From NCBI GenBank assembly GCA_028287305.1, contig JAQBPX010000038.1:434001-498000 (forward strand): a DNA stretch of 64,000 bases. The letters run 5' to 3'. The DNA comes from Gemmatimonadota bacterium. GTDB lineage: Bacteria; Gemmatimonadota; Gemmatimonadetes; Gemmatimonadales; Gemmatimonadaceae. The notes beneath the pieces were generated by a model. That model made no database searches. It saw only the letters and a list, made by a program, of their open reading frames with translations, and had not been told where the DNA came from. The position numbers and the translations under genes are program-made. The stretch's first letter is position 1; every line of letters starts with the position of its first letter. This document shows positions 1-64,000 of this stretch, piece by piece.

Positions 1-246
1 CTCGGTGGAGGGCGACGTGAAGCGAGTGGCGGAACCACCGCTGGTGGGCGCGACCCAGACTTCCTGGTGATACTTGTCGCCCTTTTCGTCCACCGTCTGC
101 ACGGTGAAGGCGACGCGGCCGCCATCGGGCGACATGGCCGGCTGCGAGAGCGTGGTGATCTTGTACCAGTCGGAAAGCTGGAATGCACGGCCCTGCGCGC
201 CGAGGGGGGAGGCGGCAAGGACAAGCAGCGGGAGCAAGCGACGCAT
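1..246 (-). CDS. S9-family (prolyl oligopeptidase-like) peptidase, N-terminal fragment
   Basis: Only the first 82 codons are in the window; the frame is open to the left edge. The protein begins with a classical signal peptide (MRRLLPLLVLAASPLGAQG) and continues with a stretch reading FQLSDWYKITTLSQPAMSPDG followed by VAFTVQ and a VWVAP element. A WYKI-x-L-x-x-P-x-x-SPDG start followed by beta-propeller-like repeats is typical of exported S9 peptidases (dipeptidyl or acylaminoacyl peptidases), in which the propeller precedes a C-terminal alpha/beta hydrolase. The catalytic domain lies outside the window, so the family call rests on the N-terminus alone. It would act in the periplasm on oligopeptides. 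Confidence 0.6.
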   Translation of the reverse strand, partial: MRRLLPLLVLAASPLGAQGRAFQLSDWYKITTLSQPAMSPDGGRVAFTVQTVDEKGDKYHQEVWVAPTSGGSATRFTSPSTE

Positions 247-330
247 GTACGGCTCCTGGAGGGTTGTGGGGAACCCCTGATTCTACGTCGCGGAGCGTTC
301 GCGCGCTGCCCCGCGCGGCGGCCGGGAACG

Positions 331-360
331 CAAAACGGGGCGCTCCCGAAGGAACGCCCC
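331..360 (-). terminator. Intrinsic terminator with UUCG tetraloop
   Basis: Read on the minus strand, GGGGCGTTCC-TTCG-GGAGCGCCCC forms a 10-bp stem (one G-T wobble) closed by a UUCG tetraloop and followed by CGTTTTG. It sits 27 bases past the stop of the Spy-like gene and before the next minus-strand gene at 246, so it should end transcription of the Spy-like unit. Confidence 0.85.
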
Positions 361-387
361 GCCGTGCAAAGCCTGCCTGCGCAGGAA

Positions 388-1029
388 CTACTCGCCGGCT
401 GCCGGCGGGCCCTGTCGGCCACGGCCGCGGAAGCCCTTCCCGCCACCGAAGCCCTGCCCACCCTGGCCGCCCCTGCCACCGCGACGTGCCCCACCCTGCG
501 GGCCACCCTGGCCACGCTGCGCCATGCGATCCTTCAGCTGCGCGACGTTCGTGTCGAACTGCTTCTGGTGCTCGGCGGTGAGTGCACCGCGGACCTCGCC
601 CTGCTGTCGCTGCATCAGCTGCGCGAACTGCGTGCGGGACTCCTCGGCCTTCGCACGGAACGCCTTCAGCGCAACCGTGTCCTTCTTCTCGCGCGCCGCG
701 CGGAGCTGCTCGCGATTCGCGTCCATCTTGTCCTCGTTCGCGTCGCGAAGCCTGAGGCCCTCGTCGCGGTACTTGCGGCGGATCGTCTTCACCTTCGCCT
801 GCTCGGCGTCAGTCAGCGTGATCCCCTGGAACAGCGCGCGCTCGGGACCGCCGCGCATGCCGCGCCCGCCCGGTCCGCCGGGCCCACCCGGGCCGCGACC
901 TTCCGGTCCGCCCTGCTGGCCACGCTGCGCACGACCGCCCTGCCTGCCCTGCGCCTGCTGCGCTACGGACACACCGGCGACCGAGGCCGCCAGCACGAGC
1001 CCGATGGAAACCTTACGAAGCATCGACAT
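388..1029 (-). CDS. Spy/CpxP-like (LTxxQ) periplasmic protein
   Basis: 213 residues. The ATG at 1029 was chosen because GGAGGAA lies just upstream and a signal peptide follows (MSMLRKVSIGLVLAASVAG, cleaved near SVAQQ). After a Gly/Arg/Pro-rich low-complexity stretch (roughly residues 25-65, many GGPGG repeats) comes a long charged helical region with two LTxxQ-type signatures: ITLTDAEQ near its start and ALTAEHQKQF near its end. This arrangement is that of the Spy/CpxP family of periplasmic ATP-independent chaperones or metal/stress-responsive proteins. A second Gly/Arg-rich tail closes the protein. It has its own terminator, so it is probably a single-gene unit. The Gly-rich flanks are unusual compared with enterobacterial Spy. 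Confidence 0.75.
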   Translation of the reverse strand: MSMLRKVSIGLVLAASVAGVSVAQQAQGRQGGRAQRGQQGGPEGRGPGGPGGPGGRGMRGGPERALFQGITLTDAEQAKVKTIRRKYRDEGLRLRDANEDKMDANREQLRAAREKKDTVALKAFRAKAEESRTQFAQLMQRQQGEVRGALTAEHQKQFDTNVAQLKDRMAQRGQGGPQGGARRGGRGGQGGQGFGGGKGFRGRGRQGPPAAGE

Positions 1030-1106
1030 TGCATTTCCTCCGTATTGAGCAAGATCGCGCGTCATCGCGCGCATCTGTCATGGTAGACGGCGGCGCCGAT
1101 TCGTTG

Positions 1107-1499
1107 TTAAGGCAGGTAGGCGATGCAGCTGATCTCCACGAGGAATCCATGCAGGCCGGCCCCCAGCGCCGTGCGCGTGGGATATGGCGGGCTGAACACT
1201 GTCTTGTAGACGTCATTGAAGGTGTCCCAGTCCTGGATGTCGCTGAGGTAGACCGTGACGGATACGACGTCGGCCAGCGTCGCCCCCGCGGCGGCCAGGG
1301 TTCGCTCGACGTTTCGAAGTACCTGGCGTGTCTGCTCCGCCACATTCTCCGGGGCCATCTCGCCATTGTCGAGGTCGCGCGGAACCTGTCCCGACACGAA
1401 CACCAGGTTCCCGGCGCGAAGTGCGGGAGAGTAGGCGCCAACCGGGGGTGGGATGTCCGGCAGGGTGATCGGTTGCCAGCGTCGCTCTGTGGATGTCAT
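1107..1499 (-). CDS. RidA/YjgF/UK114-family protein
   Basis: 130 residues, the normal length of the family. The start at 1499 has GAGGAG directly upstream. Family features visible are GAYSPA near residue 20, the VSGQVP motif, the NV-x(3)-L-x-x-AGA-x-LADVV helix/strand and the PTRTALGAG segment carrying the Arg that binds substrate carboxylate in RidA. RidA hydrolyses reactive 2-aminoacrylate and other enamines released by PLP dehydratases. The C-terminal strand reads VEISCIA, so Ser stands where the E. coli protein has its Glu120; activity may therefore differ from the archetype. It is divergent from the PLP enzyme at 1562, with 62 bases between the starts, which suggests a shared regulatory region and a functional pair. 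Confidence 0.88.
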   Translation of the reverse strand: MTSTERRWQPITLPDIPPPVGAYSPALRAGNLVFVSGQVPRDLDNGEMAPENVAEQTRQVLRNVERTLAAAGATLADVVSVTVYLSDIQDWDTFNDVYKTVFSPPYPTRTALGAGLHGFLVEISCIAYLP

Positions 1500-1561
1500 A
1501 TCTCCTCGTGTCTCGTGGTCGCGCCCATCGGGGCGATGGCTCCTCCCCGCCAACATAACGA

Positions 1562-2680
1562 ATGACTGCCTCGCTCGACGCGCTCGAAACACCCGCCGCG
1601 CTCGTGGACCTCGACCGCATGGAGCGCAACCTGTCACGCGCGGCCGATTACGCTCGTGAGCATGCGATCTCGCTCCGACCGCACGTCAAGACGCACAAGT
1701 CCCCGCGCATCGCGGCGGAGCAGCTGCGGCTCGGCGCGGTGGGCGTCACCTGCGCCACTCCGCACGAGGCGGAGGTGATGAGCGCGGTGTGCGACGACGT
1801 GCTGGTCGCGTATCCACCAGTGGGCCGCGCGCGCGCCGAGCGCCTGGCGTCGCTGCCCGCCGGCGTGACGCTCACCGTGGCGCTGGACTCGGAGCAGGCG
1901 ATGCGCGACATCGCAGCGGCCGCGCAGGGCGCCGACCGCGCGGTGCGCGTGCTCGTGGAGGTGGACGTCGGCATGCACCGCGTGGGACTGCCGCAGCTGC
2001 CCGATGCGATCGCGCTCGCAAAGCTCGCGCAATCGCTGTCGCCGCTCGAGTTCTGGGGAATCGCGTGCTATCCGGGCCACGTGCGCGAGAAGGTGGCCGA
2101 GCAGGATGCTGCGCTGGCCGAGTTGGATGCAGCGCTCATTCGGGCGCGCCGCGCATTCGACCACGCCGGCGTTCCGGCCACGGTGATCAGCGCGGGCTCC
2201 ACGCCCACCATGTGGCGCACGCACGAGCTGAGCGCGGTGACCGAGTTTCGCCCTGGCACCTACGTGTACAACGACCGTACGACCGCCGAGATCGGTGCGT
2301 GTGCGTGGGATGATTGCGCGTTCACGGTGCTCGCGACGGTGATCAGCACCGCGGTCGCCGGCCAGGCCGTGATCGACGCGGGCACCAAGTCCCTGGGACG
2401 CGAGCCCGTGCGCGGCTCGGCCGGCGAAGGCTGGGGCGTGCTGCTCGACCGGCGCGAGGTGGTCGTGTCGCGGATGTCGGAGGAGCATGGAATCCTCGAC
2501 CTGTCACGCTCCTCGTGGAAGCCCGAGGTTGGGGAGCAGGTGCGCGTGATCCCCAATCACGTGTGCATCTGCGTGCACCTGAATGACCTGATGTACGGAG
2601 TGCGTGGAGATGTCGTCGAAACTACGTGGCCGGTGACCGCACGAGGGCGTGGAGAGATCCTGCCGCTAGGGTTGAACTAA
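1562..2680 (+). CDS. PLP-dependent D-amino-acid lyase (D-threonine aldolase / DSD1-type D-serine dehydratase)
   Basis: 372 residues. The N-terminal half is an alanine-racemase-fold TIM barrel beginning LETPAALVDLDRMERN, with the PLP lysine in SLRPHVKTHK (near residue 44). Further family segments are GVTCATPHEAEVM, VEVDVGMHRVG and SAGSTPT, the last a phosphate-binding region. The C-terminal beta domain ends IPNHVCICVHL; a His-x-Cys pair at this place matches the Zn ligands described for eukaryotic-type D-serine dehydratase, whereas D-threonine aldolases bind Mn at an equivalent site. Substrate cannot be decided from sequence: D-serine dehydration would give 2-aminoacrylate, the substrate of the divergently encoded RidA protein. 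No strong Shine-Dalgarno is visible before the ATG. Confidence 0.85.
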   Translation: MTASLDALETPAALVDLDRMERNLSRAADYAREHAISLRPHVKTHKSPRIAAEQLRLGAVGVTCATPHEAEVMSAVCDDVLVAYPPVGRARAERLASLPAGVTLTVALDSEQAMRDIAAAAQGADRAVRVLVEVDVGMHRVGLPQLPDAIALAKLAQSLSPLEFWGIACYPGHVREKVAEQDAALAELDAALIRARRAFDHAGVPATVISAGSTPTMWRTHELSAVTEFRPGTYVYNDRTTAEIGACAWDDCAFTVLATVISTAVAGQAVIDAGTKSLGREPVRGSAGEGWGVLLDRREVVVSRMSEEHGILDLSRSSWKPEVGEQVRVIPNHVCICVHLNDLMYGVRGDVVETTWPVTARGRGEILPLGLN

Positions 2681-2682
2681 CC

Positions 2683-2851
2683 AATGAGCCGCGGTGCAAC
2701 ACTGTGGGCCTTCGGCCCACGCTGAACCGCACCTCGGGAAGCATCAAAAAGCGATCAGAACTGGAGCACGGGTTCGGAGTCCTGCAACGCCTTGGTGAAC
2801 TGCAACTGCACGGCAGTCGCAGCGTTGCACCGCGTTGCACCGCGGCTCATT
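2683..2851. repeat. 169-bp element bounded by an 18-bp perfect inverted repeat
   Basis: AATGAGCCGCGGTGCAAC at 2683-2700 recurs as its exact reverse complement at 2834-2851. Between the arms lie a hairpin GTGGGCC-TTC-GGCCCAC (2704-2720) and a stretch rich in short CTGCA/GCAGTC words; the right arm is preceded by a direct repeat of GTTGCACCGC. The element fills the gap between two convergent genes (stops at 2680 and 2882). It may be a miniature inverted-repeat element or a bidirectional terminator region. No coding sequence is evident. Confidence 0.65.
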
Positions 2852-2881
2852 TGTTCGTTCGGCTCGTTGCGGAACGGACGC

Positions 2882-3274
2882 CTAGACCTCAGCACCCGTG
2901 CGGTCATCGGGCCGAATCGCCAGGTCGATCGCAATCCACAGCCCGCGCGTGAACGGATACGCGAGCACCGGCAGCACCACCACCAGCAAGGCGCTCATCC
3001 ACGTGATCGCCGTCCACGGCGGCGTGGGCCACGTGGCCAGCAGCGTGAGCACGAACACCAGCGCGAAGACCAGCTCGGCCGCCACGAAGTTGAACAGGTA
3101 GGCGCCGAGGAAGTGATCGTGCTCCCCGCGATCGAAGCGGAAGCCACAGGTGGGACACGTCTCGCGCATCGCCAGCCAGCCGGTGAACACGCCGCCCGCG
3201 CCGCAATTGGGGCAGTGGCGCACGAGCGCACGCGCCACATACGTCGCGGCCTGTCGCAGGCTGGTGCTGGCCAT
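2882..3274 (-). CDS. DUF983-family zinc-ribbon membrane protein
   Basis: 130 residues. Two CxxC pairs, CPNC (residues 21-24) and CPTC (40-43), form a zinc ribbon, followed by FRFDRGEHDHFLGAYLFNF and two hydrophobic helices (about 62-82 and 88-108). This is the DUF983 layout; the molecular function of the family is not established. The start lies 3 bases after the stop of the upstream emrB-like gene, so it is the last gene of the efflux operon. Confidence 0.85.
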   Translation of the reverse strand: MASTSLRQAATYVARALVRHCPNCGAGGVFTGWLAMRETCPTCGFRFDRGEHDHFLGAYLFNFVAAELVFALVFVLTLLATWPTPPWTAITWMSALLVVVLPVLAYPFTRGLWIAIDLAIRPDDRTGAEV

Positions 3275-3277
3275 GCG

Positions 3278-4882
3278 CTAGTGCGCGTCCATCCGGATCG
3301 CCGGGCCCTTGCCCGTGCGAAACAGCAGCAGCAGCGGCAGCGACAGCACGAGCGCCAGCCCGCTGAGCAGGTAGATGCGCGAGAACGCCAGCACGCTTGC
3401 CTGCGCCTGCACCTGGTGATCGAGGATCATCAGCGCCTGCTGCTTGACGGACACGATGTTCGCGCCCTTCGAGAGCAGCCCGCGCGTGATCAGGTCGAGC
3501 CGCGCCATCGTCGCGGGGTCGCCGTTCACCACGTGCTCGGTGATCAGCGCCTTGTTCTGCGCGGTGAAGCGGCTGAGCATCGTCGCCATGATGGCGATGC
3601 CGAGCGATCCCCCGAGCTGGCGCGTGAGGTTGAACAACCCCGTGCCCTGCGCCAGCTCGCTCATGGACAGCTCCGCCATCGCCGCGCCGGTGAGCGGCAC
3701 GAAGATCAGCCCCAGCCCCACCCCGCGAATCACCAGCGGCCAGAACATCTCGCTCGTGCCGCTCTCGAGGGTGAGCGTGGACAGCAGGTACATGGCGAGG
3801 AGGAACATGAACGCGCCGATCGTCACCGTGGCGCGCGCGTCGAGCCGCGCGGAGTTCCGGCCGACAATCGCCATGGTGAAGGCGCTCGCGATGGCGCCAG
3901 GCAGGATCACCATCCCCGTCTGGTTGGCCGTGAAGCCGTGCAGCGCCTGCAGGAACACCGGCAGCACGAACACCGATCCATAGAGGGCCAGCCCCAGGAA
4001 CGCCGCGATCGAGATTCCCGCCGAGAGCTGCCGGCTCTTCAGCACGCGCAGGTTCACGATCGGCTCGTCGATCACCAGCTCGCGCCAGACGAACAGCACG
4101 AACGACGTAACCGCCGTGACCGCGAGCACCGTGACGAAGCGCGAGTCGAACCAGTCGTAGCGCTCCCCGCGCTCCAGCATCCACTGCAGCGAGCCCACGC
4201 ACAGTGCGAGCAAGCCGATGCCGATGAAGTCGATCGAGCCGGAGCGGTGCTGGTGCTCGGCGTCCTGCACGTACGTCCACACCAGGATGCCGGCGAGGAT
4301 GCCGAGCGGCACGTTGATGTAGAAGATCCAGGGCCAGTCGAAGTTGTCCACGATGTAGCCGCCGAGCGTGGGCCCGATCGTCGGTCCCACCATCACGCCC
4401 ATGCCGAACATCGCCTGCCCGATCGCCACTTCCTTCGGCGGGAACGCCTCGAACAGCGTGGACTGCGCGGTGGCGAGCAGGGCCCCGCCGCCAAGGCCCT
4501 GGATCACGCGCCAGATCACGAGTCCGATCAGCGTGTGCGCCGATCCGCACGCGAAGCTCGCGACCACGAACAGCGCGATGGACCCCGTGAGGTAGCGCTT
4601 GCGGCCGAAGTAGCCGGAGAGCCAGCCGGACATCGGGATCACGATCACGTTCGCGATGATGTACCCCGTGGACACCCACGAGATCTCGTCGAGCGTGGCG
4701 CCGAGGTTCCCCATCATGTGCGGGATCGCGACGTTCACGATGGACGTGTCGATCAGCTCGAGCACCGCCGCCAGCGTCACGGCGATCGCGATGAGGTACT
4801 TGTAGCGGTACTTGTCCTGCGCGGGCGCGGGCGGCGGCGGCTCGTAGCGGCCGACGTCCGTCACCCTCAGCGAGGTGGACAT
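3278..4882 (-). CDS. emrB: DHA2-family MFS drug efflux permease (EmrB/QacA type)
   Basis: 534 residues with about 14 hydrophobic helices, as in the DHA2 family. Recognisable motifs are LELIDTSIVNVAIPHM in helix 1 (the D1 motif region), the loop 2-3 motif A as SGYFGRKRY, and the antiporter motif C in VGPTIGPTLGGYIVD. EmrB-type pumps use the proton gradient to move hydrophobic drugs or toxins into a periplasmic adaptor and TolC-like channel. All partners are encoded immediately upstream: adaptor (15 bases away), outer-membrane channel and TetR regulator. Substrate cannot be predicted. Confidence 0.93.
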   Translation of the reverse strand: MSTSLRVTDVGRYEPPPPAPAQDKYRYKYLIAIAVTLAAVLELIDTSIVNVAIPHMMGNLGATLDEISWVSTGYIIANVIVIPMSGWLSGYFGRKRYLTGSIALFVVASFACGSAHTLIGLVIWRVIQGLGGGALLATAQSTLFEAFPPKEVAIGQAMFGMGVMVGPTIGPTLGGYIVDNFDWPWIFYINVPLGILAGILVWTYVQDAEHQHRSGSIDFIGIGLLALCVGSLQWMLERGERYDWFDSRFVTVLAVTAVTSFVLFVWRELVIDEPIVNLRVLKSRQLSAGISIAAFLGLALYGSVFVLPVFLQALHGFTANQTGMVILPGAIASAFTMAIVGRNSARLDARATVTIGAFMFLLAMYLLSTLTLESGTSEMFWPLVIRGVGLGLIFVPLTGAAMAELSMSELAQGTGLFNLTRQLGGSLGIAIMATMLSRFTAQNKALITEHVVNGDPATMARLDLITRGLLSKGANIVSVKQQALMILDHQVQAQASVLAFSRIYLLSGLALVLSLPLLLLFRTGKGPAIRMDAH

Positions 4883-4897
4883 GGTCGTTCGGTGGTC

Positions 4898-6010
4898 CTA
4901 CTGCGTGATGACGTGCGCGACGACCGACATCCCCGGGCGCAGCGGACGGTCGGTGCCGCAACCCTTCACGATCTCGATGCGCACCGGCACGCGCTGCACC
5001 ACCTTCGTGAAGTTGCCCGTCGCATTGTCCGGCGGCAGCAGCGCGAACTTCGAGCCGGTCGCCGCGCCCAGGCTGCCCACCTTGCCCTCCGCCTCACATC
5101 CGCCGTACGCATCCACCTCGAGCGTCACCTTCTGCCCGACCTTGAGCGTGGAGAGCTGCGTCTCCTTGAAGTTGGCCGTCACCCACGTGCCGGTGTCCGA
5201 CACCACCGTGAGCAGCGGCTGGCCAGGCTGCACCAGCTGCCCGACCTCGACCTGCTTGCGCGACACGGTGCCGGTCACCGGGCTGGTGACGTGCGTGTAC
5301 GAGAGCTGGAGCGCGGCGTTCTCGCGCGAGGCCTGCGCCGAGCGCAACCGCGCCTCCGCCAGTGCGACGCCGGCCTCGGCGCCCGCGATGGTGCCGGTCG
5401 CCGCCGTCTCCTGCTTGAGCGTGGCGCGATAGTTCGCCGCCGCCGCATCGGCCGCGGCCTGCGCGGCATCGAGCTGCAGGCGCGAGACGATCTGCTTCGC
5501 CGCGAGCTCCTTGAAGCGCGCGAGGTCCGCATTGGCCTTGTCGAGGTTCGCGCGAGCCGCCGAGCTCTGGGCCTCGAGCGCGCCGCGCTGGCCGGTGGCA
5601 GACTGCACCGCCGCCTGTGCCTGGCCGCCGCGTCCGCCCGTGCCCGAGGCGGCGCGAGCCGCCGCGAGGTCAGCCTCGGCCTGCGAGACCTTCACGCGAA
5701 GCTCGGCCGGGTCGATGGTGACCAGTGTCGAGTCGAAGGTGACGTGCGAATTCTCAGCGGCCTGCACGGCCGTGACGTAGCCGCCGACCTTGGCGAGCAC
5801 CGGCACCAGGTGACCGTCCACGGCGGCGTTGTCGGTGGAGACGTGCGAGCGGCCGTACAGCCACTGCTTCACGCCCCACGCTCCGCCGATCAGCGCGAGC
5901 ACCAGGACGATGGGAAGGATCAGCGAGCGCTTCTTCGGCTCGGGAACGGCCGAGGGAGCCGGCGCGCCGGCGCGGGAATCGATGTCGACCTGCTTCGCTG
6001 CAGTTGCCAT
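4898..6010 (-). CDS. emrA: HlyD/EmrA-family periplasmic adaptor
   Basis: 370 residues starting at MATAAKQVDID. One transmembrane helix (SLILPIVLVLALIGGAWGV, about 29-47) anchors it in the inner membrane. Residues 55-85 (STDNAAVDGHLVPVLAKVGGYV) are the first half of the lipoyl/barrel-sandwich domain. A long Ala-rich coiled coil with a Gly-rich interruption (GTGGRGGQ) follows, then the second lipoyl half (LSYTHVTSPVTGTVSRKQVEVG) and the beta-barrel (WVTANFKETQL). It would bridge the EmrB-type pump and the TolC-type channel. It is third in the tetR-tolC-emrA-emrB-DUF983 operon. Confidence 0.93.
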   Translation of the reverse strand: MATAAKQVDIDSRAGAPAPSAVPEPKKRSLILPIVLVLALIGGAWGVKQWLYGRSHVSTDNAAVDGHLVPVLAKVGGYVTAVQAAENSHVTFDSTLVTIDPAELRVKVSQAEADLAAARAASGTGGRGGQAQAAVQSATGQRGALEAQSSAARANLDKANADLARFKELAAKQIVSRLQLDAAQAAADAAAANYRATLKQETAATGTIAGAEAGVALAEARLRSAQASRENAALQLSYTHVTSPVTGTVSRKQVEVGQLVQPGQPLLTVVSDTGTWVTANFKETQLSTLKVGQKVTLEVDAYGGCEAEGKVGSLGAATGSKFALLPPDNATGNFTKVVQRVPVRIEIVKGCGTDRPLRPGMSVVAHVITQ

Positions 6011-6042
6011 GGGATCTGTCCGAGAGTGAGTTCGAGGGTGCG

Positions 6043-7434
6043 TTACTGCAGCTGCGCTATGGAACCGGTGGCGCGGGCGAACGACACGCGCGCCTGTTGG
6101 TACGCGGTGAGCGCGTCGATCACCAGCGTGCGCGCACCGTTGAGGTTGAGTGAAGCGGTGATGACGTCGGCGCTGCCGGAGACGCCGGCGCGGAAGCGCT
6201 CGCGCGCCTGCGACACCTCGAGCTCGGCGAGCGTCAGCCGCTCGCGGGCGGCGGCCACCTGCTCGCGCGCGGCGGAGAGGTCCAGGATCGCGCTGCGCAC
6301 CTCCACGGACGCCTGCTCGCGCAGGTCGCGCGAGCGCACCTCGATCTCGTTCGCGGCGGCCTGCTGCTCGCGCACGCGTGACTCGCGACGGAAGCCGTCG
6401 AAGACCGGCAGCGAGAGCTGCAGTCCCCACGTGTAGGTGGGCAGCAGGTGCGACACCGTCTTGCCGATCAGCCCCTCGTCGGCCACGATGCCGACCTGCG
6501 GCAGCCGCTCCGAGCGAATGGCCTTCACCTGCTCGCGCGCCGCATTCACCTGCGCTTCCGCCGCGCGAAGGTCGGGACGCTGGCGGAGGGCCGCGTCCAC
6601 CGCGGCCTGCTCGTTCACCGGCGTGTCCACCTGGAGCGAGCCGAGCGAGTCCACGAGCGCGAGTGGCGTGGTGAGCGGAATGGAGAGCACGCGTCGCAGG
6701 TCGAGCGAGGCGCGGTCGCGGTCGTTGCGCGCGGCAATGAGCTGCGCGCGAAGCAGGGCGAGCTGCGACTGCGCGCGCGTCACGTCGAGCCCCACGCCCA
6801 CGCCGGCCTTGAGCTGGTCCTGCGCGACGCCCACCAGCTCGGCGGCGAGCGTGGAGTCTGCGATGCGCGCACGCAGCTGCGCGTCGCTGCGGAGCGCGCG
6901 AAGGTACGCGGCCGCGGCCTGTCCCGCTGCAAGGTCCTGCGCGGCCGTGGCGTCTGCCTCGGCGGCGCCCTCCACGGCGCGGGCGGCGCGAACGCGCCCG
7001 AGTGCCGAGAAGTCGAAGAGCGTCTGCGCCACGCGGGCGCGGAAGTCCACCGTGTTCACCGGGCCGATCACCTGGCCGCGCGGATCGAAGAAGGGTGCCG
7101 CACCCGGCGCGGTCGGGAAGTCGAGGCCCAGGGTGGCGGTGTTGAAGCTGCGTCCCGCCTGCTGCGCGATGCCCGACAGGTTGGGAAGCAGGTCGGCGCG
7201 ACGCTGCTCGATGCGCGCCCGTGCCTGCTCCACTCGGGCGGCAGCGGCCTGCACGCCGGCGCTCCGCTGCGTGGCGAGGCGAATGGCCTCGCCGAGCGTG
7301 AGGTGTCCTGGGTCACCCGGGGTGCCCTGCTGCGCGCTGGCAGCGCGCGCGAGCCCCATCAGGAGCGCGGCGGCGACGGCCAGGTAGATGCCGACGCGCT
7401 GGGTGCGGTAGTTCGTGCTGGTCATGTGGTCCAT
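6043..7434 (-). CDS. TolC-family outer-membrane efflux channel
   Basis: 463 residues with a signal peptide (VAAALLMGLARAASAQQ). The protein has two internally similar halves of long amphipathic helices, with family landmarks such as LTLGEAIRLATQRS, RPDLRAAEAQVNAAREQVKAI and LSLPVFDGFRRESRV. The gene begins at the base after the tetR stop (TAA followed by ATG); a second ATG nine bases in (7425) is an equally good start. It supplies the outer-membrane exit duct for the EmrAB-type pump encoded downstream. Confidence 0.92.
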   Translation of the reverse strand: MDHMTSTNYRTQRVGIYLAVAAALLMGLARAASAQQGTPGDPGHLTLGEAIRLATQRSAGVQAAAARVEQARARIEQRRADLLPNLSGIAQQAGRSFNTATLGLDFPTAPGAAPFFDPRGQVIGPVNTVDFRARVAQTLFDFSALGRVRAARAVEGAAEADATAAQDLAAGQAAAAYLRALRSDAQLRARIADSTLAAELVGVAQDQLKAGVGVGLDVTRAQSQLALLRAQLIAARNDRDRASLDLRRVLSIPLTTPLALVDSLGSLQVDTPVNEQAAVDAALRQRPDLRAAEAQVNAAREQVKAIRSERLPQVGIVADEGLIGKTVSHLLPTYTWGLQLSLPVFDGFRRESRVREQQAAANEIEVRSRDLREQASVEVRSAILDLSAAREQVAAARERLTLAELEVSQARERFRAGVSGSADVITASLNLNGARTLVIDALTAYQQARVSFARATGSIAQLQ

Positions 7435-8076
7435 TTATGCCACTGGCGCAGGGCGCAGGGCGTGAAGGATGAAGTCGGTGATCTCGTCGAACACCTGCTC
7501 GTCGCTGCGCTCCGCCACCGAGGGGAAGAACGAGCGCTTGCTGCACCAGAGGGAATGCATGACCATCGAGCCGAGCAGCATGCGGGTCGCCACGGATGGA
7601 TCGAGCGCGCGGAACTCTGCCTTTTCGATGCCGCGCTGGATGTGATGGCAGAAAAGCCGGTGGCCGCGCGCGATCACTTCCTCGGCGTAGAACTGGGCGA
7701 GCTCGGGGAAGTTGCGGAGCTCGGCCTGGATGAGGCGGTAGAGCACCGGGAAGGTGCTGGAGCGGAGGAAGCTCCAGTAGCCGCGCATGCACTCGACGAG
7801 GTCGTCGGTGGCGGATGCGGTCTCGGGCGCCTGCTCACCGATCTCGATCTGGGCGAGGATGGTGTTGCGGACCATCTCGCGAAACAGCTCTTCCTTGTTC
7901 GGGAAGTAGAGGTAGATGGTGCCCTTGGAGACGCCGGCGCGCTTGGCGATGTCGTCGAGCCGCGCCGCGGCGAGTCCCTGTTCGGCGAACACCTCGAATG
8001 CCGCGTCCAGGATCTGGCGCGGGCGTTCCTCAGGCATGCGTCGCCAGCGGGGCTCGATGGAGGTGGAATCGACCAT
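7435..8076 (-). CDS. TetR/AcrR-family repressor of the efflux operon
   Basis: 213 residues. The N-terminal helix-turn-helix domain (about residues 18-65) is canonical: [44 protein letters not shown]. The remaining ~145 residues form the helical ligand-binding/dimerisation domain. It is the first gene of the operon and has a palindrome of TetR-operator type 11 bases upstream of its start, so autorepression with relief by pump substrates is likely. Confidence 0.92.
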
Positions 8077-8086
8077 GGATTATACC

Positions 8087-8104
8087 TAACTGACCAGTCA
8101 GTTA
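8087..8104. promoter_or_regulatory. Palindromic TetR-type operator
   Basis: TAACTGA-CCAG-TCAGTTA gives 7-bp arms about a 4-base centre. The size and symmetry fit AcrR-like operators, and it lies directly upstream of the tetR start, where it would overlap the promoter of the five-gene efflux operon. Confidence 0.7.
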
Positions 8105-8305
8105 TTAGCAAGTGGGGCTGTTTCGGGCCCTCTGGGCCGCCTGTTTTCGCACGGCCCGCGGTGGCGCGGTACTGCTCGCTACGCCCATCGGGTACAGCGT
8201 TCCCGGCAGTGCTTCGCGAGCACGCTGCGTGCATTCAGGATGATCCCGAGCCGTCGCGCGCCGAGCTCCTCTCGCCCTGCCGACGCCGGGAAACAGGCTG
8301 CCCCC

Positions 8306-8908
8306 ATGCCGTTCCGCTTCTTCTACCAGCTCACTGACGTCGACTGCTTTCCCAGCTCCACGCTGAACGCGCTCGGGCACCTGTTCCCGCGTCGCGCGAT
8401 TCCCGGGGCCGTGGTGCAGCGCACGTGGATGTATTCCATGGACGGTGTCGCCGACGGCACCGAGACCGGCCGCTTCACCAGCGAGGAGGCCGCGAAGCTC
8501 ATCGGCGCGTGGCTGCCCACCTATCGCACCCGCCACTTCGCCGTGCGCACGCGATACCTGGTGGGGAGCGACGTGAACATCGCGCCCACCGGCTCGCTGG
8601 TGCAGGCGATCCGGCAGGGCGGCGTCGCCGTGCTCGACGTGATGGGCTCTGGCGGCATAACGCATTCCGTGGTGGCGCTCGAGGCGGATGACGACTGGGT
8701 CTATCTCTGGGACCCGTACCACACGCGCGTCAACGCACGCGCCACGCCGCACATCGAGCGCTGCGACGAATCGGGGCTGGGGCCCAACATCCGGGTCCGC
8801 CGGTCGCACCTCGCGCGGGGCACGCTGCGCAAGTTCACGCTGGGCCCGCTGCCCCAGCGGGCGGCATTGCTGATCTGGCGCGTGCCGAACCGCCGAGGCC
8901 CGGAGTAG
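8306..8908 (+). CDS. Peptidase C39-like cysteine protease-fold protein
   Basis: 200 residues from the ATG at 8306 (MPFRFFYQLTDVDC). An upstream in-frame start at 8240 only adds a low-complexity Ser/Arg/Pro stretch. A likely catalytic triad is Cys14 (DVDCFPSSTLNAL), a His in GGITHSVVALE and an Asp in YLWDPYHTR; this Cys ... H-x-V-V-x(3)-D-D ... DPY arrangement is that of C39-like domains. No signal peptide or transmembrane helix is seen, so it is probably cytoplasmic. It is not fused to an ABC transporter and none is adjacent, so a bacteriocin-processing role is not indicated. Confidence 0.6.
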   Translation: MPFRFFYQLTDVDCFPSSTLNALGHLFPRRAIPGAVVQRTWMYSMDGVADGTETGRFTSEEAAKLIGAWLPTYRTRHFAVRTRYLVGSDVNIAPTGSLVQAIRQGGVAVLDVMGSGGITHSVVALEADDDWVYLWDPYHTRVNARATPHIERCDESGLGPNIRVRRSHLARGTLRKFTLGPLPQRAALLIWRVPNRRGPE

Positions 8909-8914
8909 GGCGCC

Positions 8915-9544
8915 TCAGCGGCTGTCGTCGTCCTTCAGCCACTCCTTCGCCAGCTCAACGTCGGCACGCGTGAGCACATGACCCGCAGGCTGCCAGGCGA
9001 GCGTGACGCTTGCCCCACCCTCGCGAAAGATCCCTGCCAGGCGCTCGGCGCTCGCAGGGGGCATCATGGGGTCGGTGCGACCCTGCCCGAGGAACACGCG
9101 TGAGCCGGCAAGCTGCGCGGGCTGCGGCGGCTCGAATGGCACCATCGCGCGAAAGAGGATCCCGCGCTGCAGCGAGCCGGGCTGCGCGAGCATCACGCTC
9201 GCCGCGATGTTCGCGCCGTTGGAGAATCCCACCGCCACCACGCGACTCACGTCGAACTCGTGCTTCCCTGCACTCTCTCGAATGAACTCCGCCAGCTGCG
9301 CGGTGCGCGCATGCAGGTCGGGCATGTCGAACACCCCCTCTGCCAGCCGCCGGAAGAAGCGCGGGGCGCCATTCTCGCTCACGTTCCCGCGGGGCGACAG
9401 GATCGCCGCGCCGGGCGCGAGCAGGTCGCCGAGCGGTACGAGGTCGTTTTCGTCGCCACCGGTGCCGTGGAGCAGCAGCAACACCGGCTTGTCGTCGTCA
9501 CCCGGCTCCCACCGATACGTGTAGCCGGACAGCACGTCGCTCAC
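8915..9544 (-). CDS. mhqD: MhqD-like carboxylesterase/phospholipase (alpha/beta hydrolase)
   Basis: 209 residues. It starts with GTG at 9544, overlapping the stop of the upstream dioxygenase gene (GTGA). The fold signature is LLLLHGTGGDENDLVPLGD, and the triad is the Ser of VGFSNGANIA, an Asp in GRTDPMMP and the His of AGHVLT. Together with the VOC dioxygenase, nitroreductase and MarR regulator upstream it reproduces the gene set of the Bacillus MhqR regulon, which deals with hydroquinones and quinones. Hydrolysis of ring-cleavage products is a plausible role; the exact substrate is unknown. Confidence 0.85.
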   Translation of the reverse strand: MSDVLSGYTYRWEPGDDDKPVLLLLHGTGGDENDLVPLGDLLAPGAAILSPRGNVSENGAPRFFRRLAEGVFDMPDLHARTAQLAEFIRESAGKHEFDVSRVVAVGFSNGANIAASVMLAQPGSLQRGILFRAMVPFEPPQPAQLAGSRVFLGQGRTDPMMPPASAERLAGIFREGGASVTLAWQPAGHVLTRADVELAKEWLKDDDSR

Positions 9545-10515
9545 GTGGCCTCCGCCTCGTACGGGTGCAACGGCTCGCCCACCACGAGTGGAGGCAGCGC
9601 GCGCTCGATCTCGGCGCGATGCGACTCGTACTGCGGGGGCAGCTTCAGCGCCTCGCCGAGCTGCGCCAGCGGCTCGTCGATCGCGAAACCGGGGCCATCG
9701 GTGGCCACCTCGAAAAGCACGCCGCCCGGCTCGTGAAAGTAGATGGACTCGAAGTACTGGCGATCCTGCACCGGAGTCACGCGAAGGCCAGCGCCCCGCA
9801 CTACGTCGCTGACTGCAAGCTGCGCGGCCTGGTCGGCTGCGCGAAACGCGACGTGGTGCACCGATCCCGGACCCGTGGCCGCACCGAGGAATCCCCCCAC
9901 GGCTCGCACGTCCACGATGCGCGCGGCTCCCCCATCACCCACCACGAAGCGCGTGGTGCTCCCGGCGCTCGAGAGCTCCCGGAAGCCCAGCACGTCGGTG
10001 AGCACCCCGCCCGTCGGCGCCTTGTCCGCCACCCAGAGGGTGACGTTGTGCACGCCATGAATCGCGTGCTGCGCGGGCACGGGCCCGCCGCCCCACAGCG
10101 GGCGACCCTCAGCCGACGGATGCGCCACGAGCTCGAGGTGCATGCCATCCGGATCATCGAACGAGATGACGCGCTCGTCGAAGCGCGACACCGGCCCGCG
10201 ATGGGCCACGCCATGCTTCACGAGCCTCTCGAGCCACCAGCCCAGCGACGCCGGCGGGATCGCGAGTCCCGTGGTGCCGATGGACCCCACGCCCGCGCGG
10301 CCGCGCGATGCGCCCGCCCATGGAAAGAACGTCATCAGGCTGCCGGGCGTTCCGCCCTCGTCGCCGTAATACAGGTGATACGTCTTCGGGTCGTCGAAGT
10401 TGACGGTCCGCTTCACCAGGCGCAGCCCGAGCACGCGCGTGTAGAAGTCGGCGTTTCGCTGGGCGTCGCCCGAGATGGCGGTGACGTGATGGAGTCCTGC
10501 CGTACTGGTCGTCAT
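9541..10515 (-). CDS. mhqO: VOC-family ring-cleaving dioxygenase (MhqO/MhqE-like)
   Basis: 324 residues with four beta-alpha-beta VOC modules in two halves. Likely metal ligands are the His of LHHVTAIS near residue 10, a His in GSVHHVAFRA and the Glu of GVLFEVATDGPGF. The segments DAQRNADFYTRVLGLRLVKRTVNFDDP and TYHLYYGDEGGTPGS are typical of MhqO/MhqE proteins. Such enzymes are thought to open hydroquinone-like rings. A paralogue is encoded at 52324. The gene starts 2 bases after the nitroreductase stop and overlaps the hydrolase start. Confidence 0.9.
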   Translation of the reverse strand: MTTSTAGLHHVTAISGDAQRNADFYTRVLGLRLVKRTVNFDDPKTYHLYYGDEGGTPGSLMTFFPWAGASRGRAGVGSIGTTGLAIPPASLGWWLERLVKHGVAHRGPVSRFDERVISFDDPDGMHLELVAHPSAEGRPLWGGGPVPAQHAIHGVHNVTLWVADKAPTGGVLTDVLGFRELSSAGSTTRFVVGDGGAARIVDVRAVGGFLGAATGPGSVHHVAFRAADQAAQLAVSDVVRGAGLRVTPVQDRQYFESIYFHEPGGVLFEVATDGPGFAIDEPLAQLGEALKLPPQYESHRAEIERALPPLVVGEPLHPYEAEAT

Positions 10516-10517
10516 GG

Positions 10518-11135
10518 CTAGATGAAGCGGGCGATGCGGTCGATGTCGTGGCGATGGTGCGTGAACCCTTCCTCGTCCGCGACGCCGAGCGCGACGAGCG
10601 CCGGAACGCGCACGTGGCTCGGGAGGCCGAGGATCTTCTTCACTTCATCGGGCTTGAAGCCGAGCATGGCGCTGGTCGCGTAGCCCATGCCGCTGGCGGC
10701 AAGCGTCAGGTAGCCCAGCGCGATGTAGCTCTGGCTGGCGGCCCACTGCTCACGCTCGGCTTCATCCTGCTTCGCAAAGTTATTGCGGAAGCCGAGTGCC
10801 TGCGGTGCGCGACGGTCGGCGGGGACGCCTGGATGGATGGTCTCCTCGATCGTCTCGAGCGTGTCGTTCATGTCGCTGTAGATCGCGATGACGACCGGCG
10901 CGGCGGTAACCTGCTTCTGGCCGTAGGCGGCTTCGGCGAGCTGCGCGCGGACGGCGGCGTCCTTCACGACCACGAAGCGCCAGGGCTGCGCATTGAACGC
11001 GGAGGGGGCGAGGCCGGTGACGCGCAGGATCTCGCGGAGGTCGTCATCGGGGACCTCCACGTCCTTGTAGGCGCGAATGGAGCGGCGCGACTCGGCGGCT
11101 TCGGTGACGTTGAGCGTGGAGATGTGGGATAGCAT
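10518..11135 (-). CDS. mhqN: Nitroreductase-family NAD(P)H:quinone/nitro reductase (MhqN-like)
   Basis: 205 residues. It shows the FMN-binding start of nitroreductases (EAAESRRSIRAYKD), the region LREILRVTGLAPSAFNAQPWRFVVV, and YIALGYLTLAASGMGYATSAMLGF, which is the cofactor/dimer segment. A GGGAG lies 8-12 bases before the start at 11135. Two-electron reduction of quinones or nitroaromatics by FMN is the family chemistry. It is the first of three tightly spaced genes downstream of a MarR-family gene, and a putative operator lies in its leader. Confidence 0.9.
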   Translation of the reverse strand: MLSHISTLNVTEAAESRRSIRAYKDVEVPDDDLREILRVTGLAPSAFNAQPWRFVVVKDAAVRAQLAEAAYGQKQVTAAPVVIAIYSDMNDTLETIEETIHPGVPADRRAPQALGFRNNFAKQDEAEREQWAASQSYIALGYLTLAASGMGYATSAMLGFKPDEVKKILGLPSHVRVPALVALGVADEEGFTHHRHDIDRIARFI

Positions 11136-11162
11136 TCGTTGAGCTCCCTTGATGGTGATATA

Positions 11163-11174
11163 TTCGATGTCGAA
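11163..11174. promoter_or_regulatory. Candidate MhqR-type operator before mhqN
   Basis: TTCGATGTCGAA is an imperfect palindrome (TTCGA arms about TG) located 28 bases upstream of the mhqN-like start. The same word, TTCGACAT with GAA following, occurs upstream of the MarR gene (11691-11701). Two matching sites in the two promoter regions of one gene cluster argue for binding by the encoded MarR protein. Confidence 0.5.
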
Positions 11175-11215
11175 GTATCGAACTGCAGTGATGCGGTCAG
11201 GCAGCGGTGCAGGAA

Positions 11216-11674
11216 CTACGGCTGCGTGTTGCCCAGCCCGAGCTTCCTGCAGAGGCGGCCCAGCTCCTTCTGTTCGTCGCGGCTCAGTGGCGACAGCGCG
11301 TCCACCACTCGCTCCACGTGATCCGGGAATACCCGGGCAATCAGCTTCTTCCCTGCGTCCGTGAGGTGCACGACCTGGACCCGCCGGTCGCTGGCGTCGC
11401 GCTCACGCCGCACGAGGCCGTTGCGCTCGAGGTTGTCCACCACCGTGGTGACGTTGCTGCCGCTGCGCAGGATCTTGCCGCACAGCCCTGTCTGCTGCAT
11501 GGGGCCGAGAAAGTGAATGGCCTCGAGCACGCCCAGCTGGCTCTCGGTGAGCCCGTGCTCCTTCTGCAGCGTGCCGAACAGCCGCCCGCTCACGGTGTTG
11601 CTGGCACGGAAGAGCTTGATCAGCGCGTCGAGCGCGGAGGTCTCCTGGGGCGTGCCCTTGAAGTGAGTAGGCAT
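11216..11674 (-). CDS. mhqR: MarR-family transcriptional regulator (MhqR-like)
   Basis: 152 residues. The winged helix is visible as TESQLGVLEAIHFLGPMQQTGLCGKILRSGSNVTTVVDNLERNGLVRRERDASDRRVQVVHLTDAGKK, the standard MarR order with recognition helix SGSNVTTVVDNLE. The position immediately upstream of nitroreductase, VOC dioxygenase and hydrolase genes matches MhqR, whose members release DNA after reaction with quinones. A Cys in the DNA-binding domain (GLCGKIL) could be a redox or alkylation sensor, which is an inference. Confidence 0.85.
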   Translation of the reverse strand: MPTHFKGTPQETSALDALIKLFRASNTVSGRLFGTLQKEHGLTESQLGVLEAIHFLGPMQQTGLCGKILRSGSNVTTVVDNLERNGLVRRERDASDRRVQVVHLTDAGKKLIARVFPDHVERVVDALSPLSRDEQKELGRLCRKLGLGNTQP

Positions 11675-11688
11675 TTAGATATCCGATT

Positions 11689-11702
11689 GTTTCATGTCGA
11701 AC
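11689..11702. promoter_or_regulatory. Candidate MhqR-type operator before mhqR
   Basis: GTTTCATGTCGAAC lies about 15-28 bases upstream of the mhqR-like start. It carries the same TTCGACATGAA core (read on the minus strand) as the site at 11163-11174, which suggests autoregulation. Confidence 0.45.
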
Positions 11703-11754
11703 TATACCCTGCAGGCGCTCCGTTCGCAAGTGATGCATCACTTATGTTCCAGTC

Positions 11755-12147
11755 ATGGACGCCGAGAAAACCCGCCTCGACAAGTGGCTCTGGGCTGCCC
11801 GCTTCTTCAAGACGCGGTCACTGGCCAGCGATGCCATCGACGGCGGCAAGGTCGAGCTCAACGGGGAGCGGGCCAAGCGCGCCAAGGGCGTGAAGCCGGG
11901 CGATGACGTCCGCATCAAGCTCGGCGCCTACGAGCACCGCGTCACCGTGCTGGCCCTCAGCGACCGACGCGGGCCCGCCAGCGAGGCGCAGAAGCTGTAC
12001 GAGGAGCTGGCGGAGAGCCGCCTCGCGCGCGAACGGCTGGCCGAGCAGCATCGCATCGCGCCTGGGTTCGCCTACGAGGAACGGGGTCGCCCCACCAAGA
12101 AGGATCGCCGCGACCTCGAGGACCTCAGGGAGAAGAAGCGGCGATAG
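11755..12147 (+). CDS. hslR: S4-domain RNA-binding protein, Hsp15 family
   Basis: 130 residues. The S4 domain occupies the N-terminus: TRLDKWLWAARFFKTRSLASDAIDGGKVELNGERAKRAKGVKPGDDVRI, followed by a basic tail (RPTKKDRRDLEDLREKKRR). In E. coli Hsp15 binds stalled 50S subunits carrying nascent chains after heat shock. Length and domain order match that family. The 3' end overlaps the convergent hydrolase gene by 23 bases. Confidence 0.9.
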   Translation: MDAEKTRLDKWLWAARFFKTRSLASDAIDGGKVELNGERAKRAKGVKPGDDVRIKLGAYEHRVTVLALSDRRGPASEAQKLYEELAESRLARERLAEQHRIAPGFAYEERGRPTKKDRRDLEDLREKKRR

Positions 12148-12790
12148 CCGCCAGCGTCTCGGGATGCATCGCGTGGCCGCCCTCGAACTGGCGCAGCGTG
12201 AAGGCGATGCCGGCCTCCTTCAGCCGGCCTGATTCAGCGGCCACCACCTTCGGCGTCGCGAACTCGTCGCTCGTGCCCACCACGAGTTGCAGCGCGGCGC
12301 CTCGCATGGCCGTCGCCCCGCGGGCGATCACGTCGGGCGCCATCAGCCCGCCCCAGAGCACCACGCGCGACGCAGCGCGCGAGCCCGTCGCCGCCCAGCG
12401 CGATGCAGTGGCGGCGCCCTGCGAAAACCCGAGCACGGTGATGGCCGGCGCGCTCCCGCACTCAGCGTCCACCTCCGCCACCACCCGATCGAGGTACGCG
12501 ACGTAGTCCTCGATGTCGCGCTCGCGATCCTCGCGCGTCATCCACGTCGCACCCACGGTGCCCCCGCCGGGTGGACGCTGGCTCACCGGCTCCAGGTAGA
12601 ACTTGTTGAGCGCCTCCGGCACCACCACCACGCGCTCGCCGCTCGCGATGGCCTCGAAGTGTCGAGCGAAGCGCGCGCCCAGCTGGCCGTAGCCGTGCAG
12701 CGCGATCCACAGCTCGCGCGTGCCCGGTCCAGGCTCGCCGAGCAGGTACCAGCGAGCCTGCTTCGCAACCGTCGTGTGCCGTTCAATCAT
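12125..12790 (-). CDS. Alpha/beta hydrolase, phospholipase/carboxylesterase type
   Basis: 221 residues from the ATG at 12790 (MIERHTTVAK). A longer in-frame start at 12832 would run through a 7-bp-period repeat and is rejected. Features are WIALHGYGQLGARF (oxyanion region), the nucleophile elbow VLGFSQGAATASRW, an Asp in VVGTSDEFATP and the catalytic His in FEGGHAMHPE. This family hydrolyses carboxylic or lysophospholipid esters; the substrate is unknown. It ends inside the convergent hslR gene. Confidence 0.82.
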   Translation of the reverse strand: MIERHTTVAKQARWYLLGEPGPGTRELWIALHGYGQLGARFARHFEAIASGERVVVVPEALNKFYLEPVSQRPPGGGTVGATWMTREDRERDIEDYVAYLDRVVAEVDAECGSAPAITVLGFSQGAATASRWAATGSRAASRVVLWGGLMAPDVIARGATAMRGAALQLVVGTSDEFATPKVVAAESGRLKEAGIAFTLRQFEGGHAMHPETLAAIAASSP

Positions 12791-12812
12791 CCGGTGAAGC
12801 TCGTACCGCTGT

Positions 12813-12849
12813 GCAGTAACCGCAAACCGCACACCTCACACCTCACACC
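12813..12849. repeat. Heptad repeat tract (AACCGCA)2(CACCTCA)2
   Basis: After GCAGT, two AACCGCA units are followed by two CACCTCA units and a partial third. The tract fills the short gap between the TonB-receptor stop (12854) and the hydrolase start (12790). It belongs to the 7-bp-period intergenic repeats seen repeatedly in this window. Confidence 0.7.
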
Positions 12850-12853
12850 GGCC

Positions 12854-15800
12854 TTACTCTGCCGGCGGGCGTTGCCCACCGCCACCACCCTGCCCGCCCC
12901 CGGGACCGCGGCCGGCACCGCGCCCATTCAGCGCCGGGTTGCGCACCGCCTCCGGCAGCATCGCCCACTGCTCGGGCGTCAGCACCGTCTTGGCGCGGTT
13001 CACCGCGGCCAGGTAGTTCGTGCGCGCCAGCTGCAGCTTCGGCTGGATGCTCATGAAGAAGCTCGTCGCGTCGCCCTTCCCCTTCGCCGCGGCCTCGAGC
13101 TGCTTCTGCAGGTCCGCCATCATCGCGTCGTTCAGCTTCGTGAGCGAGTCCGCAATCGCGTTGAGCCCGTTCACCTGCGCGACCGTGAGCTTGAGCGTGT
13201 CCTTCATCTCGATCATCGTCAGCACCGGGTTCGGCGCCACGCGATTGAGCATGGTCTTGAGGTCCAGCCCGCCCACGCCGCTGCCCGTGCCGTTCATGGT
13301 CGCGAGCATGTTCTGCAGCATCTCGCGCTGGCGGTCCGGGCCCACCTGGAAGCGGCCGGTGATCGCCACCTGGAAGGGCGTGCGCAGCGCGGAGCGCGCA
13401 CCGGCGTTGTCGCCGAAGCGCTCGTTCACCTGGTAGATGTAGCGGTTGTTCGCGGCGTCGAAGCCCCGCACGTAGAGAAGCGTGGGGTCCGCGCGGTTCG
13501 GCTGGCCCCAGCCGTGGAGGTTGTTGCCGTGCAGCAGCTGGTCGAGCCCCGTGAGCGGGTTCACCGCCTGCACCGAGAAGGTGAAGCGACGCTGGATCGA
13601 GCCGCCGAGGTTCGGGCGGAAGTTCGCCTGCAGGTCCAGCTGCGGCGTCCACGATCCGTAGCAGCTGTTGCGGCTCGCGATGGTGCCCATCTGCTGCTCG
13701 AGGCACTTCCGCGCCGAGGCCGGCGCATTCGCCAGCAGTCGCGTCATGCCGTTCGCGACGGCCGTGTCCGGCGCGCCACTGGGGCTGAAGATGAACGCAC
13801 GATCGTTGGTGGATCCGTCGCCGTTGATGTCGCTGCCCACGCGCGGCGTGAACGGCGCGCCACTCGAGACGCGCAGCACGGTGGAGAGGTCCACCCACGG
13901 CCTGGCCAGCCAGGTGAGCGTGCTCACCGCACTGTGCTTGCGCTCCAGGTCCGCGCGTCCCCAGAGGATGCTGTTCGGGTTGTCGGCGCCCACGTTGCCG
14001 CCGCCGAAACCGCCCAGCGCACCCCCGCTGAACCCGGTCTGGTCGGTGGACCGCATCCACGTGTAGGAGAAGTTCCAGATCATGTTGCGACGCGACACGC
14101 CGCCGAGCGCTGCGGTGACCTGCGCCGTCTTCGACTCCAGCGGCGAGAGAACCTCGAGCACGCGCGCATACTCACTGTGCTGGCGCGAATTGAGGAAGCT
14201 CACGGCCCCGGTGCCGGGGATGATCGTGTTCGACGGCACGTACACTGGACGATTGCCCTCGTTCGCAAGCCGGAAGCGTGCGGTGGGGTCGAGGTTGAGG
14301 TCGAACGAGCCCGTCTGCGCCTGGCCCATCGAGTACGAACCATCCAGGCTCCACGTGAAGCGCGTGAGGAATCGCTTGCTCACGCCCAGCGAGGTGCGCA
14401 GCGCGCGTGGCGCCTCGTAGTTGGGGTCGAAGATCGTGACGTTCGGGCGCTGGCTCGAGATCGCCGGCGTGGGCACCTGCGAGATGGCGCACTCGCTCGG
14501 CGCCGCTCCGCCCGCGTTGTAGCTCGTCCAGTCGGGCACGGGCACCGCGTCGCCCACGCACACCAGCTGCTGCTCCGAGCCGGCGAGGCCGGTCGCATCG
14601 ATGGCCGAGGAGAACAGGCTGCTCGACGAACGACCACGGAACTCGCCGAGGCCGCCGCGAATGATCCACGGGCTCGGGATGTTCGGCTGGTTGCCGCCGC
14701 CACCCTGCGCGCCGCCACCCAGTCCGCCGAAGCCGCCGAAGCCGCCGCCGCCGCCGCCCGCGCCACCCCGACCGCCGCCAGCGCCACCACGACCACCGCC
14801 CGCGTCACCCTGCCCACCCTGCCGGTTCTGTCCGGCCGGCTGCGGCGCGGGCAGTCCGAGCGTGAGCGTGAAGCCCACGCGCGGACTCACGCGGAAGTCG
14901 GTGGGAAAGTTGTCGGTGCGGAAGCCGAAGAGCGTGTCGACCTTCGCGTTGTACTGCGGGCGCCCCTGGTAGTTGGAGCCCTCCGCGCGCACGCCGTACG
15001 TGACCTGCAGCTCGCGGCTCTGGCGCCAGGTGTCGCCGAAATAGATGCCCGTGTTGATCGCGCCGCCTTCCTTGCTGTTCGGCGCGCGCGAGCGCGTGAA
15101 CGACGCCGGCTTGTTGGCCGCGAAGTCGCTCAGCGAATTGAAGATGAAGCTGCCGTTGCGGTTGAAGCCCGCGGCGGTCGAGAAGTTCGTGCGGTTCGCG
15201 AGCCCGCCCAGCTTCCAGCGATGCGCACCACCCGCGGAGAGCCAGGACAGCTCGTCGGTGAGCTCCACCTGCTCGTTGGTGCCGTCGTTCGGCAGGCCGG
15301 TGTTGCCACCGAAGTCGAGCGACGACACGCTGAAGGTGCCGTCAGACAGGATGGAGCTCAGGCGGACGCGACCCTCCGGCGTCTGGAGGTACGGGTCCGC
15401 GGTGCGATTGTCCTTCTGCCACGACGCGCGCAGCTCGTTCAGGAAGGAGCTCAGCGTCGAGGTGAGCGACACCATCGCGCCCACGCCATCCGACGACTGC
15501 TCCCCACCGTGCGCCGGCACGGCCAGCGGCGTGGTGCGGAAGGCATCCTGGGTGGAGCCCGACCAGTTCGCGCGAACCATCAGCGAGTGGTCATCGTTCA
15601 CGTGCCAGTCGAAGCGCGTGATCGCGGTCGCGTTGTCGGACAGCCGCTTCTGCGGAACCGCCGCCACCGACAGGGGCAGCCCATACGACTGCAACAGCTG
15701 CAGGAAGCGCGCGGTGGAATCGGGATTCGCGCCCAGCCCCTGCAGCGTGGTGGCATCCGCTCGCGTGATCGCCTGCAGCGGGTCATAGCGGCGGCGCAGC

Positions 15801-16699
15801 TGCACGCTGCCGAACCAGAACAGCTTGTCCTTCACGAACGCCCCGCCAAGTCCGCCGGAGAGCTGGTGCTGCGTGTACCCGCTGCCGAAGCTCGACGGCG
15901 TCTCGCTCTCCGCGTCCCACTCGAGGTTGGGGTCGCGCAGCGCGTAGCCCAGCGAGCCGGTGACCACGTTGGTGCCGCCGCGCGTGGTGGTCGCCACCTG
16001 CCCGCCCAGGAACTGGCCGCGGGCGATGTCGTAGGTGTTCGTGATCACGCGCGTGCTCCGCACGGCTTCCGTGGGCACGCCGGCCGCGAACGTCAGGCCA
16101 TCGAGCGTCACGAGGTTCTGGTCGGCGCGCTGTCCCGCGACGGAGAATCCCGCGCTGCTGGTGTCGGTGCCGGTGACGGACACGACGCCCGGGGAAAGGG
16201 ACGCCAGCGCGTTCGGGTCGCTCGGGTCGATCGGCAGGCGCGCCAGCTGCTCGCCGGAGAGCGTGCGCTCCGTTGCGCCCGGCGTGGGGCGATTGTCCTC
16301 GGGGCGCGGCGACACGGTGCCGCGCACCACCACCGCCTCGAGCTGCGTGGCGGCCTGCGTCAGCTTCGCGTTGAACTCCAGTCGGTCTTCATCGGCCTGG
16401 CGCGACACGTTGCCCGTGAACGCGGAGAAGCCGAGGAACCGCACGGTGACCTTGTACTGGCCGCCGCCATCCGGGAACAGGATCGTGTACTGGCCGTTGT
16501 CGTTGGTCGTGCGCGAGCGCGTGACCTGTGTCTCGACGGACATCGCGTCCACCCGCGCGCCCTTGATCGGCTTGCCATCCGGACCGATGACGCGCCCCAC
16601 AATGATGTCGGTCGAGCCGCCCACCTGCGCCGAGACGGCAGCGGGCATGGCGACGAGGAGGGCTGATGCAACAAACAGGAAACGCAGAATGGCGCGCAT
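12854..16699 (-). CDS. TonB-receptor-like outer-membrane protein with carboxypeptidase-regulatory N-domain and Spy-like C-domain
   Basis: 1281 residues. Signal peptide (ALLVAMPAAVSAQ), then a CarboxypepD_reg-like beta sandwich (about 30-120: GRVIGPDGKPIKGARVDA ... NDNGQYTI), then a plug-like region (about 125-250: GATERTLSGEQLARLPIDP, AGQRADQNLVTLDGL) and a large beta-barrel. No clear TonB box is seen. A Gly-rich insert of about 45 residues (GGGRGGAGG type) lies near residue 630. After the barrel, residues 1159-1255 are helical with LKLTVAQVN and VLTPEQW motifs, resembling the LTxxQ Spy/CpxP domain, followed by a Gly-rich tail. Such an extension past the barrel is unusual. Ligand unknown; import or envelope adhesion are both possible. 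Confidence 0.85.
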   Translation of the reverse strand: MRAILRFLFVASALLVAMPAAVSAQVGGSTDIIVGRVIGPDGKPIKGARVDAMSVETQVTRSRTTNDNGQYTILFPDGGGQYKVTVRFLGFSAFTGNVSRQADEDRLEFNAKLTQAATQLEAVVVRGTVSPRPEDNRPTPGATERTLSGEQLARLPIDPSDPNALASLSPGVVSVTGTDTSSAGFSVAGQRADQNLVTLDGLTFAAGVPTEAVRSTRVITNTYDIARGQFLGGQVATTTRGGTNVVTGSLGYALRDPNLEWDAESETPSSFGSGYTQHQLSGGLGGAFVKDKLFWFGSVQLRRRYDPLQAITRADATTLQGLGANPDSTARFLQLLQSYGLPLSVAAVPQKRLSDNATAITRFDWHVNDDHSLMVRANWSGSTQDAFRTTPLAVPAHGGEQSSDGVGAMVSLTSTLSSFLNELRASWQKDNRTADPYLQTPEGRVRLSSILSDGTFSVSSLDFGGNTGLPNDGTNEQVELTDELSWLSAGGAHRWKLGGLANRTNFSTAAGFNRNGSFIFNSLSDFAANKPASFTRSRAPNSKEGGAINTGIYFGDTWRQSRELQVTYGVRAEGSNYQGRPQYNAKVDTLFGFRTDNFPTDFRVSPRVGFTLTLGLPAPQPAGQNRQGGQGDAGGGRGGAGGGRGGAGGGGGGFGGFGGLGGGAQGGGGNQPNIPSPWIIRGGLGEFRGRSSSSLFSSAIDATGLAGSEQQLVCVGDAVPVPDWTSYNAGGAAPSECAISQVPTPAISSQRPNVTIFDPNYEAPRALRTSLGVSKRFLTRFTWSLDGSYSMGQAQTGSFDLNLDPTARFRLANEGNRPVYVPSNTIIPGTGAVSFLNSRQHSEYARVLEVLSPLESKTAQVTAALGGVSRRNMIWNFSYTWMRSTDQTGFSGGALGGFGGGNVGADNPNSILWGRADLERKHSAVSTLTWLARPWVDLSTVLRVSSGAPFTPRVGSDINGDGSTNDRAFIFSPSGAPDTAVANGMTRLLANAPASARKCLEQQMGTIASRNSCYGSWTPQLDLQANFRPNLGGSIQRRFTFSVQAVNPLTGLDQLLHGNNLHGWGQPNRADPTLLYVRGFDAANNRYIYQVNERFGDNAGARSALRTPFQVAITGRFQVGPDRQREMLQNMLATMNGTGSGVGGLDLKTMLNRVAPNPVLTMIEMKDTLKLTVAQVNGLNAIADSLTKLNDAMMADLQKQLEAAAKGKGDATSFFMSIQPKLQLARTNYLAAVNRAKTVLTPEQWAMLPEAVRNPALNGRGAGRGPGGGQGGGGGQRPPAE

Positions 16700-16810
16700 G
16701 AGTACGGTGTGTGGGAAGTAGCGACCTGCACCGCTACTACGCCCACCGCGCCTGAAACGTTCGGGCCGGCCCGCCTTTCCTTTCAGGCCTCCCTCAGCCC
16801 TCCCCGCCCC

Positions 16811-18373
16811 TTATCGAGCGGCGAAGAGCTCCTTCGTGGAGCGCGCCTTCTTCAGGACGTCCAGCGCCCTCTGCAGCTGGTTGTCCTGCCCGAGCTCGCG
16901 CTTCTTGGTGGCCGCGTCGCCGAATGCGCGGCGGCTCACGCGATGCGACAGCTCGCGATCCAGCACCACGTCCTGGACGCTCGCGAACTTCGGGTCGAGC
17001 GTCACGCCCTCCTTGACCAGCCGGCTCTTGAGCTCCGCGCGCCATTCGGGCGTGATCACGAAGCCCGGCTTCACCCTGTCCTTCAGCTCGAAGGCGTACT
17101 GGGTGAGCACGCTCACCACCTGCTGCGCCTTGGGCGCCAGCGAGCGGAGGAACTGCTGCTCATTGGTGGACAGGGTGTCGGGACGCACGAGCAGGTCCGG
17201 CGTGATGGCGCCGCCGCCGTACACCACGCGGCCCGCATCGCTCTTGTACTTCGGGCGCGAGGCGCGCGCCGAGTCCGTCTCGAGCGAATCGGGATGCACC
17301 TCGACCAGGGTTCCGTCGTCCTGCAGCTTCCGCTCCCGGTGAATGGAGCGGCCGTTCGGCGTATACCACTTGCCGGTGGTCAGCTTGAGCGAGTAGCCGC
17401 CATCGAGGTTGTAGAGCGACTGCACGAGTCCCTTGCCGAAGCTCGTGGTGCCCACCACCAGCGCGCGATCGTGGTCCTGCAGCGCGCCGGCCACGATCTC
17501 CGAGGCGGAGGCGGTGCCGCCGTCCACCAGGATCACGAGCGGCACGCCGTCGGCCATGTGCGGGCCGTTCGACTTCGCCATCTCGGGCGGTGCGTTGCGG
17601 GTGCGCACGCTCACGATGTCCTGCGAGTCCTTGAGGAAGAGGCTGCTGATCGCGAGGGACTGCTCCACGATGCCGCCGCCATTGCCCCGCAGGTCGAGCA
17701 CGATTCCCTTCGCGCCCTCGTCCTGCAGCTTCTTCACGGCCGCCGAGACTTCCTCGGCCGCATTCTCGTTGAATGTCTGGAGCGGGATGTATCCCGAGTG
17801 CTCGTCGAGCATCGTGGCGAAGGGCACCGCGGGGATGTGCACCACGCGGCGCGTGAAGGTCAGCTTGATTGGCGTGGACACGCCGTTGCGAGCGTACGTG
17901 ACAGTCACCTTGGAGCCCGGGTCGCCGCGCAACGTCTCGGAGACCTTCGGAAGCGCCCATCCACTGATCGGCTTGCCGTCGATCGCCACGATGTGATCGC
18001 CTTCCTGCACGCCCGCTTCCTCGGCGGGCGTGTTCGGGAAGACCTGGTCCACGCTGATCGTCCCCTTGTCCTCGCCGATCAGCATGCCCGTGCCGCCGTA
18101 GCGGCCACCGGTGCCGCGCTGGAAGGCCTCGCTCTCCTTGGGCGGCATCAGCTCGCTGTACGGGTCGTGCAGCTCGCTCACCAGGCCCTTGGCGGCCTTC
18201 TCGAGCAGGGCGCCCGACTGCAGCGTGTCCACGAACTGGTTGCCGACCAGGGTCAGCACCTGGTCGAACAGGCGGGCATTCGCGCGCGTCGGCGGTTCCT
18301 GCAGCAGGAACCCCCCGGCCACGATGGGCACGAGGAGCAGGACGGTGACGGCCGCGGTACGGGAGCGGGGCAT
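16811..18373 (-). CDS. S41-family C-terminal processing protease
   Basis: 520 residues with an N-terminal signal anchor (AAVTVLLLVPIVAGGFLL). A PDZ domain follows (about 92-165: GGRYGGTGMLIGEDKGTISVDQVFPNTPAEEAGVQEGDHIVAIDG). The S41 core carries LRGNGGGIVEQSL, the catalytic Ser in GGTASASEIVAGAL and the Lys in TSFGKGLVQ, which form the Ser/Lys dyad of CtpA/Prc. The C-terminal ~130 residues are an additional helical region. It cleaves periplasmic proteins at C-terminal tails. The gene is 110 bases downstream of the TonB-receptor-like gene on the same strand... in transcriptional order it precedes nothing closely, so co-transcription is uncertain. Confidence 0.92.
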   Translation of the reverse strand: MPRSRTAAVTVLLLVPIVAGGFLLQEPPTRANARLFDQVLTLVGNQFVDTLQSGALLEKAAKGLVSELHDPYSELMPPKESEAFQRGTGGRYGGTGMLIGEDKGTISVDQVFPNTPAEEAGVQEGDHIVAIDGKPISGWALPKVSETLRGDPGSKVTVTYARNGVSTPIKLTFTRRVVHIPAVPFATMLDEHSGYIPLQTFNENAAEEVSAAVKKLQDEGAKGIVLDLRGNGGGIVEQSLAISSLFLKDSQDIVSVRTRNAPPEMAKSNGPHMADGVPLVILVDGGTASASEIVAGALQDHDRALVVGTTSFGKGLVQSLYNLDGGYSLKLTTGKWYTPNGRSIHRERKLQDDGTLVEVHPDSLETDSARASRPKYKSDAGRVVYGGGAITPDLLVRPDTLSTNEQQFLRSLAPKAQQVVSVLTQYAFELKDRVKPGFVITPEWRAELKSRLVKEGVTLDPKFASVQDVVLDRELSHRVSRRAFGDAATKKRELGQDNQLQRALDVLKKARSTKELFAAR

Positions 18374-18432
18374 TTATCGCGTGGAGAGAGGGTCCTTCAA
18401 CATTTCCCGGAGTGACACGCCGGGCAATGGGG

Positions 18433-19662
18433 TCACTTGTACGGCTTCAGCTTCCAGAGCTTGCCCTTCATGTCCGAGGCATAGAGTGAACCCCCGGAGA
18501 GGTTTACACCCCATATGTACGTGCCCATGGTGAACAGCCCCGAGGGCAGGGTGCGCTGCGCGACGCCCAGGTCGCAACGGCCCTGCGCATCCTTCGCCGC
18601 CGCGGTGCAGCTGCTGAGGTCCCCGCGCACGTCGATGGTCTGGACGCCACCGTTGTAGTAGGCGGCATAGAGCACGCCGTTGGCCTCGTCGACCGCGAAG
18701 TTGTGGGTCCCGGCGCCCGGCACGTGATAGAAGGCCACCTCTCGCGGCGCACCGATGTCGGCCAGGTCCACCACGTGGACGTCGCCGCTGGAGCCCGACC
18801 CGATGGCTCCCGGCCCCTCCTCGCCCACGATCGCGAAGCGCTTCACTCCGGTGACCGGGTCCTTCAGCCACCAGACATTGTGGACCTTGAGCCCCACCGT
18901 GTACACGCGGCTGATCTCGACCGGCGCCGTGATGGTGCCGCCCTTCCCTCCGCCGCCCACGTCGAGGATGATCAGCCCGTCGCTCCAGTGCGCCAGGAAG
19001 AGCACGCCGTCGCGCAGGAAGGTGTCGTGCACGAACGACGTCTGCGCGATGCGCACGTAGACCTGCTTCGGCACGCGCGGGTCGCTGAGGTCGAGGATCA
19101 CCGTGCGGCTCGGAAAGCTGATCGTCTCGTCGATCGCGAGGAACGCGTACAGCACGCCGTTCACGCGGCCGAACTTCGCCGTGTGAACGCCGGTGACCAT
19201 GTCCGGAGTGCGCAGCCGCGAGATCTCGACCGGCTTCCGTGGGTTGGCCAGGTCGTAGAGGATGACCTGCCCGTAGTACTCCGTGGCGACCATCAGCAGC
19301 TTGCCGTCGTCGCTGACCTGCACGTCGCCCGTGGTCGTGACCGGGCTGCCCACGTCGATAGAGTCCACCAGCACCGGGTTGTCGCCGGCCACGTTCCAGA
19401 TGTGGATCTTCCGGCCCGGGGAGCTGGAGTTGAACGACCAGGTGGACGTATACGCCGTGGTGCCGAGCACGGCCACCTCGGCGGTGTACACGCCGCCCAG
19501 CGTCCGCACTCCCGCGCCGACCACGGTGAGCTCGCCCGGCGCCTTGATCGTGGTCGAATCCGTGAGCCCCGCGGTGTCGCTGCTGCCGCAACCCGCGGCC
19601 GCAACGAGAAACGCCACGGTGGCGAACAGTCGAGCCGTCACGTGGCGCGCAGGAATTGACAT
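18433..19662 (-). CDS. LVIVD-repeat lipoprotein
   Basis: 409 residues from the ATG at 19662 (a GTG one codon earlier is possible). The lipobox VAAAGC follows a short hydrophobic signal, so the protein should be lipid-anchored after Cys. The rest is a beta-propeller-like array with repeats such as GQVILYDLANPRKPVEISRL, RTVILDLSDPRVPKQVY, DGLIILDVGG and VHVVDLADIGAPREVAFY, which are LVIVD repeats. Function of the family is unknown; surface or periplasmic binding is likely. It begins 8 bases after the end of the upstream envelope-protein gene, forming a probable two-gene operon. Confidence 0.85.
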   Translation of the reverse strand: MSIPARHVTARLFATVAFLVAAAGCGSSDTAGLTDSTTIKAPGELTVVGAGVRTLGGVYTAEVAVLGTTAYTSTWSFNSSSPGRKIHIWNVAGDNPVLVDSIDVGSPVTTTGDVQVSDDGKLLMVATEYYGQVILYDLANPRKPVEISRLRTPDMVTGVHTAKFGRVNGVLYAFLAIDETISFPSRTVILDLSDPRVPKQVYVRIAQTSFVHDTFLRDGVLFLAHWSDGLIILDVGGGGKGGTITAPVEISRVYTVGLKVHNVWWLKDPVTGVKRFAIVGEEGPGAIGSGSSGDVHVVDLADIGAPREVAFYHVPGAGTHNFAVDEANGVLYAAYYNGGVQTIDVRGDLSSCTAAAKDAQGRCDLGVAQRTLPSGLFTMGTYIWGVNLSGGSLYASDMKGKLWKLKPYK

Positions 19663-19670
19663 CACTGAAT

Positions 19671-20945
19671 TTACTCGGTGCAGCGTCGCGAGTTCCCCAT
19701 CGCCTCGTGCGTTCCCGGTGGCTGGGCCACGCCGTAGCGCCCCATGCGCCCGTGCGGCGCGCCGAGCGCCACCCGCGAGCCCACCGTGAGCATGGTCATG
19801 TGGTCACGCCCGTAGTACTCGGCCGGCACGAAGAAGGCGCCCTTGGCCTGTGGCGAGGCATGCAGCAGCGCGCCCTCCACAAAGGGAACCGCCGTCACCA
19901 GCCCCCCGGTCACAACGTGCGAGAGCTGGAGCGCGGTGGTGGTCCACCGCGTGATGCCGACCAGCGAGAAGTCGTTCGCGGGGCGCTGCGTGCGGAAGGG
20001 CTGCGTGCGCTGCTCCTCCGGTCGGTCGGCTGACTCGAATCGCACCGCGGCGTTGAGCGCGCGGGAGCAGTGCTGCGCCTCCACGAGCGTCGTCAGGAAG
20101 ACGTATCCCTCGCGCGCCGGCTCGCCCTCGTGCGTGCGGGCCCACTCGGCCAGCACATAGTTACGGCTATCGGTCCAGCGCGCGGACGCGTGCGACTTCC
20201 ACTGGAAGATTCCCTGCGGGTTCCGGAACTCGGGCGACGCGATGCGCGCCCAGCTGGCCGAGAACTCGAGCGTGCGAGCGGGGCGCGCGGTGACGCGAGC
20301 CGCCCAGGAGTCGCCGAAGCGCCGCAGCGTGGGCAGGCTGGTGGGCGCGATGGGCTCGTCACCGTTGAACGACGCGGCTTCCAGCGTCGCGTGTCCCCAG
20401 CGCACTGCGCCGATCGCGATGGTGCGCTCCAGCACCTGCGCCAGGTGATGGTTCACCGGGTACTTGGCAAAGGGTCGCGACATCGGGTCGTCGCTGCCGA
20501 AGGGGGCAAAGCCATGTCCGCCGGCGAGCGACCACGCCACGCCAGCGACGGAATCGGAGGCGCCGATCACCGCTTCGTGGAGGTACGTATGCGGATGCCG
20601 GCGGTCCACGTAGCCCTCGCCCCAGGCGCCGGTGGTCAGCTCGCCGTGAGGGATGGTCTTCCCCTCGAGGTTGAGCATCAGGCTGGCGAACGCGCGCTGG
20701 CGCGGGAGCTGGAAGTGCGCGTGCACCACCGCCTGCGACAGGGCCGCCTCGTGGAGCTTCTGTCCTTCGGCGGTGCGGTCGACCGACGTGTAGAGCGGAA
20801 CGGCCGACGCGCCCAGGTGGACGCGGTTCCGGGGCGCCTCCATGGACTTGTCGTCCTGCGCCATGGTGTGATCGTGCTGCGCCCGCGCCTCGCGAGCGAG
20901 GAGCGAGCCGAGTGCGGCGAGGGTGACGAGCGCGGTGCGGTTCAT
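19671..20945 (-). CDS. Exported protein, predicted outer-membrane barrel, unknown function
   Basis: 424 residues from the ATG at 20945, chosen because a signal peptide follows directly (TALVTLAALGSLLAREARAQ). A His/Met-rich segment (HDHTMAQDDKSM) comes right after the cleavage site. The body alternates polar and aromatic residues in strands (for example TLEFSASWARIASPEF, SRNYVLAEWART, SLVGITRWTTTALQLSHVV), as expected for a barrel, but I do not recognise a named family. The His/Met start could bind copper; this is only a suggestion. It is divergent from the MATE gene (49 bases apart) and is followed by the LVIVD lipoprotein. Confidence 0.65.
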   Translation of the reverse strand: MNRTALVTLAALGSLLAREARAQHDHTMAQDDKSMEAPRNRVHLGASAVPLYTSVDRTAEGQKLHEAALSQAVVHAHFQLPRQRAFASLMLNLEGKTIPHGELTTGAWGEGYVDRRHPHTYLHEAVIGASDSVAGVAWSLAGGHGFAPFGSDDPMSRPFAKYPVNHHLAQVLERTIAIGAVRWGHATLEAASFNGDEPIAPTSLPTLRRFGDSWAARVTARPARTLEFSASWARIASPEFRNPQGIFQWKSHASARWTDSRNYVLAEWARTHEGEPAREGYVFLTTLVEAQHCSRALNAAVRFESADRPEEQRTQPFRTQRPANDFSLVGITRWTTTALQLSHVVTGGLVTAVPFVEGALLHASPQAKGAFFVPAEYYGRDHMTMLTVGSRVALGAPHGRMGRYGVAQPPGTHEAMGNSRRCTE

Positions 20946-20994
20946 GGCGAGGCGAAAGCTACCGCGGCATGCGAGATTACGCCCCGTGATCGAA

Positions 20995-22353
20995 ATGCGT
21001 GCCACCGCGGCGGATGAAGGGGGAAGCGAGCTGCGCGCCACGCTCTCGCTCGCGCTGCCCGTGGTGCTCGTGCAGGTGGGCTGGATGCTGATGGGCGTGG
21101 TGGACACGATGATGGTCGGGCGCATCTCGCCCACCATCCTCGCGGCGGTGGCGCTCGGGAGCCTCTACTTCTTCAACGTCACCGTGCTCGCGATGGGCAC
21201 GCTCATGGCGCTCGATCCGCTCGTGTCGCACGCGCTTGGCGCCGGCGACACCACGAGCGTGCGCCGCAACGTGCAGCGGGGCATGGTGCTCACGCTGTTG
21301 CTGGCCACCGGCTGCGCGCTGCTCATGCTGCCGGCGCGCGCGCTGTTCGTGCGCTTTCACCAGCCGGTGGACGTGGTGCCCCTCGCGGTGAGCTACGTCC
21401 ACATCTCCATTGCCGGCGTGTGGCCGCTGCTCGCCTTCGGCGTGCTCCGACAGACGTTGCAGGCCCACGGTCGCATCGCGCCGATCGTCTGGACCATGGT
21501 GCTGGCGAACCTGCTCAACGCGGGGCTCAACTGGGTGCTCGTCTATGGGCACCTTGGCAGTCCTCCCATGGGCGCGGCGGGAAGCGCGATGGCCACCGTG
21601 GTCGCCCGCTGGTTCATGCTGTTCGCGCTGCTGTTCATGGCGCGGGACGAGCTGACCAGCTACCTGTCGCCTTTTCATCGAGAGGCATTCGACCCAGTCC
21701 CACTGCGTCGAATGCTCGCGCTCGGGTTGCCCATCGGGCTGCAGCAGGTGCTCGAGGTCACGGCCTTCAACACGGTGGGGCTGCTGATGGGCGTATTCGG
21801 CACTGCGCCGCTCAGCGCGCACCAGATCGCGATCATGATGGCTGCGCTCACCTTCATGGTGCCGCTCGGCGTGGCCGCGGCAGCGAGCGTGCGCGTGGGG
21901 CTGGCGGTGGGGCGCAACGATCGTCCCGCGGCGCGAGCGGCGGCGCGGTCGAGCGTGATCGTTGGCGTGGGGTTCATGACCTGCACGGCCCTGGCGTTCC
22001 TGCTCGCGCCCGGGCCCATCGCGCGGCTCTTCACCAGCGATGCGGAGGTGCTGAAAGTCGCGGTGCTGCTGATCCCGGTGGCGGGGGTGTTCCAGGTGTT
22101 CGACGGGCTGCAGTCGGTGTCGGCGGGCGTGCTCCGCGGGCTTGGCGACACGCGCGCGCCGCTGCTCGGCATGCTCTCGGCCTACTGGTTCATCGGCATC
22201 CCGACGAGCGTGTGGCTGGGATTCCACACGTCGCTCGGCCCAGTGGGACTCTGGTGGGGATTCGTGGCGGGGCTCGCGAGCGTCGCGGTGTTTCTCACCT
22301 GGAGAATTCGGCGGTTGTTCCTTCGCGAGTTTCGCAGGGTTTCGATCGATTGA
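20995..22353 (+). CDS. MATE-family multidrug/Na+ or H+ antiporter
   Basis: 452 residues with 12 hydrophobic helices arranged in two halves. The first reads LALPVVLVQVGWMLMGVVDTMMVGRISPTILAAVALGSL, the usual MATE N-terminus; the second half starts at LALGLPIGLQQVLEVTAF. The C-terminal segment FQVFDGLQSVSAGVLRGLGDTRAPLLGMLSAYWFIGIP is also diagnostic. Such pumps extrude cationic drugs by antiport. A GTG at 20986 is an alternative start. It ends just before an AGTACTC heptad tract. Confidence 0.93.
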   Translation: MRATAADEGGSELRATLSLALPVVLVQVGWMLMGVVDTMMVGRISPTILAAVALGSLYFFNVTVLAMGTLMALDPLVSHALGAGDTTSVRRNVQRGMVLTLLLATGCALLMLPARALFVRFHQPVDVVPLAVSYVHISIAGVWPLLAFGVLRQTLQAHGRIAPIVWTMVLANLLNAGLNWVLVYGHLGSPPMGAAGSAMATVVARWFMLFALLFMARDELTSYLSPFHREAFDPVPLRRMLALGLPIGLQQVLEVTAFNTVGLLMGVFGTAPLSAHQIAIMMAALTFMVPLGVAAAASVRVGLAVGRNDRPAARAAARSSVIVGVGFMTCTALAFLLAPGPIARLFTSDAEVLKVAVLLIPVAGVFQVFDGLQSVSAGVLRGLGDTRAPLLGMLSAYWFIGIPTSVWLGFHTSLGPVGLWWGFVAGLASVAVFLTWRIRRLFLREFRRVSID

Positions 22354-22358
22354 TTGAG

Positions 22359-22395
22359 AGTACTCAGTACTCAGTACTCAGTACTGAGCAGTACT
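22359..22395. repeat. Heptad repeat (AGTACTC)n
   Basis: Three AGTACTC units, one AGTACTG and a further AGTACT lie between the convergent stops of the MATE gene and the NadR-like gene. Each unit contains the self-complementary AGTACT. The same 7-mer, in the opposite orientation (GAGTACT), forms a 12-unit array at 52218-52301. Confidence 0.85.
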
Positions 22396-22936
22396 ACTCC
22401 ACTTCCTCGAGAAACTCGTCGACGAGCGCGATCGCCTGCTTGAGGCGCTCATCGTCCTCGCCCTTCACCACCTCGTAGTCGGCGTCGAACTCCACGAGCA
22501 CCGCCTCGAACAGGTCGTGCATCTCGCTCCGGCGGTCCCCGCGGTCGCGCGCCGGGTCGGCGATCCACTCGATGTCGATGTCGCAGAGCAGGTAGAGGTC
22601 CGCCACGCGCTCCGCGGCCAGCGACTCGATCCACTCGGGGCAGCGCCCGAAGTAGTGCCGGCAGTAGACCACCGTGCTCAGGAGGTCGGTGTCGTGGAAG
22701 ACGAGCGCCGCGTCGCCCTTCACGGCCTGCGCCACCGCCGCATCCTCGAGCGCGGCCTGTCCCCGCGCGATCGGGCCATGGTCACCGATGCCGAGCGGCG
22801 CGACCTTCTTCGCGGCGTAGTCGCGCACGAACTCCACGGACCACGGCGCGCCGAAATGGCTGGCGAGCTGCGACGTGAGCGTGCTCTTCCCGGTCGATTC
22901 CGAGCCGATGAGAACGATGCGGAGCGGGTCCGTCAT
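22394..22936 (-). CDS. NadR-like ATPase / ribosylnicotinamide kinase
   Basis: 180 residues. The P-loop is GSESTGKST (residues 10-18), followed by VEFVRDYAAKK, LVFHDTDLLSTVVYCRHYFG and LYLLCDIDIEWIADPARDRG, which are the conserved blocks of the kinase domain of NadR. No nucleotidyltransferase or HTH domain is present. The family phosphorylates nicotinamide riboside to NMN with ATP. The start codon overlaps the stop of pnuC (ATGA), so uptake and phosphorylation are translationally coupled. Confidence 0.88.
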   Translation of the reverse strand: MTDPLRIVLIGSESTGKSTLTSQLASHFGAPWSVEFVRDYAAKKVAPLGIGDHGPIARGQAALEDAAVAQAVKGDAALVFHDTDLLSTVVYCRHYFGRCPEWIESLAAERVADLYLLCDIDIEWIADPARDRGDRRSEMHDLFEAVLVEFDADYEVVKGEDDERLKQAIALVDEFLEEVE

Positions 22937-23514
22937 GCGACTGCGACCTCCTGTCCTTCGAGGGAACGGCGCCACTCGCGCCAGCCCATCACGGCGAGCA
23001 CCAGGAACACCGCGTAGAGCACCGACGTGAGCGGCAACTTGCGAACAAGGAACATCGGAACGTACACGAGGTCGGCCGCGATCCACAGCAGCCAGTTCTC
23101 GAGCACCTTCTTCGTCATCATCCACTGCGCCACCAGGCTCACCGTGGTGAGCGCCGCGTCCAGCCTGGGGATCGCCGCGCCCGGCAGCCTCGCCGTGAGC
23201 GTCGCCAGAACATACCAGAACAGCACTCCCAGCGCTCCACAGGCCAGCCACATTTTCGGCGTTGCCCTGGAGACCTGCAACTCCGAGCGCCCCTTCCCGC
23301 CATGGAGCCAGGCGTACCAGCCGTAGATGCTGAGGACCAGGTAGACGACCTGCAGCCCCATGTCCGAGTAGAGCCCCGCCCGCTGGAAGACGATCGCGTA
23401 GAGCGTGACGTTCACGATCGCCACGGGCCAGTTCCAGATGTTCAGGCGGACGCTCAGCCAGACGCTGGCCACGCCCGTAATGAAGGCGATCCACTCGAGG
23501 ACGGACATGGGCAT
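22933..23514 (-). CDS. pnuC: PnuC-family nicotinamide riboside transporter
   Basis: 193 residues, about seven hydrophobic helices. Family landmarks are EWIAFITGVASVWLSVRLNIWNWPVAIVN (with the NxWxWP motif) and LENWLLWIAADLVYVPMFLV near the end. PnuC moves nicotinamide riboside by facilitated diffusion and depends on intracellular phosphorylation, here by the overlapping NadR-like gene. The ATG at 23508 is an alternative start. Only 17 bases separate this start from the divergent tsaC start, so at least one of the two mRNAs must have almost no leader. Confidence 0.92.
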   Translation of the reverse strand: MPMSVLEWIAFITGVASVWLSVRLNIWNWPVAIVNVTLYAIVFQRAGLYSDMGLQVVYLVLSIYGWYAWLHGGKGRSELQVSRATPKMWLACGALGVLFWYVLATLTARLPGAAIPRLDAALTTVSLVAQWMMTKKVLENWLLWIAADLVYVPMFLVRKLPLTSVLYAVFLVLAVMGWREWRRSLEGQEVAVA

Positions 23515-23531
23515 ACGTTAGCTTGTCGGGC

Positions 23532-24542
23532 ATGACCCTGCTGACCGTCGACCCGACCAATCCGGACGACGCCGCGCTCGGCCGCGCCACCGAAGTGCTG
23601 CGCCACGGCGGGCTGGTCGCCTTTCCCACCGAGACGGTCTACGGGCTCGGCGCGCACGCACTGGATACCGCGGCGGTCGAGCGGATCTACGAGGCCAAGG
23701 GCCGCCCGGCGTGGAACCCGCTGATCGTCCATGTGGCGAATGCCGGAGCCGCCCGCGCCCTGACCGCAAGCTGGCCACGCGAGGCCGAACTGCTGGCCGT
23801 CCACTTCTGGCCCGGGCCGCTCACGCTGGTGCTGCCACGCGACCCCGCCGTACCGGACATCGTGACCGCGGGCCTCGACAGCGTGGGAGTGCGCGTTCCC
23901 TCGCATCCCGTGGCGCTCGCGCTGCTCCGCGCCTGCGGCCTGCCCCTCGCCGCACCCAGCGCGAACCGCTCGAATGAGCTGTCGCCGACCACTGCCCAGC
24001 ACGTGGTGAAGTCACTGGGCAGCGCGGTGGAGCTCGTGCTCGACGGCGGCGCCACCTCGGTGGGCATCGAGTCCACAGTGCTCGACCTGCGAGACCCGGC
24101 GCACCCCGTGGTGCTGCGGCCGGGCGCGGTGAGCGCAGCGGACATCGCGGAGCTGCTGGGCGTGCCGGTGCTGCGTGCCGGGGGAGCGGAGGGTGACGTC
24201 GCGCGCCCGTCGCCGGGAATGACGGAGCGACACTACTCGCCGCGCGCCGCCCTGCGGCTGGTCGATGACGATGGCATCGCGACGCTCGTCAGGCGGGATG
24301 CGGGAGTCCGGAACGAGGCGCTGCTGGTGATGCAGTCCACCATCTCGCAGGGACTGATGGGCGCCTTCGGCCGGGTGGAGACCATGCCCGACTCACCGGA
24401 GGGCTACGCGCGGGTGCTCTATGCCAGGCTGCACGCCCTGGACGACGCGGGGGTCACCGACATCTACGTGCAGCAGCTCCCGGATGGTGCCGCCTGGGAC
24501 GGCGTGCGCGACCGGCTGGCGCGCGCCACGCGGCACGACTGA
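23532..24542 (+). CDS. tsaC: L-threonylcarbamoyladenylate synthase, Sua5 type
   Basis: 336 residues from the ATG at 23532. The YrdC domain (about 1-200) contains GGLVAFPTETVYGLGAHA, the KGRPAWNPLIVHV loop, HFWPGPLTLVL and SANRSNELSPTTA, and ends with GIESTVLDL and LRPGAVS. The extra ~125-residue C-terminal domain marks the longer Sua5 form. The enzyme makes threonylcarbamoyl-AMP from Thr, bicarbonate and ATP for the t6A37 modification of ANN-decoding tRNAs. It stands alone and is divergent from pnuC. Confidence 0.95.
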   Translation: MTLLTVDPTNPDDAALGRATEVLRHGGLVAFPTETVYGLGAHALDTAAVERIYEAKGRPAWNPLIVHVANAGAARALTASWPREAELLAVHFWPGPLTLVLPRDPAVPDIVTAGLDSVGVRVPSHPVALALLRACGLPLAAPSANRSNELSPTTAQHVVKSLGSAVELVLDGGATSVGIESTVLDLRDPAHPVVLRPGAVSAADIAELLGVPVLRAGGAEGDVARPSPGMTERHYSPRAALRLVDDDGIATLVRRDAGVRNEALLVMQSTISQGLMGAFGRVETMPDSPEGYARVLYARLHALDDAGVTDIYVQQLPDGAAWDGVRDRLARATRHD

Positions 24543-24596
24543 GGGCGCGGCTGGCGACAGGCGCGGGGCGCGTGCCCCGGCCTGCCGCCGAATCCG

Positions 24597-24806
24597 TCAG
24601 GCCACGCGCTCGACGTTCTGTGCGGACGGGCCCTTCTCGCCCTCGACCATGTCGAACTGCACGCGCTCGCCATCCTTGAGCGAGCGAAAGCCGTCGGTCA
24701 TGATCGCCGAGAAGTGCACGAAGCAGTCGCGCTGTCCATCCTCGGGGGTGATGAAGCCGAAGCCCTTGGCGTCGTTGAACCACTTGACGGTGCCGGTGGT
24801 ACGCAT
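24597..24806 (-). CDS. CspA-family cold shock protein (copy 1)
   Basis: 69 residues starting [24 protein letters not shown]1 is KGFGFI and RNP2 is CFVHFSAI. The single OB-fold binds single-stranded RNA or DNA and, in E. coli homologues, melts secondary structure and antagonises intrinsic terminators. The gene has a near-consensus promoter at 24914-24942 and a complete terminator structure at 24846-24874 between promoter and start codon. A second csp gene at 50932 has the same organisation. Confidence 0.95.
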
Positions 24807-24845
24807 GCGAATCTCTGGGAAAAAATGATGGATGCTCACGCCCGG

Positions 24846-24874
24846 AAAAAAAATGACCCGGGCAACTGCCCGGG
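24846..24874 (-). terminator. Terminator-like hairpin inside the csp copy 1 leader
   Basis: On the minus strand CCCGGGCA and TGCCCGGG pair around a two-base loop (in practice a 6-bp CCCGGG stem with a larger loop), followed by TCA and eight U. It lies downstream of the predicted -10 box (24914-24919) and 40 bases before the csp start codon, so it is within the leader transcript rather than past a gene end. It may also stop read-through from the kinase gene at 25171. Confidence 0.8.
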
Positions 24875-24913
24875 CCTCCGGTGCGGGCGCGCCGCTGGGC
24901 GGCCGCCGCACAA

Positions 24914-24942
24914 AAAATATTCGCGGCCTCCACGCTCGTCAA
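24914..24942 (-). promoter_or_regulatory. Sigma-70-type promoter of csp copy 1
   Basis: Read on the minus strand: -35 TTGACG (24942-24937), 17-base spacer, -10 TATTTT (24919-24914). Predicted transcription start is near 24906, giving a leader of about 100 bases that includes the terminator-like hairpin. The left end of the 188-bp palindromic element begins 9 bases upstream of the -35 box. Confidence 0.7.
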
Positions 24943-24950
24943 CGACCCGA

Positions 24951-25138
24951 ACTACGCACGCGAATGGCCGCTGAACGGCAACGGCAGATGGCCGCCGTAC
25001 GACAAGGACAACCGATCTTTTGAAACAGCACACCAGTCGGGCTCGAGCTCGACGGGTGTGCAGTGACAAAAGGAAGTTGCAGTTCTCTGCCGTTGCAGTT
25101 TCTGCAGTCGCAGTGCAGCGGCCATCCGCGTGCGTAGT
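24951..25138. repeat. 188-bp palindromic repeat element, copy 1
   Basis: 23-bp terminal inverted repeats (24951-24973 and 25116-25138) match with one mismatch; both begin ACTACGCACG outermost. An inner pair CAACGGCAGA / TCTGCCGTTG extends the stem, and the centre can fold as CTTTTG...CACACC...GTCGGG/CTCGAC...GGTGTG...CAAAAG. A homologous copy of 186 bp is at 32181-32366. No coding potential is seen. It lies between the kinase 3' end and the csp promoter. Confidence 0.88.
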
Positions 25139-25170
25139 GCCGCCAAGGGTGCCGTTACGCCGAGTGACCC

Positions 25171-26094
25171 CTACGTGTGGAGCGCGATGGAGCCGGACAC
25201 AGCCCTCGGCAGCGTGAGCGTGAACACCGAACCGTGTCCCATCTCGCTCTTCACGGTGAGGTCGCCGCCCATGTGGCGCGCCAGCGAGCGGCTCACGGCC
25301 AGCCCCATGCCGGCGCCCTCGTAGGGGCGGGTGAGGCCGTCCTCTACCTGGATGAACGGCTCGAAGATCTCGTCGAGCTTGCCCGCCGGGATCCCCCGGC
25401 CGTCGTCGCGCACGAACACCTGCACGCGCTCGCCCTCCATCTCCGCGCCCAGCGTGATGCGCCCGCCACTCGCGGTGAATCGCGCGGCGTTCTCCAGCAC
25501 GTTGATGATGATCTGCTGCAGCCGCTGGCGGTCACAGTGCACGTGCACTTCATCGGGGCAGCCGAGGAACTCGTACCGCTGCGCATTCAGCTGGAATCGC
25601 GGCGCGAGTGTGGCATGCACGGTGGCGAGTGTCTCGCGAAGCGGTACGTCGCGTACGTCGAAGGGGAGCTGGTTCGCCTCACAGCGTGCGAAGTCGAGCA
25701 CGCCGTTCACGAGCGCCAGCAGGTGCTGCTGGCCGCGCTTGATGCGCTCGACAGCCTCGCCCTGTTCCTTGGTGAGCGGCCCGCAGAGGCCCATGGAGAG
25801 CAGTTCCGCGTAGCCGGCGATGGCGTTGAGCGGCGTGCGCAGCTCATGGCTCATGGTGGCGAGGAAGGCGGACTTCACGTGCCGCGGGTCTGCTCCCTGC
25901 TCGAGCCGCAGGTCAGCGCGGGCCGCGAGCACCTCGTCCAACTCCGCGCGAGCGCGCGCCGCCTCTTCCATCGCGGTGCGCGCCACTTCCCACGCCCAGT
26001 CGTCCGCGGGCAGACCTGCCGCCCCGGACGACGTGGTGTCCTGGTCGACCGCCGCGTGCACGGGCTGCTGCATGTCCCGACCGCGACGGGTCAT
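25171..26094 (-). CDS. Soluble histidine kinase (HisKA-HATPase) with short N-terminus
   Basis: 307 residues and no transmembrane helix or recognisable sensor domain. A short coiled coil (about 35-70) leads into the H-box MSHELRTPLNAI with phospho-acceptor His83, followed by an ATPase domain with N box NVLENAARF, G1 DDGRGIP, F box FEPFIQVE and G2 GAGMGLAVS. No response regulator is adjacent. Its catalytic core is closely related to those at 34166, 43933 and 47068. The last codons, ALHT-stop, come from a 20-bp sequence (25166-25185) that is also found at the end of the gene at 32375. A Met at residue 8 is an alternative start. Confidence 0.9.
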   Translation of the reverse strand: MTRRGRDMQQPVHAAVDQDTTSSGAAGLPADDWAWEVARTAMEEAARARAELDEVLAARADLRLEQGADPRHVKSAFLATMSHELRTPLNAIAGYAELLSMGLCGPLTKEQGEAVERIKRGQQHLLALVNGVLDFARCEANQLPFDVRDVPLRETLATVHATLAPRFQLNAQRYEFLGCPDEVHVHCDRQRLQQIIINVLENAARFTASGGRITLGAEMEGERVQVFVRDDGRGIPAGKLDEIFEPFIQVEDGLTRPYEGAGMGLAVSRSLARHMGGDLTVKSEMGHGSVFTLTLPRAVSGSIALHT

Positions 26095-26097
26095 GGG

Positions 26098-26565
26098 TCA
26101 GGGCTTCTTCTTCTTGATGTCCACGTTGTTGCCGATGATGCCGCCAAGGATGCCGCCGGCCGCCGCGCCGATCAGGCCGCCCTTCACCTTGTTCTTGCTG
26201 GTGGCGGCACCGATCGCCGCACCCGCCACGCCGCCGATGATCGCGTCACGCTGCGTGTTCTTCTTGGTAACCGTGGAGCCGCCGGTGGAACCCGAGCTGC
26301 TCGAGCCGCTGTTGCTCGCGGTGTTGCTGGAGCTCGTGGTGCGACGCGCGGTGGACGTGCGGGTCGCCGTGCGGGCGGGGGCAACTGGCTGGCGAGCCGT
26401 TGCGGTCCCATTGAGCTCGGCGGGGTTCAGTGAATCGGCGCGGGCCTGCTGCGCCGCCAGCGAAAGGTCGTTGTTGAGCGCGTCGGTCTTGGCCGAGTCG
26501 CCCTTGCCGCAGGCTGCCGTGGCGATGATCGCCAGCAAGGCCGCCGTGATACGCATGGATCGCAT
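26098..26565 (-). CDS. Glycine-zipper lipoprotein
   Basis: 155 residues from the ATG at 26565, which has AGGAGA upstream. The signal ends with a lipobox-like TAAC before GKGDS, so lipid anchoring is likely. A long Ser/Thr/Ala-rich linker precedes a C-terminal glycine-zipper segment (AIIGGVAGAAIGAATSKN ... GGLIGAAAGGILGGIIGNN), which can insert in or pack against membranes, and a basic tail (DIKKKKP). Similar YMGG/OmpA-like glycine-zipper proteins are envelope-stress factors; no specific role can be given. The kinase gene starts 3 bases after its stop, so the two are likely co-transcribed. Confidence 0.75.
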   Translation of the reverse strand: MRSMRITAALLAIIATAACGKGDSAKTDALNNDLSLAAQQARADSLNPAELNGTATARQPVAPARTATRTSTARRTTSSSNTASNSGSSSSGSTGGSTVTKKNTQRDAIIGGVAGAAIGAATSKNKVKGGLIGAAAGGILGGIIGNNVDIKKKKP

Positions 26566-26673
26566 GGGGAGATCTCCTGTAGTTGGTACGTATTGATACC
26601 CTCTCAAGGGCAAGCAATGGGCCGTAATAATGGTTTCACATCCATGGAGCGGCGCCGGTTATATTGTCCGCCA

Positions 26674-26758
26674 TGACCGGGGTGCCCGCCACGCTACTGT
26701 GCGCGGGCTGAGAGAGTCCCGTAGAACCTGATCCGGCTAATACCGGCGTAGGGAGTCA
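26674..26758 (+). ncRNA. TPP riboswitch (THI element)
   Basis: The conserved core is complete: CCGGGGTGCCC, then GGGCTGAGAGAGT, ACCTGATC, a CCGG-CTAATA-CCGG stem and CGTAGGGAG. P2 forms from GCCCGC/GCGGGC and P1 from TGAC/GTCA. A -10 box TATATT (26660-26665) puts the transcript start right at the aptamer. The Shine-Dalgarno AGGGAG (26750-26755) is part of the aptamer 3' end, 5 bases before the ATG at 26761, so ligand binding should block ribosome entry directly without a separate expression platform. Confidence 0.95.
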
Positions 26759-26760
26759 CC

Positions 26761-28959
26761 ATGACGATCATCACCGCGTTGCTCGCGGCGCTGCTCGCCG
26801 TCAGCGGACAGGTCCGCGACGCGAGCACGCGAGCTCCCCTGCCCCACGTCACCGTCGAGGGCGCAACTGGCGCCCGCACCGAGACGGACTCGAGCGGCCA
26901 CTTCATCATCGACGTCGCCCCCGGCTCGCCGCTGCGCTTCACGCGCCCCGGCTTCCTGGCGCAGGTCATTCCAGCCGCCAGCGCGGTGCTGGTGGAGCTC
27001 GTGCCGTCCGCACAGCGACTGGAGGGCGTGACGGTCACCGCCGTGCGCGCCCAGGGCGCAGCGCCCATCGCCTCGACGACCATCGGCGCCAGCGCGCTCG
27101 ACCATGCGCCCTTCGCGGTGGAGCTGCCGCTGCTGCTGCAGGGCACGACGTCGCTCACGTCGTACGCCGAGGCAGGTGGCTACAACGGCTACAGCTACGT
27201 GCGACTGCGCGGCATCGACCAGACGCGCATCAACCTCACCCTCGACGGCGTGCCGCTCAACGACCCCGAGGACGAGGTCTTCTACTTCGCCGACTTCCCG
27301 GACTTCGCGAACAGCCTCCACTCGGTGCAGGTGCAGCGCGGTGTCGGCACGAGTTCCATTGGCACCGCCTCGTATGGCGGCTCGATCAACTTCGAGACGC
27401 TGCCCCTCGCCAGCACGCCGCGTGGGGGCGAGCTGCAGGCAGGCGGCGGCGCATTCGGCACGCAGCGCGCCTCGCTCGAATACGCGTCGGGGCTGCTCTC
27501 GAATGGATTCGCGTACGCCGCCAGGGTTTCCACCCACCACGCGCCCGGCTATCGCCGCCACTCGGCCAACGACGGCAACGGCGTGTTCCTGGACGCGGGC
27601 TGGTTCGGCGACCGGGACGTGCTCAAGCTCACGGTGGTCGGCGGGCTCTCGCGCAACTCGCTCGCCTACTCCGCCGTTCCCGAGAGTGAACTGCGCACCG
27701 ATCCGCGGGCCAACCCGCTGGGCCCCGATGAAAAGGATCGCTTCGACGAGGAGCTCGCATCGCTCAGCTACACGCGGCTCCTCGGCGCGCGCAGCTCGCT
27801 GTCGCTCACGGCCTACGGCATTCGCGCCGTGGGCAACTACGACGTGGCCATCTCGCCCGACCTCTGGAACTTCAACCTGGACTTCGGCTGGGGCGGCGCG
27901 ATCGCCGCGTGGAGCTGGCGCAGCGGCAACGCGCAGCTCGACGCAGGCGCCACGGTGAGCCGCTACCATCGCGACCATTACCTGTTCATCCGCCCCGACC
28001 TCGACACGCGCACCTACTCGAATCGCGGACTCAAGGGCGACGCGAGCGGATTCCTCAAGGCCGGCTACACCGTCGGCAGCGTCACGCTGTTCGGCGACCT
28101 GCAGCTGCGCGACTCGCGCTTCCGCTACCAGCCGGATGCGGCGGCCGGGATTCCGCCGCGCAGCATCGCGTGGCAGTTCCTCAACCCGAAGGCCGGCCTC
28201 ACCTGGCGCGCGACGCGGTCGGTGGAGCTCTACGCGTCCTACGGCGTGAACGGCCGCGAACCCACGCGGAGCGACATGTTCGCCGGCTTCGACAACGTGG
28301 ACACCTCGAACGTGGACTTCGTGGGCTCGCTCGATCGCGTGAAGCCGGAGACGGCGCGCGACCTCGAGGCCGGCGCGCGCCTGCGCGGCGCGCACTGGAC
28401 GCTGGCCGCGAATGGATACGCCATGCGCTTCCGCAACGAGATCCTCCCGATCGGCCAGCTGAGCTACATCGGCACGCCGCTGCGGAAGAACGTGGCGGCC
28501 AGCGCGCGCACGGGCATCGAGCTCGACGGGGAACTGTCGGCAGGGGCGCGACTGCTGCTGTCGGCCAATGCCACGCTCAGCCGGAACAGGATCCGCGAGT
28601 ACGAGGACGACGCGAGTGGCACCACATTTCATGAGGTGACCCCGCTCCTGACGCCCTCCGCGCAGTTCAACCACCAGGCGCGGTACGCGGCCGGCCATGG
28701 CGTGATGCTGGCGCTCGGCGGGCGCTATTCGTCCACCTCGCAGCTCGCGAACACCGGCGATGCGCGCTTCGTGCTCCCGTCCGCTTACACCCTCACCGCC
28801 GCGCTCTCGATGGTACGCGGGCGCTATGGACTCGACGTCTCCGCCGACAACCTGACGAACGGCGCGAAATACGCATCCGGTTACACCGACGGCGCCCAGT
28901 CCTACTATTACGTGCAGGCGCCGAGGAACGTGATGGCGGTGGTGCGGCGGACGTTCTGA
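26761..28959 (+). CDS. TonB-dependent receptor under TPP control, predicted thiamine-compound importer
   Basis: 732 residues. A short signal (TALLAALLAVSG) is followed by a carboxypeptidase-regulatory-like domain (QVRDASTRAPLPHVTVEGATG ... DSSGHFIID, about 17-75). The plug domain (about 95-225) contains LLLQGTTSLTSYAEAGGYNGYSYVRLRGIDQTRINLTLDGVPLNDPED and VQVQRGVGTSSIGTASYGGSINFET. The rest is a 22-strand-type barrel ending in Phe. The riboswitch directly upstream implies repression when TPP is abundant, so the cargo is probably thiamine or a phosphate ester. No inner-membrane partner is adjacent. Confidence 0.92.
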   Translation: MTIITALLAALLAVSGQVRDASTRAPLPHVTVEGATGARTETDSSGHFIIDVAPGSPLRFTRPGFLAQVIPAASAVLVELVPSAQRLEGVTVTAVRAQGAAPIASTTIGASALDHAPFAVELPLLLQGTTSLTSYAEAGGYNGYSYVRLRGIDQTRINLTLDGVPLNDPEDEVFYFADFPDFANSLHSVQVQRGVGTSSIGTASYGGSINFETLPLASTPRGGELQAGGGAFGTQRASLEYASGLLSNGFAYAARVSTHHAPGYRRHSANDGNGVFLDAGWFGDRDVLKLTVVGGLSRNSLAYSAVPESELRTDPRANPLGPDEKDRFDEELASLSYTRLLGARSSLSLTAYGIRAVGNYDVAISPDLWNFNLDFGWGGAIAAWSWRSGNAQLDAGATVSRYHRDHYLFIRPDLDTRTYSNRGLKGDASGFLKAGYTVGSVTLFGDLQLRDSRFRYQPDAAAGIPPRSIAWQFLNPKAGLTWRATRSVELYASYGVNGREPTRSDMFAGFDNVDTSNVDFVGSLDRVKPETARDLEAGARLRGAHWTLAANGYAMRFRNEILPIGQLSYIGTPLRKNVAASARTGIELDGELSAGARLLLSANATLSRNRIREYEDDASGTTFHEVTPLLTPSAQFNHQARYAAGHGVMLALGGRYSSTSQLANTGDARFVLPSAYTLTAALSMVRGRYGLDVSADNLTNGAKYASGYTDGAQSYYYVQAPRNVMAVVRRTF

Positions 28960-28971
28960 AGCGCCACGCCA

Positions 28972-28996
28972 GGGATGGGGCCTAAAGTCCCATCCC
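28972..28996 (+). terminator. Hairpin after the TPP-regulated receptor
   Basis: GGGATGGG and CCCATCCC form an 8-bp stem around a 9-base loop, 12 bases after the receptor stop and before the next gene at 29019. No U-tract follows, so termination may be weak or factor-dependent. Confidence 0.5.
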
Positions 28997-29018
28997 GCCC
29001 CGTCCGACACTAGGTCAC

Positions 29019-30281
29019 ATGTCGCCCTTTTCCCCGGACCGGATCAAGTCAGCCCGCCTCCTCGTCGTCGATGACGAGGTCATGAACCTGCGGCTGCTCG
29101 AGCGCATCCTCTCGCGCTCTGGCTTCACCGACGTCATGACCACGAGCGAGCCGCGCGAGGTCACGCGAATCGTGCGGGAGCGCGACATCGACCTCGTGGT
29201 CCTCGACCTGCGCATGCCCGGCTTCGACGGCTTCGACGTGCTCGCGGCGCTGGCGCTGCAGGTGCCAAGGGAGGATTACCTGCCCGTACTGGTGATGACG
29301 GGCGCCGACCTGCCGGACGTCAGGCATCGCGCGCTGCGCGAGGGCGCCAAGGACTTCCTGGCCAAGCCCTTCGAGACCTCGGAAGTGCTGGTGCGCGTCG
29401 AGAACCTCATCACCACCCGGCTGCTCCATCGCTCGCTGCAGCAGCAGAACGACCAGCTCGAGCAGGCCGTGCACGACCGCACCTCCGCGCTGGAGCTGGC
29501 ACTGGCGGAGGCCGAGGCGGCGAACCGGGCGAAGAGCGAATTCCTGGCGGTGATGAGCCATGAGCTGCGCACGCCGCTCAACTCGATCATCGGCTTCTCG
29601 AACGTGCTCCAGAAGAACAAGACCGGTGGCATGCAGCCGCAGGACCTGGCCTACCTGCAGCGCATCTCCGGCAACGGCACGCACCTGCTTCGCGTGATCA
29701 ACGACCTGCTCGACCTGGCCAGGATCGAGTCGGGCAAGATGGACCTCGAGCTGGGCCTGGTCCCCCTCGAGCGGGTGATCTTCGAGACGCTCGAGGAGCT
29801 CGAGGGCAGGCTGGTGACTGCCACGGTGATTCCTCGCGTCACCTTCCCCTCGGTCATGTCCCCGATGCTGGGCGACGCCAACAAGCTCAAGCAGGTGCTC
29901 ATCAACCTGCTGGGCAACGCGATCAAGTTCACCGAGACCGGCAGCGTCCGCGTGGTGGTCGTCGCGGAGCCGGAGAGCGGGCGTCCCCTTCGGCTGGACG
30001 TGATCGACACCGGGATCGGGATTCCCGAGGGCTCGATCGACCGGATCTTCGAGTCGTTCATGCAGGCCGACAACAGCACGCAGCGGAAGTACGGCGGTAC
30101 CGGGCTCGGCCTGGCCATCTCGCGCCGGATGTGTGAACTGATGGGCTATCGCCTCTGTGCGGTGAGCCGCGAGGGAGTGGGCTCGGCGTTCAGCATCCTG
30201 TTCACCGAGGATGCGCCCCTGCCACCCCCCTATGATGAGCTCGCTTCAGCGAGCTCATCCGGACATCGCCTGGTCGCCTGA
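29019..30281 (+). CDS. Response-regulator-first hybrid histidine kinase (REC-HisKA-HATPase)
   Basis: 420 residues. An N-terminal receiver domain (about 12-130) has the acidic pair D18-D19, phospho-acceptor D63 (VLDLRMPGFDGFD), the Thr of VMTGAD and K116 (LAKPFE). A coiled coil leads to the H-box MSHELRTPLNSI (His181) and an ATPase domain with NLLGNAIKF, DTGIGIPEG and GGTGLGLAIS. In this order the receiver may gate kinase activity after phosphorylation by another kinase. Soluble; no output domain. It ends with a Ser/Ala-rich tail. Confidence 0.92.
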   Translation: MSPFSPDRIKSARLLVVDDEVMNLRLLERILSRSGFTDVMTTSEPREVTRIVRERDIDLVVLDLRMPGFDGFDVLAALALQVPREDYLPVLVMTGADLPDVRHRALREGAKDFLAKPFETSEVLVRVENLITTRLLHRSLQQQNDQLEQAVHDRTSALELALAEAEAANRAKSEFLAVMSHELRTPLNSIIGFSNVLQKNKTGGMQPQDLAYLQRISGNGTHLLRVINDLLDLARIESGKMDLELGLVPLERVIFETLEELEGRLVTATVIPRVTFPSVMSPMLGDANKLKQVLINLLGNAIKFTETGSVRVVVVAEPESGRPLRLDVIDTGIGIPEGSIDRIFESFMQADNSTQRKYGGTGLGLAISRRMCELMGYRLCAVSREGVGSAFSILFTEDAPLPPPYDELASASSSGHRLVA

Positions 30282-30330
30282 ACCGGACCGGGGTTCAAGG
30301 GTTGCAGTATCAGCCACCATCGAACCCCAC

Positions 30331-31200
30331 ATGAACGAGCCCCCAGCCCCGCCAGCCGCATCGACCGCGCTTTCCGACGCCGAGCGCCGGCAGCGGGGCC
30401 GGCGTGCGCGCGAGAGCGGGCAGGGCGAGCGACGAAACCGCAAGCCGCGCCCCCTCTGGCTGAGCGTGCTGCGCTACGGCGGCGCCATCGTGGTGCTGCT
30501 CTCGACCATCCTGTTCACCGTGATGCGGGTGCACCCGATCTACACCGGCAGCGCGCCCCTCGCGCAGCAGGTGATCGCGCGCGGGATTCCGCCCGGCGCT
30601 GAGGCGATCTCCGATACCGTGAAGGACAAGGTGCTCGCGCAGCTGATGCGCGACTCCACCTTCCGCGAGGACCGCCTGAACTTCGCCAAGGACCTGATGC
30701 GCACGGGCCGCATCGACCAGGGGCGCGCCGACAGCATCGCGACGTACGCGGTGCGCGAGGCGTACGTCAGGCACATTCCGCCGGCGCTGATCTTCGGCGT
30801 GATGCTCACGGAGAACTCCCGCTTCATCTCCAAGGCCCAGTCGAACGTGGGCGCCGTGGGACTGATGCAGGTCTATCCGAAGATCTGGCTCAAGGCACTG
30901 AGCAAGGACCTGGGGACCGACCTCGCGTCGGACTCCACCAACCTCAAGTACGGGATCTTCATCCTTCGCGAGTACATCAAGCCCAAGGGCGTGACGCTCA
31001 CGCAGAAGGAGGTGGACAAGGGGCTGCTGCGCTACAACGGGTGCGTGCGCGGCTCGAACACGCCCAACTGCCACACCTACCCGAACAAGGTGGCCAAGTA
31101 CGTCGAGGACCAGGCGCAGTCGCTCTGCGGCGGCAAGGGATTCTACGCGTGCATCGCGCGCCCCTTCATGAACGGACTGCTGGGCGAGCGGACCGATTAG
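30331..31200 (+). CDS. Membrane-anchored lytic transglycosylase (SLT family)
   Basis: 289 residues from the ATG at 30331. A basic cytoplasmic N-terminus is followed by one transmembrane helix (about 42-64). The SLT domain (about 145-275) has the catalytic Glu161 in VMLTENSRFISKAQSNVGAVGLMQVYP, the GLMQ motif and a NLKYGIFILREYI segment. Two Cys pairs near the C-terminus may form disulfides (GCVRGSNTPNC; SLCGGKGFYAC). It cleaves peptidoglycan between MurNAc and GlcNAc. The next gene starts 3 bases after the stop. Confidence 0.88.
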   Translation: MNEPPAPPAASTALSDAERRQRGRRARESGQGERRNRKPRPLWLSVLRYGGAIVVLLSTILFTVMRVHPIYTGSAPLAQQVIARGIPPGAEAISDTVKDKVLAQLMRDSTFREDRLNFAKDLMRTGRIDQGRADSIATYAVREAYVRHIPPALIFGVMLTENSRFISKAQSNVGAVGLMQVYPKIWLKALSKDLGTDLASDSTNLKYGIFILREYIKPKGVTLTQKEVDKGLLRYNGCVRGSNTPNCHTYPNKVAKYVEDQAQSLCGGKGFYACIARPFMNGLLGERTD

Positions 31201-31203
31201 AAT

Positions 31204-32175
31204 GTGCGGGTGAACGCCACCGCCCTTCGCGCCGCGCTGCTGCTCGCCGCGTGCGCCCCGATTGCCGCCGCGCAGGATACCGTCGCTACTCCGGTGCCCG
31301 CGCTGGCTCCCGCACCGAAGCCGGCAACGAAGCCGGCGACGCCGGCGCCCGTGTGGCCGGTCGCAGGCCCGGCGCCGCTCCCTGGCTCGCTCTTTCCCGC
31401 GAAGCGCGTCGTCGCGTTCTACGGAAACCCGCTCTCGAAGAAGATGGGCGCACTCGGCGAGCACCCGGTGGACGAGATGCTGCGCCGACTGGACGTGGAG
31501 GTCGAGAAGTGGCGCAAGGCCGATCCCGAGACGCCCGTGCAGCCCGCGCTCCACCTGATCGCGGTCGTGGCGCAGGCCGATCCCGGCCGCGACGGCAAGT
31601 ACCGCCTGCGCGCCGACTCGGCGCTGGTCGAGAAGGTCCACGGCTGGGCGAGGCAGCATGACGCGCTGCTCTTTCTCGACGTGCAGGTGGGTGGCTCCAC
31701 GATGCAGGAAGAACTGCCTCGGCTCATGAAGTTCCTCGAGCGCCCCGACGTGCACCTCGGCGTGGATCCCGAGTTCTCCATGCACCATGCTCGTGAGGGG
31801 AAGAAGCCGGGCACCGTGATCGGCCAGATGGACGCGAAGACCATCAACTGGGTCAGTCGCCAGCTCGCCACGCTGGTGGACGCGAAGCAGCTGCCGCCCA
31901 AGGTGCTGGTGGTGCACCGCTTCACGAAGACCATGCTGTTGCGGCCGAGGGACATCGCGCTCGACCCGCGCGTCCAGGTCGTGGTCGACATGGATGGATG
32001 GGGGGCGCCCTGGCTCAAGCGGCACAGCTACAAGGCGTACGTCTACCAGGAGCCCGTGCAGTTCGCGGGGTTCAAGCTCTTCTTCCACAACGACACGAAG
32101 AAGGGCAACGCGATGATGACGCCCGCCGAGGTGCTGGCCCTCAAGCCGCGGCCGGTCTACATCCAGTATCAGTGA
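31204..32175 (+). CDS. Secreted protein of unknown function
   Basis: 323 residues, starting with GTG at 31204 (a GTG two codons later is equally possible). A signal peptide (ALRAALLLAACAPIAAAQ) is followed by a Pro/Ala/Lys-rich linker (KPATKPATPAP) and an ordered domain with VVAFYGNPLSKKMGALG, LHLIAVVAQADPGRDG, DALLFLDVQVG, VHLGVDPEFSMH, VLVVHRFTKTMLL and VVVDMDGWG. The alternating hydrophobic strands and helices, with acidic residues at strand ends, look like a TIM-barrel-type hydrolase fold, but I recognise no family. It is probably co-transcribed with the lytic transglycosylase. Confidence 0.75.
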   Translation: MRVNATALRAALLLAACAPIAAAQDTVATPVPALAPAPKPATKPATPAPVWPVAGPAPLPGSLFPAKRVVAFYGNPLSKKMGALGEHPVDEMLRRLDVEVEKWRKADPETPVQPALHLIAVVAQADPGRDGKYRLRADSALVEKVHGWARQHDALLFLDVQVGGSTMQEELPRLMKFLERPDVHLGVDPEFSMHHAREGKKPGTVIGQMDAKTINWVSRQLATLVDAKQLPPKVLVVHRFTKTMLLRPRDIALDPRVQVVVDMDGWGAPWLKRHSYKAYVYQEPVQFAGFKLFFHNDTKKGNAMMTPAEVLALKPRPVYIQYQ

Positions 32176-32180
32176 CTGGG

Positions 32181-32366
32181 ACTACGCACGCTGATTGCCG
32201 CTGAACTGCAACGGCAGATGGCCGCGGCACCGCAACTACAACCGATCCTTGGAAACAGCTCAGGTCGGGTTCGTACTCGACTGGCGAGACGTCACAAAAG
32301 GAAGTTGTAGTCATCTGCCGTTGCAGTTTCTGCAGTTGCAGTGCAGCGGCCATCCCCGTGCGTAGT
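32181..32366. repeat. 186-bp palindromic repeat element, copy 2
   Basis: Homologue of the element at 24951-25138, in the same orientation: it starts ACTACGCACG, has the inner CAACGGCAGATGG block, shares ACAAAAGGAAGTTG and CTGCCGTTGCAGTTTCTGCAG, and ends CAGCGGCCATCC-CGTGCGTAGT. The central hairpin GTCGGG/CTCGAC is conserved while its loop and flanking bases differ. It starts 6 bases after the stop at 32175 and ends 8 bases before the convergent stop at 32375. Confidence 0.88.
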
Positions 32367-32374
32367 GCCGACCC

Positions 32375-33664
32375 CTACGTGTGGAGCGCACCGGACAGCG
32401 GCTCCAGCGCCCTGGTCTCGTCCACGTGGATGATCGCGTCGAACTGGTTCGCCAGCTCCGCATGGAAGTAGTGCGACTGGCGCTCCGTCTCGGGGCGGTA
32501 GATCACCCCGATTGCGCGCTCCAGCAGTGAGCGCTGGAACAGCGCACGCGCGGGTGCGCCCATGTCGCGCAATGGCAGGAAGAAGTCGCCACCCGCATCG
32601 TGCATCACGCGCTCCCAGCTGTCGGGTAGCGACGGCCGCACCGCCTTGATCTCGGCCGGCGCATCCCAGTCGCTCGCCGCCGTCACCGACCCGGTGTGCG
32701 TAGTGAAGCCGATGTTCACGCACTCGCCCGGCCAGCGCTCGCGCACGAGCTGTCCCACGTTCAGCTCCCCGCGGCGCCCCATGGACGTTGCGCGCGCATC
32801 GCCGAGATGCGAGTTGTGCGCCCACACCACCATCTTCGGCGACTGCCCCGTCCACTCGAGGTGCTGCTCCACCGCGAGAAGCGTGTCGGCCATGTGCGAG
32901 TCGCGCAGGTTCCACGAGTTGGCGCGCCCCTCGAACATCGAGCGATAGTAACGCTCCGCATTCGCGACGAGCCTCGCGTTCTGCTCGGCCGAGAAGACGT
33001 CGTCCGCCCCGCGCGCCTCGCCGGCCGCATACTCGGGGGCGCGCTGCTGCAGCTCCATCAGCTGCCGCACCGCGTCATCCTCACATGTGCGGCTTGCACC
33101 CGACGTCGCGGCGTAGCCGTACGCCTGGCTGTCCTCCTGAAAGTGCTCGAAGCATTCGTATCGGTGGCGAGCTCGCCGCGCCGCGTCGGGGTCCACCCCT
33201 TCCAGGTACTGGATCACGCACGCCATCGAGCGATACATGGAGTAGAGGTCCATGCCCAGGAATCCGGTGCGCAATGCTGGCTCGCGCGCATCGTTCGTGG
33301 ACCGCAGCCACTCCAGGAAGTCGCGCGTCACGCCGTTGCGCCACATCCATGTGGGGAATCGCTCGAAGCCGGAGAGCGCATCGCCGGCGCTCGAGCTGCG
33401 CCCGAGGCCGCGCACGTACCGGTCGGCCCGGTACGCATCCGGCCAGTCGGCCTCCGCCACCACCACCGAGAACTGGCGCTCGGTCACCAGTCGTCGCGTG
33501 AGCTCTGCGCGCAGCTGGTAGAACTCGTGCGTGCCGTGCGACGCCTCGCCGATCAGCACGACGCGGGCGTCACCGATGAACGACAGCAGTCGCGCATGAT
33601 CGGGCGCGCCGCCACTGAGCGCGACGGCATGCTCGCGCGCGGCGGCCACCGCGTCGCGGCTCAA
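32375..33664 (-). CDS. Erythromycin esterase family protein
   Basis: 429 residues; TTG start at 33664 overlapping the stop of the upstream small gene (TTGA). The EreA-type core is visible: VVLIGEASHGTHEFYQLRAELTRRL, VVVAEADWPDAYRADRYVRG, FPTWMWRN, FLGMDLYSMYRSM, VVWAHNSHLGDARATSMG and YRPETERQSHYFHAELANQFDAIIHVDET. The family holds conserved His and Glu residues in GEASHG and AEADWP. Most chromosomal members have unknown substrates, so macrolide resistance should not be assumed. The C-terminus ends ALHT, encoded by the 20-bp sequence shared with the gene at 25171. Confidence 0.9.
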   Translation of the reverse strand: MSRDAVAAAREHAVALSGGAPDHARLLSFIGDARVVLIGEASHGTHEFYQLRAELTRRLVTERQFSVVVAEADWPDAYRADRYVRGLGRSSSAGDALSGFERFPTWMWRNGVTRDFLEWLRSTNDAREPALRTGFLGMDLYSMYRSMACVIQYLEGVDPDAARRARHRYECFEHFQEDSQAYGYAATSGASRTCEDDAVRQLMELQQRAPEYAAGEARGADDVFSAEQNARLVANAERYYRSMFEGRANSWNLRDSHMADTLLAVEQHLEWTGQSPKMVVWAHNSHLGDARATSMGRRGELNVGQLVRERWPGECVNIGFTTHTGSVTAASDWDAPAEIKAVRPSLPDSWERVMHDAGGDFFLPLRDMGAPARALFQRSLLERAIGVIYRPETERQSHYFHAELANQFDAIIHVDETRALEPLSGALHT

Positions 33665-34023
33665 TCAGCGAGCAGGGCGGCGCGGCAGAGGTCGGCGAGC
33701 ACGCGCTCGGCCTGGCGATGCCGCAGGTCATGCTGGAGCGCTCGCATCTCGGGGATGTGAATGAGCAGGCGTCGCAGCGTGTTGAGAGCCTCCTCGCTGC
33801 CGTGACCCGCCACGCGCATGTCTCGCGCGTAGGCTTCGGCGGCAACCTCGAGGGGCTTCGGGTCTCCCGCGGCGCCAAACCGGGCGAGCGCCGTGCGGAG
33901 GGCGAAGAGCGTGTCGGGCTGCAGGCTCTGCAGGCAGTCCTGCAGCACGCTGGCGTCTTCAGCCGCGGCGGCGGGCGGTTCCGGCGCGTCGAGCAGGTTC
34001 GGATGGACTTTCGAGTCTTGCAC
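33661..34023 (-). CDS. Small helical protein of unknown function
   Basis: 120 residues if started at the GTG at 34023, which has GAGG upstream; a longer frame back to 34200 begins in an atypical Arg/Cys-rich stretch. The protein is Ala/Leu-rich and predicted all-helical (DASVLQDCLQSLQPDTLFALRTALARF; EEALNTLRRLLIHIPEMRALQHDLRHRQAERVLADLCRAALLAD). No known domain is recognised. It overlaps the erythromycin-esterase-family gene, so the two should be translationally coupled. Confidence 0.6.
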   Translation of the reverse strand: MQDSKVHPNLLDAPEPPAAAAEDASVLQDCLQSLQPDTLFALRTALARFGAAGDPKPLEVAAEAYARDMRVAGHGSEEALNTLRRLLIHIPEMRALQHDLRHRQAERVLADLCRAALLAD

Positions 34024-34165
34024 GTTCAGGCCTCGTCGAGGGATTCCTTGGCCACGGGAATAGCAGGATCGGTGCCTCAGTTCGCTTCGTACGTCTTCGT
34101 ACAACCGCCCCACCGTACAGCAGCGCTCGCTACGGGACTGAATCTTGCACCGCTTGCGCCGATTA

Positions 34166-35863
34166 ATGTCGATCTCCCACGGCCTGACCCCTGCCGGCAC
34201 CCCCTACCTCCCCGCCTCCGAGTCCGAGACGAGGCTGCAGCTGGCCATCCGCGCCGCGCACGCGGGCGCCTGGGAGTGGGACATCGAGAACCAGCACGTG
34301 ATCTGGTCGCCCGAGATCGAGGCGATGCACGGCATTCCCGAGGGCAGCTTCGATGGCACCTTCGAGTCCTATACGCGCGACATGTATCCCGGGGACGTCG
34401 CGCGGGTGCTCGCCACCGTGGCGGAAGAGCTGAAGGCGCCCGACAAGCATCACCTGGTCTACCGCATCATCCGCCCGGACGGTGAGCTCCGCTGGCTCGA
34501 GGCGTACGGGCAGTTCATCTGCGCCGCGGACGGCCGCCCGCTGAAGCTCGTGGGCATCTGCACCGACGTCACCGAGCGCGAGCGCGAGCAGGACGCCCAG
34601 CTGCTGCTCGCCGAGGCGGGCCAGGTGCTGCATGCCTCGCTCGACCTCGGAGAGACGCTCGCCAACGTTGCGCGACTGGCCGTGCCACGCTTCGCTGACT
34701 GGTGCGTGGTGGACCTGGTCGGTCCGGGGGACACCCTCGAGCGGAAGGCGGTTGCCCATGTCGACCCCGCACGCGTGCAGCTCGCGCACGACTTGCGACG
34801 CAAGTATCCCGAGGGCGCACTGTCCGCGCTCGGGCCCATGGACGTGGTGCGCACGGGACAGCCGAAGCTCGTGGCGGACATCAGCGACACCCTCCTCGCG
34901 TCCGCCACGAGCACGCCGGACCACTTCGCGATGGCCAGGGAGCTGGGCCTGCGCGCGGTGATCATCGTCCCGCTGGTGGCGCGCGACGGCGTGTTCGGCA
35001 CGCTGAGCTTCGTGAGCGCCGAGACGGGGCGCCGCTTCGTGGAGCGCGACCTCACGCTGGCGATGGACATCGGCACTCGCGCATCGGTGGCCATCGACAA
35101 TGCGCGCCTGGTGCGCGAGCTCCGCGAGGCGCGCGCCGACGCCGACCGCGCGCGCGCCGAGGCGGTGGAGGCGAATCGCGTGAAGGGCGAGTTCCTGGCG
35201 ATGATGAGCCACGAGCTGCGCACGCCCCTCAACGCGATCGGTGGCTACGTGCAGCTGCTCGAGATGGGGATTCGCGGGCCGGTCACGGAGCAGCAGCTCA
35301 CCGACCTCGCGCGCGTGCGTCGCAGCCAGCAGCACCTGCTGGTGGTCATCAACGACATCCTCAACTTTGCGAAGCTGGAGGCGGGGCGCATCGACTTTCA
35401 CCCCGCCCCCACCACGGTGCACGCACTGGTGGACGACGCGGAGTCGCTCATTCGCCCGCAGCTCGAGCGCAAGTCGCTGGAGTTCGGCGTCATCGTGCCG
35501 GATCCACTGCCGCTCGTCCACGTGGATGAGGAGAAGGCGCGACAGATCTTGCTCAACCTGCTCTCCAACGCGGTCAAGTTCACGCCCGAGGGCGGTCGCA
35601 TCGAGGTGAGCGCGTCGCTCCACGAGGGAATGGTGGCCGTGCGCGTGCGCGACACCGGCGTGGGCATCCGGCCGCGCGACGTCGAGCGAATCTTCGAGCC
35701 CTTCGTGCAGCTCGAGCGCCGCCTCGACCAGTCCGGCGACGGCACCGGGCTCGGGCTCGCGATCAGTCGCGAGCTGGCACGGGGAATGGGCGGCGACCTG
35801 AGCGCCACGAGCATCAAGGGCGAGGGGTCCACCTTCCTGCTCACGCTGCCCCCGGCAGAATGA
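34166..35863 (+). CDS. PAS-GAF histidine kinase
   Basis: 565 residues, soluble. A PAS domain of the PAS_3 type (about 22-135: WEWDIENQHVIWSPEIEAMHGIP ... ICTDVTERERE), a GAF domain (about 150-310), a coiled coil, then H-box MSHELRTPLNAIGGYVQLLEMG with His349 and an ATPase with NLLSNAVKF, DTGVGIRPRD and GDGTGLGLAIS. The phosphotransfer core belongs to the same subfamily as the kinases at 25171, 43933 and 47068. Its stop overlaps the start of the NRAMP-like transporter gene (ATGA), an uncommon coupling of a sensor kinase to a transporter. Confidence 0.92.
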   Translation: MSISHGLTPAGTPYLPASESETRLQLAIRAAHAGAWEWDIENQHVIWSPEIEAMHGIPEGSFDGTFESYTRDMYPGDVARVLATVAEELKAPDKHHLVYRIIRPDGELRWLEAYGQFICAADGRPLKLVGICTDVTEREREQDAQLLLAEAGQVLHASLDLGETLANVARLAVPRFADWCVVDLVGPGDTLERKAVAHVDPARVQLAHDLRRKYPEGALSALGPMDVVRTGQPKLVADISDTLLASATSTPDHFAMARELGLRAVIIVPLVARDGVFGTLSFVSAETGRRFVERDLTLAMDIGTRASVAIDNARLVRELREARADADRARAEAVEANRVKGEFLAMMSHELRTPLNAIGGYVQLLEMGIRGPVTEQQLTDLARVRRSQQHLLVVINDILNFAKLEAGRIDFHPAPTTVHALVDDAESLIRPQLERKSLEFGVIVPDPLPLVHVDEEKARQILLNLLSNAVKFTPEGGRIEVSASLHEGMVAVRVRDTGVGIRPRDVERIFEPFVQLERRLDQSGDGTGLGLAISRELARGMGGDLSATSIKGEGSTFLLTLPPAE

Positions 35864-37077
35864 AGAAGGCGGGGGAGCTGGCGCTCGGCCTCGTCACGAG
35901 CATCGGCGGCTTCCTGGAGATCGGGTCACTCTCCACCTCTGCGCAGGCCGGCGCGGCGTTTCACTACCAGCTCGCGTGGGCGATCCTGCTCGGCACCATC
36001 GGGCTTGGCGTGCTGATGGAAGGCGCGGGACGCCTGGCTGCCGTGAGCCGGCGCACCTTTGCCGACCAGCTCAGGGAACGCTTCGGCGTCCGCTTCTTCA
36101 GCGTGCCGCTGCTCGCGGTGCTCATCGTCAGCTTCCTGGTGCTGGCTTCGGAGATCGGCGGCGTGAGCCTCGCGCTGCAGCTCGTGACGCACACGGAGGC
36201 GCGCTGGTGGGCGCTCCCGGTCGCCTTCGTCGCGTGGCTGCTGCTCTGGCGACACTCGTTCACGCTCGTCGAGCAGGGCACGGCCGGACTCGGGCTCATC
36301 ACCGTGATCTTCGGCGTCGCGGCGGTCGCGACGCATCCCGAGTGGGGCCACGTGACGCGTGGCCTGCTGCCAAGCATGCCGCGGCACGAGCCCGCGCACT
36401 ACTGGTACCTGGCCGTGAGCATCCTCGGCGCGGCCATCAGTCCCTACCTCTTCATCTTCTATTCGTCCGGCGTGATCGAGGACAAGTGGACGGCCGACGA
36501 CGTGGGCCTGAACCGGGTCGTGGCCGTGCTGGGCAACCTCTTCGGCGGATTGCTCGCGATCTGCGTGCTGATCGTCGCCGCGCGGGTGTTCGCGCCGCAC
36601 GTAACGAGCGTGGACCAGCCGGAGCAGCTGCCGCTGCTGCTTTCCACTCCCTTCGGCCGAACGGGATTCATCCTCTTCGTGCTCACCCTCGGGATCACCT
36701 GCTTCGGCGCGACCGTCGAGATCGCCCTCACCATCGCGTACTCGCTCGCGCAGGGGTTCGGCTGGCAGTGGAGCGAGAACGAGGAGCCCGGTTGCAACGC
36801 GCGCTTCGCGTCTGCTTACTCGCTCGCGCTGCTGCTGGGCGGTGGCCTGATGGCGACGGGCATCGGGGTGCTCACGCTGACGAACATCTCGATGATGATC
36901 ACCGCGGCGAGCCTGCCGCTCACCGTGGTGCCGCTGCTCGTGCTCCTCAACGACCGCCAGGTGATGAATCACCAGTCCAACGGATGGGTCGCGAACGCCT
37001 CACTCGGCGCCTTCGCGATCCTCTCCGTGGTGCTCCTGCTTGCCGCACTGCCACTCCAGCTCATGGGAGGCGGCTAG
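35860..37077 (+). CDS. NRAMP-fold transporter with altered metal site
   Basis: 405 residues, about 11 hydrophobic helices. The overall pattern is NRAMP-like: TSIGGFLEIGSLSTSAQAGAAFHYQLAW in helix 1 and SILGAAISPYLFIFYSSGV in helix 6. In metal-transporting NRAMPs helix 1 carries DPGN and helix 6 MPH. Here helix 1 reads E20-I-G-S23 and helix 6 S194-P-Y196, so the usual Asp, Asn, Met and His are replaced. This points to a divergent member with different specificity, perhaps Mg2+ as in NRAMP-related magnesium transporters, or a non-metal solute. It is translationally coupled to the kinase upstream and followed by two PRC-barrel-like genes. Confidence 0.8.
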   Translation: MKKAGELALGLVTSIGGFLEIGSLSTSAQAGAAFHYQLAWAILLGTIGLGVLMEGAGRLAAVSRRTFADQLRERFGVRFFSVPLLAVLIVSFLVLASEIGGVSLALQLVTHTEARWWALPVAFVAWLLLWRHSFTLVEQGTAGLGLITVIFGVAAVATHPEWGHVTRGLLPSMPRHEPAHYWYLAVSILGAAISPYLFIFYSSGVIEDKWTADDVGLNRVVAVLGNLFGGLLAICVLIVAARVFAPHVTSVDQPEQLPLLLSTPFGRTGFILFVLTLGITCFGATVEIALTIAYSLAQGFGWQWSENEEPGCNARFASAYSLALLLGGGLMATGIGVLTLTNISMMITAASLPLTVVPLLVLLNDRQVMNHQSNGWVANASLGAFAILSVVLLLAALPLQLMGGG

Positions 37078-37079
37078 CC

Positions 37080-37469
37080 ATGGCGATGGTGAACCTGGTG
37101 CACGAGGTGCTCGACGTCGAGCTGGTGGACTGGCGCAACGAGAAGCTCGGGCGCGTGGACGGGCTCACGCTCGAGCTCCGCGACGGCGAGCCTCCGCGCG
37201 TCGGCGCGATCCTGGTGGGCGGGACGGTGATCGCGGAGCGCTTCGGCCATCGCGCCATCCGGTGGGCCACCCTGATCCGCGAGTGGTGGGGCGGCGGCGC
37301 GCCGAGCCCCACCGTGATTCCCTTCTCCGCCGTGCGCACCATCGCCGACACCATCCAGGTGGAGCTCGACGCCGAGTCGCAGCCCGCCATGCGCTGGGAG
37401 CACTGGCTGCGCGAACGGATCATCTGCCGCATTCCCGGCGCGGGCGGAAGGAAGCAGCCCAATGCGTGA
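37080..37469 (+). CDS. PRC-barrel-like small protein (1)
   Basis: 129 residues from the ATG at 37080, two bases after the transporter stop. VLDVELVDWRNEKLGRVDGLTLELRDGEPPRVGAILVGG is a typical PRC-barrel strand pattern, with a helical insertion (IREWWGGGAP) and a second barrel-like strand (TVIPFSAVRTIADTIQVELDA). PRC-barrel domains are small beta-barrels that often accompany ion transporters or ribosome/photosystem proteins. It probably acts on the membrane partner encoded upstream. The next gene overlaps it by 8 bases. Confidence 0.7.
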   Translation: MAMVNLVHEVLDVELVDWRNEKLGRVDGLTLELRDGEPPRVGAILVGGTVIAERFGHRAIRWATLIREWWGGGAPSPTVIPFSAVRTIADTIQVELDAESQPAMRWEHWLRERIICRIPGAGGRKQPNA

Positions 37470-37782
37470 GGTCCGCGTCCACCTGCTGATTGGAGCGCGA
37501 GTGCGTGACGCCAACGGCGTGGTCGTCGGGCGCATCGAGGAACTCTGCGCCGAGATCGTGCCGCCCACGGCAGATGCTCCCGCGCACTACGCCGTCACGC
37601 AATTCCAGCTCGGGCCCGACTCACTGCTGGAGCGCGTCCTGGGCGCCCAGTTCGCGCGCGGCGTGCGGGCGATGTTTCACGCCACCGCGGCGCGGGCGAT
37701 CCCGTGGGAGTGGATGGACCTGCGCGACCCGAACAATCCCGTGGTCACGAAGCGACTGTCGGAGCTTCCATTCCCGGGATGA
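37462..37782 (+). CDS. PRC-barrel-like small protein (2)
   Basis: 106 residues. The N-terminal part (VRVHLLIGARVRDANGVVVGRIEELCAEIV) matches the PRC-barrel signature G-x-x-V-x-D-x-x-G-x-x-V-G-x-I. The C-terminal part is shorter and ends with NNPVVTKRLSELPFPG. It starts inside the previous gene and its last 38 bases overlap the convergent rmuC gene. Together with the neighbouring barrel and the NRAMP-like protein it forms a three-gene transport module after the kinase. Confidence 0.7.
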   Translation: MREVRVHLLIGARVRDANGVVVGRIEELCAEIVPPTADAPAHYAVTQFQLGPDSLLERVLGAQFARGVRAMFHATAARAIPWEWMDLRDPNNPVVTKRLSELPFPG

Positions 37783-38950
37783 GCAGCGCGCTCGGCAGGC
37801 TCTCGATCTCGGGCAGCTCGCCGATCGACGAACCGATTGGCACGACTCCGAGCTCCGCGAACTTGCGCGCCGAGGGGAGCACGCGCCGCTCCAGCGAGCC
37901 CACCGTCCGGTTGTAGGCGTTCACGCTGCGCGTGAGGTGCGTGCCCAGGTCGCCCACGTGCTCGCCCAGCTTCTGCACGCGCTCGAACAGCTCGCGTCCC
38001 AGTGCGCTGATCTCGCGCGCGTTCTCGGCCATGGACTCCTGGCGCCACCCATACGCGCACGACTTGAGCAGCGCGAGGAGCGTGGCGGGCGTGGCGATGA
38101 GGACGCGCTTTTCCAGGCTCTCCTCGTAGAGCGTGGGATCCTGCTGCAGCGCGAGCGAGAAGAACGCCTCGCTCGGAAGGAAGAGCACCACGAAGTCCGG
38201 AGACTCGTCGAACTGGTCCCAGTACGACTTCGCCTTGAGCGCGTTCACGTGCTGCCGCACCTGCGCCGAGTGATCGGCAATCAGCTGCGCGCGACGAGAT
38301 TCGTCCTCGGTGTGCGCCGCGCTGAGCAGCGCGATGGCCGGGGCCTTGGCGTCCACCACGATCTGCCGCCCACCCGGAAGCCGGACCACCATGTCCGGAC
38401 GCTGGCGCACCCCGTCGTGCACCACGCCCTCCTGCGTGGAGAAGTCGCAATGCTCGAGCATTCCCGCCAGCTCCACCACGCGACGCAGCTGGAGCTCGCC
38501 CCAGGCGCCGCGCACGTTGTTGTTGCCGAGTGCGCGCGCCAGCGAAGCCGTGGTGTCGCGAAGCTGCGAACCGGCGAGCGCCACGCCGGCCACCTGTTCG
38601 CCGAGTGCCGCAAAGGAGCGGGTGCGCTCCTTCTCGATCTCGGCGAGCTTCGCGTCGTACTTCGCCAGTCCATCACGGATCGGGGTCACGAGCCCCTCGA
38701 TCGTCCGCTCGCGCTCGCCGAGCTGCGCCGCGGCGGCACCCTGCAGCCGCTCGAGCTCCGAGCGCGCGAGCTGCAGGAACTGCTCGTTGCTTGCGCGGAG
38801 CGCCTCGCCGGACAGCGCCTGGAATGACTCGCGGAGCTGGGTGTCGCTACCGGCGCGGCGCGCGGCGTCCTGGCGCCAGAGCGCCCATGCTACCGCGGCC
38901 GAGAGCGCGGCCCCAATGAGAAAGGCCGCGAAGGGAAGGATTGACTGCAT
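37745..38950 (-). CDS. rmuC: RmuC-family DNA recombination protein
   Basis: 401 residues. One N-terminal membrane helix (LPFAAFLIGAALSAAVAWALW), a long coiled coil (about 35-130), then the conserved nuclease-like domain: NNVRGAWGELQLRRVVELAGMLEHCDF, RPDMVVRLPGGRQIVVDAKAPAIALL, SPDFVVLFLPSEAFFSLAL and ATPATLLALLKSCAYGWRQE. RmuC limits inversions at short inverted repeats in E. coli; the domain resembles PD-(D/E)XK nucleases (D...VDAKAP). Interesting in a genome rich in inverted repeats. Confidence 0.95.
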   Translation of the reverse strand: MQSILPFAAFLIGAALSAAVAWALWRQDAARRAGSDTQLRESFQALSGEALRASNEQFLQLARSELERLQGAAAAQLGERERTIEGLVTPIRDGLAKYDAKLAEIEKERTRSFAALGEQVAGVALAGSQLRDTTASLARALGNNNVRGAWGELQLRRVVELAGMLEHCDFSTQEGVVHDGVRQRPDMVVRLPGGRQIVVDAKAPAIALLSAAHTEDESRRAQLIADHSAQVRQHVNALKAKSYWDQFDESPDFVVLFLPSEAFFSLALQQDPTLYEESLEKRVLIATPATLLALLKSCAYGWRQESMAENAREISALGRELFERVQKLGEHVGDLGTHLTRSVNAYNRTVGSLERRVLPSARKFAELGVVPIGSSIGELPEIESLPSALLIPGMEAPTVAS

Positions 38951-38966
38951 GACCTCTCACCTGGGT

Positions 38967-40226
38967 TCACCGCTTCGGCGTGCGGAACGACATCACCTGC
39001 CCAACGTAGGTGAACTCGACTCCTGCGCTCCGCTCCACGGCGCCGATGGCGGCGCGCGTGGAATCTAGCGCGACGTTCATGGTCACCGGCCGGCCGAGCA
39101 GCTCGCGCTCGGGCACCTTGATGTCCACGCCATACCAGCGCTTGAGCTGCGGCAGCACCCAGCCCAGCGGGCGGCCGTTCACCACCAGTCGCTGCTCGAG
39201 CCAGGCACCCGCTTCCATCGCCTCATCCGACGTCGCTTTCGCGATCGTCGTCGTGGAGATCACGCGCGCCTCGCCGGCGCCCACGCTCGCGACCTGTTCG
39301 CCGAGCCGAACCTCGACCGTTCCCTGATGCACCTGCAGCAGCACCGTGCTGTCCTCGCTCCACGCACGGATCGTGAACTTGGTGCCGGTCGCGACGAAGG
39401 TCGCGGGGCCGGCGTGCACCTCGAAGGGGTTCGCCGCGTGTCGCGTGACGGTGAAGCTCGCGGTGCCCACCAGCTTCACGGCGCGCAGCTTGTCGCCGAA
39501 GAGCTTCGGGATGATGAGGTTCGTCTCGGGGGCCAGGTGCGCCGTCGTGCCGTCGTCGAGCGAGACGTTCGCCATCTGGCCGCGGGGAGACTCCACCCTG
39601 CGCGCGTCGGGTGCGGCGAGTGCGTGGAGGATCGCGCCCGCGTCGCCGGCGCGGTCGAGGAAGTACATCCCCGTTGCGATCACGGCGACAGTCGCAGCCG
39701 CGAGCGCGAGCGGCATCCGCCAGGAGCGCCCCTTCGCGATGGACGCCACGTGGCCCGCGGCATCATGCCGCGTGGCCTGCGCCGCGAGCGCATGCGCCTT
39801 CGCGCTGTTCTCCTCACCGTGGATGATGCGCTCCACTTCCGCCCAGATCGCGCCCTCGCTCGCATCCGCCGCCGCGTGTGCGGCGTGCGCATCACCGCTG
39901 CCGCCGCCGGCGGAGCCGAACCGGTGCGCGGCGGCGCGGCGGCTCAGGGCGCGCGCCGCGCCGTGGTGCACCTGCTCCAGCAGGAAGTCATGGGCTTCCT
40001 GCCGGGTGGTGATGTTCGCGCGCTCGTGCCACGCGCGAACCATGGCGTACTCGAGGACCTTCGGCACCAGCGCCACGGCCTCGTCGCCGAGCCTCGTGCG
40101 AGCATCAGCGGAGAGCGCGTCGAGCTCGTCGTGCAGCAGCGCGTGGAGCGCTGGCTCGCCGGGAATCACCGTGCCGCGTGGCGGTGCGAGCGGTTCGCCG
40201 TCGCGAGTGGGGGCCGTCGTCGACAT
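38967..40226 (-). CDS. FecR-domain protein
   Basis: 419 residues with an excellent AAGGAGG (40232-40238) before the ATG. The N-terminal ~160 residues are cytoplasmic, helical and His/Ala-rich. One transmembrane helix follows (MPLALAAATVAVIATGMYFL, about 170-190). The periplasmic part has the FecR core (DGTTAHLAPETNLIIPKLFG ... RAVKLVGTASFTVT ... PFEVHAGPATFVATGTKFTIRAW) and a DUF4974-type C-terminus (LVVNGRPLGWVLPQLKRWYGVDIKVP). FecR proteins normally regulate an ECF sigma factor with a TonB receptor; neither gene is adjacent, so the partner must be elsewhere. Confidence 0.9.
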   Translation of the reverse strand: MSTTAPTRDGEPLAPPRGTVIPGEPALHALLHDELDALSADARTRLGDEAVALVPKVLEYAMVRAWHERANITTRQEAHDFLLEQVHHGAARALSRRAAAHRFGSAGGGSGDAHAAHAAADASEGAIWAEVERIIHGEENSAKAHALAAQATRHDAAGHVASIAKGRSWRMPLALAAATVAVIATGMYFLDRAGDAGAILHALAAPDARRVESPRGQMANVSLDDGTTAHLAPETNLIIPKLFGDKLRAVKLVGTASFTVTRHAANPFEVHAGPATFVATGTKFTIRAWSEDSTVLLQVHQGTVEVRLGEQVASVGAGEARVISTTTIAKATSDEAMEAGAWLEQRLVVNGRPLGWVLPQLKRWYGVDIKVPERELLGRPVTMNVALDSTRAAIGAVERSAGVEFTYVGQVMSFRTPKR

Positions 40227-40613
40227 GAGCGCCTCCTTGAGGAGAAGATCACCTTGATCGGGCTTTCCCTTGATCTACCGTGGCAGGGGCGCCCGCGCCA
40301 GAGCGGGGCGTAGGGCCTGGGTCAACAGCGTGGCGTGAGGCCTGGGTCAACAGCGTGGCGTGAGGCTTGGGTCAACAGCGAGGCTTGGGGCGTGTGGCTG
40401 GGGCGTGGGAGAATGGGCTTGAGTAAGAACGGCGTGAGGCAGAGGGCTGGAACTACCAGGCGTGGGAGCGTATTCCCAGGCCCTGTTGTTCCAGCCCTCT
40501 GCCCCACGCCGTCGCTACCCTGGCCCGAGGACTCCAGCCCCAGCCACACGCCTCACGCCATCAGTTACTGCAAGCCCTACGGCAGATCCCTCGCTGCGCG
40601 CAGGACGTCTTCG
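40227..40613. repeat. Non-coding gap with 25-bp tandem repeats and nested inverted repeats
   Basis: No gene is seen. At about 40313-40388 a 25-bp unit (GGCCTGGGTCAACAGCGTGG plus CGTGA) is repeated three times with few changes. Then a long dyad: GGCGTG-GGCAGAGGGCTGGAAC (about 40431-40454) faces GTTCCAGCCCTCTGCC-CACGCC (about 40488-40511) across ~33 bases, and an outer pair GCGTGTGGCTGGGG / CCCCAGCCACACGC (about 40391-40404 and 40541-40554) encloses it. The leftmost 85 bases hold the FecR promoter/leader. The dyad may terminate transcription from the left; it is downstream of the M14 peptidase gene on the minus strand. Confidence 0.7.
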
Positions 40614-43600
40614 TCACTTCTTCACCTCGCCCCCAGCCGCCGCCGCCTTCGGAACCGCCTTGCCCGCCGAGAGGTCATTCCAGTTGAGGATCGCGTTGAA
40701 GCCGAGCATGTAGGTGCCCTGCGTCTGCCACCGCCAGAACGGGCGGATCGCGAACATCACCACGTGGCCCTGGCCGATGCTCTCGTCCACCAGTTGCGCG
40801 CGTCCGGAGAGGGCGGCGCCGCCCTCGAGCGTGCCCGAGAGCAGCATGTCTTCCGGCTTCATGGGGAACTGCAGCACCACGCGCGGCTTCGAGGTGGAAT
40901 CCACCACGAGTCCGGTGACGGTCGTCGCTCCACCCTGCGCGCCAAAGCCACCGCCGCCGCCACCGCCGCCGCCACCGCCGCCATTTCCGCCCGTGGTGCG
41001 CACGCGCGCCATCGAGTCGGTGTACGTGAGCGGCATCGTGCCGTAGGCCGTGCCGGTCTTGTCGGGATCCCACGACGAGAGCTTGAGCTGCGTGGCCATG
41101 GGCGTGGTGTTCTGCCCCTGCACGCGCGCGCCGGCTCCACCGCCGCCGCCGCCACCGCCGCCAGCGCCACGACCAGCCGTGGTGTCGCGCGGAGCGGCAG
41201 CCACCGGCGCCGCCGCACCCGCTCCCGCGTTGAGCACCGGCGCCTGGCTGAAGTACACCGGCAGCTCATCGTGCTGGTATCCGTACACCAGCGGGCTGCC
41301 GCGATCCGCCACCATGCCGCGCAGGATGGTGCCGCGCGCGAACAGCGTCGGCGGGATTTCCACCTTCACGCCCGGCGTGAGGCCGAGCGACGCAAGCGTG
41401 CCCGACGTGCCGCCCTCGGTGATGAGCGTGCCGCCCTGCTGCACGAACTCATACAGCGCCTTGAAGCCTTCCACGCCCACGCCACCGCGGATGTCATCGG
41501 TGCTGTCGGGATAGCCCAGTGCCTGGAACTCCGCGGTCCGCTTGAAGGGAATCGCCTTGTCGCCCGCCGCCGCGCCGAAGCCGCCGCCGAGTCCCGTGCC
41601 GCCGTGCGGCCAGACGATGACGTCGTACTTCGCGCGCAGGTTCCCTTCCTTCAGCTTCGGCTCGCCGAAGTAGCTGTAGGGCACGCCGTAGTGATCGAAC
41701 GCGGCGCGCACCCATCCCTCGTCCTGCGTGCGCGTCCAGCTGTGCGCGTAGCCGATGCGCGGCACGTCGAGGTCATGCGACTTGACGCTCGGCACCGCGC
41801 CCACCGCCACGGCCGAGAGGCCGAGCTCGGAGATGGCGGCGTCGAGCTTCGCGCGATCCGACTGCGGGATGATGAACGAGCCCGCGGCGAAGTGCGTGCC
41901 GCCCGCGTCGAACGCGTCCTCGGCCGCCATCATCTTCGTGGAGGCGAAGCGGAATCGCAGCGAGACGAGGTTGTTGTCCTGTGCGTGCGCCACGATCACC
42001 ACCGGGCCCGTGCCGGTCACGCCGCCATTCGCCTTCACGTCGGCGGTGACCGGCGTCATGGGCTGTGACAGGATCGACTTGTCGAGCACCGTCGCGATGC
42101 TGAGGTTGCGCATCATCGGGAACGTCCACCCCGTGTCGTCGTACGGACTCGGGTTGGTGGGCGAGAAGTTCTGCAGCGAGAAGTAGATGTCGGCGATCGT
42201 GCGGTAGGGCTGGTCGCCGCGCACGATCCAGTCACCGGCCTGCACCTGCACCTTGCCGGCGGTGAACGCCGTCTTCGCCACGTTGAATTCGAGTCCCTGC
42301 CGGCGGAGGTCGTTCACCGCCTCGGCGGCGTTGCCCCTGGAGTGCTGGCCCGCGGGAATGACCCACGCGTAGATCGGACCGGTGCTGCCCTTCGCCACGG
42401 CGCGCTTGCTCTTGAGCCAGAAGTTCTCGAGCCACATCTCGCGGTTCTTCGCCACGTGGCTGAGCGCGAAGAGCATCGCGGATTCCTGGATGTTCGTATT
42501 CGCGCGCGGGCCCCACTTGATGAAGGTGAGGGGCGGATTCGGGCGGAACCACTCCTTGCTGGTGGTGGTCGCGCCGGGGCGCACCTCATAGTTGTCCGGG
42601 CCGTAGCTCTGCACTTCGTAGAAGCGGCCGACCGCGTTGTGGTTGTGCGCGATGAAGAACATGTAGTTCGGCACCCACCCGTCGTAGAACCCATAGGTCC
42701 ACACGCCGGGGACGCCGCGCTTGGTCATCTCCATCACGTCGTTCTTCGCGAGCGTCCACCACTCGTCCACCACGATCGGGTCGAGCTGGTCGTTGTACGG
42801 CCCGGTGCCGGTGGAGGCGTAGAGGTACGTCTGGGCTTCGTGCAGGTCATGCATGATCGTCGGCGTCCAGTCCATCCACGCCGCGTTCATGTTCTTCGTG
42901 AGCGCGAGGTACTCGCCCATGCCGTCGCGGTTGTTGTCATGCTGCACGTACTTGCCCCAGTACATCAGCGGCAGCTGGCCGGCCGCGCCGCCGGCGCCCG
43001 CGCCGCGCGCCGTGGCGGCCGCGCTCGTGTCGCGCGCCGCGTACTTCTTGTTCCAGTAGTAGGTGTCCACCATCTTCTCGCGCCCGTCCACCTCGATCAC
43101 CGGCGTGATGAAGGTGATCACGTTGTTGCGGATGTTCTGGATGAATGGCGTCTCTTCCACCGTGAGGCGGTACGCCAGCTCCATCAGCATCTCGGGCCCA
43201 CCGCGCTCGGTGGAATGCATGCCGCTCGTGATCCAGTAGATGGGCTTCGCGGTCTTGAGGAGCTTCTGCGCCTCAGCCTGCGTCACCTTGCGCGGATCGG
43301 AGAGCTTGTTCAGCATCCCCTTGTACTTGTCGAGCGTGCGGATGGTGGCCTCGTCGGCCACGGCCAGCACGATCATCTCGCGCCCTTCCTCGGTCTTGCC
43401 GATGGACCAGTACTTCGCGCGCGGCGTCGCCTTCGCGACCGCCGCCATGTAGCGATGGATGTCCTTCGCGTATGTCAGCTCGCCGGTCTGCCCAACCACG
43501 CGGCCCAGGAACTTGAGCGGGGTGGGAACCGTGGACGAGGCCGGCAAGTGGTCCACCAGCTCGGTGGAGATGCGCGGGTCGGTGAGGAGCGCCCGGATCT

Positions 43601-43808
43601 GCTGCGTGTAGGCCGCGTCGTTCAGCTGGCCGGCGGAGTTGCGCTCGACCGGGAGCTTGGCGACGGGCGCCTTGGCGGCAGGCGCCTTGGCCGCAGGCGC
43701 CTTGGCGACGGGAGCAGGCTGCACGACTGGCGTGGCCTGCGCTACGAGCGAACTAACAAGGGGCGAAAGGGCCGCCGCGAGCGCGACGACACGGAACCGA
43801 TGACGCAT
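40614..43808 (-). CDS. M14-family zinc carboxypeptidase, large secreted form
   Basis: 1064 residues. Signal peptide (VVALAAALSPLVSSLVAQ), then a repetitive AKAPAAKAPAAK linker. The M14 domain (about 95-430) shows YWSIGKTEEGREMIVLAVAD, the zinc motif GMHSTERGGPEMLMEL (His and Glu), an Arg/Asn substrate region (NNVITFITPVIEVDGREK; DNNRDG) and a further His in HDLHEAQTYLY. The remaining ~600 residues include a glutamine-amidotransferase-like segment and two Gly tracts (AGGGGGGGGGAG; GGGGGGGGGGGGFGAQGG). It likely degrades exogenous peptides in the periplasm or outside the cell. It is divergent from the kinase gene at 43933. Confidence 0.88.
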   Translation of the reverse strand: MRHRFRVVALAAALSPLVSSLVAQATPVVQPAPVAKAPAAKAPAAKAPVAKLPVERNSAGQLNDAAYTQQIRALLTDPRISTELVDHLPASSTVPTPLKFLGRVVGQTGELTYAKDIHRYMAAVAKATPRAKYWSIGKTEEGREMIVLAVADEATIRTLDKYKGMLNKLSDPRKVTQAEAQKLLKTAKPIYWITSGMHSTERGGPEMLMELAYRLTVEETPFIQNIRNNVITFITPVIEVDGREKMVDTYYWNKKYAARDTSAAATARGAGAGGAAGQLPLMYWGKYVQHDNNRDGMGEYLALTKNMNAAWMDWTPTIMHDLHEAQTYLYASTGTGPYNDQLDPIVVDEWWTLAKNDVMEMTKRGVPGVWTYGFYDGWVPNYMFFIAHNHNAVGRFYEVQSYGPDNYEVRPGATTTSKEWFRPNPPLTFIKWGPRANTNIQESAMLFALSHVAKNREMWLENFWLKSKRAVAKGSTGPIYAWVIPAGQHSRGNAAEAVNDLRRQGLEFNVAKTAFTAGKVQVQAGDWIVRGDQPYRTIADIYFSLQNFSPTNPSPYDDTGWTFPMMRNLSIATVLDKSILSQPMTPVTADVKANGGVTGTGPVVIVAHAQDNNLVSLRFRFASTKMMAAEDAFDAGGTHFAAGSFIIPQSDRAKLDAAISELGLSAVAVGAVPSVKSHDLDVPRIGYAHSWTRTQDEGWVRAAFDHYGVPYSYFGEPKLKEGNLRAKYDVIVWPHGGTGLGGGFGAAAGDKAIPFKRTAEFQALGYPDSTDDIRGGVGVEGFKALYEFVQQGGTLITEGGTSGTLASLGLTPGVKVEIPPTLFARGTILRGMVADRGSPLVYGYQHDELPVYFSQAPVLNAGAGAAAPVAAAPRDTTAGRGAGGGGGGGGGAGARVQGQNTTPMATQLKLSSWDPDKTGTAYGTMPLTYTDSMARVRTTGGNGGGGGGGGGGGGFGAQGGATTVTGLVVDSTSKPRVVLQFPMKPEDMLLSGTLEGGAALSGRAQLVDESIGQGHVVMFAIRPFWRWQTQGTYMLGFNAILNWNDLSAGKAVPKAAAAGGEVKK

Positions 43809-43932
43809 GGGGGAGGATCCAGGCCAGGGGAAGGCACGGCAGGGTCATCCGCTATACGCGCGAGCTGCCGGAACCGCTCCAACGGGGTGCGAGCCGTGCG
43901 AAAGTGCAGTCGCGCGCATAACTTCGCTAGCG

Positions 43933-46146
<2,214 letters not shown>

Positions 46147-46208
46147 CCGGCGACTGCCTAACGCCGTCCGGCCCGGTTATCATCCAGCAGACATTTTTCC
46201 CGTCATCA

Positions 46209-46982
46209 TTGCCTCACGACTCACCTTACCGCGACGACACGCCCCCTGCGGGGGGCAGCCGACGCGACCCTGACGCCAGCCGAGGCGGCAAGCGACGCCG
46301 TCGCGGGGGCCGCAAGTCCGGTGGATCGGGCGCCGCGGCGAAGGCCGCCGCCGCGAAGCCGGCGCCGAAGCCCGCCGTTCGGCCAGTGGCGAAGCCGGCG
46401 CCTCGGCCCGCTGCCACGCCGAAGCCGGCGCCTCGCCCTGCTGCCCGTCCCGCCGCGCGCCCTGCGCCGCGCCCCGCTGCGAAGGCCGTCGCGAAGCCTG
46501 TCGTCGCCAAGGCCGCGACCAAGTCGCGCCGTCGCCGCGGCAAGGGTGGTGGCGCCGCGGCCGCGCCGCGCATGCACCTCACCTCGCACCCCACCGGTCG
46601 CGCGGCATACGCCGACACGCGCAAGTGGCTGCTCGACGAGCACGGCCCCATCTGCGCGTACTGCGGGCAGAAGTTCGCCGTGAAGGTGATGACGCTCGAC
46701 CACGTGGCGCCGCGTCGCGGCCAGACCGCGTTCGACCGGCGCGACAACCTCGTGCTCGCATGTCCTGCGTGCAACGGCATCAAGCGCGACATGGCGCCGC
46801 TCGCTTTCCTGCTCGGCAACCGCGCGCGCGCGGTGAACCTGGTGAAGTACGGCTGGCACCTCAGCGCGGGCCTGATCGACATGGCGCGCGCGCTGGTCCC
46901 CGACGCCCCGCCCCCCGGCCGCCCGCGCCTGGCGCTCAGCGACCTGCCGGCGCTGGAGGATGAGGAAGATCCGTACGCCTGA
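46209..46982 (+). CDS. HNH endonuclease with Lys/Ala/Pro-rich histone-H1-like tail
   Basis: 257 residues with a TTG start (no ATG upstream in frame). Residues about 25-120 are a basic low-complexity tail of KPAPKPA / RPAARPAP repeats bracketed by poly-Arg patches (GKRRRRGGRK; KSRRRRGKG). The HNH domain follows (about 135-205): CAYCGQKFAVKVMTLDHVAPRRGQTAFDRRDNLVLACPACNGIKRD, with two CxxC pairs for structural zinc and the His of LDHV as catalytic base. HNH enzymes of this type cut DNA with little or defined specificity. The tail could bind DNA or RNA non-specifically. No modification or partner gene is adjacent. Confidence 0.8.
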   Translation: MPHDSPYRDDTPPAGGSRRDPDASRGGKRRRRGGRKSGGSGAAAKAAAAKPAPKPAVRPVAKPAPRPAATPKPAPRPAARPAARPAPRPAAKAVAKPVVAKAATKSRRRRGKGGGAAAAPRMHLTSHPTGRAAYADTRKWLLDEHGPICAYCGQKFAVKVMTLDHVAPRRGQTAFDRRDNLVLACPACNGIKRDMAPLAFLLGNRARAVNLVKYGWHLSAGLIDMARALVPDAPPPGRPRLALSDLPALEDEEDPYA

Positions 46983-47008
46983 ACGGCAGGGGCACAAGGT
47001 AGCGGGAC

Positions 47009-47042
47009 GTGGGGAATGGGGACAGCAGTCCCGAGCCCCCAC
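47009..47042. terminator. Bidirectional hairpin between convergent genes
   Basis: GTGGGG-AAT-GGGGAC, loop AGCA, GTCCC-GAG-CCCCCAC gives a two-part stem with an internal loop between the HNH gene (+) and the kinase gene (-). No strong T-run follows on either strand. The word GGGGACAGCAGTCCC has the CAGT-centred form seen in the other intergenic hairpins. Confidence 0.5.
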
Positions 47043-47067
47043 TTCCTGACTTCCCGAGCCCCCGAAG

Positions 47068-49112
<2,045 letters not shown>

Positions 49113-49116
<4 letters not shown>

Positions 49117-49676
49117 GTCGTGGCGCGGATCGCAGGTTCAGGGAGGTACGCGTGGTGGTGCCGCGTGTGGATGGCCGAGAAGGCGATGGCCTCGCGCGCT
49201 TCGAGGAAGCCGAAGTACGGGTGCGTGCCGCCCACGGGGCGCCCCTCGCGCCGGGCGTCGTGCAGCGCGGCCTCGAACGTCTCGAGGCTCTGCGCCAGGT
49301 CCTCGAGGACCAGCTGTCGCTGCGGCAGCTCATCCGGCGGGTTCACCGAGCGGGGCGAGCGCACCGCGAAGGGCAGCTTCCCCATCCGCAGGATGATCGG
49401 ACGGGCAACCCAGCGCGTGAGCACGCGCTGGAAGGCGTTTCCGCGAATGCGCCCCGGGGGCCCGCCGCGCAGTTCGGCCACGAACGCCTGATAGACGAGC
49501 GCGACGTGTCGCACCTCCTGCGCCGGCGTCCACTTGCCCGGCGCACGGGGCGTGGCCCACTGCCCATCGGACAGCGATGCGGCGCGGCGCGCGAACGCCT
49601 CGACCGCGGCGCGGTTGTCGGCGAGCGCGGCGTGTACGGCTGGGCTGAAGCTGGACGCGGTCGCGAGAGGGGGCAT
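49113..49676 (-). CDS. DinB-like metal-binding four-helix protein
   Basis: 187 residues. The DinB/YfiT pattern is present: a first His in WTPAQEVRHVALVYQAF and a pair in the last helix, FSAIHTRHHHAYLPE, which together would hold a divalent metal. Members include thiol transferases and proteins of unknown function. No signal peptide. Its stop overlaps the start of the PAS kinase gene, suggesting an operon. Confidence 0.75.
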
Positions 49677-49939
49677 TCAGGGACGAAGGGTTGCGGTCGC
49701 AGCCGGGAAGATGGACGCGAGGCGCAGGTCACGCCAGCGCGCCGCAGGCGGCCCCAGCGGGCTGAATGAGCTGGAATCGACGGTGCCGGCGCGCGCTGGC
49801 ACCGTCCCCGCAGAGACCTCGAGCGCCCCGTGATTCGAGCCGGGCAGGGAGGGCGAAGTGGGGCGCATGCGGACACGAACTTGCAGCTACGCCATGTACC
49901 GTACCGAGCGATGCTGCCGGACGCTCAATATCAGGTTGA
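49677..49939. other. Intergenic region with one hairpin
   Basis: No gene is supported here. ACGGTGCC and GGCACCGT (49780-49805) form an 8-bp perfect stem about a 10-base loop. The region must carry the divergent promoters of the DinB-like gene (-) and the small gene at 49940 (+). I see no clear -35/-10 pair on the minus strand. Confidence 0.4.
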
Positions 49940-50146
49940 ATGAACAGTCCCATAAACGCAGTCCATTTTCAGGCGCCCGATGGCAGCCACTGGACCGTTC
50001 ACGAAATCAGCGACTCGCGTGACGAACCGAGCCGGCGCGCGCTGCTGTTCGTCGGCGACCACGGCTTTCGCCGCGTGCGCGCCTACCCGGGGGAGTGGAA
50101 GTCGCTCAGCCCCGAGGGGCTATGGGAGCTGAGCTGGAAGGTGTAG
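49940..50146 (+). CDS. Small protein of unknown function
   Basis: 68 residues (MNSPINAVHFQAPDGSHWTVHE ... WKV). It is rich in aromatic and charged residues, with a predicted beta-strand pattern (HWTVHEI; RALLFVGDHGFRRVRAYP). An AGG lies a few bases before the ATG. The 3' end overlaps the convergent receiver gene by 41 bases. Codon use and the WTVHE ... FRRVRAYP pattern look like a real gene, but no domain is recognised. Confidence 0.65.
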   Translation: MNSPINAVHFQAPDGSHWTVHEISDSRDEPSRRALLFVGDHGFRRVRAYPGEWKSLSPEGLWELSWKV

Positions 50147-50606
50147 CCTTCCGCTGCTCCCAGATGACCTGCATGGCCGCCTGGAGCGTGAAGGGGTCCA
50201 CCGGCTTCGACAGGAAGTGACGCACCCCCTGCTGGCGCGCCTCGGTCTCGAGCGACGCCGTGGGGGATCCGGTCACGACGATCACCGGCAGGTTGCTGGT
50301 CCTGGAGTTGGCTCGCAGCCGCTTGAGCGCGAGCATCCCGCTGCCGCCCGGCATGTTGACGTCGAGCATCACGCAGGTGGGGTCCTGCCGCACGCAGAAC
50401 ATGATGGCCTGCATGGCGTCCGACGCCTGGATCACGAACCAGCCGGCGTTGATGGCGATCTGCGACAGGAGGTGCAGGTAGACCGGGTCATCCTCGGCGA
50501 TCACCACCGTGGGCTTTCCCTTGCGCCAGGCGGGCGACGTCCCGGTACCGACCAGGGCCGAGCTCCGAAGGCGCGCTTCGCGTGAGACCTGAGGGGATGG
50601 TTGCAT
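50106..50606 (-). CDS. Stand-alone receiver-domain response regulator
   Basis: 166 residues. A 30-residue N-terminal extension precedes one receiver domain: VVIAEDDPVYLHLL (acidic pair), the phospho-acceptor Asp in CVMLDVNMPGGSGMLALKRL, the Thr of VIVVTGSP and the Lys in HFLSKPVDPF. There is no output domain, so it acts by protein-protein contact or as a phosphate shuttle, possibly for one of the orphan kinases nearby. Confidence 0.9.
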   Translation of the reverse strand: MQPSPQVSREARLRSSALVGTGTSPAWRKGKPTVVIAEDDPVYLHLLSQIAINAGWFVIQASDAMQAIMFCVRQDPTCVMLDVNMPGGSGMLALKRLRANSRTSNLPVIVVTGSPTASLETEARQQGVRHFLSKPVDPFTLQAAMQVIWEQRKATPSSSAPIAPRG

Positions 50607-50684
50607 GCGCTGGAGTGTCGGGCGGGCTCGGCCGGGCGAAAGGACAGTGGGACAACCTGCCCCAACTGCGCCGACGGCCGGGGG

Positions 50685-50713
50685 TTGTGTTCGGGAGCCG
50701 TTCAGGCTATCTT
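50685..50713 (+). promoter_or_regulatory. Sigma-70-type promoter of csp copy 2
   Basis: -35 TTGTGT (50685-50690), 17-base spacer, -10 TATCTT (50708-50713). Transcription would start near 50720 and give a leader of about 210 bases before the csp ATG at 50932. Spacing equals that of the promoter of csp copy 1. Confidence 0.55.
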
Positions 50714-50772
50714 CTGTGGACAGTAGAGCGTGCCCGGCACGATCAGGCGCGCCATCAATCTCCGCGAGAGTG

Positions 50773-50810
50773 AGGGACCTGCCTACTGAAAGCGGGTCTC
50801 TTGTTTTTTT
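50773..50810 (+). terminator. Terminator-like hairpin inside the csp copy 2 leader
   Basis: AGGGACCTGC and GCGGGTCTCT pair over 10 positions (two G-T wobbles) around a 9-base loop and are followed by TGTTTTTTTG. It is placed ~55-90 bases after the predicted transcription start and ~120 bases before the csp start codon. No plus-strand gene precedes it that it could terminate; the nearest upstream gene is on the minus strand. Confidence 0.75.
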
Positions 50811-50931
50811 GTTCGACCGCCATGTCGGCGGGAGCCCATCGTGAGGGCGTGATCACGAGCTCGTTGTAGTCGGTGAATGCAGCATCAAGGCTCCGACATA
50901 CAGCACCAATCATCAAACAGGAGTAGGACCG

Positions 50932-51144
50932 ATGCGCACCACCGGCACCGTTAAGTGGTTCAACGACGAGAAGGGCTTTGGATTCATCACTCCGGAAGGC
51001 GGACAGAAGGATTGCTTCGTCCACCACTCCGCGATCCAGGGTTCGGGCTTCAAGACCCTCGCTGAAGGCGAGCGCGTCGAGTTCGACATCGTGCAGGGCC
51101 AGAAGGGCCCGGCCGCCGAGAACGTGACCAAGCTCGGCCGCTGA
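50932..51144 (+). CDS. CspA-family cold shock protein (copy 2)
   Basis: 70 residues beginning [24 protein letters not shown]1 is KGFGFI and RNP2 CFVHHSAI. An AGGAGTAGG lies just upstream of the ATG. The N-terminal 12 residues are identical to copy 1 at 24597. A strong bidirectional-type terminator follows at 51201. The next genes on the same strand are an unknown protein and a stand-alone infA, so this may be a cold-adaptation group. Confidence 0.96.
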
Positions 51145-51200
51145 ACAACAACGTCTCGATGATCACCCGTCGCCTTACGGCGTTCGGGCATTGAGCCAAG

Positions 51201-51246
51201 CGACGGCCGGGTCGACTTCGTGTCGACCCGGCCGTCGTGTTTTGTT
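51201..51246 (+). terminator. Strong intrinsic terminator after csp copy 2
   Basis: CGACGGCCGGGTCGAC pairs perfectly with GTCGACCCGGCCGTCG (16 bp) around TTCGT and is followed by TGTTTTG. It separates csp from the following unknown-infA pair. Confidence 0.93.
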
Positions 51247-51339
51247 CTCGACCCATTGCACCACCCGAAGCACGCGCACCACCAAGTCCGCAATACAAAC
51301 CCCGCAGTCAACCCGCCGCTCTCGGCGAAGGGGACGATC

Positions 51340-51915
51340 ATGATGGAGCAGGCACAGGGCGCCATGAGCGCCGAAGACCGCCTCGCGCGGAGCCGGGACA
51401 TGTTCCTGAGCTCGCATCGCGCGCTGGCTGCATGCAACCGCGAGTTCGCGCGGCTTGCCGAGGAAGTCACCGTCCGCACGGGTGTCATGCTGCGTGAGGC
51501 CGGGATCGACGACAAGCCCGAGATGCGCATGAGCCCGGGGCGCTGCATCATCCAGGCGGGACCCGTTGCCCTCACGATCTCGTGGCTCCGCGCCACGCTG
51601 GATTCGGTGAGCGACGGCAAGCTCCTCGTGGTCGCATGGCATGGCCGCATCGCCACCGGCAGCAAGCGCCTGCCCGAGGGCGGTGACTCCATGCAGCCGA
51701 CCGCCACCGCCAAGGTCCTCTGGGAGGACACCCTCTCCGCCGAAGCCAGCAAGGAAGACGACTGGCAGTGGCGCTCCGAGGGCGACCCCAAGAAGTCCTA
51801 CACGTCCGATGAGCTCGCCGCGCGCTGCATGGTGCCGCTCAAGGCGACGCTCGAAAACAAGCCAGTCGAGGCGGCCGCGCCGGCTCCTCGCCGAGTCAAG
51901 GGGAAGGTGGCATGA
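51340..51915 (+). CDS. Protein of unknown function upstream of infA
   Basis: 191 residues from the ATG at 51340 (AAGGGGA upstream; a second ATG follows immediately). An N-terminal helical part ([32 protein letters not shown]) precedes a mixed region ([38 protein letters not shown]) and an Ala/Pro/Lys C-terminus. I recognise no domain. Its stop overlaps the infA start (ATGA), so expression is coupled to an initiation-factor gene. Confidence 0.75.
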
Positions 51916-52130
51916 AGCAGGAAGCGATCGAGCTGGAAGGCGTCGTCTCGGACGTGCTGCCGAGCGCGATGTTTCGCGTGACGCTGGAAAACGGGCACAA
52001 CCTGCTCGCCACCACCGCCGGCAAGATGCGGAAGTTCCGCATCCGCATCCTGGCCGGCGACCGGGTGACGGTGGAAGTGTCGCCGTACGATCTCGGTCGC
52101 GGGCGCATCACCTTCCGGCATAAAACCTAG
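51912..52130 (+). CDS. infA: Translation initiation factor IF-1
   Basis: 72 residues, the usual length. Family residues are [66 protein letters not shown]-1 occupies the ribosomal A site with IF-3 and IF-2 during initiation. It is not in a ribosomal-protein cluster here; it lies behind a csp gene and an unknown gene, so it may be an extra, condition-specific copy. A canonical infA elsewhere in the genome cannot be checked from this window. Confidence 0.96.
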
Positions 52131-52170
52131 GGCCTTGGGCTTTGGGCTTTGGGCCTTGGCAGCTGCCTGG
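52131..52170. repeat. Heptad repeat (GGGCTTT)n with CAGCTG core
   Basis: GGGCCTT, GGGCTTT, GGGCTTT, GGGCCTT units run into the palindrome GGCAGCTGCC. The same 7-mer forms a six-unit array at 59494-59535. It follows the infA stop directly. Confidence 0.8.
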
Positions 52171-52179
52171 GCGGCCGAC

Positions 52180-52216
52180 GGGGACTTCGCGAAAGCGAGG
52201 TCCCTGTTTCATTTTG
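52180..52216 (+). terminator. Intrinsic terminator with GAAA tetraloop after infA
   Basis: GGGACTTCGC-GAAA-GCGAGGTCCC is a 10-bp stem (one wobble) with a stable GNRA loop, followed by TGTTTCATTTT. It ends the unknown-infA unit and lies between two heptad arrays. Confidence 0.88.
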
Positions 52217-52217
52217 G

Positions 52218-52301
52218 GAGTACTGAGTGCTGAGTACTGAGTACTGAGTACTTAGTACTGAGTACTGAGTACTGAGTACTGAGTACTGAGTACTGAGTAC
52301 T
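52218..52301. repeat. 12-unit heptad tandem array (GAGTACT)12
   Basis: Twelve consecutive 7-bp units; two are variants (GAGTGCT, TAGTACT). AGTACT inside each unit is self-complementary, so the array can form many alternative hairpins and should be prone to slippage. The same unit in reverse orientation occurs at 22359-22395. Confidence 0.95.
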
Positions 52302-52323
52302 GAGCACCCAAAGCCCTCGTTCC

Positions 52324-53265
52324 ATGTCCATCACCGGATTGCATCACGTCACCGCCATCGCCGGCGACGCGCAGGAGAACGTCGACTTCTACACGCGCGT
52401 GCTCGGCATGCGCCTCGTGAAGCGCAGCGTCAACCAGGATTCGCCGGGCACCTATCACCTCTTCTACGCCGACGACGCCGGCACTCCCGGCACGGACCTC
52501 ACCTTCTTCCCCTGGCCCGCACTGCATCCGGCCCGGCGCGGGCATGGGCTCAGCATGGAGGTCTCGCTCGCGGTGCCGCCTCGCTCGCTCGAGGAATACT
52601 GGACCGGGCGACTGCGCGACGCAGGCGTGGAGACCGGCGCGGTGGAGGAACGTCGCGGGGGCCGCGTGCTCACGCTGCACGACCCGCATGGCTTGCCGCT
52701 GGGACTGGCCGAGACGCAGGACGCGCGCGAGTTCACGCCGTGGCCGGCGTCGCCGGTCCCCGCCGAGCGGCAGGTGATGGGTCTGCACTCGGTGCGGCTC
52801 TGGGAGCGGGACCTGCCGCTCACCGCGCGCTTCCTCACCAGCGTGTTGGAGTTCACCGCGCTCGGCGAGGAAGGTGGCTGGCATGCGTTCGCGACGCCCA
52901 CGCATGAGCGCGGGCTGTCGGGACGCTTTCTCGAGATTCGCGAGACGCCGGAGGAGCGGCGCGGCGAATGGGGCACCGGCGGCATTCATCACGTGGCGTG
53001 GCGGGTGGCGGACGAGGCGGCGGAGCTCGAGCTGCGCGAGCGCATCGCGGCGGCGCACCGCCGGCCCACGGCGGTGATCGACCGCTTCTGGTTCAAGTCG
53101 GTGTACTTCCTGGAGCCGGGGGGCGTGCTGTTCGAGCTGGCGACGGAAGGCCCGGGCTTCGCGGTGGACGAGGATCCGGCGCACCTGGGCGAGTCGCTGG
53201 TGCTGCCGCCGTGGCTTGAGGAGAAACGGGAAGAGATCGAGTCTGGACTTCCCGAGTTGCGGTGA
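52324..53265 (+). CDS. VOC-family ring-cleaving dioxygenase (second MhqO-like paralogue)
   Basis: 313 residues. It starts SITGLHHVTAIAGDAQENVDFYTRVLGMRLVKRSVNQDSPGTYHLFYAD, closely resembling the protein at 9541. Likely metal ligands are the His of GLHHVT, a His in GGIHHVAWR and the Glu of GVLFELATEGPGF. It has no adjacent nitroreductase, hydrolase or MarR gene and follows a heptad array with little visible promoter. Confidence 0.88.
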   Translation: MSITGLHHVTAIAGDAQENVDFYTRVLGMRLVKRSVNQDSPGTYHLFYADDAGTPGTDLTFFPWPALHPARRGHGLSMEVSLAVPPRSLEEYWTGRLRDAGVETGAVEERRGGRVLTLHDPHGLPLGLAETQDAREFTPWPASPVPAERQVMGLHSVRLWERDLPLTARFLTSVLEFTALGEEGGWHAFATPTHERGLSGRFLEIRETPEERRGEWGTGGIHHVAWRVADEAAELELRERIAAAHRRPTAVIDRFWFKSVYFLEPGGVLFELATEGPGFAVDEDPAHLGESLVLPPWLEEKREEIESGLPELR

Positions 53266-53281
53266 GGGGAGCACGGGGGCT

Positions 53282-53328
53282 GAGGGGCTGAGGACAGCAG
53301 TTCGCAGTTCCTCAAACCTCAGCCCCTC
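53282..53328. repeat. Heptad-derived hairpin with GAGGGGCTGAGG arms
   Basis: GAGGGGCTGAGG (53282-53293) pairs perfectly with CCTCAGCCCCTC (53317-53328). The loop contains CAGCAGTTCGCAGTT. The right arm continues as 7-bp units (TCCTCAA, ACCTCAG, CCCCTCA). The same 12-base arms recur at 56789-56800 / 56834-56845. It probably terminates the VOC gene. Confidence 0.75.
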
Positions 53329-53355
53329 AAACCCCATACCTTGATCTTCTAGGTA

Positions 53356-53378
53356 CATACCCATACTGTCTGGGTATG
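53356..53378. promoter_or_regulatory. Palindrome over the padR start, candidate operator
   Basis: CATACCC and GGGTATG form 7-bp arms about a 9-base centre; the right arm includes the padR ATG (53376). PadR proteins typically bind palindromes at their own promoters. A repressor here would block both transcription and the ribosome start site. A -10-like CATACT (53362-53367) suggests a very short or absent leader. Confidence 0.55.
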
Positions 53379-53699
53379 CCGACCCCACTCCTGCAGGGCA
53401 CGCTCGACCTACTCGTCCTCAAGACCCTTTCCTGGGGACCGCGACACGGCTACGCCATCGCGCGATGGCTCGAGGAGACCACCGGCGACGCGCTCCAGAT
53501 CGAGGAGGGGTCCCTCTACCCTGCCCTCTACCGCATGGAGCGAAAGGGATGGATCGAGGCCGACTGGGGAAAATCCGACCTCGGCAAGCGCATCCGGATC
53601 TACTCGCTCACCTACGAGGGACGCGCCCAGCTCCGGGCCGAGCTCGCGCAGTGGAAGCGCTTCTCCGCGGCAGTCGCCAGCGTCGTGGCGCCCGCATGA
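53376..53699 (+). CDS. PadR-family transcriptional regulator
   Basis: 107 residues: a winged helix reading LLQGTLDLLVLKTLSWGPRHGYAIARWLEETTGDALQIEEGSLYPALYRMERKGWIEADWG, with the EGSLYPALYRME recognition region. Short (class s-PadR) with one C-terminal helix. Its stop overlaps the start of the permease gene (ATGA). PadR/ADOP pairs of this kind are frequent in Acidobacteria and Gemmatimonadota. Confidence 0.93.
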   Translation: MPTPLLQGTLDLLVLKTLSWGPRHGYAIARWLEETTGDALQIEEGSLYPALYRMERKGWIEADWGKSDLGKRIRIYSLTYEGRAQLRAELAQWKRFSAAVASVVAPA

Positions 53700-56368
53700 G
53701 CCGGCGCGCGTGGAGCTTCTGGCAACCGCCCGTGGAGCAGGAAGTGGACGAGGAGCTCGCGTCGCACCTCGCGCTGCAGGTGCAGCGCTTCATGCGCGAC
53801 GGCATGGACGAGGCGAGCGCGCGCGAGGCCGCCGCGCGCCGCTTCGGAAATCATGACGCGGTGAGCGAGGAGGGCTATGCCGTGCGGCGGCAGATGCGCG
53901 AGGATGCGCGCCGGGCGGCACTCCGTCACGACCTGCGCCAGGACGTGCACTTCGCACTCCGCATGTTCCGCACAAGCCCACTCTTCCCGCTCGTGGCGAT
54001 CCTCACCATCGCCATCGGCGCCGGCGCGAGCACCGCGATCTTCAGCGTCGCGCGCGCCGTGCTGTTGCGTCCCCTGCCGTATGCGAATGCCGACCGGGTG
54101 CTGGCGCTCTGGAATGGCTACGGCGACGGCAAGCACTACGCGCTCTCGCCAGACGAGATGGCCGATGTGCGCGAGCAGCTGCACGCCGCCGACGACGTGG
54201 CCGGCATGAGCGACCAGGCCACCACGCTGCTCGCTCCGGGCGCCGAGCCCGAGCGCGTGACGGCGTATCTCGTGACGCCCAACCTCTTCTCGCTGCTCGG
54301 CGCCTCCGCCGCAATCGGCCGGACGTTCGGCAAGGGGGAGGGCGCGGCCGGCGATGCGCGCACCGTCGTGCTGGGGCACGACCTCTGGAGGCGCCGGTTC
54401 GGCGGCGATCGCGGAGTGCTCGGGCGCGAACTCACCATCGGGGGGCTACCGCGCACCGTGATCGGCGTCATGCCCGAGGGTGTGAGGTTCCCGGATGCGC
54501 CGCTCCAGGGGTTTCGAGCCGCTCCCGACCTGTGGCTGCCCGCGCAGTGGCCTTCCCCCTGGAAGAACGGCCGCGGTGACCAGATGCTTGCCGTTGTCGC
54601 GCGCCTGAGGCCGGGCGTCACGCACGACGCACTCGCACGCGAGGTGGCTGCGATCGGCAAGCGATTCAATGTCGCCTTTCCGGCTCGCTATGCGCCGCCG
54701 GCCGTGCCCACGTGGCAGCTCGAGGCCGTCTCGCTGCGGCAGGAGATGGTCGGTGAGTACCGGCCGGCGCTCGCGCTGCTCGCCGGCTCGGTGCTGCTCG
54801 TGCTCCTCATTGCATGCGTGAACGTGGGGAACCTGCTGCTTGCGCGCGGCGACACTCGCCGGCGCGAGCTGGCCGTCCGCCTCGCACTCGGCGCGAGTCG
54901 CGGGCGGCTGGTTCGCCAGCTCCTCACCGAAACCACCCTGCTCACCTGCGCGGGAGCGTTCGTGGGCGCGGGGCTCGCGTACGTGGCGCTGCCGTCCCTC
55001 ATCGCGCTCGACGGTGGGCACATTCCGCTGCTCGATCGCGCGCAGGTGGATGGCGAGGCGCTGGCCTTCGCGGTGATGATCGCGCTCGTGAGCGGCGCGC
55101 TGGTGGGAATGATGCCTGCGCTGCGACAAAGCCGGGGCGACCTCCGCGGCGCGGCGAACGACGGCGCACGTGGAGCGACGCGGGGACGCGCCTCGCGTGG
55201 GGTGCGCAGAGGACTGCTGGCCGGGCAGGTCGCGATGGCCGTGATCGTGCTGGTGGCGGCGGGCCTGCTCGCGCGCAGCTTCCGCGCGCTGCAGCGGGTC
55301 GACGCCGGGTTCGATGGGCGCAACGTGCTGTCGATGTCCGTGGCAATTCCACGGACGCGCTACGACAGTGCGCAGAAGGTCGCGTCGTTCTACGAGCACA
55401 CGCAGCAGCGACTCGCGGCGACGCCGGGCGTGGTCCTGTCCAGCGGCGTCTATCCACTGCCGCTCGGCGGCGACGTCTGGAGCGGCACCTTCACCGTGGA
55501 GGGCGCGCCGAGTGGTCCGGCGATCCCGTTGCCGCACGCGTCGTATGCCGTTGCGCTGCCGAACTACTTTCGCGCGATCGGGATCGCGCTTCAGTCGGGA
55601 CGCGACTTCTCGAGCGCCGACGTGGCGACGTCACCGGCCGTCGTGATCGTGGACGAGCTGCTGGCGCGCCAGCACTGGCCCGGCGTGAGCGCCCTGGGCA
55701 AGCGGCTCAACCCGAATGGAAATCCCGGCCAGTGGGCCACGGTGATCGGCGTGGTGGCGCACGTCCGCTCACACGAGCTCGCCAGCGAAGGCGAGGGCCA
55801 GCTCTACCTGCCCTTCGCACAGGATCCGCAGCGACTGCTCACGCTGGTGCTGCGCGCGCAGTCCGCGCCGGCCTCGCTCGTGCCCGGCGCGCGACTCGCG
55901 ATCCGCCGGGTGGACGCCGATGTCCCGCTCACGCAGGTGCGCACCATGGACGAACTCCTGGCGAGCGCGACGGCGCGCCCTCGCTTCAACATGCTGCTCA
56001 TGTCGCTCTTCGCGGTGGTGGCGCTCGGGCTCGCGAGCCTCGGCCTCTACGGCGTGATGTCATTCCTGGTTGCGCAGCGAGGCCGGGAGATCGGCATTCG
56101 CATGGCGCTCGGAGCCCCGGCCACGGCCGTGCGACGCATGATCGTGCGCGAGAGCGCGACGATCGCGCTGGCGGGACTGGCGGTGGGCGCACTCGCCGCG
56201 CTCGCCCTGTCGCGCACGATGGGCTCGCTGCTCTACGGCGTGCCGGCCACCGATCCCCTGACGTTCGTGGCGAGCGCCGCGATCGTGCTGGCCGTGGCGC
56301 TTCTCGCGGCATGGATTCCCGCGACGCGCGCTGCCCGGCAGGATCCGCTGGTGGCGCTGCGGGCGTGA
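53696..56368 (+). CDS. ADOP-type ABC permease (duplicated MacB/FtsX permease)
   Basis: 890 residues. The N-terminal ADOP helix pair (VEQEVDEELASHLALQVQRFMRDGMDEASAREAAARRFGN) is followed by two MacB_PCD-FtsX units. First unit: helix at about 96-120 (LVAILTIAIGAGASTAIFSV), periplasmic domain, then helices near 360-480 including LLARGDTRRRELAVRLALGASRGRLVRQLL. Second unit: periplasmic domain after about 545 and helices near 760-880 (LGLYGVMSFLVAQRGREIGIRMALGA). There is no ATPase domain and none is encoded beside it. Proposed family role is mechanotransmission or export; the ligand is unknown. Confidence 0.92.
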   Translation: MSRRAWSFWQPPVEQEVDEELASHLALQVQRFMRDGMDEASAREAAARRFGNHDAVSEEGYAVRRQMREDARRAALRHDLRQDVHFALRMFRTSPLFPLVAILTIAIGAGASTAIFSVARAVLLRPLPYANADRVLALWNGYGDGKHYALSPDEMADVREQLHAADDVAGMSDQATTLLAPGAEPERVTAYLVTPNLFSLLGASAAIGRTFGKGEGAAGDARTVVLGHDLWRRRFGGDRGVLGRELTIGGLPRTVIGVMPEGVRFPDAPLQGFRAAPDLWLPAQWPSPWKNGRGDQMLAVVARLRPGVTHDALAREVAAIGKRFNVAFPARYAPPAVPTWQLEAVSLRQEMVGEYRPALALLAGSVLLVLLIACVNVGNLLLARGDTRRRELAVRLALGASRGRLVRQLLTETTLLTCAGAFVGAGLAYVALPSLIALDGGHIPLLDRAQVDGEALAFAVMIALVSGALVGMMPALRQSRGDLRGAANDGARGATRGRASRGVRRGLLAGQVAMAVIVLVAAGLLARSFRALQRVDAGFDGRNVLSMSVAIPRTRYDSAQKVASFYEHTQQRLAATPGVVLSSGVYPLPLGGDVWSGTFTVEGAPSGPAIPLPHASYAVALPNYFRAIGIALQSGRDFSSADVATSPAVVIVDELLARQHWPGVSALGKRLNPNGNPGQWATVIGVVAHVRSHELASEGEGQLYLPFAQDPQRLLTLVLRAQSAPASLVPGARLAIRRVDADVPLTQVRTMDELLASATARPRFNMLLMSLFAVVALGLASLGLYGVMSFLVAQRGREIGIRMALGAPATAVRRMIVRESATIALAGLAVGALAALALSRTMGSLLYGVPATDPLTFVASAAIVLAVALLAAWIPATRAARQDPLVALRA

Positions 56369-56455
56369 GGGCTGCGGGCGTGAGGCGCTGCGCGCCTCTC
56401 GCCCGCCGGTCTGAGGGGTGCGGTTTGCAGACTTAGGGCTGCCGCCCCGTCTCGT

Positions 56456-56500
56456 GCAGTTCCCCACACCCCACACCCCAGCCCCTCACACCTGCAGTTA
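56456..56500. repeat. Heptad tract GCAGT-(TCCCCAC)(ACCCCAC)(ACCCCAG)(CCCCTCA)
   Basis: 7-bp units follow a GCAGT word and end at CACCTGCAGTT. It shares its GCAGTTCC start and CAGCCCCTCA block with the tracts at 53301-53330 and 56821-56850. It lies in the gap between the permease stop and the small membrane protein at 56526. Confidence 0.7.
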
Positions 56501-56525
56501 CTTCGGTACCGATATATATTCCGGC

Positions 56526-56783
56526 ATGGTCCCATTCGTCCACCCGGCGCTCGCGATCCCGCCCATCCTCCTGCCGCTCATCCCGGTCGCGATGGTGCTG
56601 GTGGTGGTGTTCTTCCCCGTGTGGCTCGCCGCGCTCGCGATCATCGGGATCCTCTGGGGGATCGCGCTGGCGCTCGACTGGATGCTCGGCCTGGTGAAGG
56701 TGCAGCGAAGGCTCGCACCGGGGCCGCGCTACTGGTTCACCTGGGTGTGGACCATCGGGGGGTTGCGAAAGAAAAAGGGGTGA
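56526..56783 (+). CDS. Small membrane protein of unknown function
   Basis: 85 residues with two hydrophobic helices (about 5-30 and 32-52) followed by a basic amphipathic end (VKVQRRLAPGPRYWFTWVWTIGGLRKKKG). A TATATT box at 56516-56521 lies only 4 bases before the ATG, so the mRNA may be leaderless. A short palindrome TCGGTACCGA (56504-56513) precedes it. No family is recognised. Confidence 0.65.
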   Translation: MVPFVHPALAIPPILLPLIPVAMVLVVVFFPVWLAALAIIGILWGIALALDWMLGLVKVQRRLAPGPRYWFTWVWTIGGLRKKKG

Positions 56784-56853
56784 GGAGTGAGGGGCTGAGG
56801 TGTGAGGAACGACGCGACTGCAGTTCCTCGTATCCTCAGCCCCTCAGCTCCTC
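56782..56853. repeat. Long heptad hairpin between convergent genes
   Basis: Left arm GAGGAG-T-GAGGGGCTGAGG, right arm CCTCAGCCCCTC-AG-CTCCTC, with an inner pair GAGGAAC / GTTCCTC around a GCGACTGCA loop region. The 12-base arms are identical to those at 53282-53328. It overlaps the kinase stop and should act as a bidirectional terminator. Confidence 0.8.
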
Positions 56854-58033
56854 ATTCCCGTTTTCTCGTCACCACCAGCGAATCCCTCGCCGCCCACTCG
56901 TAGGCGAGCACCGAGTCCGCCACGCGCACCGGCGAGCCGCCGCCCTTCGCGGGCACCTTCATCAACGCACCGGCTGCAAGCCAGGAAATCCACTGGCTGT
57001 CCGGCGAGAAGCGCGGCGCGCTCGGGTCGGCATGCCGCGGCGCGCGCGCCAGGTGCGGCGGCGAGGCGGGATCGGCGTGCGAGCGGTTCCATCCCCAGCT
57101 GGTGGCGGCGGCGGCCACCGACGCTGCCGCCGTGAGCAGCAGCATGGTGCGCCAGCCGGCGGTCGGCGCCGCCTCGGTCCGCGCGACCGGGGTGGAAGGC
57201 CGGCCGCGCAAGGCGTCCGCAAAGTCGCACGCATGCGCGAAGCGATCGTCCGGCACCTTGGCCAGCCCGCGCATCACCGCCATCTCCACGTGCGGCGGCA
57301 CGCCCTTCCGCATGCGCGAGATCGGCGTCGGCTCGTCGAGCATCAGCTTCGCGATCGTCGCCTGCGCCGACGCGCCAGTGTGTGGCGGCGCGCCGGCGAG
57401 CATCTCGTACGTCACCGCCGCCAGCGAGTACGTGTCGGTGCGGCCGTCCACGGCGCGGTCGCCCGCCGCCTGCTCGGGACTCATGTACTCGGGCGTGCCC
57501 AGCGAGAGTCCGGTCTTGGTGATCCGCGCGCCGCCCACCTTCGTCACCGCGAGCGCGATCCCGAAATCCGCCACGAGCGGCTGGCCGTGCTGCATCAGGA
57601 TGTTCTCGGGCTTCAGGTCGCGATGCACCACGCCCTCGCGATGCGCATAGTCGAGCGCGCTGGCGATGGAGGCCGCGATGCGCACCGCCTCGCTCACGGG
57701 CAGCTGCTGCTCGCGATCCATCAGCTGTCGGAGCGTCTCGCCCTCGACGTACGGCATCACGTAGTAGAGCAGCCCTCCCGTCTCGCCCGAGTCGAACAGC
57801 GGGAGCAGGTTGGGGTGCAGCAGGCTCGCCGTCACGCGGATCTCGCTCAGGAACCGCTCGGCCCCGAGCACCGCGCCGAGCTGTTGCTTGAGCACCTTGA
57901 GCGCGACCATGCGCTCGTGCTTCATGTCGCGCGCCAGGTACACCGTCGCCATGGCCCCCGAGCCGATCTGGCGCTCGACGGTATAGCGACCGGCGAGTGC
58001 GACGGTCAGCTGGCCTGTTGTGCTGGTGCTCAC
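56852..58033 (-). CDS. Ser/Thr protein kinase (PknB type) with truncated PD40-like C-terminus
   Basis: 393 residues. Kinase domain about 15-285: GSGAMATVYLARD (P-loop), VALKVLK (ATP Lys), HRDLKPENIL (catalytic loop), VADFGIAL (DFG) and GTPEYMSPEQ. One transmembrane helix (WRTMLLLTAAASVAAAATSWGW). Outside it, only about 60 residues remain, containing SPDSQWISWL and VPAKGGGSPVRVAD; these look like a first PD40/TolB blade. Related kinases in this group often carry a long propeller here, so this copy appears shortened. The stop lies in a heptad hairpin. Confidence 0.9.
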   Translation of the reverse strand: MSTSTTGQLTVALAGRYTVERQIGSGAMATVYLARDMKHERMVALKVLKQQLGAVLGAERFLSEIRVTASLLHPNLLPLFDSGETGGLLYYVMPYVEGETLRQLMDREQQLPVSEAVRIAASIASALDYAHREGVVHRDLKPENILMQHGQPLVADFGIALAVTKVGGARITKTGLSLGTPEYMSPEQAAGDRAVDGRTDTYSLAAVTYEMLAGAPPHTGASAQATIAKLMLDEPTPISRMRKGVPPHVEMAVMRGLAKVPDDRFAHACDFADALRGRPSTPVARTEAAPTAGWRTMLLLTAAASVAAAATSWGWNRSHADPASPPHLARAPRHADPSAPRFSPDSQWISWLAAGALMKVPAKGGGSPVRVADSVLAYEWAARDSLVVTRKRE

Positions 58034-58218
58034 CGGGCAAACCTACGACCTGATTCCCCTCCCGGCCAGCGGGCGGGCCCGCGTCCTGCCATCTGATGGG
58101 GTCGGGGAGCGTAGCTTTGTTCCCTGTACACGCGTCCGCCGCCCGGCGAGTGCGTCATCTACCATGCGGGCACCAGGCGGGCGGGTTAACGCTCGCGCCG
58201 CGGAGGCGTCAACGTAGC

Positions 58219-59487
58219 GTGAGCGTGCCACTTCCCGGCCAGCAGCCCAGCAAGCGCCTGACGCCGTTACGACTGGTGTCGGTGGCATCGGAGGAAGTGC
58301 GCGTTCGCGAGCGCCTCAGGTCGCTCGACGTGTTCCGCGGCATGACGGTGGCCGCCATGCTGCTGGTGAACGATCCCGGCAACGATCACGCGGTGTATGC
58401 GCAGCTGCGGCACGCCCACTGGAACGGCTGGACGGTGGCCGACCTCGTCTTTCCGTTCTTCCTTTTCGTCGTGGGCATCACCACGCACCTCTCGCTCTCC
58501 GCGCGCGCCGAGCTGGGCGACGAGGGAGCGGTGCGGCGACAGGTGCTGCGTCGCGGGCTGCTGATCTTCGCCATCGGATTCCTGATCAACTGGCAGCCGT
58601 TCTACCAGTTCGGGACGATCGCCGGGCATCCCGATCCCACCTTCCTCGATCGCGTGATCGAGCGCATGCGCGAGGTGCGCTTCCTCGGCGTGCTGCAGCG
58701 CATCGGGCTCGCCTACATGGGTGGCGCGCTGCTCGGATGGCACGCGTCAGCCAAGCGGCTGCTCGCCACCGCCGCCGCGCTGCTGCTCGGCTACTGGATC
58801 GCGATGAGCGTGATCCCGATTCCCGGCCCGGAGCACGCCGACCATCGCGGCGACACGCTGGCCGGCTGGGTGGATCGCGGCGTGCTCGACTGGTCGCGCT
58901 GGGGGATGGGCAATCACATCTGGGCGGGGAGCGTGAGCTTCGATCCCGAGGGAATCCTCTCGACCATTCCCGCGATTGCCACGGTGCTGCTCGGCATGCT
59001 GGCCGGCCGCTGGCTGGTGCAGCGGGAGCGCCCGCTGGGTGAGCGGCTCAACGGCATGTTCGCCGTGGGCGCGATCGCGATCGCGGTGGGCCTGGTGTGG
59101 GGAGCTGCATTCCCGATCAACAAGAACATCTGGAGCAGCTCGTTCGTCCTCTTCACCGCGGGCTTCGCGAGCATCACGCTCGCCACGATCATGTGGCTGG
59201 TGGACGAGCGGCGCGTTCGCGCCTGGTCGAAGCCATTCGTGGTGTTCGGCACCAACCCGCTGCTCGCCTTCGTGGGGAGTGAGTTGATGGCGGTGCTGCT
59301 CTACTCGTCCATCAAGGTGCGGCTGCACGGCGAGCTGGTGTCGGCGCACGTGCTCATTCACGACTACGCATTCGCGAGCTGGCTGCCGGCGCGAATGGCG
59401 TCGCTCGGCTTCGCCATCTGGTTCGTGCTCGTGTGGTACGGGATCCTGCTGGTGCTCTACCGGAAGCGGATCATCCTCAAGGTGTGA
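58219..59487 (+). CDS. NagX/HGSNAT-like membrane acyltransferase (DUF5009 type)
   Basis: About 422 residues if started at the GTG at 58219; a GTG at 58279 is also possible, while an open stretch back to 58096 has no coding look. The family start is clear: RLRSLDVFRGMTVAAMLLVNDPG, then HAHWNGWTVADLVFPFFLFVVGITTHLSL, and later LQRIGLAYMGGALLGW and NKNIWSSSFVLFTAGFASITLA. About 11 hydrophobic helices. Relatives such as heparan-alpha-glucosaminide acetyltransferase move acetyl groups across a membrane to amino sugars; NagX-like proteins are linked to GlcNAc use. Substrate here is unknown. Confidence 0.88.
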   Translation: MSVPLPGQQPSKRLTPLRLVSVASEEVRVRERLRSLDVFRGMTVAAMLLVNDPGNDHAVYAQLRHAHWNGWTVADLVFPFFLFVVGITTHLSLSARAELGDEGAVRRQVLRRGLLIFAIGFLINWQPFYQFGTIAGHPDPTFLDRVIERMREVRFLGVLQRIGLAYMGGALLGWHASAKRLLATAAALLLGYWIAMSVIPIPGPEHADHRGDTLAGWVDRGVLDWSRWGMGNHIWAGSVSFDPEGILSTIPAIATVLLGMLAGRWLVQRERPLGERLNGMFAVGAIAIAVGLVWGAAFPINKNIWSSSFVLFTAGFASITLATIMWLVDERRVRAWSKPFVVFGTNPLLAFVGSELMAVLLYSSIKVRLHGELVSAHVLIHDYAFASWLPARMASLGFAIWFVLVWYGILLVLYRKRIILKV

Positions 59488-59493
59488 GTACCA

Positions 59494-59535
59494 GGGCTTT
59501 GGGCTTTGGGCTTTGGGCCTTGGGCTTTGGGCTTC
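59494..59535. repeat. Heptad tandem array (GGGCTTT)6
   Basis: Six 7-bp units (one GGGCCTT, the last GGGCTTC) directly after the acyltransferase stop and before the convergent kinase stop at 59539. Same unit as at 52131-52163. Confidence 0.92.
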
Positions 59536-59538
59536 GAC

Positions 59539-60516
59539 TCAGGCGCCGAAGTGGTAGAGCAGCGTGGCTACCAGCGCCACGATCACCACCAGGAGCCACG
59601 CGAACAGGATCTTCCGCACGAATCCCTTCTTCGATCCCGACACGACCGCGGGGAATTCGGCGCCGCTCTGCATTGCATCGAGCACCACCAGCAGTTCAGC
59701 CGCCGATTGCGGCCGCTTGTCGGGGTCCTTCGCCAGGCAGTGCATCACGAGCGCCGCGAGCTCCGGCGGCGTGTCGTCGCGATGCAGCACCACCGGGTCA
59801 GGGGTCTCGGAGAGGTGGGCGGCGAGCTGCTTGTGCGATGCCAGGTGCACGAATGGCGGGCGCCCCGTGAGCATCTCGTAGGCCAGGCACCCGAATGCGT
59901 AGATGTCGGCGCGGTGATCCGTGTCGGGATCGCCACTCGCCTGCTCCGGCGCCATGTACGTGGGCGTTCCCACGGCCAGCCCCACCTGCGTGATGGACGC
60001 GCCCCCGCCGGGCTGCGTGCGTGACACGCTGATCGCCTTGGCGATGCCGAAGTCGGCGACCACCGCGGCACCCCCCGAGATGAGGATGTTGTCGGGCTTG
60101 ATGTCGCGATGCACCACGCCGTTCTCGTGCGCCTCGAGCAGCGCCTTGGCCACGTCGCCCAGGAGTCCCACCACCTCTACGATCGGCATGATCTCGCCGC
60201 GCGAGAGCCGGCCGCGCAGGGACTCCCCGCGCACGAAGGGCATGGTGTAGTACGGCAGGCCGTTCATCTCGCCGGTGGAGAGCACGGTCACGATGTGGGG
60301 ATGCTGCAGCTGTGCCGCGAGGCGGATCTCGCGATGGAAGCGGTCCACGTTCACGTCGCCGGTGAGCTCGGGCGGCAGGACCTTCACCACCACGCGGCGG
60401 CCGAGCGCATTCTCGGTGGCGACGAACACGCGCGACATGCCACCGCCACCCAGCTCGCGCTCGATCGAGTAGCCGGCGCCGAGACAGGCCTGCAACTGGT
60501 CACGCAGCTCGGTCAT
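59539..60516 (-). CDS. Ser/Thr protein kinase (PknB type), short form
   Basis: 325 residues from the ATG at 60516. Kinase domain about 15-275: GGGGMSRVFVATE, VVVKVLPP (ATP Lys), HRDIKPDNIL, VADFGIAKA and GTPTYMAPEQ. A C-terminal transmembrane helix (FAWLLVVIVALVATLLYHF) ends the protein, so there is no extracellular sensor domain. Its start overlaps the stop of the small membrane-protein gene upstream (ATGA); that protein may be the partner or sensor. Confidence 0.93.
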   Translation of the reverse strand: MTELRDQLQACLGAGYSIERELGGGGMSRVFVATENALGRRVVVKVLPPELTGDVNVDRFHREIRLAAQLQHPHIVTVLSTGEMNGLPYYTMPFVRGESLRGRLSRGEIMPIVEVVGLLGDVAKALLEAHENGVVHRDIKPDNILISGGAAVVADFGIAKAISVSRTQPGGGASITQVGLAVGTPTYMAPEQASGDPDTDHRADIYAFGCLAYEMLTGRPPFVHLASHKQLAAHLSETPDPVVLHRDDTPPELAALVMHCLAKDPDKRPQSAAELLVVLDAMQSGAEFPAVVSGSKKGFVRKILFAWLLVVIVALVATLLYHFGA

Positions 60517-60755
60517 GGCACCCGGAGCGAATCGTGCCCGCGCGCTCCCCGCTTCGCCGCGGCGGCGGCGCTGTCGGGCTTGCCGGCCCGGTTGAACGCC
60601 TCGATCTCGCGCGCGAGCGCCGCGCGTCGCGACTTTTCCCGCGACTGGAGCACCACCGCGTATGCGCCCATGGCCACGAAGAACGCGACCGCGACCAACA
60701 CCGCCGTGTTCACCTTCCAGGCTGCTGGGCCCTTCCACGGTTCGGGCTGCGACAT
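60513..60755 (-). CDS. Small single-pass membrane protein coupled to a kinase
   Basis: 80 residues from the ATG at 60755 (MSQPEPWKGPAAWKVNT). One transmembrane helix (AVLVAVAFFVAMGAYAVVL) and a basic helical cytoplasmic or periplasmic tail (QSREKSRRAALAREIEAFNRAGKPDSAAAAAKRG). No domain recognised. It is translated just before, and overlapping with, the kinase at 59539. Confidence 0.75.
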   Translation of the reverse strand: MSQPEPWKGPAAWKVNTAVLVAVAFFVAMGAYAVVLQSREKSRRAALAREIEAFNRAGKPDSAAAAAKRGARGHDSLRVP

Positions 60756-60844
60756 CGGGCAAATGTACCACGCGCGGTTCGGCCCGTCCAAGTCACTGTG
60801 GGCGTGAAACTTGAGCATGCGCCTGATTCGACCATACTTCACTC

Positions 60845-63214
<2,370 letters not shown>

Positions 63215-63223
63215 CCGCGCGCG

Positions 63224-64000
63224 CTACCGGTCGAGGTAGAGGCTGATCGAGCCGAAGTTGAGGTGCGACTTGAGCTGCACCAGCTCGTGCGCGCCGTTGG
63301 CGTTGATCCACACCTCGGCGCGCCCCTTGTTCGAGAACATCCCACTCGTCTTGATCTCCGGCTGCAGCACGAACGCGTCGAAGGTGCCCGCGGGCACTTC
63401 CACCGTCTCGCGGCGCACCACGCGGATGATCACCGGGTTCGCATCGGGACGGAAATAGCGGTCGCACTCGAACTCCGCTCCCACGGCCAGTGGAAGCGTG
63501 CGCAGGAAGTAGAGGAAGCTCGCGTCGTCGAGCGGGAGCGGCACCGAGGGCTGCTCTTCCTCGCCCTTTTTCTGGAAGCTGGTGCGCTCCGGAAAGATCT
63601 CGAACTCGCGCAGCGCCTTGTACCGTCCCTCGTGGAGCGACTGCACGAAGCGCAGCGACGATTGCGTCCGCGTGTCGAACCAGCTCTCGATGCGATCGTC
63701 CACCCGGAAGAACAGCGTGCCGCCGGTGATGTGCAGCAGGGCGTGGTACGCGGGGCGGCCGCGGATGCTGTCGCCGGTGGTGAGCTCCATGTTGGCGGTC
63801 GCCACGTGCAGCGGGCCGAAGTGCACGGAGTACTTGAGGCGCTCGCCCAGGGGGAGGTTCTCGGCGGCCATGCGGGCGCCGTCGCCGGGCAAGGCGCAGG
63901 TGGCCGCGCTGCGCGCGGGCACCTGTGGCGTGGCCAACGGCGAAGTGGCCAGCTGCGAACTGGCCACCGACGCGACCAGCGCGCCCAGTCGAACTGCGGC
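63224..64000 (-). CDS. DUF3108-family exported protein, start outside the window
   Basis: At least 258 residues, open to the right edge. The reading frame at the edge (AAVRLGALVASVASSQLA) looks like the end of a signal peptide, so the real start is probably just beyond 64000; the GTG at 63967 is less likely. The body is beta-rich: GERLKYSVHFGPLHVATANMEL, PAYHALLHITGGTLFFRVDDRIESWFDT, SLRFVQSLHEGRYKALREFEIF, VRRETVEVPAGTFDAFVLQPEI and EVWINANGAHELVQLKSHLNFGSISLYL. This is the DUF3108 pattern; the family is periplasmic and of unknown function. Confidence 0.8.
   Translation of the reverse strand, partial: AAVRLGALVASVASSQLATSPLATPQVPARSAATCALPGDGARMAAENLPLGERLKYSVHFGPLHVATANMELTTGDSIRGRPAYHALLHITGGTLFFRVDDRIESWFDTRTQSSLRFVQSLHEGRYKALREFEIFPERTSFQKKGEEEQPSVPLPLDDASFLYFLRTLPLAVGAEFECDRYFRPDANPVIIRVVRRETVEVPAGTFDAFVLQPEIKTSGMFSNKGRAEVWINANGAHELVQLKSHLNFGSISLYLDR

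Follow-up and report, generated by a model that had tools for sequence, protein, structure and literature searches.

The stretch of DNA analysed here (the window; 64,000 nucleotides of contig JAQBPX010000038.1 of a Gemmatimonadota bacterium) carries two related palindromes, each lying at the 3' end of a minus-strand gene, one encoding a histidine kinase and the other a protein of the erythromycin-esterase family. Both palindromes are built of nested layers, called from the outside inwards the outer shell (O1), the middle shell (A) and the core hairpin (K). The features are given below in window positions.

24951-24997, plus strand: copy 1, left arm of shell A, ACTACGCACGCGAATGGCCGCTGAACGGCAACGGCAGATGGCCGCC (inverted-repeat scan, module match)
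25017-25072, no strand: copy 1, core hairpin K, CTTTTGAAACAGCACACC...GGTGTGCAGTGACAAAAG, an inner inverted repeat (covariance model R1, G000:C4:459017-459072, 73.6 bits)
25092-25138, minus strand: copy 1, right arm of shell A (inverted-repeat scan, module match)
25139-25186, minus strand: copy 1, right arm of O1, complete, its outermost 20 bp being what had earlier been described as a flank; left O1 arm absent
25171-26094, minus strand: histidine kinase gene (Pfam HisKA and HATPase_c), with its last codons, ..ALHT-TAG, formed by the O1 end
32181-32226, plus strand: copy 2, left arm of shell A, starting 5 bp past the TGA of a convergent gene (31204-32175)
32247-32300, no strand: copy 2, core K, degenerate (covariance model R1, G000:C4:466247-466300, E 5.9e-4)
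32321-32366, minus strand: copy 2, right arm of shell A (inverted-repeat scan, module match)
32370-32390, minus strand: copy 2, right end only of O1, with ~25 bp of the inner O1 arm absent between A and the O1 end
32375-33664, minus strand: erythromycin-esterase-family gene (Pfam Erythro_esteras), ending in ..EPLSGALHT-TAG, truncated by O1 and without the ~15-aa tail of its relatives

The original prediction described copy 1 as a palindrome of ~187 bp with 23-bp inverted ends containing one mismatch and a foldable core, and both the ends (24951-24973 and 25116-25138) and the core were confirmed. The arms extend to 38 nt with 87% complementarity, an inner 28-nt inverted pair lies around 25017-25072, and the strand folded far better than shuffled sequences (z = -7.2, 0/200 shuffles). 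The predicted 20-bp sequence GACCCCTACGTGTGGAGCGC was found exactly at 25166-25185 and at 32370-32389. The 188 bp are, however, not the whole element but the inner part of a full unit of ~270-310 bp, and both window copies are damaged, with the left O1 arm gone. No Rfam covariance model matched the element between positions 24500 and 33000, the sole match there being a TPP riboswitch (RF00059, 71 bits) at 26668-26771 on the plus strand, directly upstream of an outer-membrane-receptor-like ORF (26761-28959). A terminator-like hairpin ending in T8, GGCCCGGGCAGTTGCCCGGGTCATTTTTTTT on the minus strand, lies at 24848-24882 between copy 1 and a cold-shock gene.

Searches with three query copies returned 74, 70 and 26 matches in the bacterium's own genome (74 at E<=0.001 with the window region as query), and the window palindrome is therefore not a chance structure. 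From these searches and fetched stretches we catalogued 50 loci in the genome, to be read as at least 50, the catalogue probably being incomplete. The DNA of this bacterium thus holds dozens of long palindromes, built of exchangeable nested layers and lying just past gene ends. When complete, a copy forms a single long, imperfect hairpin of ~270-310 bp with concentric shells, the second arm being the reverse complement of the first, and complete hairpins are mostly 180-310 bp. The order from outside to inside is O1, O2, O3 or O4, then A or B, then K, with the following modules.

O1, outermost layer: end sequence GCGCTCCACACGTAGGGGTC..., arm read as GCGCTCCACACGTAGGGGTCTCTTGGCGTAACGGCGTCCTTGG
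O2, outer shell enclosing the same inner modules as O1: CGCCGGGGCCGGTTCCTCGGA
O3, outer shell enclosing the same inner modules as O1: GCATCCCGACCAGC..GATTGAAACGC
O4, outer shell enclosing the same inner modules as O1
A, middle layer: ACTACGCACGC.GATGGCCGCTGAACTGCAACGGCAGATGGCCGC
B, middle layer, alternative to A: CGCGGACGAACTGATGCGGA..CGCGGATACTGCAAC
K, innermost layer: TTTTGAAACAGCACACCCATCGGGCTCGAGCTCGATGGGTGTGCTGTTTCAAAA

The module table of the 50 loci contained the combinations O1-A-K, O1-B-K, O3-A(-K), O2-B, O4-K and bare A, and arms were incomplete in some copies. None of these copies combined an A arm with a B arm; shells are exchanged whole, in both arms alike. A 14-bp block of O1, GCGCTCCACACGTA, with a weak outward extension GCTTCGTY, was nearly invariant across 38 O1 ends, and 18 copies carried O1 ends in inverted orientation at both ends. 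These are conserved terminal inverted repeats of the kind that define a MITE, and the near-invariance of the block makes the O1 ends resemble recognised termini. The GTAG of the O1 end is paired, within the stem.

Copies are placed just past stop codons. Gene context was assigned by calling genes from codon usage, with the window as training sequence, and 24 of the 50 loci were convergent, 23 tandem and 3 divergent, compared to 13, 33 and 13, respectively, for neighbouring genes of the window (Fisher test of loci against window genes; convergent excess p = 0.005, divergent deficit p = 0.03). Edges facing a stop codon lay at a median of 9 bp past it (n = 71), and edges facing a start at a median of 91 bp, none at <35 bp (n = 29). 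Tandem copies were closer to the stop side in 19/23 cases (p 0.003). This location, past gene 3' ends in convergent and tandem contexts, is that of REP elements.

Both window ORFs were confirmed with Pfam domains in agreement, and they share, as had been noticed, ALHT followed by TAG as their minus-strand end. The O1 extension GCTTCGTY also spans the GSI/SG codons that precede ALHT in these two genes. Had the shared end been present at these genes in relatives lacking the palindrome, it would not have come from the element; among esterase relatives with a complete end, however, none had ALHT, and nearly all ran 13-19 residues beyond EPL, closing in a PETYPS-like motif (..PETYPSGL) that the window gene has lost. 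Relatives of the kinase had variable ends after an LPR motif, with ALHT in none. Judged from these relatives, the C-terminus of the window genes comes from the element, whose O1 end supplies the stop codon of both and replaces the conserved tail of the esterase; insertion is shown by such comparison at the protein level only, for one gene. The original prediction had left open whether the mobile unit is larger than its visible inverted repeats and brings its own stop codon, or targets the 20-bp sequence. The former reading holds, since ~20 other copies terminate in the same end, as a rule at each side and in inverted orientation. That the 20 bp are an insertion target or a conserved coding end outside the element would fit their position outside the inverted repeats at both window loci, but is very improbable given those other copies and the genes of relatives, which lack the 20-bp end. 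Targeting of the sequence was refuted by the same two observations, the 20 bp being the outer end of O1.

The idea that the element supplies stop codons as a general rule was not supported. Of the ~22 loci with O1, 3 use its TAG as stop codon, namely those at the two window genes and at C16:80409, and in a few other genes the end falls inside shell A, O3 or O2/B. Most copies are found a few bases beyond a native stop that stays intact, and stop supply is therefore a by-product. The genome search that had been suggested thus did reveal many copies near gene 3' ends, but rarely with O1 providing the stop. The repeat can rewrite gene ends; its connection with stop codons, though real, is incidental, and what stands out is the nested, shell-swapping build.

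A covariance test for conserved RNA structure, also suggested earlier, gave a divided answer. Among 11 complete O1-B-K copies, 19/91 pairs had changed on both sides, a value as high being reached in 0/500 shuffles. Selection on RNA pairing should favour G.U pairs. When tandem copies were read on the sense strand of the upstream gene, however, the ratio of G.U to A.C was 71:63 (p 0.55), and because G.U was not in excess there is no RNA signature. We infer that the arms were corrected or copied as DNA, rather than kept by selection on RNA pairing. Arm identity within a copy was only slightly higher than between copies (0.782 vs 0.765); copying between arms is therefore weak or took place long ago, and it could be mimicked by symmetric subfamilies.

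A query of O1 and A gave no match in relatives. In the GTDB 220 species collection neither O1 nor A had an exact pattern match, and viral contigs had none to A, though the own genome may have been left out of the collections scanned. The core behaved differently: a covariance model of K matched in a genome of another family (G056), and the pattern GCACACCN{8,38}GGTGTGCNGTT was present in 13/298 genomes of the phylum, with 0 for the reversed control; several single matches lay inside genes and are probably due to chance. In two further genomes (G013 and G193) K occurs almost by itself and, where the direction fits, lies 33-45 bp beyond a stop codon, and in G056 it is enclosed by CACCACGGAACCACGGAAAACACGG-type shells. 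By these matches, the same core occurs in other Gemmatimonadales genera within unrelated shells. The longest G056 copy (L238, C110:5070-5490) is a 410-bp hairpin with the order P1[K1[P2[K2]P2']K1']P1', in which the loop of one shell-and-core unit holds another of the same kind; other G056 loci have the P1-K1 unit without the insert, and dozens of loci there are related to L238. This suggests that nests grow at the hairpin tip, the best evidence being this nested copy, read in G056 and not directly in the window species. More tentatively, there could be a class of hairpin-DNA elements across Gemmatimonadales whose insertion sites are the single-stranded tips of hairpins already present, with some enzyme or template switching in replication as the driver. 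Whole shell-and-core units would in this way stack concentrically at gene ends, while each lineage replaced the shells around a core common to all. At gene ends the sampled relatives also had long palindromes, again of different sequence, and the two genomes of highest G+C gave many weak intragenic matches as well.

We consider the element, with a probability of about 0.7, to be a multi-copy, non-autonomous palindromic repeat of this lineage, and a new, nested, unusually large and modular variant of the palindromic intergenic repeats (REP/MITE-like). The GTAG- and CGTC-tagged REP, BIME and REPIN sequences are extragenic palindromes that mostly follow genes, in gaps between ORFs that converge or run in one direction; flanking ORFs often take their TAG stop from a GTAG REP end, REP dimers inside other palindromes are reported for three species, and many REP families are species-specific (Di Nocera et al., 2013, PMC3733652). 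Supply of TAG by O1 is therefore a by-product already reported for GTAG REPs, and three REP families nested in palindromes are a published precedent for the nesting seen here. REP and REPIN units, however, are 20-40 bp with an unpaired tag and go with RAYT, whereas here the hairpins reach ~300 bp with several interchangeable shells, GTAG is paired in the stem, G.U pairing is not enriched and a Y1/RAYT gene is absent. ERIC, Correia/NEMIS, RUP, YPAL and RPE are non-autonomous intergenic repeats of 100-200 bp that form a single long stem-loop and are at times fused in frame to genes; most such MITE-like repeats have one architecture, and several have target-site duplications (reviewed in PMC2229807). 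The present element resembles them in being a non-autonomous, intergenic long stem-loop with in-frame gene fusion, and differs in its concentric modular build and lack of duplication.

No means of mobilisation was apparent. The Y1/RAYT transposase family (PF01797) had no match in G000 (the own genome), G056, G013 or G193, while control genomes were positive, which rules out mobilisation by a resident RAYT/Y1 gene in the own genome. The 18 two-ended copies had no target-site duplication, the match between a copy's own flanks being no better than that of cross-pairs. A permissive motif scan gave noise only. Insertion into a terminator hairpin belonging to the flanking genes was rejected, with complementary flanks in only 1/26 copies. 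At one locus (L171, G000 C24:338952-340187), O1-A-K pieces lie on both sides of a 272-aa gene of unassigned function; judged by eye, its product is not recognisable as a transposase, and the gene was rejected as an autonomous copy.

These observations bear on a descent from a deleted transposon, with the O1 ends as terminal inverted repeats of a DDE-transposase element. Such a classical MITE would account for the nearly invariant terminal 14 bp, inverted at both ends of 18 copies, but we regard it as improbable: target-site duplications are missing, no O1-bounded copy carrying a transposase was seen among the loci, and one transposase alone would not account for outer ends (O1, O2, O3 and O4) that are interchangeable around one and the same set of inner modules. 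Somewhat less improbable, though still unlikely, is that the palindromes are primarily devices of the host at gene 3' ends, bidirectional terminators or mRNA-protecting hairpins that evolved in place and were kept similar by gene conversion. Their sites just past stops, the convergent excess with near absence from divergent gaps, and the isolated K-like hairpins 33-45 bp past stops in other Gemmatimonadaceae would all be expected of such devices, and position and symmetry are those of bidirectional intrinsic terminators between convergent genes. An intrinsic terminator, however, has a G+C-rich stem followed by a T-run, which was absent, by inspection, from the outer flanks of 18 copies, and copy 1 has the separate T8 hairpin beyond it. 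The element is also far longer than such terminators, with high-copy related sequence that diverges between species: the sequence is limited to one species, and relatives have other palindromes. Nor does a host device agree with the lack of G.U excess on the sense strand or the loss of the conserved esterase tail.

For the nested, non-autonomous repeat that we favour, we propose that copies would spread as hairpin-forming DNA, with gene 3' ends and the exposed loops of older palindromes as insertion sites, whereby nesting would grow from the tip. The arms would be kept alike by arm-to-arm copying at the DNA level, not by selection on RNA pairing. Settled copies may give one or both transcripts a hairpin in the 3'-UTR, with putative REP-like effects such as protection of mRNA 3' ends and attenuation of convergent transcription. 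The family would then preserve in legible form the history by which long palindromes of bacteria grow, seemingly through insertion of whole units at the tip. It also provides defined loci at which to look for the mobilising enzyme and to test whether giant hairpins serve as two-way 3'-end elements.

Core K centres such as CGGGTTCGAACCCG, for example at L105, L108 and L171, resemble a tRNA T arm; a tRNA origin of K, raised by the T-arm-like centre GGTTCGAACC, was rejected, as ARAGORN predicts no tRNA there. Four more long palindromes, different in sequence, lie in intergenic gaps of the window, compared to 0 in a shuffled window. At 40303-40643 there is an intergenic palindrome of 341 bp, unrelated in sequence, whose arms contain GGTCAACAGCGTGGCGTGAGGC repeats, two long palindromes unrelated to O1, A or B lie between convergent genes at 2630-2910 and 56761-56876, and a self-complementary tandem TGAGTACTGAGTAC repeat occupies an intergenic gap at 52224-52310.
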